64,000 nt of DNA from Desulfarculus baarsii DSM 2075 (GTDB lineage Bacteria > Desulfobacterota > Desulfarculia > Desulfarculales > Desulfarculaceae). Shown piece after piece: positions 1 through 64,000 of this stretch. The notes under the pieces were generated by a model. The model searched no databases, had not been told where the DNA came from, and saw only the letters and a program-made list of their open reading frames with translations. Numbering within the stretch: the first letter of the stretch is position 1; each line of letters opens with the position of its first letter. A program made the translations under genes and the position numbers. The DNA lies in contig NC_014365.1 in the NCBI RefSeq assembly GCF_000143965.1, positions 833,501 through 897,500 of the forward strand, written 5' to 3'.

Positions 1-39
1 TCCGGCATCCTAACCCAGACGAGTTAACCAGATATCGCC

Positions 40-1446
<1,407 letters not shown>

Positions 1447-1473
1447 GCGGCCGGAGGCGGGGCGGGTTTGCTG

Positions 1474-1501
1474 TTGAAATGTGGCCGGGCGGCGCTATAA
1501 T
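1474..1501 (+). promoter_or_regulatory. Sigma-70-type promoter for rpmE
   Basis: TTGAAA (1474-1479), 16-base spacer, perfect TATAAT (1496-1501). It lies in the rho-rpmE gap, 36 bases before the rpmE start codon, so rpmE and the following genes can be transcribed independently of rho. Confidence 0.6.
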
Positions 1502-1537
1502 TCCACTTCTGGACAAACCCGGTCTTTGGAGACTGTG

Positions 1538-1834
1538 ATGAAAAACGATATCCATCCCAAGTACAACATGGTCAAGGTGCAGTGCGCCTGCGGCAACGAG
1601 TTCATCTCGGGCTCTACCAAGGGGGCCATCCGCGTGGAGATCTGCGCGGCCTGCCATCCGTTCTTCACCGGCAAGCAGAAGCTGGTGGACTCGGCCGGCC
1701 GCGTCGAGCGTTTCTATAAAAAATACGCTCACTTGCAGCAGTACAGCGGCAAGGCCGAAGAGCTCGAGGCCGAACGTCTGGCCAAGGCCGAGGCCGACGC
1801 CAAGCGGCGCGAGGCCGAAGGGGCCGAGGCCTAG
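1538..1834 (+). CDS. rpmE: 50S ribosomal protein L31 (zinc-binding type)
   Basis: A 98-residue L31, a protein of the large-subunit central protuberance. It starts [10 protein letters not shown] and carries the four-cysteine zinc pattern of the C+ form, CxC (CAC) near residue 16 and CxxC (CAAC) near residue 37. The C-terminal 25 residues are an Ala/Glu/Lys-rich tail beyond the usual L31 length of about 70. Start chosen at ATG 1538 because GGAG lies just upstream and the family N-terminus begins there. The rho-rpmE-DUF1385-prfA-prmC order is a common bacterial arrangement. Confidence 0.96.
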
Positions 1835-1860
1835 AGGCCATTGCATATCGGGTGCGAGCC

Positions 1861-2799
1861 ATGAAACCGGCAGCGGTGGGCGGCCAGGCGGTCATCGAGG
1901 GCGTGATGATGAAAGCGCCCGAGAGGCTCTGCGTGGCCGTGCGCCGTCCCGATGGCCAGATTTTGGTCAAAAACGATCCCTTCAACGGACTGGCCCGCCG
2001 CTGGCCGGCCCTGGGCTGGCCGTTTCTGCGCGGGCCGGTGATCCTGGGCGAGACCCTGGTCCTGGGCATGAAGGCCCTTTCGTTTTCGGCCCAGCAGGCC
2101 ATGGAAGACGAAGGCGAGCCGGTGAGCCCCTGGGCCATGGCCCTGACCATGCTGGTGGCGGTGGTGGTGGGCGTGGGCCTGTTCGTGGCCTTGCCCCACC
2201 TGGCCGCACTGTGGTTGGGCCGCCTGTCGGCCACGGGTTTTGACGAGACCAGCCTCTGGTTTCATCTGATCGACGGCGTGATCAAGGTCGGGCTGTTTTT
2301 GGCCTATATCTGGGCCATTGCCCTGATGCCCGATATCAAGCGTGTTTTCGAGTATCACGGCGCCGAGCACAAGGCCATCTATTGCTACGAATCCGGCGGC
2401 GAGTTGACCGTCGAGGCGGCGCGGGGCTATCCCCGGCTGCATCCGCGTTGTGGCACGGCCTTCATCCTGGTGGTGTTGGTGGTGTCGATCTTTTTCTTCG
2501 CGGCGCTGTTTCCGCTGTTGCCACGCCTGGCCGAGGCCGCCTGGCTCAACCAGGCCTTGCAGATCCTGCTGAAGGTGGGACTGATGCTGCCCATCGCCGG
2601 GCTGTCCTACGAGATCATCCGTCGGGCCGGCGACAGGGGGGCGCGGGGCGTCTGGGGCGCGCTTTTGTGGCCCGGCCTGCAATTGCAACGCATGACCACC
2701 CGCGAGCCCGATGACCGCCAGATCGAAATCGCCCTCTGCGCCCTGAAAGCCGCCGTCGCCACCGATCGAGCCGAAAAATCGTCCATTACCGTCCTGTAG
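1861..2799 (+). CDS. DUF1385 family membrane protein
   Basis: A 312-residue protein beginning [17 protein letters not shown], the conserved opening of the DUF1385 (YqhQ-like) family, whose role is not established. Hydrophobic membrane segments are visible around residues 80-120, 130-165 and 200-245. Between them lies the family motif [14 protein letters not shown] (about residues 161-174) followed by HPRCGTAFI, a His/Cys-rich stretch that could bind metal (inference). A GTG nine bases upstream is an alternative start. The gene sits between rpmE and prfA, the usual neighbourhood of this family, which hints at a link to translation or envelope but proves nothing. Confidence 0.85.
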
Positions 2800-2809
2800 G
2801 TGCCAAAAC

Positions 2810-3895
2810 ATGGCCATGAGCCCTGACCTGAAAGCCCGGTTGGAGGAGGTCGAAGCCCGTTTCAACGCCGTGGAGCGTGAACTGGCCGACCCCAACATCG
2901 TCGCCAACCAGGAAAATTTCATGAAACGAAGCAAGGAACACGCTGAGCTTTCGCAGCTTGTGGAGTGTTTCCGATCATATAACAAATACGAGCAGGAGCT
3001 GGAGCAGAACCGCCTGCTGATGGCCGACGACGACGAGGAGTTGGCCGCCCTGGCCGGCGTCGAGGTCGAGCAGGCCGAGACGGCCCTGGTCGATCTGGAG
3101 CAACGCATGCGCCTGCTGCTTTTGCCCCAGGATCCCCGCGACGAAAAAAACGTCGTGCTGGAGATCCGGGCTGGCACGGGTGGCGACGAGGCGGCGCTGT
3201 TCGCCGCCGAGCTGTTGCGCATGTATCTGCGCTATGCCGAGCTCAAGCGCTGGAAAACCGAGATACTTTCCCAGCATCCGACCAACGCCGGCGGCTTCAA
3301 GGAAGTCATCGCCCTGATCACTGGCCGGGGGGCCTACAGCCAGCTGAAGTATGAATCGGGCGCGCACCGCGTGCAGCGGGTGCCGGCCACAGAGAGCCAG
3401 GGCCGGGTGCACACCTCGGCGGTGACGGTGGCGGTGCTGCCCGAGGCCGACGAGGTGGAGGTCGACATCAAGCCCGAGGAGCTGCGCATCGACTATTTCC
3501 GTTCGTCGGGCCCCGGCGGCCAGCACGTCAACACCACCGACAGCGCCGTGCGCATCACCCACCTGCCCACCGGTTTGGTGGTCAGCTGCCAGGACGAAAA
3601 GAGCCAGCACAAGAACAAGGCCAAGGCCCTCAAGGTGTTGGCCGCCCGCCTGTTGGAAAAGATGGAGCAGGAACAGCAAGCCGCCCTGGCCGCCAACCGC
3701 CGCAGCCAAGTCGGTTCGGGCGACCGCTCCGAACGCATCCGCACCTACAACTTCCCCCAGGGCCGCGTCACCGATCATCGCATCGGCCTGACCATCTACA
3801 AGCTCGAGGAGGTGCTGGTGGGCGAATTGGAGCTGATCATCCCCCATCTGGTGGCGTACTTCCAGGCCGAGGCCCTGAAGTCGTCCGCGGCGTGA
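2810..3895 (+). CDS. prfA: Peptide chain release factor 1
   Basis: Release factor that reads UAA and UAG and triggers peptidyl-tRNA hydrolysis. The 361-residue protein has the codon-recognition tripeptide P192-A193-T194 that marks RF1 rather than RF2, and the catalytic GGQ motif at residues 236-238 in [15 protein letters not shown]. The length matches the family. ATG 2816 is an equally possible start two codons in. The gene is followed within 6 bases by prmC, whose product methylates the Gln of GGQ. Confidence 0.97.
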
Positions 3896-3901
3896 GCGGC
3901 G

Positions 3902-4777
3902 ATGGAGGAACTCTGGACCATCCGCCGGCTGGGCCAGTGGGCCACGGAATACCTGACCCGCCACGGGGTGGAGTCGCCGCGATCCTCGGCCGAGCTGTTG
4001 CTGTCCCAGGTTCTGGGCCTGGAGCGCATCGGGCTCTACCTTGATTTCGACCGGCCGCTGACCAAGGACGAACTGGCTGGTTTTAAAGCGCTTTTGCTGC
4101 GCCGTCGCGCCCACGAGCCGGTGGCCTACATCCGTGGCAAGCGCGAATTTTTTGGCCTGGAGCTGGCCGTGGGGCCGGGCGTGCTGATCCCCCGGCCCGA
4201 GACCGAGCTTTTGGTCGAGCGCGGCGTGGCCCTGCTGGCCCAGGCCGAGCGGCCCAAGATCCTCGACCTGTGCACCGGTGGCGGGGCGGTGGCCCTGGCC
4301 CTGGCCAGCCAACTGCCCACGGCCCGCGTGCTGGCCTGCGACATCTCGGCCCAGGCCCTGGCCTACGCCCGGCAAAACGCCCAGGCCCTGGGCCTGGAGG
4401 AGCGCGTGAGCTTCCTGCAAGGCCCGCTGTGGGAGCCGGTGGCGGCCACGGGCGGCTTTTTCGATCTGATCACCGCCAACCCGCCCTATGTGACCAGCGG
4501 CGAGTGGCCGTGCCTGCCGCCGGACGTGCGCGATCACGAACCGCGCCTGGCCCTGGAGGCCGGGCCCGAGGGCCTGGACGTGATCGGGCCGATCATCGTC
4601 GGCAGCCGGGCATTTTTGCGGCCGCTGGCCTGGCTGTTGGTGGAGATCGGCGCGGGACAGGGGCCGGCCGTGATGGCCCTGGCCCAGGCGGCGGGCATTT
4701 TTTCGCGCATCGAGTTGCTGAGGGATCTGGCGGGCATGGACCGGGTCTTGGCCTGTGAAAGGGGAGACTATGGATAA
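3902..4777 (+). CDS. prmC: Release factor glutamine N5-methyltransferase
   Basis: SAM-dependent enzyme that methylates Gln of the GGQ motif of release factors. The 291-residue product has an N-terminal helical domain and a Rossmann methyltransferase domain with the SAM-binding stretch ILDLCTGGGAVALALA (about residues 119-134) and the catalytic NPPY at 193-196. Length is normal. It follows prfA directly, the standard pairing, and its last 8 bases overlap the murA start. Confidence 0.96.
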   Translation: MEELWTIRRLGQWATEYLTRHGVESPRSSAELLLSQVLGLERIGLYLDFDRPLTKDELAGFKALLLRRRAHEPVAYIRGKREFFGLELAVGPGVLIPRPETELLVERGVALLAQAERPKILDLCTGGGAVALALASQLPTARVLACDISAQALAYARQNAQALGLEERVSFLQGPLWEPVAATGGFFDLITANPPYVTSGEWPCLPPDVRDHEPRLALEAGPEGLDVIGPIIVGSRAFLRPLAWLLVEIGAGQGPAVMALAQAAGIFSRIELLRDLAGMDRVLACERGDYG

Positions 4778-6044
4778 GCTGATCATCGAGGGCGGCCGGC
4801 CGCTGGTGGGCCGGGTGCGCGTCAGCGGGGCCAAGAACGCCACCTTGCCGCTGATGGCCGCCTGCCTGCTCACCGGCGGGCGCAACCGCCTGCGCAATGT
4901 GCCCAACCTGCGCGACGTGGGCACCATGGCCGCGTTGTTGCGTGAACTGGGCGCCCACGTGGATGAAAGGCCCGGCGAACTGACCATCGACACCGCCCGC
5001 GCCGAGGGCGACGAGTGCCCCTACGAGTTGGTCAAGACCATGCGGGCCTCGGTGCTGGCCCTGGGGCCGATGGTGGCCCGCTCGGGTCGGGGCCGTGTCA
5101 GCCTGCCCGGCGGCTGCGCCATTGGCGAGCGGCCCATCGATCAGCACCTCAAGGGCCTGGAGGCCATGGGCTGCCGCATCGAGTTGGAGGGCGGCTATGT
5201 CCAGGCCAGGGCCAAGCGGCTTAAAGGGGCCGAGATCACCTTTGATCTGATCACCGTCACCGGCACCGAAAACATCATGATGGCCGCCACCCTGGCCCAG
5301 GGCCGCACGGTGCTGCGCAACGCCGCCCGCGAGCCCGAGGTCGTCGATCTGGCCCAGGCCCTCAACGGGGCCGGGGCGCGCATCGAGGGCGCGGGCGACT
5401 CCATCGTGACCATCGACGGCGTCGATGGCTTGGGGTCCATCGATCACGCCGTGATGCCCGACCGCATCGAGGCCGGCACTTTCATGATGGCCGCCGGCGT
5501 GACCAGGGGCGAGTTGACCATCGAAAACGCCCAGATGGAGCACCTGACCGCCGTGGTGGCCAAGCTCAAGGAGGCGGGCCTGCGCTTTCAGCAGACGCCC
5601 AAGGGCCTGGTGGTCAGCGCCCGCCGCGCGCCCAGGCCGGTCAGTGTGATCACCGGGCCGTATCCGGGCTTTCCCACCGATCTACAGGCCCAGTTCATGG
5701 CCTTGATGACCCTGTGCAACGGCAGCGCCGTGATTCAGGAGACGATCTTTGAAAACCGCCTGATGCACGTGCCGGAGCTGCGCCGCCTGGGGGCCGAGAT
5801 CGAGTGCGGCGGCAACACCGCCGTGGTCAAGGGCGTGCGCAAGCTCTCGGGCGCGCCGGTGATGGCCACCGACCTGCGGGCCTCGGCCTGCCTGGTGCTG
5901 GCCGGCCTGGCCGCCGGCGGCCAGACGCACATCAGCCGGGTTTATCACCTGGACCGGGGCTACGAGCGCATCGACCAGAAACTGATCAACGCCGGGGCCA
6001 CGGTGCGCCGCGAGTCGGAGCCGGGGCCGGGCAAGGCGCACTGA
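4770..6044 (+). CDS. murA: UDP-N-acetylglucosamine 1-carboxyvinyltransferase
   Basis: Catalyses the first committed step of peptidoglycan synthesis, transferring enolpyruvate from PEP to UDP-GlcNAc. The 424-residue protein starts [24 protein letters not shown] and holds the active-site loop Cys at residue 116 ([13 protein letters not shown]), the residue targeted by fosfomycin; an Asp there would give resistance, but this is the sensitive Cys form. Start at ATG 4770 fits GGGGAG upstream. It overlaps prmC by 8 bases, so the two are probably co-translated. Confidence 0.97.
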
Positions 6045-6080
6045 AAAGGGTGCGAATGACCCCGGTCGGTGGAGGAGATA

Positions 6081-6109
6081 TTGCCACGGCGGCCGGGCCG
6101 TGTTATCTT
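6081..6109 (+). promoter_or_regulatory. Candidate sigma-70 promoter for rpsB
   Basis: TTGCCA (6081-6086) and TATCTT (6104-6109) with a 17-base spacer, about 105 bases before the rpsB start. Matches are partial, but the position after the murA stop and ahead of a ribosomal-protein gene is sensible. Confidence 0.45.
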
Positions 6110-6220
6110 TGTGCGATTTTTTAACCCACACGCCCCCCGACGCGGGCCCTGTGCCGGTTGCCCGGTGATGGCCGCGCGGATGAAAGGGGCGGAGGCAAAA
6201 CAGAAAGAGGAGGCTACCCG

Positions 6221-7042
6221 ATGGCTTATGTCACCATGAGGCAGCTTCTGGAGGCGGGCGTCCACTTCGGCCACCACACCGGCCGCTGGAACCCCAAGAT
6301 GCGCGGCTATATCTTCGGCGCGCGCAACGGCATCCACATTGTCGACCTCCAGAAGACCGTCAAGCTTTTCCGCGACGCCTACGACGCGGTGGTCAAGGCC
6401 GTGTCCCGGGGCGGCGACGTGCTCTTCGTGGGCACCAAGCGCCAGGCCGCCGACATCGTCATGGAAGAAGCCAGGCGCTGCGGCATGTACTACGTCAACC
6501 ACCGTTGGTTGGGCGGCATGCTCACCAACTTCCAGACGATCAAAAAATCCATCGACCGCTACAAGTGGCTCGAGGGCATCATCGCCGACGGCACCATCGA
6601 CAACTACCCCAAGAAAGAGGCCATCGGGCTGCGCCGCGAGCTGGAGAAGCTGGAGCTCAACCTGGGCGGCATCAAGGACATGACCCGGCTGCCCTCGGTC
6701 ATCTTCATCGTCGACATCCGCAAGGAGCGCATCGCCGTCAGCGAGGCCAAACGACTGGGCATCCCCACCGTGGCCATCGTCGACACCAACTGCGACCCCG
6801 ACAACATCGACTACGTCATCCCCGGCAACGATGACGCCATCCGGGCTATCCGCCTGATGTGCTCCAAGGTCGCCGAGGCCACCATGGAGGGCCTGGCCCT
6901 GCGCGATCAGCGCGGCGCCGATCGGGCCGCCCGCGCCGATGGCGTGGACATGCAGATGGAAGTGCCAGGGCTGACCGTGGGCCGCGCCGACGAAGAAGGC
7001 GGCCCCGAGATCATCCGCAAAGGCGACGGCCCGGAGGCCTGA
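6221..7042 (+). CDS. rpsB: 30S ribosomal protein S2
   Basis: A 273-residue S2, which binds the small-subunit body late in assembly and helps anchor S1. It opens [27 protein letters not shown], a near-perfect family N-terminus, and contains [14 protein letters not shown] and the [14 protein letters not shown] segment. AGAGGAGG at 6206-6213 sets the start at ATG 6221. A tail of about 35 residues follows the globular domain. It is followed by tsf, as in most bacteria. Confidence 0.98.
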
Positions 7043-7076
7043 GCGCCCGGCCCGCGCCGTTTTTTCAGATTAACGC

Positions 7077-7114
7077 CTGGTCCCGGACCGGCCTGCGCCG
7101 GCCTCCGGGACTGG
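7077..7114 (+). promoter_or_regulatory. Long hairpin in the rpsB-tsf gap (possible attenuator)
   Basis: An 11-bp outer stem pairs 7077-7087 with 7104-7114 (core TCCCGGA/TCCGGGA plus G-U wobbles), stacked on an inner CCGGC/GCCGG stem with a CTGC loop. No T-run follows, so it is not a complete intrinsic terminator. It lies 20 bases before the tsf start and could modulate transcript stability or the rpsB:tsf ratio, as the intercistronic hairpin does in E. coli; that role is inferred. Confidence 0.6.
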
Positions 7115-7134
7115 TCTTGATAAGGAGTGACACC

Positions 7135-7734
7135 GTGGAAATCTCCGTCGCCGACATCAAAAAGCTGCGCGAGAAGACCAACGCCGGCATGATGGACTGC
7201 AAAAAGGCCCTGACCGAGTGCGGGGGCGACATGGAAAAGGCCGTGGACTGGCTGCGCCAGAAGGGCCTTTCCGTGGCGGCCAAGCGGGCCGACCGCGAGG
7301 CCCTGGAAGGCCAGGTGGCCTGCTACATCCACGCCGGCGGCAAGCTGGGCGTGATGGTCGAGGTCAACTGCGAGACCGACTTCAGCGCCAAGACCGACGA
7401 GTTCAGCCAGTTCGCCCGCGACGTGGCCATGCACATCGCCGCGGTCAACCCGCTGTGCGTCTCCGAGGAACAACTGGACCCGGCCGTGGTCGAGCGCGAG
7501 CGGGCCATCTACCGCCAGCAGGCCCTGGAGCAGGGCAAGCCCGAGAAGATCCTCGACAAGATCATCGAGGGCAAGATGGCCAAGTTCGTCTCCGAGTCTT
7601 GTCTGCTCAGCCAGGCCTTTGTCAAGGACACCGACAAGACCATCGCCGACCTGCTCAACGAACTGCGGGCCAAGACCGGCGAGAACGTGCAGATCCGTCG
7701 CTTCGCGCGGTTCGTGCTGGGCGAGCAGGCCTGA
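7135..7734 (+). CDS. tsf: Elongation factor Ts
   Basis: Nucleotide-exchange factor for EF-Tu. The 199-residue product begins MEISVADIKKLREKTNAGMM and has the N-terminal UBA-like domain with the TNAGMMDCKKAL motif, then one dimerisation domain with CETDFSAKTDEF. It is the short form of EF-Ts (about 200 residues, not the 280 of E. coli). GTG 7135 is the start: AAGGAG lies 8 bases upstream and the family sequence begins there. Confidence 0.96.
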   Translation: MEISVADIKKLREKTNAGMMDCKKALTECGGDMEKAVDWLRQKGLSVAAKRADREALEGQVACYIHAGGKLGVMVEVNCETDFSAKTDEFSQFARDVAMHIAAVNPLCVSEEQLDPAVVERERAIYRQQALEQGKPEKILDKIIEGKMAKFVSESCLLSQAFVKDTDKTIADLLNELRAKTGENVQIRRFARFVLGEQA

Positions 7735-7793
7735 GGTCGGGCCGTCGCCCGCCTTTGCTGGCGTTTTTCGCCGTGAACGCCTATGATGACCCA

Positions 7794-7828
7794 ACGACCG
7801 CCGGACGTGCGTCGCGCCCGGCGGTCGT
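7794..7828 (+). promoter_or_regulatory. Perfect 11-bp inverted repeat in the tsf-pyrH gap
   Basis: ACGACCGCCGG at 7794-7804 pairs exactly with CCGGCGGTCGT at 7818-7828 around a 13-base loop. No T-tract follows. Like the rpsB-tsf hairpin it is a plausible partial terminator or RNA-stability element between co-transcribed genes. Confidence 0.55.
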
Positions 7829-7882
7829 CGATCCCGTTTCCGCGTTTGCGCGGGGTCGGCAGTATGTCTGAAGGAGGGTTTC

Positions 7883-8602
7883 GTGGCGCGAAAAGCCGCC
7901 TATAATCGGGTGCTTCTCAAGATCAGCGGCGAGGCGCTGATGGGCGAGGCCGACTTTGGCATCTCGCCCCAGGTGCTGCAGTTCGTGGCCGATGAATTGG
8001 TCCAGGCCCTGGCCTGCGAGGTGCAGGTTGGCGTGGTCATCGGCGGCGGCAACATCTTCCGCGGCGTCAGCGACAGCGCCCGCGGCATGGACCGCGTGCA
8101 GGCCGACCACATGGGCATGCTGGCCACGGTGATCAACTCGCTGGCCCTGCAAGACGCCATGGAGCAGCGCGACGTGCCCACCAGGGTCATGAGCGCCATC
8201 AGCGTGCCCCAGGCCGCCGAGCCCTACATCCGCCGCCGCGCCGTGCGTCACATGGAAAAAAACCGCCTGGTCATCTTCGCCGCCGGCACGGGCAACCCCT
8301 TTTTCAGCACCGACACCGCCGCGGCCCTGCGGGCCAAGGAGATCGGCGCGGAGGTGCTTTTGAAGGCCACCAAGGTCGACGGCATCTACGACTGCGACCC
8401 GGTGAAAAACCCCGGCGCCAACAAGCTGGAGCTGCTGACCTACGACGACGTGCTGACCCGGCACCTCAAGTTCATGGACGCCACGGCCATTTCGCTGGCC
8501 GGCGACAATGACCTGCCGGTCATCGTATTCGACCTGATGAAGCCCGGCAACATCCGGCGGGTGCTCATGGGCGAGCAGCTCGGCTCCCGCGTGGAGGGAT
8601 GA
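7883..8602 (+). CDS. pyrH: Uridylate kinase
   Basis: UMP kinase of the amino-acid kinase fold, making UDP for nucleic acid and envelope precursors. The 239-residue protein begins [21 protein letters not shown] and shows the GGGNIFRG phosphate loop (about residues 52-59) and [16 protein letters not shown]. Start GTG 7883 follows AAGGAGGG. It overlaps frr by 4 bases (ATGA), and the tsf-pyrH-frr order is highly conserved. Confidence 0.97.
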
Positions 8603-9162
8603 GCGTGATCGACGACACCAAAAACGAAGCCAAGGAACGCATGCACAAGGCCATCGAGGCCCTCAAGCGCGATTTCAGCCGCGTGCGCACCGGTCGGGCC
8701 ACGCCCACCATCCTCGACGGCGTGCGCGCCGATTACTACGGCCAGCCCACGCCGCTCAACCAGATGGCCGGCATCTCGGTGCCCGAGGCCCGGCTGATCG
8801 TGATCCAGCCGTGGGATCCCAAGAGCTGCGAGCTCATCGAAAAGGCCATCCTGGCCAGCGATCTGGGCCTGACGCCCCAGAGCGACGGCAAGGTCGTGCG
8901 CATCAATTTCCCGCCCCTGACCCAGGAGCGCCGCAAGGACTTGGCCAAGCTCGTGCGCAAGATGGCCGAGGAGGCCAAGGTGGCCGTGCGCGCCGCCCGC
9001 CGCGACGCCAACGAGATGCTCAAGGAATTCAAGAAGGAAGGCGAAATCAGCGAGGACGACGCCTTCCGCGGCCAAGAGGAAATCCAAAAGACCACCGACG
9101 ACTTCATCAAGAAAGTCGACGAGACGTTGGCCGAAAAAGAAAAAGAAATCATGGAGTTCTAG
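8599..9162 (+). CDS. frr: Ribosome recycling factor
   Basis: Splits post-termination ribosomes together with EF-G. The 187-residue product has the family's [15 protein letters not shown] region near residues 30-45 and the coiled-coil C-terminal half with [24 protein letters not shown]-type sequence. Length is standard (185). The start codon overlaps the pyrH stop. Confidence 0.97.
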
Positions 9163-9190
9163 CTCCGCTGGCGCGGGTGGATCGATCCTG

Positions 9191-9970
9191 ATGACCAAGG
9201 AGCCAAACCTGAGCGACCTGGAGTCGCGGCTGGACAAAAGCAGCCTGCCCCGCCACGTGGCCGTGATCATGGACGGCAACGGCCGCTGGGCCCAGCGTCA
9301 GGGCCTGCCCCGCGTGCGCGGCCACGAGGCCGGCGCCGAAAGCGTGCGCGCGGTGGTGCGCACCTGCCGCCGCCTGGGCGTCGAAGCCCTGACCCTCTAC
9401 GCCTTCAGCGAGGAAAACTGGGCCCGGCCCAAGGCCGAGGTGGCCGCCCTGTGGAAGCTGCTGGGCCGTTTCCTCAAGCAGGAGCGGGCCGAGATGCTCG
9501 CCCAGGGCATCCGCCTCAACGCCATCGGCTCTTTGCACAAGCTGCCCACGGCCACCGCCCAGGCCCTGCGAAAGGTCATGGCCGACACCGCCGGCGGTCG
9601 CCAGATGGTCCTGACCCTGGCCCTTTCCTATGGCGGCCGGCAAGAGCTGACCGAGGCCGCCCACCGCTTGTGTAGACGCGTGGCCGCTGGCCAACTGCGG
9701 CCCGAGGACGTCGACGAGGCGGCCGTGGCCGCCAGCCTGTACACCCACGATCTGCCCGATGTCGATTTTCTCATCCGCACCAGCGGCGAACTGCGCGTGA
9801 GCAACTTTTTGCTGTGGCAGATGGCCTACGCCGAGTTCTACTTCACCGAGCTGCATTTTCCCGATTTCCGCGAGGCCGCCCTGGTCGAGGCCCTGACCGA
9901 GTACGCCCGGCGGCAGCGGCGCTTCGGCCAGACCGGCCAGCAAGTGGAGGAGGCCGCTCGTGGCCGCTGA
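9191..9970 (+). CDS. uppS: Isoprenyl transferase (undecaprenyl diphosphate synthase)
   Basis: Cis-prenyltransferase that makes the C55 lipid carrier for peptidoglycan. The 259-residue protein contains the signature HVAVIMDGNGRWAQRQGLPR with catalytic Asp 28, then GHEAGAES, LYAFSEENWARP and the C-terminal DFLIRTSGELRVSNFLLWQ. The residues before HVAV are longer than usual. It overlaps cdsA by 11 bases, the usual uppS-cdsA-dxr-rseP order. Confidence 0.96.
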   Translation: MTKEPNLSDLESRLDKSSLPRHVAVIMDGNGRWAQRQGLPRVRGHEAGAESVRAVVRTCRRLGVEALTLYAFSEENWARPKAEVAALWKLLGRFLKQERAEMLAQGIRLNAIGSLHKLPTATAQALRKVMADTAGGRQMVLTLALSYGGRQELTEAAHRLCRRVAAGQLRPEDVDEAAVAASLYTHDLPDVDFLIRTSGELRVSNFLLWQMAYAEFYFTELHFPDFREAALVEALTEYARRQRRFGQTGQQVEEAARGR

Positions 9971-10787
9971 GCCCGTCAAATCCCGCTGGGCCGACCTGGG
10001 CCTGCGCGTGGCCACGGGGCTGGTGCTGTTTGTGGGCATCGTGCTGCTGATCATGCTGGCCCCGCTGGCGGCGCTTGCCGGGCTGGTGGCGCTGGTGGCG
10101 ATGCTGGGCATGGGCGAGCTGCTGCGCATGACCACGGCCGGTCGCTGGGGCCTGGCGGAGTTCGCCGCGCTGGGCCTGGCCGCGGCCTTGCCGCTGTGCG
10201 CGCTGTTGGGCGGGGCCGGGTTGGCCGCCGGGCTGCTGGTGGCGCTGCTGGCCAGCTCGATCGCGGCGGTGTTGGCCGGCGACGACCTGGACCTGGCCTG
10301 GGACAAGATGACCCGCCGTTTCTGGGACGTGGCCTATTGCGGCGGTTTGCTGGCCTGCGTGTTGCCCCTGGCGGCCTTGCCCGGCGGCCGGGTGCTGGTG
10401 ATCTTTTGCATCATCAGCGTGGCCGCCGCCGACGTGGGGGCCTATTTCGCCGGGCATCAATTTGGCCGGCGCAAGCTGGCCCCGCGCATCTCGCCGGGCA
10501 AGACCATCGAAGGCCTGATCGGCGGGGCGCTGCTGTCTTTCGCGGTGGGCGGGGCCTTCGCGGCGCTGTGGCTGGCCGACACTATCTGGTGGTTGGGCGG
10601 CCTGGTGGGCCTGGTTCTGGGCCTGGTCAGCGTGGGCGGCGATCTGCTGGAGTCTTCGCTCAAGCGCCAGGCCGGCGTCAAGGACTCCAGCGGCCTGCTG
10701 CCCGGCCACGGCGGCGTGCTCGACCGCATCGACGGCCACGTCACCGCCTTTCCGCTGTTTCTGCTGATCCGGGTGATCTGGTGGTGA
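9960..10787 (+). CDS. cdsA: Phosphatidate cytidylyltransferase
   Basis: Makes CDP-diacylglycerol from phosphatidic acid and CTP, the precursor for pssA and psd further down the window. This 275-residue polytopic membrane protein ends with the CDS signature SSLKRQAGVKDSSGLLPGHG followed by GVLDRIDG (about residues 225-255). Several hydrophobic spans occupy residues 18-125 and 190-225. Start GTG 9960 lies inside uppS; the stop overlaps the dxr start. Confidence 0.95.
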   Translation: MAAEPVKSRWADLGLRVATGLVLFVGIVLLIMLAPLAALAGLVALVAMLGMGELLRMTTAGRWGLAEFAALGLAAALPLCALLGGAGLAAGLLVALLASSIAAVLAGDDLDLAWDKMTRRFWDVAYCGGLLACVLPLAALPGGRVLVIFCIISVAAADVGAYFAGHQFGRRKLAPRISPGKTIEGLIGGALLSFAVGGAFAALWLADTIWWLGGLVGLVLGLVSVGGDLLESSLKRQAGVKDSSGLLPGHGGVLDRIDGHVTAFPLFLLIRVIWW

Positions 10788-11950
10788 AAAAGCGCCTGGC
10801 CATTCTGGGCTCCACCGGCTCCATCGGCCAAAGCACCCTGGATGTGGTTCGCCGCCAGGCCGAGCGCTTCGAGATCGTCAGCCTCACCGCGGCCAGCTCG
10901 GTGGAGGCCCTTGCCGCCCAGGCCATCGAGTTTCGGCCAAAAATCGTCGCCGTGGCCAACCAGGAGGCCGCCGGCCGCCTGCGGGCGCTGCTGCCGGCCG
11001 GCCTGCGCTCGTTGGTGGCGCACGGGGCCGAGGGCTATCTGGAGGCCGCCGCCGGCTGCGGGGCCCAGGTGGTGGTTTCGGCCATGGTCGGGGCGGCGGG
11101 GCTGTTGCCGACGCTGGCGGCGGTCAAGGCCGGGCTGACCGTCGCCCTGGCCAACAAGGAGACGCTGGTGGCCGGCGGCGAGCTGGTCATGGCCGAGGCC
11201 GCCCGCGGCGGCGCGACGATCCTGCCGGTGGACAGCGAGCATTCGGCCATTTTCCAGTGCCTGCTGGCCGGCGCGCCCGAGGAGGTCGCCCGGCTGTGGC
11301 TGACGGCCAGCGGCGGGCCCTTTCGCCAACTCGACCGCCAGGCCCTGGCCAAGGTCACGCCCGAGCAGGCCCTGGCCCACCCCAACTGGTCGATGGGCCC
11401 CAAGATCACCGTCGATTCGGCCACGCTGATGAACAAGGGCCTGGAAGTCATCGAGGCCCACTGGCTTTTTGACCAGCCCTACGATAAGATCAAAGTCGTG
11501 GTCCATCCCCAGTCCATCGTCCATTCCATGGTCGAGTTCGTCGACGGAAACTTCATGGCCCAGATGGGCCCGCCGGACATGCGCCTGCCCATCGCCCTGG
11601 CCCTGAACCACCCCCGGCGGCTACGCGCCGTGGGCCCCAGCCTGGACCCAGGCAAGCTGGCGGCGCTGAGCTTCGAGGAGCCGGACCCGGAACGTTTTCC
11701 GGCCCTGGGCCTGGCCTGTCAGGCCGGCCGAGCCGGCAAGGCCGCCCCGGCGGTGCTCAACGCCGCCAACGAAGTGGCCGTGCGGCGTTTTCTGGCCGGG
11801 CGGCTGGGATTTTTGGATATCGCCTCCTGCGTGGAGGCCGTCCTAGAGCGTCATCCCGGCCTGCCGGCAGACAGCATCGGCGCCATCCTGGAGGCCGACC
11901 GCTGGGCCAGGGCCGAGGCCAGGGCCTGGCTGGATCGACGCGGGAGCTGA
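10784..11950 (+). CDS. dxr: 1-deoxy-D-xylulose 5-phosphate reductoisomerase
   Basis: Second enzyme of the MEP isoprenoid pathway, using NADPH. The 388-residue protein opens MKKRLAILGSTGSIGQSTLD, the NADPH-binding loop of the family, and contains ALANKETLVAGGE, the metal-binding PVDSEHSAIFQCL, and SMGPKITVDSATLMNKGLE. Start GTG 10784 overlaps the cdsA stop by 4 bases. Length matches the family. Confidence 0.97.
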   Translation: MKKRLAILGSTGSIGQSTLDVVRRQAERFEIVSLTAASSVEALAAQAIEFRPKIVAVANQEAAGRLRALLPAGLRSLVAHGAEGYLEAAAGCGAQVVVSAMVGAAGLLPTLAAVKAGLTVALANKETLVAGGELVMAEAARGGATILPVDSEHSAIFQCLLAGAPEEVARLWLTASGGPFRQLDRQALAKVTPEQALAHPNWSMGPKITVDSATLMNKGLEVIEAHWLFDQPYDKIKVVVHPQSIVHSMVEFVDGNFMAQMGPPDMRLPIALALNHPRRLRAVGPSLDPGKLAALSFEEPDPERFPALGLACQAGRAGKAAPAVLNAANEVAVRRFLAGRLGFLDIASCVEAVLERHPGLPADSIGAILEADRWARAEARAWLDRRGS

Positions 11951-11956
11951 ACAAGC

Positions 11957-13033
11957 ATGCTCATCACCATCGCCAGCGCCGTGCTCGTCTTGGGCGTGCT
12001 GGTTTTTGTCCATGAACTGGGCCATTTTTTGGTGGCCAAACGGCTGGGCGTGGGCGTTTCGGTCTTCAGCCTGGGCTTTGGGCCCCGGCTGGCGGGCTTC
12101 AAACGCGGCGAGACCGACTATCGCCTCTCGGCCATCCCCCTGGGCGGCTTCGTGCGCATGATCGGCGAAAGCCCCGGCGAGCCGGTGGCCCCCGAGGACT
12201 TGCCCCGTTCGTTCAGCCACAAGGGCGTCTGGCGGCGCATGGCCATCGTGGCCGCCGGGCCGCTTTCCAACGTCTTGTTCGCCTTTTTGCTCTACTACGC
12301 GGTCACGCTCTTTTGGGGCCAGCCCATGCTGACGGCCCAGGTGGGCAGCCTGGTCGATGGCATGCCGGCCCAGGCCGCCGGCCTGCGCCCCGGCGACGTC
12401 ATCAGCGCCGTCGACGGCCGGGCCATCGCCTCGTGGGACGATCTGCGCGAGGCCATCCGGGCCAGCCAGGGCCGGCGGCTGATGCTCACCGCCCAGCGCG
12501 ACGGCCAGGCCCTGGAACTGGCCATGAGCCCCAAGCGCGTCGACACCAAGGACATCTTCGGCGACGTCATCACCGTTTATCAGGTGGGCGTGGCCCCTTC
12601 GGGCCAGGTGCTCACGCAGAGTTTCGGCCCGCTGGAGGCCGTGGGCCGGGCCCTGGGCCAGACCATCGAGGCCAGCCAATTGATCCTGGTCAGCGTGGGC
12701 AAGATCGCCACCCGCCAGGTGCCCATGGAGAGCGTGGGCGGGCCGATCTTCATCGCCCAGGTGGCCGGCGAGGCCGCCCGCCACGGCCTCAACGCCCTGC
12801 TGGGCCTGGCCGCGCTGATCTCGGTGAACCTGGCTATCCTCAACCTGCTGCCGATCCCGGCCCTGGACGGTGGGCATTTGCTGGTGTTTTTGTTCGAGGC
12901 CGTCACCCGGCGGCCGGTTTCCACGCGGGTGCGCGAGCGCATCCAGCAGGCGGGCGTGTTCTGCCTGCTGTTGCTGACGGTGCTGGTGCTCTACAACGAC
13001 ATCGCGCGCATCTTCGGCCAGACTGGCCCCTAG
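11957..13033 (+). CDS. rseP: Site-2 intramembrane metalloprotease RseP
   Basis: Membrane zinc protease that cleaves anti-sigma factors or signal-peptide remnants within the bilayer. The 358-residue protein has the zinc motif H19-E20-LG-H23 in the first membrane span, one PDZ domain (about residues 115-195, GMPAQAAGLRPGDVISAVDG), and the second metal motif LLPIPALDGGHLL near residue 300. There is a single PDZ, whereas E. coli RseP has two. It follows dxr by 6 bases. Confidence 0.94.
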   Translation: MLITIASAVLVLGVLVFVHELGHFLVAKRLGVGVSVFSLGFGPRLAGFKRGETDYRLSAIPLGGFVRMIGESPGEPVAPEDLPRSFSHKGVWRRMAIVAAGPLSNVLFAFLLYYAVTLFWGQPMLTAQVGSLVDGMPAQAAGLRPGDVISAVDGRAIASWDDLREAIRASQGRRLMLTAQRDGQALELAMSPKRVDTKDIFGDVITVYQVGVAPSGQVLTQSFGPLEAVGRALGQTIEASQLILVSVGKIATRQVPMESVGGPIFIAQVAGEAARHGLNALLGLAALISVNLAILNLLPIPALDGGHLLVFLFEAVTRRPVSTRVRERIQQAGVFCLLLLTVLVLYNDIARIFGQTGP

Positions 13034-13035
13034 CC

Positions 13036-13740
13036 GTGCCGACCCTGGCCTTGGACACGGCCTTCCAGGCCGGCGGCGTGGCCCTGGCTCAGGGCGACCG
13101 GCTGCTGGGCGAGCTGTTGCAAAACAGCGCCACCACCCATTCGCGGCGCGTGCTGGCGGCGGTGGATTTTTTGTTGGGCCAACTCGGCCAGACGCGCGGG
13201 GCCATCGACGGCCTGGCCGTGACGGTGGGGCCGGGCTACTTCACGGGCCTGCGCATCGGCCTGGCCACGGCCCAGGGCCTGGCCCTGGGGTTGGGCGCGC
13301 CGCTGGTGGGCGTCTCGACGCTGCGCCTGCTGGCGCAAAACCTGGCCGTGGGCGCGGGCGGACTGATCTGGGCCTTGGCCGACGCCCGGCGCGGTTTGCT
13401 CTACGCCGCCTGTTTCCGCGACGAACCGGGCGGTTTGACGCGCCTGGAGGACGACATGGCCATCAGCCCCCAACGCCTGCTGCCGCTGCTGCGCCCGCCG
13501 GCCGTGCTGGTGGGTGAGGGCGCGCGGTTGCTGGCCGCCGACGCGCTGGCCGAAGGCCTGCGCCTGGCCCCGCGCTGGGCCGATTTGCCCCGGCCGGGCT
13601 TGTTGGCCCTGTTGGGCGCGGAGCGCTTGGCCGCCGGCCAGGGTCAGCCGCCCGAGGCCGTGCGCGCCCGCTATTGCCGGCCTTCCGACGCCGAGGTGCG
13701 TTTTCAACTGCCGCTGGACGAATATCGTTTGGTCGAATGA
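13036..13740 (+). CDS. tsaB: tRNA threonylcarbamoyladenosine synthesis protein TsaB
   Basis: Non-catalytic partner of TsaD in making the t6A37 tRNA modification. The 234-residue product starts at GTG 13036, three bases after rseP, with the ASKHA-fold opening PTLALDTAFQAGGVAL. The family motif GPGYFTGLRIGLATAQGLA (about residues 62-80) is present, with Tyr where PGSFTG is usual. The C-terminal half is diverged, as expected for TsaB. Confidence 0.9.
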   Translation: MPTLALDTAFQAGGVALAQGDRLLGELLQNSATTHSRRVLAAVDFLLGQLGQTRGAIDGLAVTVGPGYFTGLRIGLATAQGLALGLGAPLVGVSTLRLLAQNLAVGAGGLIWALADARRGLLYAACFRDEPGGLTRLEDDMAISPQRLLPLLRPPAVLVGEGARLLAADALAEGLRLAPRWADLPRPGLLALLGAERLAAGQGQPPEAVRARYCRPSDAEVRFQLPLDEYRLVE

Positions 13741-13796
13741 GGTGAACTCGGCCCGGCGGCCGTGATATGATCGAACGATCCCGAGGAGGTTTGATC

Positions 13797-14516
13797 ATGG
13801 CGCGTGTGGTTTGTCGCGTATTGTTGGTTGTGGCTCTGCTGTTGGCCGCGCCGGCCTGGGCCGGCCAGGGCCGCGACCAAGAGGCCCGGCCCACGGTGAC
13901 GGTGACCGGCCGGGCGGTGCTGCACAAGGCCGCCGACGAGGCCGTGTTGCGCCTGGGCATGGTCAGCCTGGCCCCCACCGCCGCCGAGGCCGCCGAGCGG
14001 AACAGCCGACTGACCGCCCAGGTGCGGGCGGCGCTGAAGGATCTGCTGGGCCAAGGCGATCGGCTGGAGACGGCCGGCTATGATCTGTCGGCCCAGACCC
14101 AATGGGATGAAGCGGCCAAGGTCAACCGGGTGACCGGCTACCGGGCCGCTCACACCCTGCGCCTGACCAGCGCCGATCCCCAGAGCCTGGGCCGCGCCCT
14201 CGACGCCGCCGTCGGCGCCGGGGCCAACGAGATCGACGGGCCGACCTGGCGCTTGGCCGACGAGGCCGCCGCCCGGATCGAGGCCCAAGCCGCGGCCCTG
14301 CAAGACGCCAGCGCCCAAGCCCGGGCCCTGGCCAAGGCCGCCGGCCTGCGCCTGGCCGGGCTCTTGTCCGCCGACGCCGCCGGCCAGGGCGGGGCGGCCC
14401 CGGTGGCGCGCCTGGCCATGGCCGCGCCCAGAGCGGCCGCGCCGCCCACGCAACTGACCCCCGGCCGCATCGCGGTCGAGGCCTCCGTCACCTGCACCTT
14501 CGCCCTGACCCGCTGA
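13797..14516 (+). CDS. SIMPL-domain (DUF541/YggE-like) exported protein
   Basis: A 239-residue secreted protein with a clear signal peptide (residues 1-22, cleavage after AWA). The mature part is a SIMPL/DUF541 domain: VTVTGRAVLHKAADEAVLRLG, then RVTGYRAAHTLRLT, a coiled helical region and a final beta strand. Members such as E. coli YggE are linked to oxidative stress, but the activity is unknown. GAGGAGG sits just upstream of ATG 13797. The preceding 56 bases carry no evident promoter. Confidence 0.85.
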   Translation: MARVVCRVLLVVALLLAAPAWAGQGRDQEARPTVTVTGRAVLHKAADEAVLRLGMVSLAPTAAEAAERNSRLTAQVRAALKDLLGQGDRLETAGYDLSAQTQWDEAAKVNRVTGYRAAHTLRLTSADPQSLGRALDAAVGAGANEIDGPTWRLADEAAARIEAQAAALQDASAQARALAKAAGLRLAGLLSADAAGQGGAAPVARLAMAAPRAAAPPTQLTPGRIAVEASVTCTFALTR

Positions 14517-14571
14517 GGCCGGGGCTGGAATGTCGGCCCCTCCACGGGCCGGGAAGCTGGGAAGAATCGAC

Positions 14572-14811
14572 ATGGAGCAGCAAGACCTGGCGCTTTTGGA
14601 GCGGCTCGTCGCCGAAAACGACGAGCTGGCCCAACTATGGAAGCAGCATCAAGAACTGGAGACGGCGCTGGAGGGCTTCAACCACCGCGTCTATCTTTCC
14701 TCCGAGGAACAGCTCGAGCGCAAGCGCCTGCAAAAGATCAAGCTGGCCGGCCGCGACCGCATCGAGGCCATCCTGGCCGAACACCGGCGGCAAAATGGTC
14801 AGGATCGATAA
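14572..14811 (+). CDS. DUF465 (YdcH-like) small coiled-coil protein
   Basis: A 79-residue, highly charged helical protein: MEQQDLALLERLVAENDELAQL, then a second helix with LERKRLQKIKLAGRDRIEAIL. This pattern and the KLAGRDRI motif match DUF465, small proteins of unknown role. An upstream in-frame ATG at 14530 is possible, but ATG 14572 has GGGAAG nearby and fits the family N-terminus. Its last 17 bases overlap psd. Confidence 0.8.
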   Translation: MEQQDLALLERLVAENDELAQLWKQHQELETALEGFNHRVYLSSEEQLERKRLQKIKLAGRDRIEAILAEHRRQNGQDR

Positions 14812-15439
14812 GTTCCCCCTGGCCGCCCCTGGCTGGCCCTACTATCTGGGCGCGGCGCTGCTGGCCGCCGCGGCCACGGCCTGGGGCCCATGGTGGCTGG
14901 CCGCGCCGTTGTGGGGCTTGTGCGCCTTTGTGGTGTTTTTTTTCCGCGATCCGGCCCGGCAAGGCCAAAGCGCGGCCAACCAACTGCTCAGCCCGGCCGA
15001 CGGCACGGTGGTCTACGTGGGCCCGGCCAGCCATCCATCCCTGGGCGATCAGCCGCTGACGATGATCTCGATCTTCATGAGCCTGTTCAACGTCCACGTC
15101 AATCGCGCGCCGCTGAGCGGCCGCGTGCTCTCCATGCGGCATATCGCCGGCGGTTTCGCCATGGCCAACCTGGAGCGGGCCAGCCAGGCCAACGAGCGGC
15201 TCGAGGTGGTCTTCGAGGCCGAGGGTGGCCAGCGCGTGCTGGTGGCCCAGGTGGCCGGCATGGTGGCCAGGCGCATCGAATGTGAGCTTGCGCCCGAACA
15301 GAATGTGCAAAAGGGCGCGCGCTACGGTATGATTAGATTCGGATCGCGCCTTGATGTATATTTACCCCAAGAGGCCGCCGTGCTGGTGGCCAAGGGCCAG
15401 AAGGCGCGGGCCGGACTGACGGTCATCGGAGAACTTTAA
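14795..15439 (+). CDS. psd: Phosphatidylserine decarboxylase proenzyme
   Basis: Pyruvoyl enzyme that converts phosphatidylserine to phosphatidylethanolamine. The 214-residue protein is the short class of Psd: two membrane segments (about residues 16-50), then LLSPADGTVVYVG, IFMSLFNVHVNRAPLSG and the self-cleavage site in RFGSRLDVYLP, where the chain is cut between Gly and Ser to give beta and alpha subunits. pssA follows immediately, so the operon covers both steps from CDP-diacylglycerol to PE. Confidence 0.95.
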   Translation: MVRIDKFPLAAPGWPYYLGAALLAAAATAWGPWWLAAPLWGLCAFVVFFFRDPARQGQSAANQLLSPADGTVVYVGPASHPSLGDQPLTMISIFMSLFNVHVNRAPLSGRVLSMRHIAGGFAMANLERASQANERLEVVFEAEGGQRVLVAQVAGMVARRIECELAPEQNVQKGARYGMIRFGSRLDVYLPQEAAVLVAKGQKARAGLTVIGEL

Positions 15440-15440
15440 G

Positions 15441-16232
15441 ATGGCGCGAAGGCGCAGACCAAAGCGGAGCAACAAAGAGGCCAGGCGGAGGGCGATCTAC
15501 CTCCTGCCCAACCTCTTTACGACCGCCAGTCTGTTCTCGGGCTTTTTCGCCATGATCGAGGCCATCGACGGCAACTTCCTCGTGGCCTCGGCGGCCATCT
15601 TCGCCTCGCTGATCTTCGATGGCCTGGACGGTCGGGTGGCGCGCGCCACCAACACCACCAGCCGTTTCGGCGTCGAGTACGATTCGCTGGCCGACCTGGT
15701 GGCCTTTGGCGCGGCCCCGGCGGTGATGTTTTATGTCTGGGCCTTGCGTCCGCTGGGCCGGCTGGGCTTTTTGGCCGCGTTTTTGTTCGCCGCCTGCGGG
15801 GCGTTGCGTCTGGCCCGCTTTAACGTTCAGTCCGACAGCGCCAAGCCGTCCAAGCATTTCGTGGGCCTGCCCATCCCGGCGGCGGCCAGCATGCTGGCCG
15901 GCACGGTGATGATGTGGACCCAGACCAGCCTCGTCGAGCCGATCCCTGCCTGGGTCGCCGTGGCGATGGTCTTTGTCCTCAGCTTCCTGATGGTCAGCAA
16001 CATCCCTTATCTTTCGTTCAAATCGCTGGGCCTGGCCAGGCTGCGTTCGTTCAACGGCTTGGTGGCCTGCCTGTTGCTATTCGTCCTGGTGGCGCTACAG
16101 CCCTATGTGATGGGCTTCGCGCTACTGGCGCTATACGTTGTCGGCGGCCCCTTGGGCGCCCGACTACTCGAGCGCGGAAAGGCCGAAAAGGAACAGGCCG
16201 AGCAATTGGAACACAAGCCGGACCACTCCTGA
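15441..16232 (+). CDS. pssA: CDP-diacylglycerol-serine O-phosphatidyltransferase
   Basis: Makes phosphatidylserine from CDP-diacylglycerol and serine. The 263-residue membrane protein begins with a basic arm (MARRRRPKRSNKEARRR). It carries the CDP-alcohol phosphotransferase motif DGx2ARx8Gx3Dx3D as DGRVARATNTTSRFGVEYDS followed by LAD (about residues 62-85). Seven or so hydrophobic segments follow. It starts 1 base after psd, so the pair is a unit. Confidence 0.94.
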   Translation: MARRRRPKRSNKEARRRAIYLLPNLFTTASLFSGFFAMIEAIDGNFLVASAAIFASLIFDGLDGRVARATNTTSRFGVEYDSLADLVAFGAAPAVMFYVWALRPLGRLGFLAAFLFAACGALRLARFNVQSDSAKPSKHFVGLPIPAAASMLAGTVMMWTQTSLVEPIPAWVAVAMVFVLSFLMVSNIPYLSFKSLGLARLRSFNGLVACLLLFVLVALQPYVMGFALLALYVVGGPLGARLLERGKAEKEQAEQLEHKPDHS

Positions 16233-16315
16233 TTCGCCAGCGCCTTTCCGCGCCGCAAACAGCGTCAGCCCTGATTTCAATCTAAGCTAAACGTTTTGTT
16301 TGGGAGCGTGCGATC

Positions 16316-17866
16316 ATGTCCAACTACGTGAAAATATTCGACACCACCCTTCGCGACGGCGAGCAGTCGCCCGGCGCGTCCATGAACAAGGAAGAAAAAC
16401 TGCGCCTGGCCCGCAAATTGGCCAAACTGGGCGTGGACATCATCGAGGCCGGCTTTCCGGCGGCCAGCCCAGGCGATTTCGAGGCCGTGCGCCTGATTGC
16501 CGGCGATCTGCGCGGCGGGCCGGTGGTCTGCGGCCTTTCGCGCACCCGGCCGGCCGACATCGAACGTTGCTGGCAGGCCGTGCGCGAGGCCGAAAAACCG
16601 CGCATCCACGTATTTTTGGCCACCAGCGACATCCACCTGCAATACAAGCTGCAAATGACCCGCCAGCAGGTGCTCGACGAGATCCGAAGCGGCGTGGGCC
16701 ACGCCCGCGGCCTCTGCGAGGACGTGCAGTGGAGCGCCGAGGACGCCAGCCGCAGCGACCCGGACTTTTTGTGCCAGTGCGTGCGCGTCGCCCTGGAGGC
16801 CGGGGCCACCACCATCAACATCCCCGACACCGTCGGCTACGCCTTGCCCCACGAGTTTTACGAGCGCATAAGCTATATCCGGGCCAACGTGCCCGAGGTG
16901 GCGCGGGCCACCCTCAGCGTGCACTGCCACGACGACCTGGGTCACGCCGTGGCCAACAGCATCGCCGGCGTGCGGGCCGGCGCGCGCCAGGTGGAGGGCT
17001 GCATCAACGGCATCGGCGAGCGGGCCGGCAACGCCGCCCTCGAGGAAGTGATCATGACCCTGGCCACCCGCCAGAAGGAACTGGGCCTGATCACCGGCGT
17101 CAACAAGGCCGAGATTCATTCCACCAGCCGCTTGGTGACGATGATCAGCGGCCTGCCCGTGCAGCCCAACAAGGCCATCGTCGGGGCCAACGCCTTTGCC
17201 CACGAATCGGGCATCCACGTCGACGGCGTGCTCAAACAGCCGCTGACCTACGAGATCATGACCCCCGAGGAAGTGGGCCTGGCCAGCAACACGGTGGTGT
17301 TGGGCAAGCACTCGGGCCGGGCGGCGCTGCGCAATTGGCTGTCGGGCAACGGCTACGAGTTGGACCGGCAGCAGTGCGAGAGCCTCTTCGAGGCGTTCAA
17401 GCGGCTGGCAGACAAGAAAAAAGAGATTGAAAACGACGACTTGGAAGCGTTGATCGCCGACGAGATCCTGCGCATACCCCTGCGTTGGAAGCTCGATTAC
17501 CTCAACGTCATGGCCGGCACCGAGGTCGAGCCCGTGGCCACCGTTCGTGTTTTCGATGGCGACAGCCTGCGCCGTGAGGCGGCCTTTGGCGTCGGCCCGG
17601 TGGACGCGGTCTACAACGCCATCCGCAAGATCACCGGCACCCAGGCCAAGCTTATGCGCTATGGCGTGGCCAGCATCACCGGCGGCGTCGACGCCCAGGG
17701 CGAGGTGACGGTCAAGCTCCAGGAAAACGGCAACGAGGCCCTGGGCAAGGGCGCCGACTCCGACATCCTGGTGGCCTCGGCCAAGGCCTTCCTCAACGGC
17801 ATCAACCGTCTGGAATACAACAAAACCCAGAAAATGGAGCTGACCCCCGGCGAGCGTCAACTCTAG
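16316..17866 (+). CDS. leuA: 2-isopropylmalate synthase
   Basis: Condenses acetyl-CoA with 2-oxoisovalerate in leucine synthesis. The 516-residue product has the catalytic TIM barrel beginning VKIFDTTLRDGEQSPGASM, the metal-binding HCHDDLGHAVANS (about residues 203-215), GIGERAGNAALEE, and a C-terminal LeuA regulatory domain (about 390-510) that normally senses leucine. Homocitrate or citramalate synthase are the alternatives, but length and motif wording fit LeuA. An 83-base gap separates it from pssA. A strong terminator follows. Confidence 0.93.
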   Translation: MSNYVKIFDTTLRDGEQSPGASMNKEEKLRLARKLAKLGVDIIEAGFPAASPGDFEAVRLIAGDLRGGPVVCGLSRTRPADIERCWQAVREAEKPRIHVFLATSDIHLQYKLQMTRQQVLDEIRSGVGHARGLCEDVQWSAEDASRSDPDFLCQCVRVALEAGATTINIPDTVGYALPHEFYERISYIRANVPEVARATLSVHCHDDLGHAVANSIAGVRAGARQVEGCINGIGERAGNAALEEVIMTLATRQKELGLITGVNKAEIHSTSRLVTMISGLPVQPNKAIVGANAFAHESGIHVDGVLKQPLTYEIMTPEEVGLASNTVVLGKHSGRAALRNWLSGNGYELDRQQCESLFEAFKRLADKKKEIENDDLEALIADEILRIPLRWKLDYLNVMAGTEVEPVATVRVFDGDSLRREAAFGVGPVDAVYNAIRKITGTQAKLMRYGVASITGGVDAQGEVTVKLQENGNEALGKGADSDILVASAKAFLNGINRLEYNKTQKMELTPGERQL

Positions 17867-17892
17867 GGCCTTCGCGTCGATCGTGTTTGGCC

Positions 17893-17932
17893 AGCCGGCC
17901 CGGGGCGCGCGCCTCGGGCCGGTTTGCTTTTG
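17893..17932 (+). terminator. Rho-independent terminator after leuA
   Basis: A nearly perfect stem of 14 bp or more, CCGGCCCGGGGCGC paired with GCGCCTCGGGCCGG (17895-17922, one G-U pair), is followed by the T-rich stretch TTTGCTTTT. It lies 29 bases after the leuA stop. Confidence 0.85.
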
Positions 17933-17952
17933 GGCCGCTTGTGGTGTATATC
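17924..17952 (+). promoter_or_regulatory. Candidate promoter for asd
   Basis: TTGCTT (17924-17929), 17-base spacer, TATATC (17947-17952), in the leuA-asd gap about 120 bases before asd. It overlaps the leuA terminator T-tract, a common compact arrangement, but the motif matches are only fair. Confidence 0.35.
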
Positions 17953-18070
17953 GGCAAAAAAATTTGCATTCGGCGGCCCGGTGGGCTAGTAAAAAAGACC
18001 GGCGGCCGCCAGGCCAACAGAGAGCAATCCCCAAGCCCCCCGACCCGGGGGAACCAAGGCGAGGCGAGCG

Positions 18071-19096
18071 ATGAGCAAGCAATACCGTGTAGCCGTGGCC
18101 GGCGCCACCGGCGCGGTCGGCAACCAGATGATCCAGTGCCTGGAAGAGCGCGATTTTCCCATCGGCGAGTTGAGGCTGTTGGCCTCCGAGCGCTCGCGGG
18201 GCAAAAGGCTTAAATACAAAGGCGAGGACATCGAGGTCCAGGTCTTGGGCGAGGGCTCGTTCCAGGGCGTGGACATCGCCTTGTTCTCGGCCGGCGGCGG
18301 CACCAGCCTGGAGTGGTCGCCCAAGGCGGCCCAGGCCGGGGCGGTGGTCATCGACAACTCGGCGGCCTGGCGCATGGACCCGGAGGTGCCCCTGGTCGTG
18401 CCCGAGGTCAACCCCCACGCCGTGGCCGGTTTCAAGAAAAAAGGCATCATCGCCAACCCCAACTGTTCGACGATCCAGATGGTGGTGGTGCTCAAGCCCA
18501 TCCACGACCTGGCCGGCATCGAGCGGGTGGTGGTCAGCACCTACCAGGCCGTCAGCGGCACGGGCCAGAAGGCCATCGTTGAGCTGCAAGGCCAACTCAA
18601 GGCCATCTATTGCCAGGACGCCCAGCCCCAGGCCAAGGTCTACCCCCACGTCATCGCCCAGAACGTGTTGCCCCACATCGATATTTTCCTCGACAACGGC
18701 TACACCAAGGAAGAAATGAAGATGGTCCACGAGACCGTCAAGATCATGGAAGACCCGACCATCAAGGTCAGCGCCACCTGCGTGCGCGTGCCGGTGATCT
18801 ACGGCCACAGCGAGGCCTGCAACATCACCACCGCCAGGAAGATCAGCGCCCAGCAGGCCCGCGAGGCCCTGGCCAAGGCCCCCGGCGTCAAGGTCGTCGA
18901 CGACCCGGCCAACAAGCTCTACCCCATGCCCCTGGACGCCGCCGGCCAGGATCTGACCCTGGTCGGGCGCATTCGCGAGGACGTCAGCCAGGAAAAGGGC
19001 CTGGACCTGTGGCTGGTGGCCGACAACATCCGCAAGGGCGCGGCGGCAAACGCCGTGCAGATCGCCGAGCTGTTGATCGCCGGCGGCCACATCTAG
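18071..19096 (+). CDS. asd: Aspartate-semialdehyde dehydrogenase
   Basis: NADPH-dependent reduction of aspartyl phosphate, feeding lysine/diaminopimelate, threonine and methionine synthesis. The 341-residue protein begins YRVAVAGATGAVGNQM (nucleotide loop) and has the catalytic Cys 132 in NPNCSTIQMVV. Conserved downstream parts include VVSTYQAVSGTGQKA and the His-containing RVPVIYGHSEACNI. It is the shorter (about 340 residue) class. The ATG is separated from leuA by a terminator, so it is a new transcription unit. Confidence 0.96.
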   Translation: MSKQYRVAVAGATGAVGNQMIQCLEERDFPIGELRLLASERSRGKRLKYKGEDIEVQVLGEGSFQGVDIALFSAGGGTSLEWSPKAAQAGAVVIDNSAAWRMDPEVPLVVPEVNPHAVAGFKKKGIIANPNCSTIQMVVVLKPIHDLAGIERVVVSTYQAVSGTGQKAIVELQGQLKAIYCQDAQPQAKVYPHVIAQNVLPHIDIFLDNGYTKEEMKMVHETVKIMEDPTIKVSATCVRVPVIYGHSEACNITTARKISAQQAREALAKAPGVKVVDDPANKLYPMPLDAAGQDLTLVGRIREDVSQEKGLDLWLVADNIRKGAAANAVQIAELLIAGGHI

Positions 19097-19120
19097 CCAG
19101 GGCGCGGCCGGGGCCGGATC

Positions 19121-19690
19121 ATGCTCAAGGTCTGCGGCGGCGAGCTGCGCGGGCGCGCGCTGAAGGCCCCGGCCGGCCACGACACCAGGCCCACCGCGGC
19201 CAAGGTGCGCCAGGCCTTGTTCAATATCTTGGGCGGGCGCACGTCGGGCGCGCGGGTCTGCGACCTGTTCGCCGGCTCCGGGGCCCTGGGCGTGGAGGCC
19301 CTCAGCCGTGGGGCGGCCTGGTGTTTGTTTGTCGAACGGCGTCGGCTGGTCTGCCGGCTGATCGCCCAGAATCTGGCCGGCCTGGGCCTGGAGGCGCGCG
19401 GACGGGTGCTGATGGCCGACGCGGCCATGGCCAGCCAGCGCTTGCTGGAGCAGGGGCCCTTTGACTTGGCCCTGGCCGATCCGCCCTATGGCCAGGGTTT
19501 CGTGGCGCGGTTGGCCCGCCTGGGCGCGCGGCCTGGCTTCCTGGCCCCGGGCGGCGTGCTGGTCATCGAGCACGCGCCCGGCGAGGCCCCGCCGCAAACT
19601 GGCCTGGTGATCATCGACCACCGGGCCTATGGACAAACCGAGCTAACATTTCTGGGCGTGCCCGCCGCGCCCGCTGGGGATGCACAATGA
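19121..19690 (+). CDS. rsmD: 16S rRNA (guanine966-N2)-methyltransferase RsmD
   Basis: SAM-dependent methyltransferase for G966 of 16S rRNA. The 189-residue product has RPTAAKVRQALFNIL at the N-terminus, the SAM-binding VCDLFAGSGALGVEALSRGA and the catalytic DPPYGQG motif. Start ATG 19121 lies 24 bases after asd. It overlaps coaD by 4 bases, and the rsmD-coaD pairing is widespread. Confidence 0.94.
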   Translation: MLKVCGGELRGRALKAPAGHDTRPTAAKVRQALFNILGGRTSGARVCDLFAGSGALGVEALSRGAAWCLFVERRRLVCRLIAQNLAGLGLEARGRVLMADAAMASQRLLEQGPFDLALADPPYGQGFVARLARLGARPGFLAPGGVLVIEHAPGEAPPQTGLVIIDHRAYGQTELTFLGVPAAPAGDAQ

Positions 19691-20181
19691 CGCTGGCCGT
19701 TTACCCAGGCTCCTTCGACCCGATCACCAACGGGCACCTGTCCATCCTGCGGCGCGCCCTGGAGATATTCCCGCGAATCGTGGTGGCCATCGGCCGCAAC
19801 TCCGAAAAAAAGAGCCTCTTCACCGTCGACGAGCGCCTGGAGATCATCGGCGAGGTCACCCGCAACATGAACGGCGTGCGCGCCGAGAGCTTTGACGGCC
19901 TGCTGATGGACTACGTCACTGGCCTGGGCAGCAACGTGGTGCTGCGCGGCATGCGCGCCATGAGCGACTTCGAATACGAATTTCAGATGGCCCTGATGAA
20001 CCGCAAGATCAACAAAGACGTGCAAACGGTCTTTTTGATGACCGACTACAAGTGGTTCTACGTCAGTTCGACGATCATCAAGGAGGCGGCCAGCCTGGGC
20101 GGCAACATCAGCGGCCTGGTGCCCCAGTTGGTCGAGCGCCGTCTGGCCGAGAAGTTCGCCCAACTGCGCGCGGCCCGCTGA
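19687..20181 (+). CDS. coaD: Phosphopantetheine adenylyltransferase
   Basis: Fourth step of coenzyme A synthesis, transferring AMP to 4'-phosphopantetheine. The 164-residue protein starts MTLAVYPGSFDPITNGHLSI, the HxGH-type nucleotidyltransferase motif, and ends with FVSST-like YVSSTIIKEAASLGGNI and VPQLVERRL. Length is standard. coaX, a pantothenate kinase, is elsewhere in the window. The gene converges with the AMMECR1 gene across a 55-base gap in which no clear terminator was seen. Confidence 0.97.
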   Translation: MTLAVYPGSFDPITNGHLSILRRALEIFPRIVVAIGRNSEKKSLFTVDERLEIIGEVTRNMNGVRAESFDGLLMDYVTGLGSNVVLRGMRAMSDFEYEFQMALMNRKINKDVQTVFLMTDYKWFYVSSTIIKEAASLGGNISGLVPQLVERRLAEKFAQLRAAR

Positions 20182-20236
20182 CGGCTGATGCCGGGTGATC
20201 GGCGGGCGTCAGCCCTGGCTTTCGTCCGCGCCCGTG

Positions 20237-20794
20237 TCAGGCTTGGCTTTCGCCAAAGATATCGGCGCTGAAGATGAAAATATTCACCTCCGGCTCGCGC
20301 CAACAACCGGGGTTCAGGCCGGCCTTCAGGCAGGTGTGATCCAGAAACGTCCAGCGGTCCCAGCCCTGCTCGACGGCCACCTGTGGCAGCAGCACGCCCC
20401 GGCCCCGGGGGCTGATCAGATAGATTCCGTGGCGGCCGACCTCGATCAACTCCGGGTCGTCGATCCGCTCCAGCGGCGAAAGCACGCTGACCTCGATGTC
20501 GATCTCGGCCAGTTCGTCGGGCCGCAGCGGTCGGAAGCGCGGATCCTGGCTGGCGGCGGCCACGGCCATCTGGCTCACCGTGCGCTCCAGCGAGCCGTCG
20601 CCGACAAAGTTGCCGATGCAGCCGCGCAGTTGGCCGTTTTTGTGCAGGGTGACAAAGGCGCCGCGTTCGTCGGGGGGTTGGCCGGGCGCGGTCGGCCAGG
20701 CGCGGGGCGCGCGGCCGACGGAGGCGTCCTCGACGGTCTGGCGGGCGATGGCCAGCAGGCGTTTTTTGTCCTCGGGCGAAAGGGCTTGGCTCAT
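20237..20794 (-). CDS. amrA: AmmeMemoRadiSam system protein A (AMMECR1 domain)
   Basis: A 185-residue AMMECR1-domain protein. It contains the family motif LRGCIGNF (in GQLRGCIGNFVGDGSLE), AAASQDPRFRPLRPDEL, and VEQGWDRWTFLDHTCLKAGL. AmmeMemoRadiSam proteins A, B (Memo-like) and a radical SAM partner usually occur together; only A is present here. The biochemical role is unknown. Start chosen at ATG 20794, which overlaps the NUDIX stop codon by 4 bases; the open frame extends further upstream, but that part lies in NUDIX coding sequence. Confidence 0.85.
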   Translation of the reverse strand: MSQALSPEDKKRLLAIARQTVEDASVGRAPRAWPTAPGQPPDERGAFVTLHKNGQLRGCIGNFVGDGSLERTVSQMAVAAASQDPRFRPLRPDELAEIDIEVSVLSPLERIDDPELIEVGRHGIYLISPRGRGVLLPQVAVEQGWDRWTFLDHTCLKAGLNPGCWREPEVNIFIFSADIFGESQA

Positions 20795-21288
20795 TCCATC
20801 AGCTCCATGGCGCTGACCGGCGCGGCCGGCCGCAGGCCCAGCCGCCAAGCGCGGTAGTCGTCCAAGATTTGCCGGTGATCGAAACAGATATCCGGGGGCA
20901 GCTTGTCCAGGGCGAAGGCGGCCACGGCGGCGGCGTCGTCGCCGGCGATGGGTTGGCCGCTGGCTCGCCCGGCGTAGGCGGTGGTGATGGTGTGTTGGCG
21001 CGGGTCACGCTCGGGCCGGCCGTAAACGCCGATCAGGGCCAGCACCTCGACCCGCAGGCCGGTCTCTTCCAGGGCCTCGCGGCGGGCGGCGTGGGCGGCG
21101 CTTTCGCCGTAGTCGACAAAGCCGCCGGGCAGGGCCCAGCCCAGGGGCGGGTTGGCCCGACGCACCAGCACCACCGGCCCCGGCTGGCCGCCGCCGGTCA
21201 ACTCGATGATCATGTCGGCGGTGGGGACGGGGTTGCGGTAGGCCTCGACGGTGGCCCCGCAACTGGGGCAAAGCAGATCGCGTCTCAT
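20791..21288 (-). CDS. NUDIX hydrolase with an N-terminal CxxC
   Basis: A 165-residue protein: a short N-terminal element with CPSCG (half a zinc ribbon), then a NUDIX fold with the box GGFVDYGESAAHAARREALEETGLRV (GX5EX7REUXEEXGU complete, about residues 58-82). It probably hydrolyses a nucleoside diphosphate derivative; the substrate cannot be read from sequence. The start ATG at 21288 overlaps the end of the Cys-rich gene upstream, and the stop overlaps the AMMECR1 start, so the four minus-strand genes form one operon. Confidence 0.85.
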   Translation of the reverse strand: MRRDLLCPSCGATVEAYRNPVPTADMIIELTGGGQPGPVVLVRRANPPLGWALPGGFVDYGESAAHAARREALEETGLRVEVLALIGVYGRPERDPRQHTITTAYAGRASGQPIAGDDAAAVAAFALDKLPPDICFDHRQILDDYRAWRLGLRPAAPVSAMELME

Positions 21289-21677
21289 GGCTGGGCCCTT
21301 GGCCCCGGCTTGGCGCGGGGCAGAAAATCCTCGCAACGCCCGGGGCAGGGCGGCAAAAGCAGTTGGCAATAGATCAGGTGCTGGTGGATGCAGATTTGGC
21401 CATGGACGTCGGGGACGAAGTCGGGGCACTTCAGCGCGCCGATGGCCTCGGCGGTCTTTTGCATGATGTGCCGTCGGGCCACCTCGCGGTCGTTGGGGTC
21501 GGCCAGGCGATCGAGGCGGTTGAGGCGATCGCGGGTCTGGGCCCCCAGTTTGCCCCGGGCCTGCATCATCGGGCAGAAGGCCGCCGCCGATTCGGCCTGG
21601 CTGCGCGTGCGGGCGCAACGGCCGGCCAGGTAATAGGCGCAGGCGCGCCCGCTGATGGCGGTGACCTCGGCCGGCAC
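21285..21677 (-). CDS. Cysteine-rich protein of unknown function
   Basis: A 130-residue protein not recognised. It starts at GTG 21677, whose G is the last base of the MOSC TAG stop, and ends 4 bases into the NUDIX gene. Its cysteines fall in clusters: CAYYLAGRCART near residue 12, FCPMM near 30, KCPDF near 83, then QICIHQHLIYCQLLLPPCPGRC close to the C-terminus, with several His. The spacing suggests iron-sulfur or zinc binding (inference). Overlaps on both sides and normal codon use support a real gene. Residues 35-75 are charged and helical. Confidence 0.6.
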   Translation of the reverse strand: MPAEVTAISGRACAYYLAGRCARTRSQAESAAAFCPMMQARGKLGAQTRDRLNRLDRLADPNDREVARRHIMQKTAEAIGALKCPDFVPDVHGQICIHQHLIYCQLLLPPCPGRCEDFLPRAKPGPRAQP

Positions 21678-22117
21678 TAATCCTCCAGCAAACGCACCGC
21701 ATCGCCGGGGCGCACCGTCCCGGCGTTGAGCACGCGCACGAAAATGCCCTGGCGGGGCATGATACAGTCGCCCACTTTCTGGCGGATGGCGCAGCCGGCG
21801 TGGCATTCCTTGCCGATCTGGGTGACGGCGGCGCGCACCGGGCCGATCTGCAGCAGCGTCCCCACCGGCAGGGTGTGCAGACAAAGACCCCGGGTGGTAA
21901 TGTTTTCGGCGAAATCGCCGGGGTTTACCTCGGCTCCCCGTTGGCGCATGATATCAATTGACTCCATGGCCAACAGCGAAAGCTGCCTGTGCCATGGGCC
22001 GGCGTGGGCGTCGCCGACCAGGCCCACGTCGGGCTCCAGGCGACCTTCGGCGATGGGCGTTTTGGGCAGGCCTTTTTCCAGGCTGATGTTGACCGAGACT
22101 ACTTCCGCGTGGCTCAT
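21677..22117 (-). CDS. MOSC domain protein
   Basis: A 146-residue single MOSC domain, the fold found in molybdenum-cofactor sulfurases and in YiiM-like proteins. It has VVSVNISLEKGLPK, GDAHAGPWHRQLSLLA, NPGDFAENITTRG and the conserved cysteine in IGKECHAGC. MOSC proteins are thought to carry sulfur on that cysteine to metal-sulfur centres. It is the first gene of the minus-strand operon. Its start codon overlaps the ATG of the divergent tilS frame by two bases, so one of the two starts may be misassigned. Confidence 0.88.
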   Translation of the reverse strand: MSHAEVVSVNISLEKGLPKTPIAEGRLEPDVGLVGDAHAGPWHRQLSLLAMESIDIMRQRGAEVNPGDFAENITTRGLCLHTLPVGTLLQIGPVRAAVTQIGKECHAGCAIRQKVGDCIMPRQGIFVRVLNAGTVRPGDAVRLLED

Positions 22118-23596
22118 GATTTTGGACCCCGAAAAAAAAGGTTCTCATCAGAACTTATATCCAGCGGCGGCCGGCGTCAAGGACGCACCGCGACCGCCCT
22201 TGGCCAAGCCGTGGCCGGGGCCGGGGACGCTGGTCGCGGCGGTCAGCGGCGGGGCCGATTCGGTGGCGATGCTGCGGCTGTTGGCCGAGCAGGCGTCCGA
22301 GCGGGGCTGGCGGCTGGTGGTGGGCCACGTGGACCACGGTCTGCGGGCGGATTCGGCCGTCGACGCCGCCTTCGTGGCCGATCTGGCCGGGGCGCTGGGC
22401 CTGGAGTGTCGGGTGGTCAGGGTCGTGGCCAGGCAGGCGGGGCTTTCGCCCGAGGACGCCGCGCGCCGGGCGCGCCGTCAGGCGCTATTGGCCCTGGCCG
22501 AGGAACTGGACGCCGTGGCCGTGGCCCTGGCCCACACCATCGACGATCAGGCCGAGACGGTGCTGGCCCGGCTTTTGACCGGCGCGGGCCCCGGCGGCCT
22601 GGCGGCCATGCGGCCCCGGTCCGGCCCGCTGTGGCGGCCGCTGCTGGCCGTGCGCGGCCGGGAACTGCGCGATTATCTGGCCGCCCTGGGCCAGCCCTGG
22701 CGCGAAGACCCCAGCAACGCCGATCGGGCCTATCAGCGCAACCGCCTGCGCCACGCCGTTTTGCCCCTGTGTCGCCAACTGATCAACCCCCGCGCCGACG
22801 AGGCCCTGGCCCGCCTGGCCGGCCTGCTGGCCGACGAGGAAGATTATTGGCGCGGCCTGCTCGATGACGCCTTGGCCGCCCACGGTCGCCGCGAGGGCGC
22901 AAGCCTCTGCCTGTCGCTGGGCTGGCTGCTGGCCCAGCCGCCGTTTTTGCGGCGACGCATGATGCGCCACATCGCAGGCCGGCTGCTGGGCGGTGGCCAG
23001 CACCTGCTCTTTGACCACGTGGCGGGCCTGGAGCGCCTGCTGACCATGGCCGCCGGCAAGAGCCTGACCTTGCCTTTTGGCTTGCGGGCCTGGCGCGAGC
23101 ACGAACATCTGCGCCTGGCCCCGGACGTTGATCCGCCGCCGCTACGCGTCCGGCTGGACGGCCCCGGCCTGGTGGATCTGCCGGCGCTGGGCACGGCGCT
23201 GCTGGCGCGGGAAGTGGCCCCCGGCGCGACGCTTCGGGCCAGGGGTGGTCGGGCCTGGCTGCCGCTTGAGGATGTGCGCTGGCCGCTGGAGCTTTGCTGG
23301 CCCTGGCCGGGCATGCGTTTTTGGCCGCTGGGCGCGCCGGGAGCCAAGCGGCTGAGCAAGATCGCCATCGACCGCAAGGTCCCGCCGTGGTGGCGAAAAC
23401 GCCTGCTGGTCGTGGCCGACGAGGGCGGTCCGTGGTGGGTCTGGCCGCTGGCCCCGGCCCAGCGGGCCAGGGTGAGGGCCGATGGGCCGCTGTTGGAGCT
23501 AAGCCTCGTTGACAGCTTGGCAAACTGGCCATATAGTATTGAGTTCAAAGGTCCGATTTCGGACCGTGAGTTGCCACTCCCAACCTGGGCCGAGCC

Positions 23597-23600
<4 letters not shown>
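22116..23600 (+). CDS. tilS: tRNA(Ile)-lysidine synthase
   Basis: Modifies C34 of the CAU-anticodon tRNA-Ile to lysidine using ATP and lysine. The PP-loop motif SGGADS is at residues 44-49, followed by [35 protein letters not shown] and a C-terminal TilS substrate-binding region with [17 protein letters not shown]. Length is 494 residues from ATG 22116. That start lacks a good ribosome site and overlaps the divergent MOSC start; TTG 22200, just before the PP-loop domain, is the alternative. The stop overlaps the ftsH ATG, a standard tilS-ftsH junction. Confidence 0.9.
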
Positions 23601-25538
<1,938 letters not shown>

Positions 25539-25555
<17 letters not shown>

Positions 25556-26408
25556 AGTCAAACGTCGGCTGGATCTGCCCGGCGGCGGCGCGTTGGAGCT
25601 GGGCGAGCGCACGCTGATCATGGGCGTGGTCAACGTCACGCCCGATTCGTTTTCCGACGGCGGTCGTTATCAAGATATAGAAGCGGCCGTGGCCCATGGC
25701 CTGAGCCTGGTGGCCCAGGGGGCCGACATCCTCGACGTGGGCGGCGAATCGACCCGGCCCGGCTCCGACCCGGTTTCGGCCGAGGAAGAGATCGCCAGGG
25801 TCGTCCCGGTGATCGCCGGCCTGGCCCGCCAGTGCGAGGCCGTCATCAGCATCGACACCAACAAGGCCCAGGTGGCCGCTGCGGCCATGGCGGCCGGGGC
25901 GCGCCTCATCAACGACGTCACCGCCCTGACCGGCGACCCGGCCATGACCGCCGTGGCCGTCGAAAGCGGCGCGGCGGTGGTGTTGATGCACATGTTGGGC
26001 ACGCCAAAGACCATGCAGCAAAGCCCCGCCTACGACGACGTGGTGGCCGAGGTCGGCGCTTATCTGGTCCAGCGGGCCCAGGCGGTGGAGGCCGCCGGCG
26101 TGGCGCGCGGGCGCATCATTATCGATCCGGGCATCGGCTTTGGCAAAAATCTCGAACACAACCTGAGCCTGCTGCGCAACCTGCCGCGCCTGGCCGAGTT
26201 GGGCTATCCGCTGCTGTTGGGGGCCAGCCGCAAGGCCTTCATCGGTCAGCTGACCGGCCGGCCGGTGGAGCTGCGCCTGTGGGGCACGCTGGGCGCGCAC
26301 GTGCTGGGCGCGGCCCTGGGCGCCGATATCGTGCGCGTCCACGACGTGGCCCCCCTGCGTGACGCCCTGGCGGTCTGCGACGCCGTCATGGCCCGGGAGC
26401 CCCGCTGA
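25539..26408 (+). CDS. folP: Dihydropteroate synthase
   Basis: Joins p-aminobenzoate and pterin diphosphate in folate synthesis. The 289-residue protein contains the signatures [19 protein letters not shown] and [18 protein letters not shown], then [20 protein letters not shown] and [11 protein letters not shown], all of the DHPS TIM barrel. ATG 25539 is used; ATG 25548 is an alternative. The last base is shared with the cdaA start, and ftsH-folP-cdaA-cdaR-glmM is a known bacterial arrangement. Confidence 0.96.
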
Positions 26409-27250
26409 TGGGCGATCTCCTGGCGCTTTTGCAACAATTGCGCTGGCAGGATCTGGCCGACATCGCCCTGGTGGCCTTTGTCTTTTACCAGATAATCCTC
26501 TTGGTGCGCGGCACCAGGGCCATGCAGATGCTCACCGGCCTGGGCCTGGTGATGGCGGTGTGGTGGCTCAGCCGCGAACTGGACATGGTGGCCACCAACT
26601 GGCTGATCACCTCGTTTCTGTCGTCGTTGGTGGTGGTGGTCATCGTCATCTTCCAGGCCGACATCCGCCGGGCCCTGACGCGCATGGGCCAGCGCTCGAT
26701 CTTTGCCAACCACGCGCCTCAAGCCGACACCCTGCGCGATGTGGCCACGGCCGCCGGCATCATGGCCCGGCGGCGCACCGGCGCGCTGATGGTGCTGGAG
26801 CGGCGCACCGGCCTGGAAGACTACATCGAAGGCAGCGTCAAGATCGAGGCCCAGGTCTCGGCCGAGTTGTTGGTGAGCATCTTCCAGGTCACGGGGCCGT
26901 TGCACGACGGCGCGGTGGTCATCGAGGGCGGCAAGATTCGCGTGGCCCGCTGCATGTTGCCCCTGGCCAAGGACGCCGAGGCCGGCCGCCGGCTGGGTTC
27001 GCGGCACCTGGCGGCCATGGGCCTTTCGTCCGAGAGCGATGCGGTGGTGGTGGTGGTCAGTGAGGAGCGAGGCCAGATCAGCCTGGCCCTGGGCGGCAAG
27101 TTGGTGGGGCCGCTGGAGGTCGAGCAGTTGCAGCAAAAGCTGGGCGAGCTGTTCCCCCAGACCGACCCGAACCAAACCGTCGCCGCCCGTTTGTGGGGCG
27201 GCCTGCGCCATCTGGCCGGCGGTTTCTCCAAGGACAAAGACCGTGCTTGA
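26408..27250 (+). CDS. cdaA: Diadenylate cyclase CdaA
   Basis: Makes cyclic di-AMP from two ATP. The 280-residue protein has three N-terminal membrane helices (about residues 15-100) and a DAC domain with the catalytic D167-G168-A169 in LHDGAVVI. The second motif reads R199-H200-L201 (GSRHLAAMGLSSESDA) where RHR is usual. CdaA activity is commonly tied to cell-wall and osmotic homeostasis through the neighbouring cdaR and glmM products. It overlaps cdaR by 8 bases. Confidence 0.93.
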   Translation: MGDLLALLQQLRWQDLADIALVAFVFYQIILLVRGTRAMQMLTGLGLVMAVWWLSRELDMVATNWLITSFLSSLVVVVIVIFQADIRRALTRMGQRSIFANHAPQADTLRDVATAAGIMARRRTGALMVLERRTGLEDYIEGSVKIEAQVSAELLVSIFQVTGPLHDGAVVIEGGKIRVARCMLPLAKDAEAGRRLGSRHLAAMGLSSESDAVVVVVSEERGQISLALGGKLVGPLEVEQLQQKLGELFPQTDPNQTVAARLWGGLRHLAGGFSKDKDRA

Positions 27251-27893
27251 GCGCCTGCGCAACAATTGGCAGTTGAAGCTGCTGGCCCTGTTTTTTTCGG
27301 TGATGCTGTGGCTGATCGTGGTCGGCGTGGAAAAGGCCGAAATCACGGTGAAAGTTCCGGTAGAGGTCTTTGGCCAGAGCCCGAATCTGGTTGTCGATGG
27401 CGAGGTGGCCCCGGAGCTTGATCTGCGCCTCTACGGCCCGCGCACGCTGGTGCGTGGCGTGGCCGAGCGGCGGCCGGTCAAGCAGGTCAACCTCAAGGGC
27501 CTGGCCGCCGGCGAGCACGTCTTCCGGCTGGGCGTCGAGGACATCTCGCTGCCGCCGTGGGTCAGCGTGGTGCGCGTGAGCCCCTCGGAGATCCGCCTGA
27601 AGCTGGTTGAGCGCTTTTCGCGCCAGGTGCGGGTCAGCCCGGTGATCAAGGGCCAGCCGGCCGACGGCTTCGAGTTGGAGGCGGTGACCTTCGACCCGCC
27701 CATGGTCACCGTCAGCGGCCTGCAAAAAGACTTGGCCGAGCTGGATTGGATCTGGAGCGAGCAGATCAGCGTCAGCGGGCTGAGCCAATCCACCGAAAAG
27801 CTCGTCGAACTGCGCCGGCCGGCCGGCCGCTCCGTGCTGGTCTCGCCGACGACGGTCAAGGCCATTATTTCCATCAAGGCGGCAAGTATCTAA
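27243..27893 (+). CDS. cdaR: YbbR-domain protein (CdaA regulator CdaR)
   Basis: A 216-residue membrane-anchored protein: one N-terminal hydrophobic helix (LKLLALFFSVMLWLIVVGVE, about residues 11-30), then two YbbR-type beta-rich repeats outside the membrane. In other bacteria CdaR binds and tunes CdaA. Only two YbbR repeats fit here, against four in Bacillus. Start GTG 27243 lies inside cdaA; glmM follows after 33 bases. Confidence 0.85.
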   Translation: MLERLRNNWQLKLLALFFSVMLWLIVVGVEKAEITVKVPVEVFGQSPNLVVDGEVAPELDLRLYGPRTLVRGVAERRPVKQVNLKGLAAGEHVFRLGVEDISLPPWVSVVRVSPSEIRLKLVERFSRQVRVSPVIKGQPADGFELEAVTFDPPMVTVSGLQKDLAELDWIWSEQISVSGLSQSTEKLVELRRPAGRSVLVSPTTVKAIISIKAASI

Positions 27894-27926
27894 CCCCGGC
27901 GTTGGCCGGGTTCGCGGCGAGGTTTC

Positions 27927-29297
<1,371 letters not shown>

Positions 29298-29319
29298 TAA
29301 CAAGCTCTGGAGTTTTTCG

Positions 29320-30087
29320 ATGCTACTTGCCATTGACGTGGGCAACACCAACACTGTTATCGGCGTCTTCCAGCAAGAAAAACTGGTGGCCGATTGGCGG
29401 GTGCGCACCGAGCCAGAACGCACCCGCGACGAACTGGCGATCTTGATCAAAAACCTCTTTGCCAACAGCCCCCTGTCGCTCAGCAGCATCCGCGGGGTGA
29501 TCATCTCCTGCGTGGTGCCGCCGGTGGTCAACGCCTTCAATCAGTTCTGTCGGCGCTACCTGGACATGAACCCCATGTTCGTGGGGCCGGGCATGAAAAC
29601 GGGCATGCCCATCCTCTACGACAACCCCCGCGAAGTGGGGGCCGACCGCATCGTCAACGCCGTGGCCGCCTATGAGCGCCACCGCTGCGACCTGATCGTG
29701 GTCGATTTCGGCACGGCCACCACCTTCGACTGCATCTCGGCCAAGGGCGAATACCTGGGCGGGGCCATCGCGCCGGGCATCAGCATCAGCATGGACGCTC
29801 TGTTCACCCGCGCCAGCAAGCTGCCCCGGGTCGAGATCTTCAATCAGCCCAAGGCCGCCGTGGCCAAGGACACCATCAGCGCGATGAACGCCGGCATTGT
29901 TTTCGGTTACGCCGGCCTGGTCGACGGCCTGGTGCGGGCGATCAACGCCGAGCGCGGCTTGCAGAGCAAGGTCATCGCCACCGGCGGCCTGGCCAGGGTC
30001 ATCGCCACCCAGTCGGAGACGCTGGAGGATATCGACGAACTGCTGACCCTGGACGGCCTGCGCATCCTCTACCAGCGCAATCAATGA
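29320..30087 (+). CDS. coaX: Type III pantothenate kinase
   Basis: Phosphorylates pantothenate in coenzyme A synthesis. The 255-residue ASKHA-fold protein opens LLAIDVGNTNTVIGVF and contains the type III motifs PREVGADRIVNAVAA and VVDFGTATTFDCIS, then GGAIAPGISIS. No biotin-ligase domain is fused to it. Its stop overlaps the next gene's ATG by 4 bases. Confidence 0.96.
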   Translation: MLLAIDVGNTNTVIGVFQQEKLVADWRVRTEPERTRDELAILIKNLFANSPLSLSSIRGVIISCVVPPVVNAFNQFCRRYLDMNPMFVGPGMKTGMPILYDNPREVGADRIVNAVAAYERHRCDLIVVDFGTATTFDCISAKGEYLGGAIAPGISISMDALFTRASKLPRVEIFNQPKAAVAKDTISAMNAGIVFGYAGLVDGLVRAINAERGLQSKVIATGGLARVIATQSETLEDIDELLTLDGLRILYQRNQ

Positions 30088-30983
30088 CCGCCGCCCGCGC
30101 GCCGATCTGGCCCCGGCCGGGCCGCGCGGTGGCCGTGACCGCCCCGGCCGGCCGGGTCGAGCCCGTGGCCCTGGCCGCCGGCCTGGAGGCCTTGCGCGCC
30201 CTGGTCGGCCAGCGTCCGCTGCTGGCCGAAGGTCTGGCCACGGCCGAGGGCTATCTGGCCGGGCCCGACCAGCAACGGGCCGCGCGCCTGGGCCGGCTGT
30301 GGGCCGACGAAACGGTGGACCTGATCGTCTGCGCGCGGGGCGGTTTTGGCTCCTCCAGGCTGCTGCCGCTGCTGGATCTACCGGCCATGGCCGCCGCCGG
30401 CAAGTGCCTGCTGGGCTTTTCCGACATTACCTGCCTGGTGCTGGCCCTGGCCTGTCGGGGCCTGGTCGGCCTGCACGGCCCGGTGCTGACCCAACTGCCC
30501 CGGCTGGACCAGGCCAGCCTGGCCGACGTGAGCGCGCTGTTGGCCGGGCGGCCGCCCTGGCCGGGGCGCTTGACGGGCCAGGGGGCCGGCGGCGGCGTGG
30601 CCGAGGGCCCTCTGCTGGGCGGCAACCTGACCATGCTCTGCCACCTGGTCGGCACGCCGTGGCAGCCCGATCTGGACGGGGCCATCCTCTGCCTGGAAGA
30701 CACCGGCGAGGCCCCCTATCGCCTGGATCGCATGATCACCAAGCTGGAGCTGACCGGCCTGCTGGATCGGGTGGCCGGCGTGGCCCTGGGCGGCCTCGAC
30801 GCCGCCGGCCAGAGCCCGCCCGAGCACCTGGAGGCGCTCATGAACCGCCTGCGCGTCCGGGGCCTGCCGTTGGTCTGGGATCTGCCCTTTGGCCACGGCG
30901 CGCGCAACCGCATCCTGCCCATGGGCGCACGGGCCCGCCTCGACGGCGCGGCCGGCCTGCTGGAAACGGGGTTGGACCTGTGA
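30084..30983 (+). CDS. LD-carboxypeptidase (peptidase family S66)
   Basis: Probably trims D-Ala from muropeptide tetrapeptides in peptidoglycan recycling. The 299-residue product shows AVTAPAGRVEP, the nucleophile region CARGGFGSSRLLPLLD, LLGFSDITCL, the Glu of CLEDTGEAPYRLDRM, and the His in LPFGHGARN, matching the Ser-Glu-His triad layout of LdcA. There is no signal peptide, so it acts in the cytoplasm. It precedes a serine hydrolase and mpl, which supports the recycling role. Confidence 0.9.
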   Translation: MTAARAPIWPRPGRAVAVTAPAGRVEPVALAAGLEALRALVGQRPLLAEGLATAEGYLAGPDQQRAARLGRLWADETVDLIVCARGGFGSSRLLPLLDLPAMAAAGKCLLGFSDITCLVLALACRGLVGLHGPVLTQLPRLDQASLADVSALLAGRPPWPGRLTGQGAGGGVAEGPLLGGNLTMLCHLVGTPWQPDLDGAILCLEDTGEAPYRLDRMITKLELTGLLDRVAGVALGGLDAAGQSPPEHLEALMNRLRVRGLPLVWDLPFGHGARNRILPMGARARLDGAAGLLETGLDL

Positions 30984-32041
30984 TCGAAAAACTGCAAGCC
31001 ATGCTGGACGACGGCGTGGCCCGGGGCGTGGCCCCGGCCATGGTCCTGCACCTGTGGCAGGGCAGTGAAGCCGGCTGCCGGCTGAGCGCCGGCGCGGCCG
31101 AGCCCGACACCTACTTCGACCTGGCCTCGCTGACCAAGCCCCTGGCCACGGCGCTGTTGGCCTTTGACCTGGCCGCCGATGGCGTCTTGCCCCTGGAGGC
31201 CACCCTGGGCCAGGTCTGGGGTGATGTGACCCCGCCCGACAAGCGGCCCATCAGCGTCGCCCACCTGCTTTGCCACGCATCGGGCCTGCCGGCTCACCGG
31301 CCCTTTTATCAGGCCCTGGAAAAGCTGGCCGCGCCCAGCGCCCGCCGGGGGCTACTCAAGGCCATGCTGCTCAACGAGCCCCTGGAGGCCCCGCCGGGCG
31401 CGCGGGCGGTCTACAGCGACCTGGGCTACATGCTGCTTGGCCTGCTGCTGGAGGAGGCCGCGGGCGTGCTGCTGGAGACGGCCGTGGCCCAGACCCACGC
31501 CAGGCTGGGTCTCAGCGACGCCCCGCGCTTCAACCCCACCGGCGGCCCGGCCCCCATCGCCCTTTCGCGCATCGCCCCTTGCGGGCCGCTGCCCGGCCGG
31601 CCGCTGATCCACGGCCAGGTCGAAGACGAAAACGCCTTTGCCATGGGCGGCGTGGCCGGCCACAGCGGGCTTTTCGGCGCGTCGGCCCAGGTGGTGGCCC
31701 TGATGGCGGCCATGGCCCGGCTGACTGCCGGCGAGGGCCCCTGGCCGGCCCAGATCGTCGCGCCGCTTTTTCACGTCGACGCCGCCACGCCCGGCTCCAC
31801 GCGCACCGCCGGGCTGGACACGCCCTGCGGCCCGGAAAGCGCCGCCGGCCCCAACGCCCCGGCCGGCGTGGTCGGCCACCTGGGCTTCACGGGGGTGAGC
31901 ATGTGGCTGCACCCGGCCAGCCGACGCGGCGTGGTTTTGCTGACCAACCGCGTGGCCCTGGGCCGAGCCAACGACGCCATCGGCCCCTTCCGCCGCCAAG
32001 TCCACCAACTGGCCTGGCGCGCCTTGGGAGAAACTTCTTGA
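30980..32041 (+). CDS. Beta-lactamase/EstB-type serine hydrolase
   Basis: A 353-residue penicillin-binding-protein-like hydrolase. The SxxK motif S50-LTK53 is followed by HLLCHASGLPAH, the tyrosine motif YSDLGYMLLG, and GHSGLFGASAQVVAL. This pattern fits the class C beta-lactamase/EstB superfamily, whose substrates range from muropeptides to esters. No signal peptide is seen, which argues against a periplasmic lactamase and for a cytoplasmic role beside the S66 peptidase and Mpl. Start GTG 30980 overlaps the previous stop. Confidence 0.85.
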   Translation: MIEKLQAMLDDGVARGVAPAMVLHLWQGSEAGCRLSAGAAEPDTYFDLASLTKPLATALLAFDLAADGVLPLEATLGQVWGDVTPPDKRPISVAHLLCHASGLPAHRPFYQALEKLAAPSARRGLLKAMLLNEPLEAPPGARAVYSDLGYMLLGLLLEEAAGVLLETAVAQTHARLGLSDAPRFNPTGGPAPIALSRIAPCGPLPGRPLIHGQVEDENAFAMGGVAGHSGLFGASAQVVALMAAMARLTAGEGPWPAQIVAPLFHVDAATPGSTRTAGLDTPCGPESAAGPNAPAGVVGHLGFTGVSMWLHPASRRGVVLLTNRVALGRANDAIGPFRRQVHQLAWRALGETS

Positions 32042-33489
32042 CCCTCGACCCCACGCTGAACTGCTTGCCCCAGCGCCTGCGAAGCGTCCATCTCATGGGC
32101 GTGGGCGGCGTGGCCATGGGCGCGCTGGCCGGCGCGCTGGCCGATCGCGGCCTTGATGTGCGCGGCTCCGACGGGCCGCTCTATCCGCCCATGAGCACCT
32201 TCCTGGCCGCCAAGGGCGTCCCCGTGGCCCAGGGCTACGACCCGGCCAACCTCGACCCGCCGCCCGATCTGGTGGTGGTGGGCAACGTCATCCGCCGCGA
32301 CAACCCCGAGGCCATGGAACTGGCCCGGCGCGGGCTGTGCTACCTTTCGCTGCCCCAGGCCCTGGCCGAGCTGTTCATCGCCGACAAGACCGCCATCGTC
32401 ATCGCCGGCACCCACGGCAAGACCACCACCACCGCGCTCACGGCCAGCGGCTTGCTTCACGCCGGGGCCGCGCCGGGCTTTTTGGTGGGCGGGGTGATGA
32501 TCGAGGGCGGACGCAATTTCGCCGACGGCCGGGGGGCCCATTTCGTGGTCGAAGGCGACGAATACGACACGGCTTTTTTTGACAAGCGACCGAAATTCGT
32601 GCACTATCGCCCAAAAATCGGCGTGCTGACCAGCGTGGAGTTCGACCACGCCGACATCTACGCCGACCTGGACGCCGTGCGCGTGGCCTTTGACCAGTTC
32701 GCCGCCCTGATCCCGCCCGAGGGCGTGCTCATCGCCTGGGGCGACGACCCCGAGGTGCTGGCCCGCGCCCAAAAGGCCCGCTGCCCAGTGCAGACCTATG
32801 GCCAGGGGCCGCAATGCCTTTGGCGGCTGTTGGCCGCCCGCCCGTCCCCCCAAGGCGGGGCGCTCATCGAGTTGCAACCGCCCGGCGGCCCGGCGGTCGA
32901 ATTTTACTCGCCGCTGGCCGGGCGGCACAACGCCCTCAACGCCTGCGCGGCCGTGGCGGCCATGACCGCCGGCGGCGTGGCCCTGGCCGAGGCTTGCCGC
33001 GTGCAGGGCCTGTTCCAGGGCGTGCGCCGTCGCCAGGAGGTGCGCGACCGGGCCGGCGGGGTGACCGTGGTCGATGATTTCGCCCATCATCCCACGGCCG
33101 TGCGCGAGACCATCGCCGCCGTGGCCGACTTTGGCCTGCCCGGCTGGCGGCCCGGCGACGGGCGTTTGATCGCCGTGTTCGAGCCGCGCACCAACACCAG
33201 CAAGACCAATCACTTCCAGGCCGAATACGCCACGGCCTTTGACCGGGCCGACCTGGTTTTGTTGCGCGAGCCGCCCGGCGCCGAGGCCATCGAGGCGTCC
33301 AGGCGCTTTTCCTCGACCCGCCTGGCCCAAGACTTGGCCGAGCGCGGCCTGCAAGCCCGGGCTCTGGCTAACGGCGATGGCCTGCTGGCCGAACTGCTGG
33401 CCGAACTGCGGCCCGGCGACCTGTGCCTGATCATGAGCAACGGCGCTTTTGAGGGGCTGCACGCCAGGCTGCTGGCGGCCCTGGCCTGA
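32038..33489 (+). CDS. mpl: UDP-N-acetylmuramate:L-Ala-D-Glu-mDAP ligase
   Basis: Murein recycling ligase that attaches recovered tripeptide to UDP-MurNAc. The 483-residue Mur-ligase protein has the N-terminal VHLMGVGGVAMGALAGAL nucleotide fold, ATP loop AGTHGKTTTTALTASGLL (about residues 123-140), GRNFADGRGAHFVVEGDEYD typical of Mpl rather than MurC, and DDFAHHPTAVRETI. TTG 32038 is chosen because GGGAG lies 8 bases upstream and it overlaps the preceding TGA. A terminator hairpin follows. Confidence 0.92.
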   Translation: MTLDPTLNCLPQRLRSVHLMGVGGVAMGALAGALADRGLDVRGSDGPLYPPMSTFLAAKGVPVAQGYDPANLDPPPDLVVVGNVIRRDNPEAMELARRGLCYLSLPQALAELFIADKTAIVIAGTHGKTTTTALTASGLLHAGAAPGFLVGGVMIEGGRNFADGRGAHFVVEGDEYDTAFFDKRPKFVHYRPKIGVLTSVEFDHADIYADLDAVRVAFDQFAALIPPEGVLIAWGDDPEVLARAQKARCPVQTYGQGPQCLWRLLAARPSPQGGALIELQPPGGPAVEFYSPLAGRHNALNACAAVAAMTAGGVALAEACRVQGLFQGVRRRQEVRDRAGGVTVVDDFAHHPTAVRETIAAVADFGLPGWRPGDGRLIAVFEPRTNTSKTNHFQAEYATAFDRADLVLLREPPGAEAIEASRRFSSTRLAQDLAERGLQARALANGDGLLAELLAELRPGDLCLIMSNGAFEGLHARLLAALA

Positions 33490-33512
33490 AAAAAACCCGA
33501 CCGCGCCGCGAA

Positions 33513-33543
33513 AAGCCCCCGACCGTGATCCGGCCGGGGGCTT
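33513..33543. terminator. Bidirectional terminator between mpl and the TonB receptor
   Basis: AAGCCCCC (33513-33520) pairs with GGGGGCTT (33536-33543), with an inner GACCG/CGGCC extension. GGTTTT follows on the plus strand and TTTTCGC on the minus strand. It separates two converging genes. Confidence 0.75.
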
Positions 33544-33566
33544 GGTTTTGCTGACGCGGGCGGCCG

Positions 33567-35549
33567 CTAGAAATCGATGCTCACGCCGCCCCAGACCTGG
33601 GCCTCGGGCATGGGGTAGTAGGTGCTTACCCCGCTCCAGGCGTTGCAGTAGCCCAGGGTGCTGTAGTCCTCGCCAAAGATGTTGGTGGCGTTGACAAAGA
33701 CCTTGTAGCGCTGCCAGCGATAGCTGACGGCGGCGTCGATGGTGTTGTAGGCGTCCATCTTGTCGAAAGCGTTGGCGTAGTCGTTGCCCAGGTAGCGCTG
33801 GCCGTAATAATTCCAGCGCAGCAGCACGTTCAGGCCGGAGAGGGGCTCCAGGCCCACGCCGGCGGCGGCCATCCACTCGGGGGCCAGGGGGATCTTGTTG
33901 CCGTCGTAGGGGCCGTTGGCCATGGTGGCGTCTTGGTAGGTCAGGTTGCCAAAGACGTAGGCCCACTTGCACACGGGCACGTGCACGGCCGCCTCGACGC
34001 CCTGGTGCTTGGTCTCATCGAGGTTTTCGTTGCGATAGGTCACGCCGTTCCAGACGATCTCGTCGTTCATGTTGATGATGTAGCCGGTCAGCGACAGGCG
34101 CGCGCCGGGCATGAACTGCCACTCGGCGCCCAGCTCGTAGTTCATGGCCGTCTCGGGCTTGAGATCCCAGTGCGCGCCGCTGTAATAGCTGGTGTATTCG
34201 TCAACGCGGGGGAAGCGGAAGGCCCGCGCCACCCGGCCGAAGACCTTGGAGCCCGGCGCGAAGTTGTAGACCATGCCCGCGGTCCAGGCCCATTGTTCGT
34301 CGCCCGGCGTGTCGGTGGGGCCGGCCCCGCCGACCAACCGCGAGGCCAGGTCGTATTTTTGATCCTGGTAGCGCGCGCCGACGTTCAGGACCAAGTCCTT
34401 GGTCAGCGAAAACTCGTTCAGGGCGTAGCCGGCCAGGCTGTCCATCTTGAATTCATGGGAGTATTGCCAGGCCTTGCTGGTCAGGTCGAAGGAGTCGTAG
34501 TCCACGTCCCAATGGCTGTAGTCCACGCCGGCGGTCAGGCGGTTGGCAAAGCCGCCCACGGTGGAGTCGAGGACGTATTTGGGCTGGATGTCGTAGATCT
34601 TGCTGTCGTTGTCGCCGTGGCTCCAGACCTCGGCCTCGGATTGCCACTTGCGGAAGGCCAGATCCATGGTCACCAGGCCACAACGCTGAAAATCGCCCTT
34701 GACCTGGCCGCGGATGGCCTGGTTCTTGTTCTCGTAATAGGCCCCGGCATAGCTGGCCATGCGGCGGTCGCGGTCCATCTGGGCCTTGGTCAGCGAGCCG
34801 GGCACGCCGAAGTTGGCCTGGTTGATCACGCCGTCGACCAAAAAGCTCCAGGTCTGGTTGGGGTAGAAGTCGGTTTTGAAGTTGGCGCCCTTGATGCGGG
34901 TGTGGTTTTCGTCGCGGTAGCCGTCGGCGTCGTCGTAGCGGGCGGCCACGAACCAGTCCATGTATTCGGTGGCCCCCTTGAAGTTGCCCTTGAAGCCATA
35001 CATGTCGTAGCTGCCGTATTGGGCGCTGACCGTGCCGCCGGCCGGGCCGGAGCCCTTGCGGGTGATGATGTTGATCACGCCGCCCACGGCGGAGTCGCCG
35101 TAGAGCACGCCGGCCGGGCCGTGCAGCACCTCGATGCGCTCGATGTTGTCGACGGGGATGGTGCTGAAGTCAACGCCGTTGCCGTCGATGAGGTTTTGCC
35201 GCCGGCCGTCGACGGTCACCAGCGTCTTGGCCGAGGCCGGATAGCCCATGCCGCGCATGGAAATTTCGGCGTATGTGCCATAGGTGTCCGACTGCATTAC
35301 ATAAAGGCCGGGCACGCCCTTGAGCAGCTCCACCACCGACATGGGATTTTGCTCTTCGATCTGCTGGCGGGTGATGATGGTCACGTTGCGGGGCAGTTTA
35401 TCCAGTTCCTGCTCCCAGCGGTTGGCCGAGACGGAGGTCTCGGGCAGGGCGTAGGCCTGATCGGCCTGGTCGGCGGCCAGGGCCGGTTGGTTCAGCCACA
35501 ACAGCAACACCGCGCAGATCGCCCCGGCCAGTTTGCTCGATCGCTTCAT
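33567..35549 (-). CDS. TonB-dependent receptor, BtuB-like
   Basis: A 660-residue outer-membrane receptor with signal peptide (residues 1-25, ending PALAAD), a TonB-box-like ETSVSANR, a plug domain with [36 protein letters not shown] and [23 protein letters not shown], and a 22-strand-type barrel ending in the aromatic signature VWGGVSIDF. Substrate is inferred as cobalamin or a cobamide because a cobalamin riboswitch with a terminator precedes it and cbiZ is divergent. AAGGAG lies 8-13 bases before the ATG. Confidence 0.9.
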
Positions 35550-35601
35550 CGACTAGCTCCTTTTTCTCCACCCTTGACGTGGTAAGCCGGGCCGGGGCAA
35601 T

Positions 35602-35637
35602 AAAAAAACCCCCAGCCCCTGTGAAAGGGACTGGGGG
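35602..35637 (-). terminator. Intrinsic terminator of the cobalamin riboswitch leader
   Basis: On the minus strand a stem CCCCCAG.CCC / GGGG.CTGGGGG (35609-35637) is followed by seven T (35602-35608). It lies between the riboswitch and the receptor start, so cobalamin binding can stop transcription. Confidence 0.9.
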
Positions 35638-35739
35638 ATTGCACCCAGCTTGCTTCACCGCCCCAGACAGGCGTCCACGCGCGGTCGCATTGCCCAAAAA
35701 ACAACGCGCGCACCGGTCCTTCGCCGGATAAAACGCCCA

Positions 35740-35915
35740 TGCGCTGGCGGCAGGTCTTCTGACTTCCGGATCAACCTAGCGGCCGAGCCTTCCCGGACGG
35801 CTTGTTGGACCATCCAGTGGCGTTATTTCGGCCTTCGTCCCCGGTTACAGCGGCGGGACCGTGACGGAATCGCACCGTCTTCCCCATTGAGCCCGAAAGG
35901 GCGCCGTCGCGCGAT
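35740..35915 (-). promoter_or_regulatory. Cobalamin riboswitch
   Basis: Read on the minus strand, the sequence has the expected B12-riboswitch landmarks in order: a 5' stem with GGCGCCC, GGGAAGACGGTGCGATTCC, a GCCACTGG element, CCGGGAAGGC, and the B12 box AGTCAGAAGACCTGCC at the 3' end (about 35748-35763). It lies about 190 bases upstream of the TonB receptor with an intrinsic terminator between, so control is probably by transcription attenuation. The ends are approximate. Confidence 0.92.
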
Positions 35916-35924
35916 ATTTTGTAA

Positions 35925-35953
35925 CATCTATGTCAAAAAAACGCCCATGTCAA
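35925..35953 (-). promoter_or_regulatory. Promoter for the riboswitch transcript
   Basis: Minus-strand TTGACA (35948-35953), 17-base spacer, TAGATG (35925-35930). A second TTGACA lies at 35931-35936. The predicted start point, near 35918, falls just before the riboswitch. The -10 match is weak. Confidence 0.45.
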
Positions 35954-36021
35954 GGGTTGGTTTGCGCGGCCGGCGACGATGGCCTATGATTGGCGGCGGG
36001 CGCGAAAGACTGGAGGCTGTG

Positions 36022-37158
36022 ATGCTCATCGCCACTTGCTACGACGCCGTGGAGATCCACCGCGTCGAAAAATTCATCTATGGCCGTTTCCTGCGACCGC
36101 ACCGGGTGATAAGCACCTGCCGGGCCGCCGGCGGCCTGCGCGACGACCTGGAATGCGTCTACAACCACCAGGTCTGCGAGCCCTCCGGCCCCAGCCACAA
36201 CGCCGCCATCAACGCCTGGGAAGACCCCATCGCCTATCGCCGCATGGTCTGCCAGGCCGCCGGCGCGCCGCCTGAAACGAGCGCCGGCATGGCCACCGCC
36301 GCCAACATGATGAACGCCGCCCTGGTCGGCCTAGCCTTTCGGGGGGTGGAGGTCTTTTGCCTGGCCACCGCCGGCGTGGAGGGCAACGCCGGCCGGGCCG
36401 GCGATCCGGCCACGCACCACGAGCACGACGGCCGTTTCGAGGACTTGGCCCAAGACGGCCCGCCGGCCCACGGCACCATCAACCTGATGTTTTTCCTCGG
36501 CCAGGAACTGACCGCCGGCGGCATGGTCCGCGCGGTGATCACCGCCACCGAGGCCAAGGCCGTCGCCCTGCAAGAGTTGGCCATCGGCTCGCGCTACTCC
36601 AGCGGGCCGGCCACCGGCACCGGCACCGATCAGATCGTCATCGCCGCCCGCCTGGGCGGGACGCCGGCCACCAGCCCCAGCAAGCACACCAAGCTGGGCC
36701 AGCTCATCGCCGAAAGCGCCATCCAGGCCATCAAGGAAACCCTGGCCGTGCAGAACGACCTCAGCGCCTCGGGGCAATGCTCGTGCCGGGCCCATCTGGC
36801 CCGTTTCGCCGCCGGCCGCGACCTGGCCGCGAGCGCGGCCGCGCTGCTGGATGGCGACCACGCGGCGCTCTTGCGGCAAAACTTCGACGTCATCGACCGC
36901 GACCCGCCCACCGTGGCCGCCGCCGCCGCCCTGGCCCACGTCGCCGACGAACTGGCCTGGGGCATCTTGCCCGCCAGCGCCGCGCCGGAGATCCTGGCCG
37001 CCCAGGCCGCCCAGATGGCCGTGGCCGCCTGCGGCGCGCCAGAGCTTTGGCCCGCCTTGCGCCAAAGCCTGGCCCCGCCCATGGGCCACGCGCCGGAGCA
37101 GGTCTTTGACCTGGCCTGCCAGGCCCTGGCCCTGGGCTTTGCCCGCAAGTGGCGCTGA
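36022..37158 (+). CDS. cbiZ: Adenosylcobinamide amidohydrolase CbiZ
   Basis: Removes the aminopropanol side chain of (pseudo)cobinamides so that cells can remodel salvaged cobamides. The 378-residue product has the CbiZ core: ATAGVEGNAGRAGDPA, GTINLMFFLGQELTAGGMVRA, TEAKAVALQELAIGSRYSSG, ATGTGTDQIVIAA and SKHTKLGQLIAESA. About 110 C-terminal residues lie beyond the core and are rich in Ala. TGGAGG precedes ATG 36022. It is divergent from the riboswitch-controlled receptor, giving a salvage pair that would supply B12 to the icmF product. Confidence 0.9.
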   Translation: MLIATCYDAVEIHRVEKFIYGRFLRPHRVISTCRAAGGLRDDLECVYNHQVCEPSGPSHNAAINAWEDPIAYRRMVCQAAGAPPETSAGMATAANMMNAALVGLAFRGVEVFCLATAGVEGNAGRAGDPATHHEHDGRFEDLAQDGPPAHGTINLMFFLGQELTAGGMVRAVITATEAKAVALQELAIGSRYSSGPATGTGTDQIVIAARLGGTPATSPSKHTKLGQLIAESAIQAIKETLAVQNDLSASGQCSCRAHLARFAAGRDLAASAAALLDGDHAALLRQNFDVIDRDPPTVAAAAALAHVADELAWGILPASAAPEILAAQAAQMAVAACGAPELWPALRQSLAPPMGHAPEQVFDLACQALALGFARKWR

Positions 37159-37180
37159 CCCCGTCGGCCCTAAAACTCGG

Positions 37181-37231
37181 TTGACACGACAAAACGCGAT
37201 TTGTTTTACTGGATGACCGAACATGGTTCGG
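37181..37231 (+). promoter_or_regulatory. Promoter and palindromic operator before the IclR gene
   Basis: TTGACA (37181-37186), 17-base spacer, TTTTAC (37204-37209), followed at once by a perfect palindrome CCGAAC-ATG-GTTCGG (37217-37231). The palindrome sits at the expected transcription start, a position suited to repression, probably autoregulation by the IclR protein. Confidence 0.6.
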
Positions 37232-37298
37232 CCATGCGGAACCGGTGCGCCCGCCGCGCCCATAGCCATGCGCAACGAGAGGGCGTGTCGAGGTCAAC

Positions 37299-38042
37299 AT
37301 GAGCGTGCAGTCGATCGATCGGGCGGTGGATATAATGTCACTCTTTTCGGCCGAAGCCACCCGGCTGGGCATCACCGAGATCGCCGCCGCCCTGGGCCTT
37401 TCCAAGACCACCGTCCACGGCCTGGCCAGCACTTTGAAGGCGCGCGGCCTGCTGCGCCAAGACGCCGAGACGCGCAAGTACAGCCTGGGCATGAAGCTTT
37501 TCGAGTTGGGGGCCATGCTCACCGCCAGCCTGAAGCTCAACCGCGTCGGCCAGGGCGCGGTCCAGCGCCTGGCCAACGACACCGGCCTCAACGCCCGCTT
37601 GGCCGTCTGGGAACGGCCGGCCATGCTGGTGGCGTTGACGGCTTTTCCGGGCATGCCCAGCCCGCCGCTCAACCAGATGGGCCCCCGCGTGCCGGCCCAC
37701 TGTTCGGCCATCGGCAAGGCCGTGTTGATGAGCCTGCCGGCCGCCGACCTGGCCCGCTGGTTGGATGCGGCCAAACTGGAGAGGTTCACGCCCAACACGC
37801 TCATCGATCGTCAGGCTCTGGAGCGGCAACTTGGCGAATTTCGCCGCCAGGGTTTCGCCGAGGACAACGAGGAGTTTTTGCTGGGCCTGTGCTGCCGGGC
37901 CGCGCCGATCAAGGAGCGCGGCGTCGTCGCCGGTTCGGTCAGCCTTTCGGCCGCGCCGGAGCAACTGGCCGGCAGGGATGGCCGGGAGCTGGCGCGTCTG
38001 CTGCTTGCCGCCGCCACGGAGATCTCTCGGGCCATGGCCTAG
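37299..38042 (+). CDS. IclR family transcriptional regulator
   Basis: A 247-residue regulator with an N-terminal winged helix (SIDRAVDIMSLF, LGITEIAAALGLSKTTVHGL, LASTLKARGLLRQD, residues 5-60) and the IclR effector domain (about 75-245) with CSAIGKAVLMSLP, the hinge between DNA binding and ligand sensing. Such proteins commonly control catabolic genes next door; here larA starts 63 bases after the stop on the same strand. A palindrome at the gene's own promoter suggests autoregulation. Confidence 0.9.
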   Translation: MSVQSIDRAVDIMSLFSAEATRLGITEIAAALGLSKTTVHGLASTLKARGLLRQDAETRKYSLGMKLFELGAMLTASLKLNRVGQGAVQRLANDTGLNARLAVWERPAMLVALTAFPGMPSPPLNQMGPRVPAHCSAIGKAVLMSLPAADLARWLDAAKLERFTPNTLIDRQALERQLGEFRRQGFAEDNEEFLLGLCCRAAPIKERGVVAGSVSLSAAPEQLAGRDGRELARLLLAAATEISRAMA

Positions 38043-38105
38043 CCGGGCCCGGCCCATCACGCAACCGGGCGCTGAAGCGTCCGTTCGCCAAAGGAGTTGG
38101 CCACC

Positions 38106-39368
38106 GTGAAGATTCGTCTGCCCGAATTGATGTGGTATGGCAACCTGGACGTGGAAATCGAACTGCCAGACGATTGGGACGTCACCTTTTGCCCCATGCG
38201 CGGGGCCGAGCGCCCGGCCCTCGGCCAGGAGGCCATCGCCCAGGCCATCAAGAACCCCATCGGCTGCCCGCCGCTGCACCAGTTGGCCCGGGGCAAAAAG
38301 AGCGCCTGCATCGTTTTCGACGACATCACCCGGCCCACGCGCTGCGCCGAACTGGCCCCGGTGGTCATCGAGGAGCTGCTGGCCGCCGGCCTGGCCGAGG
38401 ACGACATAACTTTCGTCTGCGCCCTGGGCTCCCACGGGGCCCACACCGCCCACGAGTTTCGCAAAAAACTGGGCGCCGATATCCTGGAGCGCTTCCGCGT
38501 CTACAACCACAACATCTACGAAAACTGCGTGGAGGTGGGCGTGACCAGCCGGGGCGCCAGGCTGCTGATCAACCGCGAGGTGGCCCAGGCCCAGGTCAAG
38601 GTCGGCCTGGGTTGCGTCACCGCCCACGCCCAGGTCGGCTTCAGCGGCGGCGGCAAGATCATCCTGCCCGGCGTCTCGCACATCGACACCATCAGCCACT
38701 TTCACATCGACGTGGAAAAATCGGCCGTCGAGACCACGGGTCTTGGTAATTTCGACAACAATATTCTGCGCTTCGAGATCGAAGAAGCCGTGCGCCTGGC
38801 CAAGTTGGATTTCAAGGTCGACGTGGTGACCAACGGCCGGGGAGCCACCATCGGCGTTTTCGCCGGCGACCCCATCGCCGAGCACCTCCAGGCCGTGGCC
38901 GCCGCCCGCGAGATCTACGCCACCGAACCCACGCCCACCGACATGGATGTGGTGGTGGTCAACGCCTTTGCCAAGGCCAACGAGATGGCCATCGCCATCC
39001 TGCTGGGGGCCATCGCCACCGGCAATTTCCAGGGCAGCGTGGTCTGCCTGGCCAACGCCCCCGAGGGCCAGGTCACCCATTATCTGGCTCGCAGCTTCGG
39101 CCGTGACTACGGCGGCCGCCAATATCCCATCGGCTTCGTGCCGCCCGGCCTCAACGTGGTGGTGGTGGCCCCGCACATGGACAAGACCTTCGGAGACTGG
39201 GTGGCCAACCCCCAAGACGCGCACTGGGTGAAGTCATGGGACAAGGCGCTGGAGTTGCTGAAAAAATGGCACGGCCCCGGCGCGCGCTGCGCGGTGTTGC
39301 CCAACGCCACCATGCAATATTTCGTCAACCAGACCGGCAGCGCCCACGACGTGTCCACCGCCGGCTGA
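38106..39368 (+). CDS. larA: LarA-family nickel-pincer-dependent racemase
   Basis: A 420-residue homologue of lactate racemase, an enzyme that uses a nickel-pincer nucleotide cofactor. The catalytic and cofactor positions fall on the same numbers as in Lactobacillus plantarum LarA: H174, K184 (GGGK, covalent cofactor Lys) and H200, with a GSHGAHT motif at about 109-114. The substrate cannot be read: LarA homologues act on several 2-hydroxy acids. larB, larC and larE, needed to make the cofactor, are not in the window. GTG 38106 is the start because AAGGAG lies 9 bases upstream. Confidence 0.85.
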   Translation: MKIRLPELMWYGNLDVEIELPDDWDVTFCPMRGAERPALGQEAIAQAIKNPIGCPPLHQLARGKKSACIVFDDITRPTRCAELAPVVIEELLAAGLAEDDITFVCALGSHGAHTAHEFRKKLGADILERFRVYNHNIYENCVEVGVTSRGARLLINREVAQAQVKVGLGCVTAHAQVGFSGGGKIILPGVSHIDTISHFHIDVEKSAVETTGLGNFDNNILRFEIEEAVRLAKLDFKVDVVTNGRGATIGVFAGDPIAEHLQAVAAAREIYATEPTPTDMDVVVVNAFAKANEMAIAILLGAIATGNFQGSVVCLANAPEGQVTHYLARSFGRDYGGRQYPIGFVPPGLNVVVVAPHMDKTFGDWVANPQDAHWVKSWDKALELLKKWHGPGARCAVLPNATMQYFVNQTGSAHDVSTAG

Positions 39369-39378
39369 GGTTTGGCGA

Positions 39379-39419
39379 CCCCCGCGCTCGGCCCGAGGGC
39401 TTGGCGGCCGGGCGCGGGG
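39379..39419. terminator. GC-rich hairpin between converging larA and DUF2179 genes
   Basis: CCCCGCGC (39380-39387) pairs with GCGCGGGG (39412-39419) around a 24-base loop. Only CTTTGGG follows on the plus strand, so termination efficiency is uncertain. Confidence 0.45.
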
Positions 39420-39426
39420 CTTTGGG

Positions 39427-39996
39427 CTATTTCTTCTTGAGCACGGCACGCCAGCCGGTGGGCGGCACCAAGGGGCCGTAAACCTTGCTGACGTGGCTGG
39501 CCTGTTCGGTGACGTAGAAGGCGTCCGGGTCCAGGCTGGTGATGATGTCGGTGGCCTTTTGGGCGTCCTTGCGCCGGCAGGCCAGCAACACTTCGATCAC
39601 CGGGCCGTCCTTGCCCTGGCCGGTGAAGGTGGTCACGGCATAGCCGGCATCGCGCAGGGCCTGGGCCATGGCCAGCGAGCTTCGCGGGCTGATGGCGTGG
39701 ATGATCACGTGGCCCAGGGCCAGGCGCTTTTCCAGCTTGATGCCGGCCACGTTGCCCACCGAAAAGCCCAGGGCGTAAAACACGCCCAGTAACGGCTCGT
39801 CGGCGATCTGGGTGATCACCGCCGAGATGACGACCAACCACACCGATATCTCGATCAGGCCCAGGAAAAACGCGGTGAGCGTGCGGCCCGAGACGATGGC
39901 GATGGTGCGCATGGTGCCGGCCGAGACGTCGGCCACCCTGGCCACGAAAATGCCCAGGCCCAACAGCCACACCGACCACTCGATGCCCCAAAACAT
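39427..39996 (-). CDS. UPF0316/DUF2179 membrane protein
   Basis: A 189-residue protein with three N-terminal membrane helices (about residues 5-75) and a C-terminal DUF2179 domain of about 85 residues (GYAVTTFTGQGKDGPVIEVLLACRRKD). This layout matches the UPF0316 family. DUF2179 domains may bind small ligands, but no function is established for this family. AGGAGAGG precedes the ATG. The gene stands alone between larA and a mobile-element-like sequence. Confidence 0.85.
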   Translation of the reverse strand: MFWGIEWSVWLLGLGIFVARVADVSAGTMRTIAIVSGRTLTAFFLGLIEISVWLVVISAVITQIADEPLLGVFYALGFSVGNVAGIKLEKRLALGHVIIHAISPRSSLAMAQALRDAGYAVTTFTGQGKDGPVIEVLLACRRKDAQKATDIITSLDPDAFYVTEQASHVSKVYGPLVPPTGWRAVLKKK

Positions 39997-40151
39997 GGAA
40001 CTACCTCTCCTTTCTGAAAAATTGCCCTCCTTTTAAGATGTACCACAAAAAACGCCGATCCCAACCACCATCTGGGCGGTCGGGATCGAGCGATGGGAGA
40101 CGAGGCGACGGGCCGCCCGAAGGCGATCCCGCCGCCCCCCGGTCTGTCTTG

Positions 40152-40358
40152 AGAGTGCGGCACGGGGGCATCCTGCCCCGTGCTGCATCGGCTTGGCAAA
40201 AGCGCGGTTTTGCCAAGCCTCGCAAATCGCCCGCCTAATCAGGCTCGCGATTTGGCGCGCCGTCCCTGGCGCGCTTCGGCTGCTGCACGGTAACATGTAT
40301 GTTTCACAGGTTATTATCTGTTTTTACAACATTTGTTATGTTGCACCGTGCAGCAGCC
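40152..40358 (-). mobile_element. 207-bp MITE-like element made of five hairpins
   Basis: On the minus strand it begins GGCTGCTGCACGG and ends CCCCCGTGCCGCACTCT, the same ends as the 39-bp insertion at 59191-59229. Flanks share five of eight bases (GTCTT core, 40144-40151 and 40359-40366), consistent with a decayed 8-bp duplication. Inside are consecutive stems: about 40157-40186, 40190-40219 (12 bp perfect), 40223-40254, 40255-40274 and 40278-40358 (19 bp with a 2-base bulge). It contains no plausible gene and lies directly after the icmF stop. The rest of the gap (39997-40151) shows only the DUF2179 leader. Confidence 0.65.
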
Positions 40359-40363
40359 TCGTC

Positions 40364-43300
40364 TTACATGCCCCGGCGGTACATGCCGCCCACGTCGTAG
40401 AGGGCCTTGGTGATCTGGCCCAGCGAGCAGTGGCGCACGGTGTTGATCAGCTCGGCGAAGATGTTGCCGCCGTCCAGGGCCACCTGCTGCAAGTTGTGGA
40501 GGGCGGCCGGGGCCTGCTCGGCGTGGGCCCGATGGAACTGGGCCAAGCGCTGGAGCTGGCTTTGCTTTTCCTCCTCGGTGGCCCGGGCCAGTTCGACCAC
40601 GCACGGCTCTTGCTCCTGCTCGACCCCGGCGGGCAGGAAGGTGTTGACGCCGATAATCGGCAACTCGCCGGTGTGCTTTTGGATCTCGTAGTAGATCGAC
40701 TCGTCCTGGATCTTGGAGCGCTGGTAGCCCGTCTCCATGGCCCCCAGCACGCCGCCGCGGGCGGTCAGGCGGTCGAACTCGGCCAGGACGGCTTCCTCCA
40801 CCAGGTCGGTCAGCTCGTTGACGATAAAGGCCCCTTGCAGGGGGTTCTGATTCTTGGCCAGGCCCCACTCGCGGTTGATGATCAGCTGGATGGCCAGGGC
40901 CCGGCGCACCGACTCCTCGGTGGGCGTGGTGATGGCCTCGTCGTAGGCGTTGGTGTGCAGGCTGTTGCAGTTGTCGTAGATGGCGCAGAGCCCCTGGAGG
41001 GTGGTGCGGATGTCGTTGAACTGGATCTCCTGGCTGTGCAACGAGCGGCCCGAGGTCTGGATGTGATACTTGAGCATCTGGCTGCGCGGGCCGGCGCCGT
41101 AGCGCTCGCTCATGGCCACGGCCCAGATGCGCCGGGCCACCCGGCCGATGACGGTGTATTCCGGGTCCATGCCGTTGGAGAAGAAAAACGACAGGTTGGG
41201 CGCGAAATCGTCGATGTTCATGCCCCTGGCCAGATAATACTCCACGTAAGTGAAGCCATTGGCCAGGGTCAGGGCCAGTTGGGTGATGGGGTTGGCCCCG
41301 GCCTCGGCGATGTGATAGCCGCTGATGGAGACGCTGTAGAAGTTGCGCACGTCGTTTTTGATGAAAAATTCCTGGATGTCGCCCATCATGCGCAGGGCGA
41401 AATCGATGCTGAAGATGCAGGTGTTCTGGCCCTGGTCTTCCTTGAGGATATCGGCCTGGACGGTGCCTCGGGCGGTGCGGAGCACCCGCTCCATGATCTG
41501 GCGGCGCTCGTCGTCGCTGGGCTGGCGGCCTTGCTCTTGCTGGAATTTGGCCAGTTGCTGGTCGAGGGCGGTGTTGAAGAAAAAGGCCAGCATGATCGGC
41601 GCGGGGCCGTTGATGGTCATGCTGACGCTGGTGTTGGGGTCGCAGAGGTCAAAGCCGTCGTAGAGCACCTTCATGTCGTCGAGGGTGCAGATGCTAACAC
41701 CGCTGTTGCCGACCTTGCCGTAGATGTCGGGCCGCAGGTCGGGATCCCAGCCGTAGAGCGTCACCGAGTCGAAGGCCGTGGAGAGCCGGGCGGCCTTGGC
41801 GTCGCGGCTGAGCAGCTTGAAGCGACGGTTGGTGCGGAAGGGATCGCCCTCGCCGGCGAACATGCGGGTGGGGTCTTCGTCGGTGCGCTTGAAGGGAAAC
41901 ACGCCGGCCGTGAAGGGGAAGTTGCCGGGCAGGTTTTCGGCGCGCATCCAGGAATATATCTCGGCCGGATCCTCCCACTGGGGCAGGCAGACCTTGGGGA
42001 TGTCGAGCCCGCACAGCGAACGGGTGGTCAGCGGCACGCTGAACTGCTTGTCGCGCACTTTGTATTTGTATTTGCTGCCGGAGTAGGCCTTTTGCAACTG
42101 GGGCCACTGGGCCAAAAGCTGGTGGGTCCGCTCGCTGAGGCCTTCCTCGAGCTTGTGCACCTCGGCGCGCAGGGCGTCCAGGGCCGGCTTGCGCTCCTTG
42201 TCGCCCTGCCAGAGCTTGGCCAGATAGTCGTGGGTGTTTTTCATCTGCCAACTGCGGCGGACGAGCGCGGCCTGCTGGCGGGTTTTTTGGTGATAGCCAC
42301 GGATGGCCTCGGCGATCTCGGAGAGATAGCGCTCGCGATGGGCCGGCACGATGATGGTCTTGTCGGCGCTGCAATTGATGGCGGGCCGCTGGCGCGGCGA
42401 GGCGAACTCCACGCCGGTCTTTTGCCTGATCTTGTCCAGCAGGCCCAGGTACAAGGCCGTCACGCCGTCGTCGTTGAAGCGGGCGGCGATGGCCCCGTAG
42501 ACGGGCAGCGCCTCGGGGTCGACGTCCCACAGGCCGCGATTGCGCTGAAGCTGCTTGCGCACGTCGCGCAGGGCGTCCTCGGCCCCCCGGCGGTCGAACT
42601 TGTTGATGACGACGATGTCGGCGAAATCGAGCATGTCGATCTTTTCCAGCTGCGAGGCCGCGCCGAACTCGCTGGTCATGACATAGAGGCTGATGTCCAC
42701 GTGGTCGACCACCGCCGCGTCGCCCTGGCCGATGCCGGCGGTCTCGACCAGGATCAGGTCGAAGCCGGCCGCCCGGGTCACGGCGATGACGTCATCCAGG
42801 CCCTGGCTGATCTCCAGGCCGGAGCTGCGCGTGGCCAGCGAGCGCAGATAGACGCGTTCGGACTCCATGCTGTTGAGCCGGATGCGATCGCCCAGCAGCG
42901 CCCCGCCGCTCTTGCGCCGCGTGGGGTCGACGCTGATCACGGCCACGCGCTTTTGGGGGAAATCGTGCAAAAAGCGGATCAACAGCTCGTCGGTGAGGCT
43001 GCTCTTGCCCGCCCCGCCCGTGCCGGTGACGCCCACCACCGGGGCCGGCCGCTCGCCGATCAGCGGCTTCAACGCCGCCCGCCACTGGCTCATGTCTTGG
43101 CCGGCCAGGGCCGCCCGCTCCACCAGGGTGATGGCCCGGGCCACCAAGTCGGGACGATCGGCGCTCAGCTTGGCCAGATCGTTTGGCTTTTGCCCATTGC
43201 CCAGACTGTAGTCCACCGTCCGCACCAGGTGGTTGATCATCCCCTGCAGGCCCATGCGCCGGCCGTCCTCGGGCGAATAGATCTTGGTCACGCCATAGGC

Positions 43301-43645
43301 GTGCAACTCGGCGATCTCCTCGGGCACGATGACCCCGCCGCCGCCGCCAAAGACCTTGATGTGGCCGCAGTTGTTTTCCTTGAGCAGATCGACGATATAC
43401 TTGAAAAACTCCACGTGGCCGCCCTGATAGCAACTGGCGCAGATGGCGTGGACGTCCTCCTGCACGGCGGCGCGGACGACGTCGCTCACCGAGCGGTTGT
43501 GGCCCAGGTGGATCACCTCCACGCCCGTGCCCTGCAAGATGCGGCGGATGATGTTGATGGCCGCGTCGTGGCCGTCGAAAAGCGACGCCGCCGTCACGGC
43601 GCGCACCGGGTTTTTGGGCGTGTAGGGCTTGATCGGTTCGGTCAT
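40364..43645 (-). CDS. icmF: Fused isobutyryl-CoA mutase IcmF
   Basis: A 1093-residue B12-dependent acyl-CoA mutase with three parts in IcmF order. The B12-binding domain covers about residues 10-145 ([12 protein letters not shown] with the cobalt-ligating His, and [11 protein letters not shown]). A MeaB-like G-protein chaperone covers about 200-480 (Walker [12 protein letters not shown] near 205-214, [20 protein letters not shown]). The mutase barrel covers about 520-1090 ([31 protein letters not shown]). It interconverts isobutyryl- and n-butyryl-CoA or a related pair. It follows a TetR gene by 30 bases, and the divergent cbiZ/receptor module could supply its cofactor. Confidence 0.93.
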
Positions 43646-43675
43646 GGCTCCCCCCTTGGTTTGGGGATGTGATTG

Positions 43676-44314
43676 CTAAACAAGCTGGCCCATCAGCAGG
43701 GCCGACTGATCCTCGATATATTTGGCCAGGCCGATGCCGGCCAGGGCCCAGTGCCGAAAGGCCCACATGTGGCCCAGCACCATGATGTTGTGAGCCATCA
43801 GCTCGATCTCGCCGCGGTTGAGCGGCCGCAACGAATAGTCCTCGACGCCCCGGCGCAGCAGCCCGATGAACATGCCCGTGATGCGCAGCTCGTGCTCCAG
43901 GACGTAGCGCTTGGACTCGGCGGGCAGGCTCTTGGTCTCTTGATAGATGAAGGTGATGTGCCGGCCCATGCCGTCACAGGCGGCGATATAGGCCTGGATG
44001 GCCGATTCCAGGGCGCGGGCCCCGCTGCCGCCGTGGGCGATGTGCGCCTGGAGGCTTTGCTCCATCTCCTGGTGGATGGCCTGGCAGACCAGATAGAGCA
44101 CGTCTTCCTTGGTCTGGACGTATTCATAGAGCGAACCAATGGAAATTCCGGCGCTTTTTGCTATCTCGCGCGTGGTGGTCTTGTGAAAGCCCTTTTGCAG
44201 AAACAGGCTGACGGCCGCGTCGGCGATCTGCCGGCGGCGGCGCTGGACCAGCTCCTGGTCCTTGACCACGGTGGGGATTTGGCGAGCGCTTGCTTCCCGT
44301 TGGCTTGGCGTCAT
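43676..44314 (-). CDS. TetR family regulator, probable icmF regulator
   Basis: A 212-residue regulator with an N-terminal TetR helix-turn-helix (RRRQIADAAVSLFLQKGFHKTT, then REIAKSAGISIGSLYEYVQTKED, about residues 25-72) and an all-helical ligand domain. It is the first gene of an operon with icmF, and an imperfect palindrome lies upstream of its start. By analogy with regulators of acyl-CoA metabolism it probably senses an acyl-CoA, but nothing in the sequence identifies the ligand. Confidence 0.88.
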   Translation of the reverse strand: MTPSQREASARQIPTVVKDQELVQRRRRQIADAAVSLFLQKGFHKTTTREIAKSAGISIGSLYEYVQTKEDVLYLVCQAIHQEMEQSLQAHIAHGGSGARALESAIQAYIAACDGMGRHITFIYQETKSLPAESKRYVLEHELRITGMFIGLLRRGVEDYSLRPLNRGEIELMAHNIMVLGHMWAFRHWALAGIGLAKYIEDQSALLMGQLV

Positions 44315-44347
44315 GCTACTGTTTCCCGTCTGTTGGCGAGCTTGCGC

Positions 44348-44369
44348 TGACTGAGCGCTCGCTCGGTGA
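44348..44369 (-). promoter_or_regulatory. Imperfect palindrome, likely TetR operator
   Basis: TGACTGAGCG-CT-CGCTCGGTGA, two half-sites matching at 8 of 10 positions, 34 bases upstream of the TetR start. Size and place suit a TetR dimer site controlling tetR-icmF. Confidence 0.55.
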
Positions 44370-44434
44370 GTAGTCTACCCAAATTTTAGCCGGCCTGTCA
44401 AGGGTTTTGGGGCGGGCGGCGCTTTCGCGCCCCG

Positions 44435-44470
44435 GGCGGGCGCGGTGATTATATAATAGAAGCGCCCGCC
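44435..44470 (+). promoter_or_regulatory. TATAAT promoter element inside an inverted repeat
   Basis: A perfect TATAAT (44452-44457) lies in the loop of a 9-bp inverted repeat GGCGGGCGC/GCGCCCGCC (44435-44443, 44462-44470). It precedes the nucleotidyltransferase fragment at 44504. No good -35 is visible, so it may be an operator-gated promoter. Confidence 0.4.
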
Positions 44471-44503
44471 GTGTCGCGGCGCGCGTGAGTCGGGCGGGGA
44501 GAA

Positions 44504-44632
44504 ATGAGCAAAGACAATGGGTTTGAGGTCGTGCGGGTCATTGCCGCCGAGCGGCCGGAACTGGCGCGGCGTTTTGGCGCGAAAAGCATTGGCGTGTTCG
44601 GTTGGTGCGCCAGGGGCGGCAGTGCCAGGTGA
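44504..44632 (+). pseudogene. Truncated MNT-type nucleotidyltransferase fragment
   Basis: Forty-two codons from an ATG with a GGGGAG ribosome site: the product has ELARRFGAKSIGVFG, then W-C-ARGG, resembling the start of minimal nucleotidyltransferases (FGSxARG), in which the FGS Ser has become Trp. The frame stops at TGA 44630-44632 just where the composition switches from GC-rich to AT-rich, and no Dx(D/E) catalytic part follows. It looks like the stump of an antitoxin-type MNT gene cut off by an insertion or deletion. Such a short match leaves the family call tentative. Confidence 0.5.
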
Positions 44633-44843
44633 ATACTATCTCTGTACTATCTGTACAGAATATCTCAAACGGCTCAAGATTGACCACGGAATATTAACAA
44701 ATGTATGTTGGTTTTCTCTGTCAGTTTATGTGTAAGTAAATCAAAAACATTTTGTTTGTGCTGTGAACTGTGCGCATGTGACGCGCAAAGAATGGAAAAA
44801 TTATTTATTGATAACGTGAACGATAGTATATCGAGGTCAAAAT
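44633..44843. other. AT-rich left part of the island, no gene seen
   Basis: About 210 bases rich in A/T, unlike all surrounding DNA. It carries a short direct repeat TACTATCT (about 44635 and 44646) and the palindromic string CTGTACTATCTGTACAG. No credible gene was found. It probably holds the promoter of the orphan gene that follows, but I could not settle on one. Confidence 0.5.
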
Positions 44844-45518
44844 ATGGAGTGGATTAACGTCGCGAAGGAATCACTTGAGTTTGCTTTTGCGTCCATCAGT
44901 GTTGGCGCGCTAGTGTATGGTGCCTGGATTGGAGGAAAAGCCGTTAAAAAGTACCAAATGCAAAATGAGATCGATGCGAAGTATTCTCTAATTGCAGCGG
45001 ATAACGAAATTTTTGCTGTTGTTAGGTCTAAGCCGTTTTTAGAATCATTTTTTATGGTATGTGATGATAATATTTTGCCAAAAGATAAGGCTGACAGGCT
45101 ATTGTCAGCGCTCCTTCATGGTACATCTGGAAGCTATAAGCGTTGGGAAAACGTTCAAGATATAGTTGACTGGCCCTGGGAAGAAAACGATTTCTTTTCC
45201 GAAGGTAAAGACCGATTTAGATATGGAACTTATTTGGCGGAACGTATTATTATTTTGTTAACGTTAGCTCATGGGGCATGGCAAGATAGGCTTATCTCAA
45301 AAGAAGATTATCATGGATATACAAATTACATTGATACGATTGGCCATCATCCGTTATTTTTAGCGGCAATTCATTATTGGGCTCGGCACCGTTTTATTCG
45401 CCAATCTTTTGCTGCTGAGCTTAGAAATAGGTTGTTAATGTCGCAAGAAGCTAAAGAGATGATTCATGTGATCTATCCACAAATTGAATCTGATAAATGG
45501 CTTGATATGATTCGTTAA
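44844..45518 (+). CDS. Orphan AT-rich gene, membrane-anchored protein of unknown function
   Basis: A 224-residue protein not recognised. It has one N-terminal hydrophobic segment (about residues 11-30, FAFASISVGALVYGAWIGG), then a soluble, helix-prone part rich in aromatic and charged residues (KYSLIAADNEIFAVVRSKPFLESFF, DWPWEENDFF, HYWARHRFIRQ). Codon use is AT-rich (TTT, ATT, AAA, GAT), in sharp contrast to neighbours that use GC-ending codons, so it was probably acquired by transfer. GAGG lies 7-10 bases upstream of ATG 44844. Position beside a broken antitoxin-type gene recalls defence or exchange hotspots, but no defence motif was found. Confidence 0.75.
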   Translation: MEWINVAKESLEFAFASISVGALVYGAWIGGKAVKKYQMQNEIDAKYSLIAADNEIFAVVRSKPFLESFFMVCDDNILPKDKADRLLSALLHGTSGSYKRWENVQDIVDWPWEENDFFSEGKDRFRYGTYLAERIIILLTLAHGAWQDRLISKEDYHGYTNYIDTIGHHPLFLAAIHYWARHRFIRQSFAAELRNRLLMSQEAKEMIHVIYPQIESDKWLDMIR

Positions 45519-45638
45519 AGCTCGTCTATGTTCTTCGCTGTTGTGCACGTTCAATCGCTTTTGTATCATCGTTCCGCCTTGCCAACACGCCCCATCGCGG
45601 ATAGACTCGTGGCATCTATATCTAATGATGGAGCGGCC

Positions 45639-46751
45639 ATGCACCAGCACCCCCACGGCGCGCACCCCGGCGGCCACCCGGCCGGTTTGGCGAAAAACGA
45701 AGGCGGCGTCCCGCCGCTGCGGCTATTGGCCTGGGAGACCACCAGGCGCTGCAATCTGCGCTGCCTGCATTGTCGGGCCGGGGCCGAGGACGAATGCTAC
45801 CCCGATGAATTGACCACCGCCCAGGGCGAGGAGTTGCTGCGCGATCTGGCGACCATGGGCCGGCCGGTGGTGATCCTCACCGGCGGTGAACCGCTTTTGC
45901 GCCACGATATCTTTCACTTGGCGGCCTATGGCCACGGGCTGGGCCTGCGCATGGTCATGGGCACCAACGGCGTGTTGATCACCCCGGAGGTGGCCCGGCG
46001 GCTGGTGGAGGCGGGCATTCAACGCATCTCGGTTTCCATCGACGGGCCCGACGCCCAGAGCCACGACGTTTTTCGTGGCCAGCAGGGGGCCTTCGAGGGC
46101 TCCATGGCCGGCATCGCCGCGGCCAGGGCGGCCGGCCTGGAGTTTCAGGTAAACACCACCGTGACGCGGGGCAATCTGCCGTGGATGCAGGCGATCCAGG
46201 ACTTGGCCCAGCGGCTTGGCGCGGTGGCTCACCATATCTTTTTGTTGGTGCCCACCGGCCGCGGCCGGGCGCTCAGCGGCGAGATCATCAGCGCCGAGGA
46301 ATACGAAGACGTGCTAAACTGGTTTTACGACCAGCGCGGCAAGGCCTGCATGGAGCTGAAGGCCACCTGCGCGCCGCATTATTTCCGCGTGCTGCGCCAA
46401 CGGGCCAAGGCCGATGGCCTGGACCTGACCTTCCAGAGCCACGGGCTGGACGCGGTGAGCAAGGGCTGCCTGGGCGGCCAGGGCTTCGCCTTTGTCAGCC
46501 ATGTGGGCCAGGTGCAGGCCTGCGGCTATCTGGATTTGCCGGCTGGCGACGTGAAAAAGCAGCCATTTTCGCGCATTTGGCAAGAGTCCGAGCTTTTTGG
46601 CAAACTGCGTGACCCCAACCTGCTGGGCGGCAAATGCGGGCGTTGCGAGTATCGGCGGGTGTGCGGCGGCTGTCGTGCTCGGGCCTTCGAGGCCACGGGT
46701 GATGTGCTGGCCGAGGAGCCGTTGTGCGTGCACCAGCCGGCGCTCCGCTAG
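45639..46751 (+). CDS. ahbD: Radical SAM/SPASM heme synthase, AhbD-like
   Basis: A 370-residue radical SAM enzyme with the cluster motif CNLRCLHC (about residues 42-49) after RLLAWETTRR, the GGEP motif, and a C-terminal SPASM-type cysteine set ending KCGRCEYRRVCGGCRARAFE, then C near the end. The wording ELKATCAPHYFRVLRQRAK and SKGCLGGQGFAFVSHVGQVQ fits AhbD, which oxidises two propionates of iron-coproporphyrin III to vinyls in the siroheme-dependent heme route. NirJ and other SPASM maturases are alternatives. The ahbA-like gene at 57.9 kb supports the call. ATG 45639 follows GGAG. Confidence 0.78.
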   Translation: MHQHPHGAHPGGHPAGLAKNEGGVPPLRLLAWETTRRCNLRCLHCRAGAEDECYPDELTTAQGEELLRDLATMGRPVVILTGGEPLLRHDIFHLAAYGHGLGLRMVMGTNGVLITPEVARRLVEAGIQRISVSIDGPDAQSHDVFRGQQGAFEGSMAGIAAARAAGLEFQVNTTVTRGNLPWMQAIQDLAQRLGAVAHHIFLLVPTGRGRALSGEIISAEEYEDVLNWFYDQRGKACMELKATCAPHYFRVLRQRAKADGLDLTFQSHGLDAVSKGCLGGQGFAFVSHVGQVQACGYLDLPAGDVKKQPFSRIWQESELFGKLRDPNLLGGKCGRCEYRRVCGGCRARAFEATGDVLAEEPLCVHQPALR

Positions 46752-46823
46752 GCTGTCGTTGCATGATGTTCCATATGTTCCAGTTGCCTTGAAACGTCAC
46801 CATAGTGTAATATTTTGTTTTCG

Positions 46824-46851
46824 TTGGCGTAATGGCTTTACGCTCTATAAT
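46824..46851 (+). promoter_or_regulatory. Weak sigma-70-like promoter in the ahbD-hdr gap
   Basis: TTGGCG (46824-46829), 16-base spacer, perfect TATAAT (46846-46851). No gene begins close downstream; it could drive the redox operon or a leader RNA. Confidence 0.3.
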
Positions 46852-46954
46852 TTGCATATCGATGAAACAAAACCTTTGTCCCGGAGGCGTTGCTAGAAGA
46901 AGCCTTGGCGGGGTTTTGTATGTTATGGCGGGCAATTAGGCCCCGACCGTCCGC

Positions 46955-46970
46955 TGGCACCAAACTTGCC
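46955..46970 (+). promoter_or_regulatory. Sigma-54 promoter upstream of the cytochrome/HdrC fusion gene
   Basis: TGGCACC-AAAC-TTGCC: GG at 46956-46957 and GC at 46968-46969 with the required 10 bases between them, close to TGGCACG-N4-TTGCA. TGAAAC motifs lie upstream at 46790-46795 and 46863-46868. The predicted start (about 46981) leaves a 265-base leader. The gap 46752-47246 otherwise holds no gene I can support. Confidence 0.7.
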
Positions 46971-47246
46971 ATGAATCACGCATGCCGGCGCATGCCCCCG
47001 GGCTGGGCGCGGTTACCGCTAATGTGCCTATATATATTGGGTATTTGCGATGGCGGTGGTTGCCAAGTCGCGGTTTATGGGCTAAGAATATACGGCTACG
47101 ACTGCTGGATACATGATATTTTCTACCGAAATACTATGCAATGCTAACGGCCGCCGTGGAGGGTCGACCTTCCGTGGCGAGATCGGCGCGAGGCGTCGGC
47201 CAGCATGGGCCGGCGACAGAGGCCGCCAGTCATCCGGAGAGGAATA

Positions 47247-48920
47247 ATGCCCAATGATAATGTGACGATAGTTGGCCTGCATCTGGCATTGACTCTGTTC
47301 GGCCTGGGCATGCTTTTTCGCCTGGGCGCCTGGTTGTGGCGCAATGTGGGCGACGAGGCCAGGCAGGCCGGCGCGGGGGCGCGGGCCCTGGCGGCGGTCA
47401 GCGGCTTGCTGGGGACGATCTTCAGCGCCAAGGTCGTGACCCTGGTCAAGGCCCTGGTCCTGGACGTGCTGTTGCAGCAAAAAGTCTACAAGCAGGACAA
47501 GCTGCGTTGGGCGGCCCATATCTGTATTTACGTGGGCTTCATGCTGCTGCTGATCTTCCACGCTTTGCAGAGCGTGGTCAGCGTGGCGGTGTTCGACGAC
47601 TTCCAGTCGACGCTCAACCCCTACTTGTTCCTGCGCAACTTCTTTGGCCTGGTGGTGTTGGCTGGCGTGGGCGTGGCCATCTATCGCCGGGTGACGATCA
47701 AGCCGATCAAGGCCATCAGCGGCGGGGCCGACAAGATCGCCCTGACGCTGCTGGCGGTGATCATGTGCTCGGGCGTGGTGCTGGAAGGGGCCAAGATCAT
47801 CAGCCAGCGCGACTTCATGCGCATGAACGAAGACTACGGCAGCCTGGAGGGCGAGGAGCTCACCGCCCTCAAAGCCTATTGGGCCAAGAACTTTTCGGTG
47901 GCCTTCAGCGGCGAGGAACTCCCCTCCGACGAGGAGACCCTGGCCGCCGGCGCCGAGCTGCACGCCGACTCCTGCGCCTCGTGCCACTCCGAGCCCAACG
48001 CGGCCTTCATGAGCTACGCCGCGGCCCAGGTCATGAAGCCGGCCGCCGGGGCCCTCGATCGCCTCGATGCGCCCAGCCTGCTCTATTATCTGCACTATTT
48101 CGCTTGCCTGCTGGGCCTGATCTACCTGCCCTTCAGCAAGTTCTTGCACATCATCACCAGCCCCATCGCCATGGTGGTCAGCCAGGTGATGGACGAAAAG
48201 ACGGCCGCGCCGGCGGCGGTGGCCCTGCGCCGGGCCATCGACCTGGACGCCTGCACCCACTGCGGCACCTGCACGCTGCACTGCTCGGTGCTGGCATCGT
48301 TCCAGACCATGGGCAACGACGGCATTTTGCCCTCCGAGAAGCTGGCCGCCTTCCGCAGCCTGGTCGCCGGAGATCGCCTAACCGACGCCCAGCTTTTCGC
48401 CCTGCGCGACGCCAACGACATCTGCACCCGCTGCCACCGCTGCACCGACCTGTGCCCGGTTGGCATCAACCTCCAGGGCTTGTGGACGGCTCTGAGCCAG
48501 GAGCTGGAGCATCGCGGCGTGGTCTCGACCTTTGTCGTCGCCCGCCAGGCCGTCAGCGGCTTGGGCCGGCCGGGCAAGGGCCAGGCCGTCAAGCTGGCGC
48601 GGCCCGAAAAGAGCCTGGTCTTCCAGGCCGACAAGTTCCGCAAGTGCTTCGAATGCCAGACCTGCACCAACTCCTGCCCGGTGGTGGCCGCCCACGCCGA
48701 GCCGATCAAGAGCCTGGATCTGGTTCCGCACCAGATCATGCACGCGCTGGCCATGGGCATGGTCGATCTGGCCATGGGCGCGCGCATGAACTACGACTGC
48801 CTGACCTGCTATCGCTGCCAGGAACAGTGTCCCCAGGGCGTGCCGATCACCGACATTCTCTACGAACTGAAGAACATGGGCTACCAGCGGGTCAAGAGCG
48901 GCCTGGAGGACGTGGCCTGA
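47247..48920 (+). CDS. Membrane cytochrome b/c and HdrC-like iron-sulfur fusion protein
   Basis: A 557-residue protein that joins a NarI/HdrE-like membrane part to an HdrC-like part. Membrane helices carry candidate heme-b histidines (HICIYVGFMLLLIFHALQS; LHYFACLLGLIYLPFSKFLH). Between helices is a c-type heme site C243-AS-C246-H247, probably periplasmic. The C-terminal half has four CxxCxxCxxxC cluster motifs (CTHCGTCTLHC, CTRCHRCTDLC, CFECQTCTNSC, CLTCYRCQEQC). Likely role: electron transfer between the quinone pool or a periplasmic cytochrome and cytoplasmic Hdr-like proteins. AGAGGA precedes ATG 47247. The HdrB-like gene follows after 49 bases. Confidence 0.85.
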   Translation: MPNDNVTIVGLHLALTLFGLGMLFRLGAWLWRNVGDEARQAGAGARALAAVSGLLGTIFSAKVVTLVKALVLDVLLQQKVYKQDKLRWAAHICIYVGFMLLLIFHALQSVVSVAVFDDFQSTLNPYLFLRNFFGLVVLAGVGVAIYRRVTIKPIKAISGGADKIALTLLAVIMCSGVVLEGAKIISQRDFMRMNEDYGSLEGEELTALKAYWAKNFSVAFSGEELPSDEETLAAGAELHADSCASCHSEPNAAFMSYAAAQVMKPAAGALDRLDAPSLLYYLHYFACLLGLIYLPFSKFLHIITSPIAMVVSQVMDEKTAAPAAVALRRAIDLDACTHCGTCTLHCSVLASFQTMGNDGILPSEKLAAFRSLVAGDRLTDAQLFALRDANDICTRCHRCTDLCPVGINLQGLWTALSQELEHRGVVSTFVVARQAVSGLGRPGKGQAVKLARPEKSLVFQADKFRKCFECQTCTNSCPVVAAHAEPIKSLDLVPHQIMHALAMGMVDLAMGARMNYDCLTCYRCQEQCPQGVPITDILYELKNMGYQRVKSGLEDVA

Positions 48921-48969
48921 GCGACCGGCGCACGTGGATTCGATCCACAGCTGGCAAGGAGCATTAAAG

Positions 48970-49836
48970 ATGCAATTCGCCTGGTTCCGTGGCTGTAAGA
49001 TACCCTTTTACATGAGCCACTACGAAACCGCCTCGCGGGCGGTGTTGGACAAGATGGGCGTGGGGCTTGTCGATATGGAGTTCGGCTGCTGCGGCTACCC
49101 CGTGCGCAACCAGGACGCCGTGGCCCATCTGGTCTCGGCGGCGCGCAACCTGGCCATGGCCGAACAGGCCGGCCTGGATCTGCTCACGCCCTGCAAGTGC
49201 TGTTTCGGCAGCTTCAAGCACGCCATCCACGCCCTGGCCGAGGATCAGGGCCTGTTGGCCAAGGTCAACGGGGTGCTGGCCGGCGAGGGCCTGCGCTATC
49301 AGGGCAAGGCCAACGTGCGTCACATTTTGCAGGTGTTGCACGACGAGGTGGGCCTCAAGGCCCTCAAGGACAAGATCACGCGCCGTTTTGGCGGGCTCAA
49401 GGTGGCGGTGCATTATGGCTGCCACGCCCTGCGGCCCAGCGCCGTGACCCAGTTCGACGACCCCTTCGGTCCCAAGCTTTTCGACGAGTTGGTCGAGCTG
49501 ACCGGGGCCAAGAGCGTGGCCTGGGGCCGCAAGCTCGATTGCTGCGGCGCGCCGCTGTGGGAAAAGAACGATGATTTGAGCCGCAAGATCGCCAAGATGA
49601 AGATCGACAGCGGCCACCAGGCCGGCGCGGCGATCATCTGCTCGGCCTGCACCTACTGCCAGATCCAGTTCGACACGATCCAGGCCCAGATGCTACAAGA
49701 CGACAAGGAGCTCGACGCCTTGCCCTCGCTGCTCTATCCGCAGTTGCTGGGCCTGGCCCTGGGCCTGCCCGAGGACAAACTGGGCCTGCAGGCCAACGCC
49801 GTGGCTGGGGCCTGGGTGGCCAACCACATGGAATAA
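48970..49836 (+). CDS. HdrB-like CCG-domain protein
   Basis: A 288-residue protein with two cysteine-rich CCG domains: FRGCKIPF with FGCCGYPVRN and CKCC (about residues 6-78), then HYGCHALRP with LDCCGAPLW and CSACTYC (about 155-232). These bind the non-cubane [4Fe-4S] clusters used for disulfide reduction in HdrB of methanogens. In bacteria without coenzymes M and B the true substrate of such proteins is usually unknown. Together with the upstream HdrC-like fusion it would form an HdrBC pair. AAGGAG lies 8 bases before ATG 48970. Confidence 0.88.
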   Translation: MQFAWFRGCKIPFYMSHYETASRAVLDKMGVGLVDMEFGCCGYPVRNQDAVAHLVSAARNLAMAEQAGLDLLTPCKCCFGSFKHAIHALAEDQGLLAKVNGVLAGEGLRYQGKANVRHILQVLHDEVGLKALKDKITRRFGGLKVAVHYGCHALRPSAVTQFDDPFGPKLFDELVELTGAKSVAWGRKLDCCGAPLWEKNDDLSRKIAKMKIDSGHQAGAAIICSACTYCQIQFDTIQAQMLQDDKELDALPSLLYPQLLGLALGLPEDKLGLQANAVAGAWVANHME

Positions 49837-49983
49837 CGCGCGCTTTCGCGCCCGCTGGCGAAGGTTGCCGGCGGGCGCGAGACCGCGGCCGAGTCGGTGG
49901 TGGCCGTGCGGGCCGAGGCGGGTTGACCGGCCTTGGGGCTCGGCGGCCCGCGCGGCGCGCCGGGTCACGCCGCTGGTGCAGCC

Positions 49984-50265
49984 ATGAACGACCGCACGTG
50001 CAAGAGGTGTTCGGTGGCCAGGGTCAACGCCCTGGTGGGGGCTTATCGCCTGGCGCACCAGGCCGGGGACGGCCGGAGCTTGGAGCGGCTGCGCCTGGTG
50101 GCCCGGGAGGTCGGCCGCGAACTGCCGGCGGCGGCCGAGCTGTTGCGGTCGGGCCTGGCCGAACAAGAGCTGCGCGCCCTGTGCTGGAACGTCTCGTCGT
50201 TTCTCAGCGACCAGCAGGTGGAGCTGATCTTCGACCTGAAGCTTAGGCCGCCGGGCCCGCGCTGA
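49984..50265 (+). CDS. Small CxxC protein of unknown function
   Basis: A 93-residue protein not recognised: MNDRTCKRCSVARVNALVGA at the start, then helical, Leu/Arg-rich sequence ending FLSDQQVELIFDLKLRPPG. The N-terminal CxxC could bind metal or act in redox chemistry (inference). It lies between the HdrB-like gene (147-base gap) and the sigma-54 activator (37-base gap) on the same strand, so it is probably co-transcribed. Start site support is weak and a longer form from 49933 is possible. Confidence 0.5.
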   Translation: MNDRTCKRCSVARVNALVGAYRLAHQAGDGRSLERLRLVAREVGRELPAAAELLRSGLAEQELRALCWNVSSFLSDQQVELIFDLKLRPPGPR

Positions 50266-50302
50266 GCGCGCCAGCCCCGGCCGGGAGCCAAGACCGCCGA
50301 CC

Positions 50303-52036
50303 ATGATTGATTCGGCCGAAAAAAACGCGCCGCCCTCCCTGGCCGGCGACGGCGTGTTGCTCTTGGACAGCGCGCTGATGATCATGGGCCTGAACATGAC
50401 CGCCCGGCACCTGCTGGGCGGCGGCGTGGAGCCGGGCCAGCATTTTCGGCCAGAGCGTTTTTTTCGCGGCGAGGGGCTCGACGAGGTCGTCGGGGCCATC
50501 GGCGCGGCCCTGGGCCGGGGCGAAAGCCGCCTGGGCCTGCGCGCGGCCATGACCGACGCCACCGGCCACACCTTCAGCGCCGATTGCGCGGCCAGCCCCT
50601 TTTTCGAGCGGCCCGGGCGCATCGGCGGGGTGATCTTCAACTTCCGCGACGTCGACTTCGCGCCCCTGCGCGAGGGCCGCTTCGAGCCTTCCGAGCGCCT
50701 GCCCGAAATGCCACGCATGGCCTATTCGGCCCTGGTCGACAACCTGGCCGAGGGCATTTTCACCATCAACACCCGCTGGCGCATCACCTCGTTCAACCAG
50801 GCCGCCGAGCGCCTGACCGGCTATCGTCGCCAGGAGGTGCTGGGCCGCCACTGCTGGGACATTTTTCGCTCCGACCTCTGCGAAGCGGGCTGCCCCCTGC
50901 GCACGACCTTGGACAGCGGGGTGACGCGCATGGATCAGGACGTGCGCATGCTGCACAAGGAGGGCAAGCGCCTGGGCATCCTGGTCAACACCAGCGTGAT
51001 CAAGGACGCCGGCGGGACCGTGGTGGGCGCGGTGGAGACCTTCCGCCCCCTGCTGGAGCAGGAACAGGCCCAGGATGTCGGTGACAACGGGCCCCATTTC
51101 ACCGACATCATCGGCCAGAGCCAGCCCATGCGGCGGCTGTTCGAGATGCTGCCCGACGTGGCGGCCTCGGAGGCCAGCGTGCTGATTCAGGGCGAGAGCG
51201 GCACGGGCAAGGAGCTGTTCGCCCGGGCCATCCACCACAACTCGCCGCGCCGCCAGGGGCCGTTCGTGGCGGTCAACTGCTCGGCCCTGGCCGAGACGCT
51301 CCTGGAGTCGGAGATGTTCGGCCACGAAAAGGCCGCCTTCACCGGCGCGGTGCGTTCGCGGGTGGGCCGGTTCGAACTGGCCAGGGGCGGCACGCTGTTT
51401 TTGGACGAGATCGGCGAACTCAAGCCCGAGTTGCAGGTCAAGCTGCTGCGCGTGCTGGAGCAGAAGGTCTTCGAGCGGGTGGGCGGCACCAGGCTGATCA
51501 CCATGGACGCGCGCATCATCAGCGCCACCAACCGCGACCTGGGCCAGGCCCTCAAGGACGGCCGCTTCCGCGAGGACTTGTTCTACCGCCTGCGCACGGT
51601 GCCGATGACTTTGCCGCCGCTCCGCCGCCGCCAGGGCGACATGCCGCTGCTGGTGCGCGGCTTTATCGAAAAGCTCAATGTCAAATACAACAAGCAGGTG
51701 CGCTCGGTCGACCCCAAGGTGATGAAAGTATTCAATAACTACGCCTGGCCCGGCAACGTGCGCGAGTTGGAGCGGGTCATGGAGCACGCCTTTGTCTTCG
51801 TGCGCGGCCCGGTGATTTTTCCGCACAATCTGCCGGCGCTGGACGAGTTCGCCCACGAGCGGCTCTCCGGCCCGGCCGCTGCGGACCGGCCCCCCCGGCC
51901 GGGCCAGGACGGCGAACGCGAGGCCATCGCCGAGGCCCTGCGCAAGGCCGGCGGCCGTCGTGGCGAGGCGGCGGCGCTTTTGGGCCTGAGCCGGACGTCT
52001 TTGTGGCGGCGGATGAAGGCGCTGGGCCTGGCCTGA
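50303..52036 (+). CDS. PAS-containing sigma-54-dependent transcriptional activator
   Basis: A 577-residue enhancer-binding protein: a degenerate N-terminal PAS-like region (about 15-120), a second PAS domain (about 148-260) with the cysteine cluster CWDIFRSDLCEAGC, a sigma-54 AAA+ domain with Walker A GESGTGKE (297-304) and FLDEIGEL, and a C-terminal Fis-type helix-turn-helix (AAALLGLSRTSLWRRMKALG). The sigma-54 contact loop reads A344-AFTGA where GAFTGA is normal. The PAS cysteines suggest a redox or iron-sulfur sensor (inference). It lies directly upstream of a sigma-54 promoter and downstream of another, so it is the obvious candidate activator of both redox operons. Confidence 0.92.
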   Translation: MIDSAEKNAPPSLAGDGVLLLDSALMIMGLNMTARHLLGGGVEPGQHFRPERFFRGEGLDEVVGAIGAALGRGESRLGLRAAMTDATGHTFSADCAASPFFERPGRIGGVIFNFRDVDFAPLREGRFEPSERLPEMPRMAYSALVDNLAEGIFTINTRWRITSFNQAAERLTGYRRQEVLGRHCWDIFRSDLCEAGCPLRTTLDSGVTRMDQDVRMLHKEGKRLGILVNTSVIKDAGGTVVGAVETFRPLLEQEQAQDVGDNGPHFTDIIGQSQPMRRLFEMLPDVAASEASVLIQGESGTGKELFARAIHHNSPRRQGPFVAVNCSALAETLLESEMFGHEKAAFTGAVRSRVGRFELARGGTLFLDEIGELKPELQVKLLRVLEQKVFERVGGTRLITMDARIISATNRDLGQALKDGRFREDLFYRLRTVPMTLPPLRRRQGDMPLLVRGFIEKLNVKYNKQVRSVDPKVMKVFNNYAWPGNVRELERVMEHAFVFVRGPVIFPHNLPALDEFAHERLSGPAAADRPPRPGQDGEREAIAEALRKAGGRRGEAAALLGLSRTSLWRRMKALGLA

Positions 52037-52149
52037 GTGTTGCAAGTCGTTTCACCTGTTTCGTCTCTTGTTTCAATGGCAATAAATCAATAAATTCAAA
52101 GTGTTATCCTGTCGTGAGCCCTGAATGGTCCGCTGAACGGGCGGCTGAA

Positions 52150-52168
52150 TGAAACCTCAGTCGTTTCA
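52150..52168 (+). promoter_or_regulatory. Likely upstream activator site
   Basis: Palindrome TGAAACCTCAGTCGTTTCA (TGAAAC-N7-GTTTCA), centred about 70 bases upstream of the -24/-12 promoter at 52230. More GTTTCA copies lie between 52050 and 52078. Position and dyad symmetry suit a Fis-type enhancer-binding protein. Confidence 0.6.
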
Positions 52169-52229
52169 ATTCTCCTATCTGGTATTACCATTTATCGCTT
52201 TTGTTAGTGTTTTCACTATATTGACCGGC

Positions 52230-52245
52230 TGGCCCGACTTTTGCT
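52230..52245 (+). promoter_or_regulatory. Sigma-54 promoter for the NuoEFG-like/HdrA operon
   Basis: TGGCCCG-ACTT-TTGCT: GG at 52231-52232 and GC at 52243-52244, 10 bases apart, a close match to TGGCACG-N4-TTGCW. It lies 53 bases before the NuoE-like start, in a 260-base gap that is AT-rich and otherwise holds only the activator sites. Confidence 0.78.
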
Positions 52246-52297
52246 CTGCTTGAGGCCAAAGCGGCCGCGCCTGGCCGCTTTGGCAAAGGAGGTTTCA

Positions 52298-52762
52298 ATG
52301 AGCGCGCAAGCAGTGCAACTGGATGAGCTGATCGACAGATATCCGGCCAAACCCGAATATCTCATATTTTTGCTGCAAGACATTCAGGCGGCCTACGGCT
52401 ACATCTCGCCCGAGGCCATGGACCGCGTCTGTGACCACGCCGGTGTGCCCAAGAGCAGGGCCTATTCGGTGGCCACTTTTTATCAATCCTTCAGCCTGAA
52501 GCCCAAGGGTGAGCACAAGATTCGCGTGTGCATGGGCACGGCCTGTCACCTCAAGGGCGCGCAACGTCTGGCCGACGCGGTGGAGCGCAAGTTGGGCATC
52601 AAGCCCGACGAAACGTCGCCAGACCTCAAGTTCTCCCTGGAGGCGGTCCACTGCCTGGGCGCCTGCGCCATGGCGCCGGTGGTGGTTGTCGATGACGAAT
52701 ATCACGCCGGCGCGACCCCCGGCAAGCTGGACAAGCTGCTAGACAACGTGGCCCGAGACTAG
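52298..52762 (+). CDS. NuoE-like [2Fe-2S] subunit
   Basis: A 154-residue thioredoxin-like [2Fe-2S] protein with the four-cysteine pattern of NuoE/HoxE/HydC: CMGTAC at about 78-83 and CLGAC at about 119-123. An N-terminal helical part (LIFLLQDIQAAYGYI, VATFYQSFSLKPKGEH) is typical. It would relay electrons from the flavin of the NuoF-like partner. AAGGAGG lies just upstream of ATG 52298. It opens the sigma-54-controlled operon. Confidence 0.93.
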   Translation: MSAQAVQLDELIDRYPAKPEYLIFLLQDIQAAYGYISPEAMDRVCDHAGVPKSRAYSVATFYQSFSLKPKGEHKIRVCMGTACHLKGAQRLADAVERKLGIKPDETSPDLKFSLEAVHCLGACAMAPVVVVDDEYHAGATPGKLDKLLDNVARD

Positions 52763-52783
52763 GGTCCGGCGGGAGAAGTCCTG

Positions 52784-54685
52784 ATGGCAAAAGCAATATC
52801 GATGGAGAGCCTGTCGGAGTTTCGCTTGGCCTCGCGCCAGGCGCTGGACGACCTGCGCCAGCAGATTCTGGCCGCCAAGGATCCGGCCAAGACCGAGATC
52901 GTGGTCTGTCATGGCACCGGCTGCCTGGCGGCCGGCAGTCCCAAGGTCACCGAGGCCATGCGCAAGGCCCTGGCCGAGGCCGACCTGGACATTGAAGTGC
53001 GTCCGGGGATCAAGACCACCGGCTGTCACGGTTTCTGTTCCCGCGGGCCGCTGGTGATCATCCAGCCCGAGGGCATTTTCTACCAAAAAGTCAAACCCGA
53101 GGATGTCGGCGAGATCATCCAAAGCACCATCATCGAGGGCCAGCCGGTGGAGCGCCTGCTCTACCGCAACCCCAACACCGGTGAAAAGATCATCAAGGCC
53201 GCCGACATACCTTTCTACAACCTGCAACAGCGGGTGGTTTTGCGCAATATCGGCCGCATCGACCCCACCGATATCGCCGACTCCATCGCCATCGGCAGTT
53301 ATCAGGCCCTGGCCAAGGCCCTGCTCGAGATGACGCCGGAACACGTGGTGCGCGAGGTCGAAAAGTCGGGTCTGCGCGGCCGTGGCGGCGCGGGCTTCCC
53401 CACCGGCCGCAAGTGGCGCGGGGCCATGGCCGCGGCCAAGAAAAAGGGCGGGCCGGTCTACGTGGTCTGCAACGGCGACGAAGGCGACCCCGGCGCGTTC
53501 ATGGACTGCATGGTCATGGAGGGCGACCCCCACGCCGTCATCGAGGGCATGATCCTGGGGGCCTTCGCCCTGGGGGCCCATCAGGGCTTCATCTACGTGC
53601 GCGCCGAGTATCCGGTGGCCATCAAGCACCTCACCATGGCCATGGATCAAGCCCGGACCCTGGGCCTTTTGGGCGAAAACATCCTGGGCTCGGGCTTCAG
53701 CTTCGACATTCAGATCAACCGTGGCGCGGGCGCTTTTGTCTGCGGCGAATCCACGGCCCTGTTCACCTCCATCGAGGGCAAGGCCGGCGAGCCCCGGCCC
53801 AAGTACGTCCGTTCGGCCGAGGAGGGCCTGTGGGGCAAACCCACGGTGCTCAACAATGTCGAGACCTGGGCCAACGTGCCCCAGATCATCGAAAACGGCG
53901 GCCAGTGGTTCGCCGGCATCGGCGTGCCCCACAGCACCGGCACCAAGGTCTTTTCGCTGGTGGGCAAGGTCAACAACGTGGGCCTGGTCGAGGTGCCCAT
54001 GGGCGTGCCGCTGAGGACCATCGTCGAGGACATCGGCGGCGGCGTGCCCGGCGGCAAGCCCTTCAAGGCCGTGCAGACCGGTGGGCCCTCGGGCGGCTGT
54101 CTGCCCTACGCCCTGCGTGATGTGGCGGTGGATTTCGACTCGCTGACCAAGGCCGGCTCGATGATGGGTTCGGGCGGCATGATCGTCATGGACGAGCGCG
54201 ATTGCGTGGTCGACGTGGCCCGCTACTTCCTGCGTTTTCTCGAGGAGGAATCCTGCGGCAAGTGCCTGCCCTGCCGCCTGGGCGTGACCAGGCTGCGCGA
54301 GATGCTCGACGAAATCAGCGCCGGCCGCGGCAAGGAGGAGGACATCGAGGCCATCCTCAGCTTGTCGGCGGCGGTCAAGGACGGCTCGCTGTGCGCCCTC
54401 GGCGGCAGCGCGCCCAATCCGGTGCTGACCACGCTCAAGTATTTCCGCGACGAATACCTGGCCCACATCACCGACAAGAAATGCCCGGCCGGCGTGTGCA
54501 AGGAGCTCATCACCTTCGCCATCGACGTCGACAAATGCACCGGTTGCGGCTCTTGCGCCCGCTTGTGCCCCCAGTCGGCCGTCAGCGGCGAAAAGAAAAA
54601 GCCGCACCAGATCGACCAGTCCCTCTGCATCCGTTGCGGCGTTTGCTACGATTCGTGCAAATTTGGCGCGGTGGTGATTTCCTGA
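52784..54685 (+). CDS. NuoF-like NADH-binding flavoprotein with extra ferredoxin domains
   Basis: A 633-residue subunit of the HydB/NuoF type. It has an N-terminal thioredoxin-like [2Fe-2S] domain (CHGTGC near 40, CHGFC near 78), an FMN/NADH domain with GLRGRGGAGFPTGRKW, CNGDEGDPGAF and GAGAFVCGEST, the N3-type motif SCGKCLPCRLG, and two C-terminal [4Fe-4S] ferredoxin motifs (CTGCGSCARLC, CIRCGVCYDSC). This is the NAD(H)-reactive component of hydrogenase, formate dehydrogenase or Hdr-linked bifurcating complexes. No hydrogenase gene is adjacent; the partner here is HdrA-like. Confidence 0.93.
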   Translation: MAKAISMESLSEFRLASRQALDDLRQQILAAKDPAKTEIVVCHGTGCLAAGSPKVTEAMRKALAEADLDIEVRPGIKTTGCHGFCSRGPLVIIQPEGIFYQKVKPEDVGEIIQSTIIEGQPVERLLYRNPNTGEKIIKAADIPFYNLQQRVVLRNIGRIDPTDIADSIAIGSYQALAKALLEMTPEHVVREVEKSGLRGRGGAGFPTGRKWRGAMAAAKKKGGPVYVVCNGDEGDPGAFMDCMVMEGDPHAVIEGMILGAFALGAHQGFIYVRAEYPVAIKHLTMAMDQARTLGLLGENILGSGFSFDIQINRGAGAFVCGESTALFTSIEGKAGEPRPKYVRSAEEGLWGKPTVLNNVETWANVPQIIENGGQWFAGIGVPHSTGTKVFSLVGKVNNVGLVEVPMGVPLRTIVEDIGGGVPGGKPFKAVQTGGPSGGCLPYALRDVAVDFDSLTKAGSMMGSGGMIVMDERDCVVDVARYFLRFLEEESCGKCLPCRLGVTRLREMLDEISAGRGKEEDIEAILSLSAAVKDGSLCALGGSAPNPVLTTLKYFRDEYLAHITDKKCPAGVCKELITFAIDVDKCTGCGSCARLCPQSAVSGEKKKPHQIDQSLCIRCGVCYDSCKFGAVVIS

Positions 54686-54716
54686 CGGCCGACGCCTGGC
54701 CGATGGAGGCATAGCG

Positions 54717-55322
54717 ATGATTAAATTTACGATCAACGACCAGGTAGTCGAGGCCCAGCCCGGTTGGACCGTGTTGGAGACCGCCCGGCACTATGGCCTG
54801 CACATACCAACCCTGTGCTACCATGAGGCGGTCAGCCCGTCGGGGGCCTGTCGGCTGTGCGTGGTGGAGCTGCGCGACGGCGATTGGTCCAAGGTGGTGA
54901 TCAGCTGCATGTACCCGGTGGCCGAGGGCATCAATATCTACACCGACAGCCCCAAGGTGCAGAACGTGCGGCGCTGGATCCTGGAGATGCTCCTGGCCCA
55001 GTGCCCGGCCGCCAAGGAGGTTCGTGACCTGGCCGCCCAATATGGCGTGACCAAGACCCGCTTCAAGATCAACGACCCCAACGAGGACTGCATGCTCTGC
55101 GGGTTGTGCGTGCGGGTTTGCGAGGAGGTCGTGGGGGCCAAGGCCATCTCCACCGTGGGCCGCGGCGCGCACAAGCAGGTCGCCCCGCCCTACATGCAGC
55201 CCACCGACGACTGCGTGGCCTGCGGCTCGTGCCTGACCATCTGCCCCACCGGGGCCATGGCTCGGCGGTTCGACATGTTGCGCGGCAAGCCCAAGGTGAT
55301 CTTGGGCGCCGGGTCCAAGTAG
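54717..55322 (+). CDS. NuoG/HoxU-like small iron-sulfur protein
   Basis: A 201-residue protein with an N-terminal plant-type [2Fe-2S] domain (C34, C45, C48, C64) and two [4Fe-4S] sites (C125, C128, C131, C135 and C166, C169, C172, C176). It corresponds to the front part of NuoG or to HoxU. The His-Cys3 cluster of NuoG, expected in between, is missing: the stretch reads LLAQCPAAKEVRDLAAQYGV with a single Cys. There is no catalytic H-cluster or molybdopterin domain. It probably passes electrons from the NuoF-like protein to the HdrA-like protein encoded next. Confidence 0.88.
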   Translation: MIKFTINDQVVEAQPGWTVLETARHYGLHIPTLCYHEAVSPSGACRLCVVELRDGDWSKVVISCMYPVAEGINIYTDSPKVQNVRRWILEMLLAQCPAAKEVRDLAAQYGVTKTRFKINDPNEDCMLCGLCVRVCEEVVGAKAISTVGRGAHKQVAPPYMQPTDDCVACGSCLTICPTGAMARRFDMLRGKPKVILGAGSK

Positions 55323-55340
55323 GCCCGAAGGAGGATGGAC

Positions 55341-57773
55341 ATGGGTAACGACTATAAAATCGGCGTCTTCCTCTGCCAATGCGGCGGGCGCGTCTCTCCG
55401 GCGGTGGACCTGGCCAAGTTGACCGAGCTGATCATGGCCGACGGCCTGGTCGCTCACTGCCAGACGCTGCCTTTTTCCTGCCAGGCCCCGGGCCTGGCCG
55501 AGATCAACAAGGCCGTGACCGAACTGGGCCTCGATCGGCTGATCGTGGCCGGCTGCGAATCGCGGTTGATGGCCAAGCGCTTCGAGGATGAGCTGGCCGC
55601 CGTCGGCCTGCGCAAGGGCCAGATCGAGGTGGTCAACCTGCGCGACCACGTGGCCGCCGTGCACGAACTGGCCCCCGAGGCCATGGCCGAAAAGGGCGCG
55701 CGCCTGATTTTGGCCGCCGCCGCCGGCCTGGCCGCCATGGTCCCCAGCGTCGAGGCCAAGGTCGAGCTCAACGGCCCGGTGATGATCGTTGGCGGCGGCG
55801 TCGCCAGCTACGCGGCGGCCCACGAACTGGCCGGCCGTGGCGTCGAGGCGATCATGACCGCCTACACCGACAACATCTGGGACGAACTGCGCATGCTCCA
55901 CGAGCATTATCCCGGCGAGCGGCTTTACTACCCCCGCCTGGAGCAGGTCATGCGCGAGGTGGAGCAGAGCCCCCTGGTGCGGCGCATCACCGTGGGCGAA
56001 CTGTCGGGTCTGCTGGGCCGCACCGGCGATTACACCGTCTCCTTCGCCAGCCCCGAGGGCGGGCCGGCCCGCGCCTACCAGGCCGGGGCGGTCATCGCCT
56101 GCCTGGACGGCGAGATGCAGAACCAGGGCAGCGACTTCGGTCACGACGGCGTCAGCGTCATCTGCCACACCGAGGCCGAGGAGCTGTTCTGGGTCAAGGG
56201 CACGCCCAAGGGCCGCTATGTGTTCTGGATCAACGACTACGAGGCGGGTCTGGGTCAGTTCGCCTATCTTTCGTCGCGGGCGGCCTGGAACATGGCCCGC
56301 TACGTGCGCGAAAACAACAAACTGGCCGACGTGACCATCCTCTACAACCACAAGATGCAGATTCCGCTTTCGGCCAGCGAGCGCAAGCACAGCCGCGAGC
56401 TGGAGGTCAAGTGGCTGGCCTATGACGGGGCCCTGCGGCCCACCGTGCAGGCCGGCTACCTGACCTACTGCGACCCGGCCGACGCCACCGAAAAAGAGCT
56501 GGCCTGGGACCGCCTGGTGCTCAGCCCGCGGCGCGCGGTGGGCCTGGAGGCCCGGCGCGTGGCCGAGATCCTGGGCCTGCACGCCCACGACAACGGCTTT
56601 TTGTTGCAAAACCACGCCAAGGTGCGGCCGGAGATGCACGGCCGCGACGAAACGCCCCTGGCCGGCAGCGCCAGCTATCCTTGCGACCTCTCCGAGGCCC
56701 TGCGCCAGGGCCGGCGGGTGGCCCAGCAGATCGCCGAACTCTACGACAAGGCCAAGGCCGGCCAGCTTCACGCGCCGCGCATGGTCTGCGTGGTCGATGA
56801 ATCCAAGTGCATTGGCTGCGGCCTGTGCAAGGAGATCTGCGACTGTGGCGGCATCGAGCCCGTGCAGGGCCGGGGCGGCAACATCCCCCGTCACGTCGAC
56901 CCCATGCTCTGCACCGGCGGCGGCACCTGCGCGGCGGCCTGCCCCTATCACGCCCTGACCCTGCAAAACAACTCCACCGCCCAGCGCGAGGCCCGGGCGG
57001 GCAAGCTGGCCGCCCAACTGGGCGAGCTGGACGTGCTGGCCTATGGCTGCGCCTGGGGTGGCCTGGCCGCCGCCGACAACGCCGGGTCCAAGGGCCTGGC
57101 CTACGACCCCCGCCTGCACCTGCTGCCGGTGGGCTGCATCGGCCAGCTCGACCCATCGGTGCTGGCCCGGGCCTTCCTCGACGGGGCCAACGGCGTGCTG
57201 TTGTTGGGCTGCCCGCCCGAGTCGTGCCACCATTCCTATGGCCTGGACCACACCTGGAGCCGCGTGAGCTTGCTCAAAAAGCTCCTGGGCCTGTGCGGCT
57301 TCGACCGGCGGCGCATCGCCCTGGCCCACTGCGACATGAACCAGCCCGCCGCTTTCATCAACTCGGTCAACGCGTTCCTGGCCACCATCGAGCAACTGGG
57401 GCCCATCGAGCGCACGCCGCAGAACGTCGAAAAGCTCCAGGGCGTCTACGACACCGTCAACAACTCGCGGGTGCGCTGGGTGCTGGGCGCCAGCCTGCGG
57501 CGGCCCTGGGAAGAGGTCTACCCCGGCGATCAGCGCAACGCCCTCAACTACGACCGCGACCTGCTGGGCGTCATCGGCGAGGAACTGGTCGCCAGCCGGG
57601 TGCGCCGCGTGTTGCAGCGTGAAAAGCGGCCCATGCCGGTGAGCGAACTGGTCGAGGCCATCGCCGAAAAGCAGGACGCCATCATGGACAGCCTGCACGA
57701 AATGGTCTCCGAGGGCCTGATCCATCGCCAGCACAGGGACGGCGAGGCCATCTACACCTTGCCCCTGCGTTAG
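55341..57773 (+). CDS. HdrA-MvhD fusion with C-terminal winged helix
   Basis: An 810-residue protein. The HdrA-like part has the N-terminal GVFLCQCGGRVSP, AGCESRL and a FAD-binding loop VMIVGGGVASYAAAHELAGR (about residues 146-165). Two ferredoxin-like motifs follow near 490-535: CIGCGLCKEIC, and CTGGGTCAAAC, which lacks its second Cys. An MvhD/FrhD-type domain covers about 555-680 (YGCAWGG, LLPVGCIGQLDP, LLLGCPPESCHHSYG). The last 60 residues resemble a winged helix (MPVSELVEAIAEKQDAIMD, SEGLIHRQHRDGEAIY). HdrA flavins bifurcate electrons in characterised complexes. Start ATG 55341 sits 6 bases after AAGGAGG. Confidence 0.85.
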   Translation: MGNDYKIGVFLCQCGGRVSPAVDLAKLTELIMADGLVAHCQTLPFSCQAPGLAEINKAVTELGLDRLIVAGCESRLMAKRFEDELAAVGLRKGQIEVVNLRDHVAAVHELAPEAMAEKGARLILAAAAGLAAMVPSVEAKVELNGPVMIVGGGVASYAAAHELAGRGVEAIMTAYTDNIWDELRMLHEHYPGERLYYPRLEQVMREVEQSPLVRRITVGELSGLLGRTGDYTVSFASPEGGPARAYQAGAVIACLDGEMQNQGSDFGHDGVSVICHTEAEELFWVKGTPKGRYVFWINDYEAGLGQFAYLSSRAAWNMARYVRENNKLADVTILYNHKMQIPLSASERKHSRELEVKWLAYDGALRPTVQAGYLTYCDPADATEKELAWDRLVLSPRRAVGLEARRVAEILGLHAHDNGFLLQNHAKVRPEMHGRDETPLAGSASYPCDLSEALRQGRRVAQQIAELYDKAKAGQLHAPRMVCVVDESKCIGCGLCKEICDCGGIEPVQGRGGNIPRHVDPMLCTGGGTCAAACPYHALTLQNNSTAQREARAGKLAAQLGELDVLAYGCAWGGLAAADNAGSKGLAYDPRLHLLPVGCIGQLDPSVLARAFLDGANGVLLLGCPPESCHHSYGLDHTWSRVSLLKKLLGLCGFDRRRIALAHCDMNQPAAFINSVNAFLATIEQLGPIERTPQNVEKLQGVYDTVNNSRVRWVLGASLRRPWEEVYPGDQRNALNYDRDLLGVIGEELVASRVRRVLQREKRPMPVSELVEAIAEKQDAIMDSLHEMVSEGLIHRQHRDGEAIYTLPLR

Positions 57774-57829
57774 AAACGCCCACCACCCGGTCACGGGGGG
57801 CCGCCACCCCCCGCCTTGACCGCAAGCCC

Positions 57830-57868
57830 GCCCCGGCCGCTGGTAATGTGCTTGCCAGCGGTCGGGGC
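57830..57868 (+). terminator. Strong hairpin after the HdrA-like gene
   Basis: GCCCCGGCCGCTGG (57830-57843) pairs with CCAGCGGTCGGGGC (57855-57868), a 14-bp stem with one G-U pair and an 11-base loop, 56 bases after the stop. Only short T runs follow, so it may be a weak or Rho-assisted terminator. Confidence 0.55.
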
Positions 57869-57929
57869 TTGGCTTATCCTGAAGGCCTTGCCGGGAAGCA
57901 CTCTCACCACGCCCGGCCGGGGAAGACGC

Positions 57930-58376
57930 ATGGACGAAAAAGACAAGGCCATCCTGCGCGAGGTGCAATCACGCCTGCCCATCGCCGAGCGGCCGTTTCT
58001 GGAGTTGGGCCGGGCCGTGGGCCTGGGCGAGGGTGAAGTCATCGAACGCCTGGCGGCCATGAAACGCTCCGGGGTGATCCGGCGCATCGGCGGCAATTTC
58101 AACAGCGCCAGCCTGGGCTTTGCGGCCACGCTCTGCGGGGCCAAGGTCGCCCCGGAAAAGCTGGACGCCTTTGTGGCGGCGGTCAACGCTCATCACGGCG
58201 TGACCCACAACTATCTGCGCAGTCACGAGTTCAACGTCTGGTTCACCTTCATCGCCGAGGACATGGCCCAGATCGACGAGCACCTGGCCAGGCTGGCCGA
58301 GCAGACCGGCGTGGACGATATATGCAGCATGCCGGCCCTGGAAATGTTCAAGATCAAGGTGGATTTTCCGATCTGA
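57930..58376 (+). CDS. ahbA: Siroheme decarboxylase subunit, AhbA-like
   Basis: A 148-residue protein of the AsnC/Lrp-like siroheme decarboxylase family: helix-turn-helix-like N-terminus (DEKDKAILREVQSRLP, ERLAAMKRSGVIRRIGGNFNS), then a ligand-fold domain with GVTHNYLRSHEFNVWFTF. The NFNS and HNYLR wording favours AhbA over AhbB. AhbA and AhbB together decarboxylate siroheme to didecarboxysiroheme for the AhbC/AhbD route. A plain Lrp regulator is the alternative. No second subunit is in the window. GGGGAAG precedes ATG 57930. Confidence 0.78.
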   Translation: MDEKDKAILREVQSRLPIAERPFLELGRAVGLGEGEVIERLAAMKRSGVIRRIGGNFNSASLGFAATLCGAKVAPEKLDAFVAAVNAHHGVTHNYLRSHEFNVWFTFIAEDMAQIDEHLARLAEQTGVDDICSMPALEMFKIKVDFPI

Positions 58377-58423
58377 CGGCCGGCGGCCAGACCGACGCAT
58401 CGTCGATGGGGGAGGGTAGGGGC

Positions 58424-59271
58424 ATGAAGCGCCCATGGTTGTTTGGGCCTGGCGGCGGGGCTTTTGCTGGCGTTGGCCGGCGGCTGCGCCACGAAACCGC
58501 CGGCGGATGACGCGTGGCTGGCCGAGCGGCGCGCGGTTCCGGCGGCCACGGCCAAGCAGCGGCTGTCGCGCTACCCCGGCGTCAAGGCCGTCGAGGGCGA
58601 TCGGGTGATCTTCGCCGACGGCTCCAGCATGCCCTTTGACGACGGCCGGCCCAAGACCTTCGGCCAGGCCCTGGAAGACGCCGACATTCACGATCACTTC
58701 GCCCGGGCTTATCCGGCCTTCACGAACATCACCCCGCCGGCGGTCAACGACGACCCGGGGCGTTTGCGCTGCGACGCCTTTTTGAAAAAGCTCTACGGTC
58801 ACTCCAGGCAAGATATCGAGGCCAACCTGGTGGAGGTGACTTGGCCGCCCAACCACGGCGGAAAAAGCTGCTCTTCAACAAAAAGCAAAACGCCGCCGCC
58901 CAGTTGCAAAAAGCCTCCACGGCCCAGGAAAACACGCCGGGCGTCGATTTCAAATACCTGGTCAACATCGACAGCACCTATCAATACCGGCCCATCCAGG
59001 GCGCGACCCGCCTGAGCCCCCACAGCCACGGCATCGCCATCGAGCTGGAAAACAAATACACCTGTTATTGACTGTGGGACGAGCGATACAACTATCGCAA
59101 CGAGATCCCGCGCGATATCGTCGAGGTCTTCGAGGCGCACGGTTTCGTCTGGGGCGGCAGGTGGCGGCGCTACGACACCATGCACTTCGAGGCTGCTGCA
59201 CGGGGCAGGACGCCCCCGTGCTGCACTCTCACTTCGAATATCGGCCGGAAATGTTCGAGAGGGTGCGTTAG
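58424..59271 (+). pseudogene. Broken M15-family peptidase (lipoprotein), four lesions
   Basis: Remnant of an exported M15 (VanY/endolysin-like) D-Ala or L-Ala-D-Glu peptidase. Joined across frames it has a lipoprotein signal (GLAAGLLLALAGGC), NLVEVTWPPNHGGK, KLLFNKKQ, the zinc motif region SPHSHGIAIE and DTMHFEYRPEM. Lesions: an extra T in the start-proximal TTT (58442-58444) puts the ATG out of frame; one A is missing in the A-run at 58861-58865; TGA at 59069-59071 replaces an expected Trp; and a 39-bp element plus an 8-bp duplication splits the second zinc motif at 59191. The first two lie in homopolymers and could be sequencing errors; the other two are not. Confidence 0.85.
59191..59229 (+). 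mobile_element. 39-bp hairpin element with perfect 8-bp target duplication
   Basis: It interrupts the M15 gene within the codons for HFEYRPE. CACTTCGA occurs immediately before (59183-59190) and after (59230-59237); removing the element and one copy restores the conserved protein motif. It runs from GGCTGCTGCACGG to CCCCGTGCTGCACTCT and folds as a hairpin (GCACGGGGC/GCCCCCGTGC). The right 26 bases match the end of the 207-bp element at 40152-40358 with two differences, and the first 13 match its other end exactly. Confidence 0.85.
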
Positions 59272-59277
59272 CGGCGC

Positions 59278-59685
59278 TCAGCCGGCTTTGGCCCGCAGTT
59301 CCTCCAAGGCCTGCTTGGCCTGGCGGGCCTGGTCCTTGCGGCGCTTGGCCACCTGTTCGATCTTGTTTTTCAGGAACCAGTAGAGGTCTTCCAGGTCGTC
59401 GCCTTCGAGCATCTCGACCAAAAGCGCCACTTGACGGGCCAAGTCGTCGGCCTGGGCCCCGTCTTCATCGCCCCAGATCACCTGGCGCGGGGACACGCCG
59501 CATATCTCGGCCACCTGCTCGAGCACGCGGTCGGGGGCCAGGCGTTTGCCGGTCTCGTAGCGGTTGTACTGGGCCTGGCTGAGGCCCAACTCGGCGGCGA
59601 ATTGGGCCTGGGTGCGCTGGCCGCGCATGTGCTTGAGGCGGCGGCCCACGTGGGCCCCGATGATTTCATGGGTTTCGCGCATCAT
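59278..59685 (-). CDS. XRE-family helix-turn-helix regulator
   Basis: A 135-residue DNA-binding protein with a Cro/CI-type helix-turn-helix (about residues 12-68: RRLKHMRGQRTQAQFAAELG, LSQAQYNRYETGKRLAPDRV), then an acidic and basic helical tail (QVALLVEMLEGDDLEDLYWF, RRKDQARQAKQALEELR) likely to form a coiled coil. The C-terminal fold was not recognised. AAGGAG lies 6-11 bases before the ATG. It converges on the broken peptidase gene with a 6-base gap. Confidence 0.85.
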   Translation of the reverse strand: MMRETHEIIGAHVGRRLKHMRGQRTQAQFAAELGLSQAQYNRYETGKRLAPDRVLEQVAEICGVSPRQVIWGDEDGAQADDLARQVALLVEMLEGDDLEDLYWFLKNKIEQVAKRRKDQARQAKQALEELRAKAG

Positions 59686-59765
59686 GAAAGCTCCTTTCCC
59701 AGGCTAACCCATTTGGCCAGCCCAGTCCAGGAGATAGACCGGCCCTCCCCGGCCGGGGCGCCCTT

Positions 59766-60434
59766 TCAGGCCTCCTGCGGGCCGGAGGCCCGTCCCGTGC
59801 GCTGCCAGGCGCTCCAGTGCAGATCGGAAGCCGAGCGCGGATCCTTGGTCAGGACGCCTTCCATGACCACGTCGAGGACGGGATCGACCAACTCGGTCAG
59901 CGAGCCCCTGCGCCCGTCCATCAGCCAGTTGGTGGTCAGGTGATCGACCGCGCCCATCAGCACCGAGCGCACCACGTAGGGGTTGATGTCGGGGCGGAAT
60001 TCGCCGTTGGCCATGCCGCTTTTGATGATTGCGGTGATGTTGCGGAAACCGTCGCGGATCATCTCGTAGGCTTCGGTTTCGCGAAACTTCTGATTTTGCT
60101 TGAGGGTCAGCAGGATCACCGATGAATAATCGGGGTTGGACTCGTAGAGCGAAAGATACATGTAGACCAGGGCGCGCAGGCGGTTGGCCGCGCCGCGGAT
60201 CAGGCTCAAATGGACCTGGGAAAGCTCGTGGCTCTCGCGGGTGACCTCCAGGGGGATGGCGAAGAGCACGCCCTCCTTGCTGGAGAAATATTCGTAGATG
60301 CTGCCCTCGGAGACGCCGGCGGCGCGGGCGATCTCGGCGATGGTGGCGTCGTGAAAGCCCTTGTGGGCGAAGACCTTTTGCGCGGCCTTGAGGATCTTGC
60401 TGCGGCGGGCCTCGGTTTTGGATTGACTGGCCAA
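59766..60434 (-). CDS. TetR family transcriptional regulator
   Basis: A 222-residue regulator. The DNA-binding part (SKTEARRSKILKAAQKVFAH, KGFHDATIAEIARAAGVSEG, SIYEYFSSKEGVLF, about residues 5-52) is typical TetR; the rest is the helical ligand domain with ILLTLKQNQKFRETEAYEM. TTG 60434 is chosen as start because GGGGGAG lies 5 bases upstream and the family begins there; no ATG fits. It is similar in style to the tetR beside icmF but clearly distinct. No target gene is obvious: the upstream neighbour is more than 430 bases away. Confidence 0.85.
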   Translation of the reverse strand: MASQSKTEARRSKILKAAQKVFAHKGFHDATIAEIARAAGVSEGSIYEYFSSKEGVLFAIPLEVTRESHELSQVHLSLIRGAANRLRALVYMYLSLYESNPDYSSVILLTLKQNQKFRETEAYEMIRDGFRNITAIIKSGMANGEFRPDINPYVVRSVLMGAVDHLTTNWLMDGRRGSLTELVDPVLDVVMEGVLTKDPRSASDLHWSAWQRTGRASGPQEA

Positions 60435-60872
60435 GCGGCTCCCCCTTTCCGGCCCCGGCTGGAGCCAGTGAGTTCGGTGCGTGCAACGTGGTGTGGGGCC
60501 AAGGGGACGGCCCGGCTGGCTGGCCGATTGGGCAAACGAATCGGCATGTTGGCTATTAAGCCAGCCTGTTGGTGTTTTTTCCCAGGCCATTGCCGCCCGC
60601 GATGCTCCGGCGGCGAGCCTTCGGCGCTTGGGCTCCACCCCCCTCCGGCGGCCTTGCCGAGCCACCGTCCGCCCCGTGCGCAATGGCCGGGCGCTGGCGA
60701 CGTGGCTAATTAAACCAACGCTGCTTTTTATGCGCTGATTTTATTGTGCCGCTACGTCAAGCGCCCGATAAACAAATTAGTATCTTAATTATTATAGAGC
60801 CATTTTCCCGCCAGGCCAAACGCCGATTTGCCCCTCGGCGGATTTTTGGCCAGGCGGGCGGGGTTTTAAGCT
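60435..60872. other. Gap with a long inverted repeat, no gene seen
   Basis: About 440 bases without a supported gene. An AT-rich patch at 60715-60805 could hold promoters for the TetR gene. A 14-bp inverted repeat with one mismatch (60807-60820 and 60845-60858, CCCGCCAGGCCAAA and TTTGGCCAGGCGGG) with an inner CGCCGA/TCGGCG stem lies 15 bases beyond the stop of the PAS-GGDEF-EAL gene. It is followed by TTTT only on the plus strand, so as a terminator for that minus-strand gene it is incomplete. Confidence 0.5.
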
Positions 60873-63773
60873 TCAGACGGCGGGGCGCAGGCCTTCGAGC
60901 AACTCGGTCAGCTCGCGGGCGGGCAGGGGCCGGCTGAAATAATAACCCTGCATCTGGTCGCAGCGCTTGGAGCGCAGGAAATCGAGCTGCTCCTTGGTCT
61001 CGACGCCTTCTGCCACCACTTGCAGGTTGAGGCTGCGGCTCATGGAGATGATGGTGTTGACGATGGAGGCGTCGTCGGGGTCGGTGGCGATGTCGGCCAC
61101 GAAGGAACGGTCGATCTTGAGCGAACTCATGGGGAAGCGCTTGAGGTAGTAGAGCGAGCTGTAGCCCCGGCCGAAGTCGTCCAGCGAAAGGCGCACGCCC
61201 ATCGACGACAGGCGGTTCATGGTCTCGATGGCTTCATCGACGCTGTGCATGACCACCCCTTCGGTGATCTCCAACTCCAGGCAGTGGGGGGCCAGCCCCG
61301 TTTGGGCCAGGATCTCGCCGACGTGATCGACCAGATGGTTGTCCTGGAACTGGCGCGGCGACAGGTTGACCGAGACGTTGAGCCCATCGAAGCCCATGTC
61401 GTGCCAGTATTTGGCCCGCGAGCAGGCCTGTTCCAACACCCACTTGCCCAGGGGCAGGATCAGGCCGGTCTCCTCGCAGATGGGGATGAACTCGTCGGGC
61501 GAGACGACCACCGAGTCGGGTCGGCGCCAGCGCACCAGGGCCTCGACGCCCACCACCTTGTCCGAGCGCAGCTCGACCTTGGGCTGGTAAAAAACCTCGA
61601 ACTCCTCGCGCTCCAGGGCCTTGCGCAGGTTGGCCTCCAGCTCCATGCGCCGCATGACCTTGGCGTTCATGGCCGGGGTGAAGAGCTTGATGTTGTTGCG
61701 GCCCTCGTCCTTGGCCCGGAACATGGCCAGGTCGGCGTTGGCCACCAGGGTCTGGGCGTCGTGGCCGTCGTGGGGGTGGATGGTCACGCCGATGCTGGCG
61801 GTGACGTAGAGTTCGTGGGGGCCGACGGCGAAGGGCTGGCTCATGGAGTCGAGGATGCGCCGGGCCACCTGCATGATGTAGTCGGGGTCGGAGGCGCCTT
61901 GTATGAGCATGACGAACTCGTCGCCGCCCAGGCGGGCCACGGTGTCTTCCTCGCGCAGCCAGCGGGTCAGGCGCTGGGCCACGGCCTGCAGGAGCATGTC
62001 GCCCACGGCGTGGCCCAGGCTGTCGTTGATGTTTTTGAAGTTGTCCAGGTCCAGGAACAACAGGGCCAGGCCGTGGCCGCCGCGATGGGCTTGGGCGATG
62101 GCCATGGCCAGGCGGTCGTTGAAGAGCTGGCGGTTGGGCAGGCCCGTCAGGGCGTCGTGATAGGCCTGGTGGGTGATGCGCTCCTCGTTGCGCTTGGCTT
62201 CGGTGATGTCGTGGAAGACGCCCACCAGATGGGTGGTGCGATCGCTTTTGTCCTTGATGGCGGTGATGGTCAGCCACTCGGGGTAGGCCTCGCCGTTTTT
62301 GCGGCGATTCCAGACTTCGCCCTGCCAATGGCCCTGGTCGGCCAGGCTCCGCCACATCCGCTGGTAAAATTCGGCGTCGTGGCGGCCCGAGGAGAGGATC
62401 GACGGCCGCGCGCCCACGGCCTCGGCGGCGTCGAAGCCGGTGATCGCGCAAAAGGCGGCGTTGACCATCTCGATGACGCCGTCGGCGTCGGTGACGATGA
62501 TGCCCTCGACGGTGTTTTCAAAGACCCGGGCCAGCAGGCGCATCTGCTCCTCGGAGGCGCGGATGCCGGTGATGTCCTGCACGGCGCCGATCATGGAGAT
62601 GGGCTCGCCGCGGTCGTCGCGCAGGACGCTGGCCACCTGGCGCAGCACGCGCTCCTGGCCGTCATGGCGTTTGATGCGGTGTTCGAAGCTGACGGCCTCG
62701 TCTTGCAGAAAGGCCTTCTCGAAGCAGCGCGTGACGTAGTCGATGTCGTCGTCGTGCATGCACGAAACGATCTCGCCGAACAGGCTGGCCGGGTCGCGCC
62801 GGGGCAGGTCGTAGATGTTGAAGACCTCGTCGGAGCAGCTCAGGCGGCTGTTGGAGAGCTTGAGCTCCCAGTTGCCCAGGCCGGCCAGCTTCTGGGCGCG
62901 GGCCAGGCTGGCCTCGCTGTGGCGCAGGGCCCGCTCGGCCTGGATTTGCGAGGACATGTCTTTCAGCATGCCGACCATGCCCGTCACCCGCCCCATGTCG
63001 TCGATGTTGGGCGCGCCGCTCATGGCCAGGTGGCGCACCTCGCCGTTTTTGTGCAGCATGGGGTGGGCCCCGTAGAGGGTTTTTTTGCCGTCGCGCACGG
63101 CCTTGAACAAGCGGCGGTAGTCGTCGACGCTGTCGGGCGGGGCGAACTCGATGAAATAGCGGCCCAGCACCTCCTCGGCGGCGTGGCCCAGGATGCGCCG
63201 CCAGGCCCGGTTGACGTAGGTGAAGCGGCCGTCGGGGCTCAGGGTGTAGATGATGTCCGGGGCGTTTTCACTCAGGCCCCTGAAGCGCTGTTCGCTCTGG
63301 CGCAGGGCCTCGGCGGCCTGGCGGCGCTGGGAGACGTCGGTGAGGATGCCGTCGATCCACAGCAGGCGGCCCTCGGCGTCGCGCTGGGCGGCGGCGCTGG
63401 CCTCGGCCCAGATGGTGCGGCCGTCCTTGCGGCAAAGCGGCAGCTCGAAGTCGGCCACGAAGCCGTTTTGCAACACCTGGCGGGCGAAAAAGGCCCGTTC
63501 GCGCTGATCGGGGTAGACCTGGCTGACCGGCGTGGACATGAGCTCCTCGGCCGAATCGTAGCCCAGCAGGGCGGCCAGGGCCGGATTGGCCTGCAAAAAG
63601 CGCCCCTGGCCGGCCATGGTCAGGCGAAAGACGCCCACGCCAAGGTTTTCGAAAAGGCCGCGGTAGGCGTCGCCGGCCGCTTGGGCCAGCTTGTCCTCCA
63701 GCATGGCGATGCGCCGCTGGGCGCTGGCCAAGTCGCGGCAATGATCCGACTCGTTGGGGCAGGCAGGTCTCAT
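60873..63773 (-). CDS. PAS-PAS-PAS-PAS-GGDEF-EAL cyclic di-GMP signalling protein
   Basis: A 966-residue soluble protein with no signal peptide or membrane span. Four PAS domains occupy about residues 35-550 (YRGLFENLGVGVFRLTMAGQ; PDIIYTLSPDGRFTYVNRAW; LGNWELKLSNSRLSC; NTVEGIIVTDADGVIEMVNA). A GGDEF domain with intact LGGDEF lies near residue 618. An EAL domain follows from about 720, with EALVRW (near 744), EITEGVV, DDFGRGYSSL, LKIDRSFV and EGVET, so the phosphodiesterase residues look intact. Both making and breaking of c-di-GMP are possible. Start ATG 63773 has CGAGGA upstream; the frame is open further, but no family sequence lies there. Confidence 0.93.
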   Translation of the reverse strand: MRPACPNESDHCRDLASAQRRIAMLEDKLAQAAGDAYRGLFENLGVGVFRLTMAGQGRFLQANPALAALLGYDSAEELMSTPVSQVYPDQRERAFFARQVLQNGFVADFELPLCRKDGRTIWAEASAAAQRDAEGRLLWIDGILTDVSQRRQAAEALRQSEQRFRGLSENAPDIIYTLSPDGRFTYVNRAWRRILGHAAEEVLGRYFIEFAPPDSVDDYRRLFKAVRDGKKTLYGAHPMLHKNGEVRHLAMSGAPNIDDMGRVTGMVGMLKDMSSQIQAERALRHSEASLARAQKLAGLGNWELKLSNSRLSCSDEVFNIYDLPRRDPASLFGEIVSCMHDDDIDYVTRCFEKAFLQDEAVSFEHRIKRHDGQERVLRQVASVLRDDRGEPISMIGAVQDITGIRASEEQMRLLARVFENTVEGIIVTDADGVIEMVNAAFCAITGFDAAEAVGARPSILSSGRHDAEFYQRMWRSLADQGHWQGEVWNRRKNGEAYPEWLTITAIKDKSDRTTHLVGVFHDITEAKRNEERITHQAYHDALTGLPNRQLFNDRLAMAIAQAHRGGHGLALLFLDLDNFKNINDSLGHAVGDMLLQAVAQRLTRWLREEDTVARLGGDEFVMLIQGASDPDYIMQVARRILDSMSQPFAVGPHELYVTASIGVTIHPHDGHDAQTLVANADLAMFRAKDEGRNNIKLFTPAMNAKVMRRMELEANLRKALEREEFEVFYQPKVELRSDKVVGVEALVRWRRPDSVVVSPDEFIPICEETGLILPLGKWVLEQACSRAKYWHDMGFDGLNVSVNLSPRQFQDNHLVDHVGEILAQTGLAPHCLELEITEGVVMHSVDEAIETMNRLSSMGVRLSLDDFGRGYSSLYYLKRFPMSSLKIDRSFVADIATDPDDASIVNTIISMSRSLNLQVVAEGVETKEQLDFLRSKRCDQMQGYYFSRPLPARELTELLEGLRPAV

Positions 63774-63986
63774 CGGTTGTCCTCGGCTTGGGCAGCGGGA
63801 GAGCGGATAGCGCCGGGCCAGCGGTGGCCGGCCTTCAGCACCGCGAAATTCCATACGATAGCCGTTATGGACACCATGCCAAATTACAAGCCGTCCGGTC
63901 AACCCCCTGGATGCCGCCGCTGGCCTGTCGTATGATGGAAGTGTCCTTTTTCACGCAATCGTCGGCCGGGGAGGGCCGCCGTCGTC

Positions 63987-64000
63987 ATGAAACGCATTCT
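63987..64000 (+). CDS. Possible start of a gene running off the right edge
   Basis: ATGAAACGCATTCT with GGGGAGGG 12-19 bases upstream. Only four codons are visible, so nothing can be said about the product. Confidence 0.3.

Follow-up and report, generated by a model that had tools for sequence, protein, structure and literature searches.

What interrupts a gene for an M15-type D-Ala-D-Ala carboxypeptidase of Desulfarculus baarsii DSM 2075 in the region of its zinc motif, where exactly does the intruding sequence end, and which kind of enzyme could have placed it there? These questions are raised by positions 59183-59237 of the window, that is, the whole stretch of 64,000 nucleotides analyzed here (NC_014365.1, positions 833,501 to 897,500). 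Read directly, this segment consists of CACTTCGA, 39 bp and a second CACTTCGA, and the folding of the insert beats 200 of 200 shuffles (z -3.4). The first-pass annotation rightly recognized the 8-bp direct repeat around a hairpin and regarded it as the target-site duplication of a 39-bp element. The features of the locus, with the ends that follow from the comparisons below, are these:

58443 to 59271, plus strand: the host gene, a decayed M15-type D-Ala-D-Ala carboxypeptidase, delineated from ORFs, PF13539 and intact orthologs
59184 to 59188, strandless: target-site duplication ACTTC, left copy, 5 bp
59189 to 59230, minus strand: 42-bp short MITE, in which the left terminal hairpin directly joins the right terminal inverted repeat, reading GAGAGTGCAGCACGGGGGCGTCCTGCCCCGTGCAGCAGCCTC on the minus strand
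59231 to 59235, strandless: target-site duplication ACTTC, right copy, 5 bp

The piece of the gene preceding the insert (59072-59185) matches PF13539 with an E-value of 7e-10. As proposed from the sequence at the outset, deletion of the element together with one repeat recreates the M15 motif, and the orthologous M15 genes of five relatives are open, read YDTMHFEYRPEMF without interruption and contain no insert; the absence of the 39 bases from these orthologs favors an insertion over ordinary gene sequence. The gene carries three lesions: its reading frame changes near 58860, a TGA stands in frame at 59069-59071, and 47 bp are inserted. Because the frame change and the TGA (58850-59071) are independent of the insertion, the MITE is not necessarily what killed the gene, which is dead apart from the insertion too.

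With the insert as the query, about 30 matching places are found in the genome, most of which are left ends of an element 210 bp long. The family, viewed in the first-pass annotation as a single copy with its duplication, is indeed a transposon-type insertion at this locus but is not singular: counted from searches, and thus as a lower bound, there are at least 32 copies plus fragments in the genome, including about 25 longer copies and six short ones (41-46 bp). The 22 aligned full-length copies are 94-99% identical to their own consensus, and the 210-bp element has the left end GAGAGTGCTGCACGG and a right end that reads GAGGCYGCTGCACGG as its reverse complement. One full-length copy lies within the window:

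40146 to 40150, strandless: duplication GTCTT of the full-length copy, left, 5 bp
40151 to 40360, plus strand: full-length 210-bp MITE copy
40361 to 40365, strandless: duplication GTCTT of the full-length copy, right, 5 bp

Genomes of the sister genus contain the same element with 5-bp duplications. In two of these (G006 and G011; L152 and L163), the element sits at a shared site, flanked in both by AATTC duplications, and this orthologous insertion predates the split between them. A second hairpin, akin to the left terminal hairpin, GCACGGGGGCAGGCGCCCCCGTGC, lies immediately downstream of one shortened MITE copy in D. baarsii (G000:C1:427077-427101; L093) and is perhaps a decayed neighbor. 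The single match to GGCTGCTGCACGG, at 795668 (L121) was discarded as a chance match because the second end is absent. A plasmid search yielded no match to the full element, and a literature search for the family by name found nothing.

The comparison of the copies settles where the element ends. Anchored at GAG and CTC, 26 of the 32 copies are flanked by an exact 5-bp duplication, and none by a duplication of 6, 7, 8, 9 or 10 bp; in 20,000 shuffles of the partners, the maximum number of matching duplications is three. Since these duplications lie outside GAG...CTC, the window element is 42 bp long (GAGGCTGCTGCACGGGGCAGGACGCCCCCGTGCTGCACTCTC, GAG...CTC between two ACTTC) and its target is ATGC-ACTTC-GAATAT. 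The ACTTC repeat looks like the 8-bp CACTTCGA because the element starts with GA and terminates with C, so that the match of the three additional bases is coincidental. A geometric expectation puts the share of true 5-bp duplications that would appear to be 8 bp or longer at about 5%; the duplication of the copy L105 seems to be 9 bp long, and the short copy L102 along with several longer copies have no duplication. The initial reading, a 39-bp element moved by a transposase that generates 8-bp duplications, is barely credible: the 8-bp direct repeat is literally present, but the family ends assign the outer GA and C to the element itself, and 8-bp duplications at these ends are absent from all 32 copies whereas 26 have exactly five. 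The proposal that an 8-bp duplication narrows down the transposase families is unsupported for the same reason. The total of element and duplication is 47 bp whether partitioned as 39 + 8 or as 42 + 5, and hence the empty site is identical under either partition. The duplicated bases on the right-hand side are 69% A+T, compared with 66% G+C for the window, which is a target preference.

These elements are short and non-coding (210 bp, and 42 bp for the short copy in the window), have terminal inverted repeats, are multi-copy and flanked by target-site duplications of one constant length (exactly 5 bp for 26 of 32 copies), and share their ends with an autonomous element, namely, IS5-family ISs of the same bacterial family, none of which is intact in this genome. 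A 5-bp duplication is given by Tn3 elements too, and non-autonomous miniature derivatives of these, known as TIMEs, have been described (PMC4133298). That the family is TIME-like is extremely unlikely, and this identity was rejected: although it is non-autonomous as well, there are no matches to the Tn3 transposase (PF01526) in the D. baarsii genome, and the ends start with GAG and agree with those of IS5-family ISs. The ends of Tn3 elements, in contrast, are long and of the GGGG type.

The first-pass annotation had proposed to search for other copies, for their duplications and for an IS with the same ends; these searches indicate an IS5-family transposase and 5-bp duplications. Among the DDE_Tnp_1 (PF01609) transposases gathered from 20 genomes of the bacterial family, one group scores 235-246 bits against NF033581 (IS5_4), for which the cut-off is 140, and is located between GAG...CTC ends. 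IS5-family members are known to produce several other duplication lengths, and it is four complete ISs only that here back a 5-bp duplication for an IS5-family partner, each having an exact one: AAATA (G014), ACCTT (G019), CAGTT (G017) and TCATT (G004). No duplication flanks either of the two IS copies in G001. The IS end GAGGCCGATGCACGGTG (G014) is identical to the right end of the MITE, GAGGCTGCTGCACGGTG, in 15 of 17 positions, and GAGAGTGCTGCACAG (G001) matches the left end in 14 of 15; in the sister genus g7, all 15 positions of the transposase end GAGACCATTGCACGG in G013 agree with the MITE ends of that genus (G009).

The original observation that no transposase is found near the insertion holds, and an intact transposase of the matching family is missing genome-wide: there is no match to PF01609 and no protein match in the D. 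baarsii genome, and among the matches listed, no two inverted ends are spaced like those of an IS, as an autonomous copy would require. A partner in the same genome, which is a supporting rather than strictly defining attribute of an IS5-family derivative, is represented in D. baarsii by a relic only. This relic (G000:C1:1356787-1356987; L420:2287-2487) comprises about 67 residues of an IS5-family transposase, has 40% identity to the G014 enzyme and lies 1.4 kb from L102, a short MITE copy that has no duplication. Given that an intact partner is absent from D. baarsii, the link to the transposase depends on the end sequences of the ISs in relatives and on the length of the duplication. Under the proposed mechanism, a DDE transposase of the IS5 family (NF033581, IS5_4 type) would recognize GAGnnnnnTGCACGG ends, cut with a 5-bp stagger and mobilize the MITE in trans; the lineage would have subsequently lost the enzyme, with the relic remaining. 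Judging from the compared sequences, the family is very probably an IS5-family MITE mobilized in trans, with the 42-bp form as a deletion derivative and the transposase since lost. For the window copy, we infer that an IS5-family transposase moved it and was then lost from the lineage, and the MITE family looks orphaned in D. baarsii.

How, then, did a 42-bp form emerge from a 210-bp element? In the orientation of the element, the short form consists of hairpin 1 joined to the final bases of the right end. A direct repeat of about 10 bp, CCGTGCAGC(A), is present in the left hairpin of the full element and again in its right terminal repeat, at exactly the two places that are joined, so that one deletion between direct repeats yields the 42-bp form; most likely, such a deletion, with the loss of about 165 bp, would have produced it. 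The sister genus has a short form of its own, 41 bp long with the duplication AGAGT (L297 in G006). The run of G in its hairpin comprises four G, as in its own genus, compared with mostly five in the short forms of D. baarsii; because each genus's short form carries the G-run of that genus, the short forms appear to have arisen repeatedly. Alternatively, the 42-bp form could itself be mobile, having been cut out and inserted as a pair of terminal repeats that almost touch, which would make it one of the smallest MITEs. We consider this a less probable, if realistic, scenario. It retains both ends that the transposase needs, and perfect 5-bp duplications flank five of the six short copies in this genome (the window copy and four others) as well as one in the sister genus. 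However, such closely spaced ends may be difficult to synapse; furthermore, the short copies have no derived substitutions in common and track the full-length sequence of each genus, as predicted by repeated deletion in place. With zero derived variants in common among the D. baarsii short copies, in-place deletion and transposition of the short form are not separable with certainty. On the basis of the copies compared, we favor deletion in place, or recurrent deletion, over a transposed short form as the probable origin. Two of the short copies are perfected palindromes, L101 with two right ends and L102 with two left ends, as hairpin-templated correction would give.

The long copies contain, in addition to the ends, a core of four hairpins. 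In the full-length copy of the window, these are:

40156 to 40187, plus strand: core hairpin 1, the left terminal hairpin and the portion retained in the 42-bp form, delineated from alignment A1 and pair counts
40190 to 40219, plus strand: core hairpin A, GGCTTGGCAAAA-loop-TTTTGCCAAGCC
40223 to 40254, plus strand: core hairpin B, CAAATCGC...GCGATTTG
40255 to 40274, plus strand: core hairpin C, GCGCGCCGTCC..GGCGCGC

Across 29 sequences from D. baarsii and related genera, 20 of the 38 pairs of the core vary on both sides with the pairing retained. Pairing is observed in 96% of the cells; the corresponding figure for shuffles is 84%, and it does not exceed 50% once the pairing is shifted out of register. 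Excluding the loop-closing pairs, G-U accounts for about 1% of the cells or less, and the compensatory changes are nearly all Watson-Crick, so the rarity of G-U points to a core that is maintained as DNA palindromes rather than RNA. Strong conserved hairpins could also suggest a REP/BIME-type palindrome spread by a RAYT (Y1) enzyme, or a structured RNA. This interpretation is very unlikely given the exact duplications and terminal inverted repeats, the near-exclusively Watson-Crick compensation, and the lack of any Rfam match for the window copies or for the elements of other lineages. REPs are not known to have target-site duplications; RAYT-mobilized REPs and BIMEs resemble the MITE family in being palindromic repeats but differ in this respect. 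In G009, G011 and G001 (L155, L167, L168, L174, L185, L186), the loop of hairpin C harbors, at the same point, an extra small hairpin GGGGTCCC...GGGGTG, a possible nested repeat.

None of 14 loci of GAG-ended ISs contains the core, and the idea that it is left over from the matching ISs was rejected on this ground. It does occur beyond the family. The core model matches 14 of the 395 sampled genomes of the phylum, several other families among them, and stretches that match a short pattern derived from hairpins B and C number at least 120 across named genomes, mainly Deltaproteobacteria and Nitrospirae MAGs, along with one Magnetococcales MAG; in nearly all the retrieved loci with this pattern, the whole core is present. 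The core-bearing elements elsewhere (L199-L221, L279-L298, L299-L378) have CAGG...TTGAAAAA ends and 4-bp CTAA/CTAT duplications. Among the 37 elements with CAGGATGTTGAAAAAG...GTTTTTCAACACCCTG ends, 13 are flanked by an exact 4-bp duplication of the CTAA/CTAT type and none by a duplication of any other length; in a separate set, such 4-bp duplications flank eight of 16. These differently ended elements come from other Desulfobacterota, Nitrospirota and, with one match, Magnetococcales. Several core elements in G001 with AGCTTGCTGACAAAG...TTTGTCAACAGCCT ends (L169, L170, L171, L172 and L174) lie between two near-identical copies of a whole terminator-like hairpin (17-35 bp, approximately), which looks as though insertion had duplicated an entire terminator.

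A conserved core common to elements with differing ends and duplication lengths is the unexpected part of these observations. We suggest, tentatively and aware that the idea may well be wrong, that the core is maintained by selection for a function and forms a module in its own right, which non-autonomous transposons have combined with two or more kinds of ends (GAG with 5-bp and CAGG with 4-bp CTAA-type duplications) and thus presumably with different IS5-type transposases; it would promote their mobility or tolerance via hairpins of DNA, not RNA. An equally tentative explanation is that the compensatory changes are non-functional and that hairpin-templated correction, that is, quasi-palindrome template switching, a mechanism described in E. 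coli (PMC7202029), keeps the palindromes perfect. The perfected palindromes L101 and L102, with their right/right and left/left ends, are in line with such correction, but on its own it fails to explain the conserved bases of loops and spacers and the order of the hairpins, which is constant across phyla. Hence hairpin-templated correction could be behind much of the covariation in the core, yet not the loops or the hairpin order.

Compared with known systems, the family is closest to IS5-derived MITEs: like these, it is short, non-coding and present in many copies, with terminal inverted repeats common to IS5-family ISs of relatives and with target-site duplications, and its mobilization in trans would be of the same kind; it differs in the 5-bp duplication and in the four-hairpin core, which is found outside the matching ISs and is common to elements with other ends. 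TIMEs are similarly non-autonomous and flanked by 5-bp duplications but have different ends, and the Tn3 transposase is missing here. Geobacteraceae, which are related bacteria, likewise have intergenic families of multicopy palindromic sequences, described in their genomes as putative elements with a regulatory or RNA role (PMC2700814, PMC2996986, PMC3543383) and set beside the MITE here by description only.

The feature in the window, then, is a MITE remnant of an ordinary kind, its ends now corrected. The correction from 8 to 5 bp illustrates how the ends of an element can extend a duplication by coincidence and misdirect the assignment to a transposase family; an orphan MITE family is also tied, via relatives, to its likely IS5-type enzyme. 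The interiors of MITEs are commonly taken to be unconserved filler. In this case, conservation reaches further for the interior than for the ends, with covariation in the form of Watson-Crick palindromes in several phyla, and it is thus directly testable whether internal DNA structure adds to the success of MITEs.
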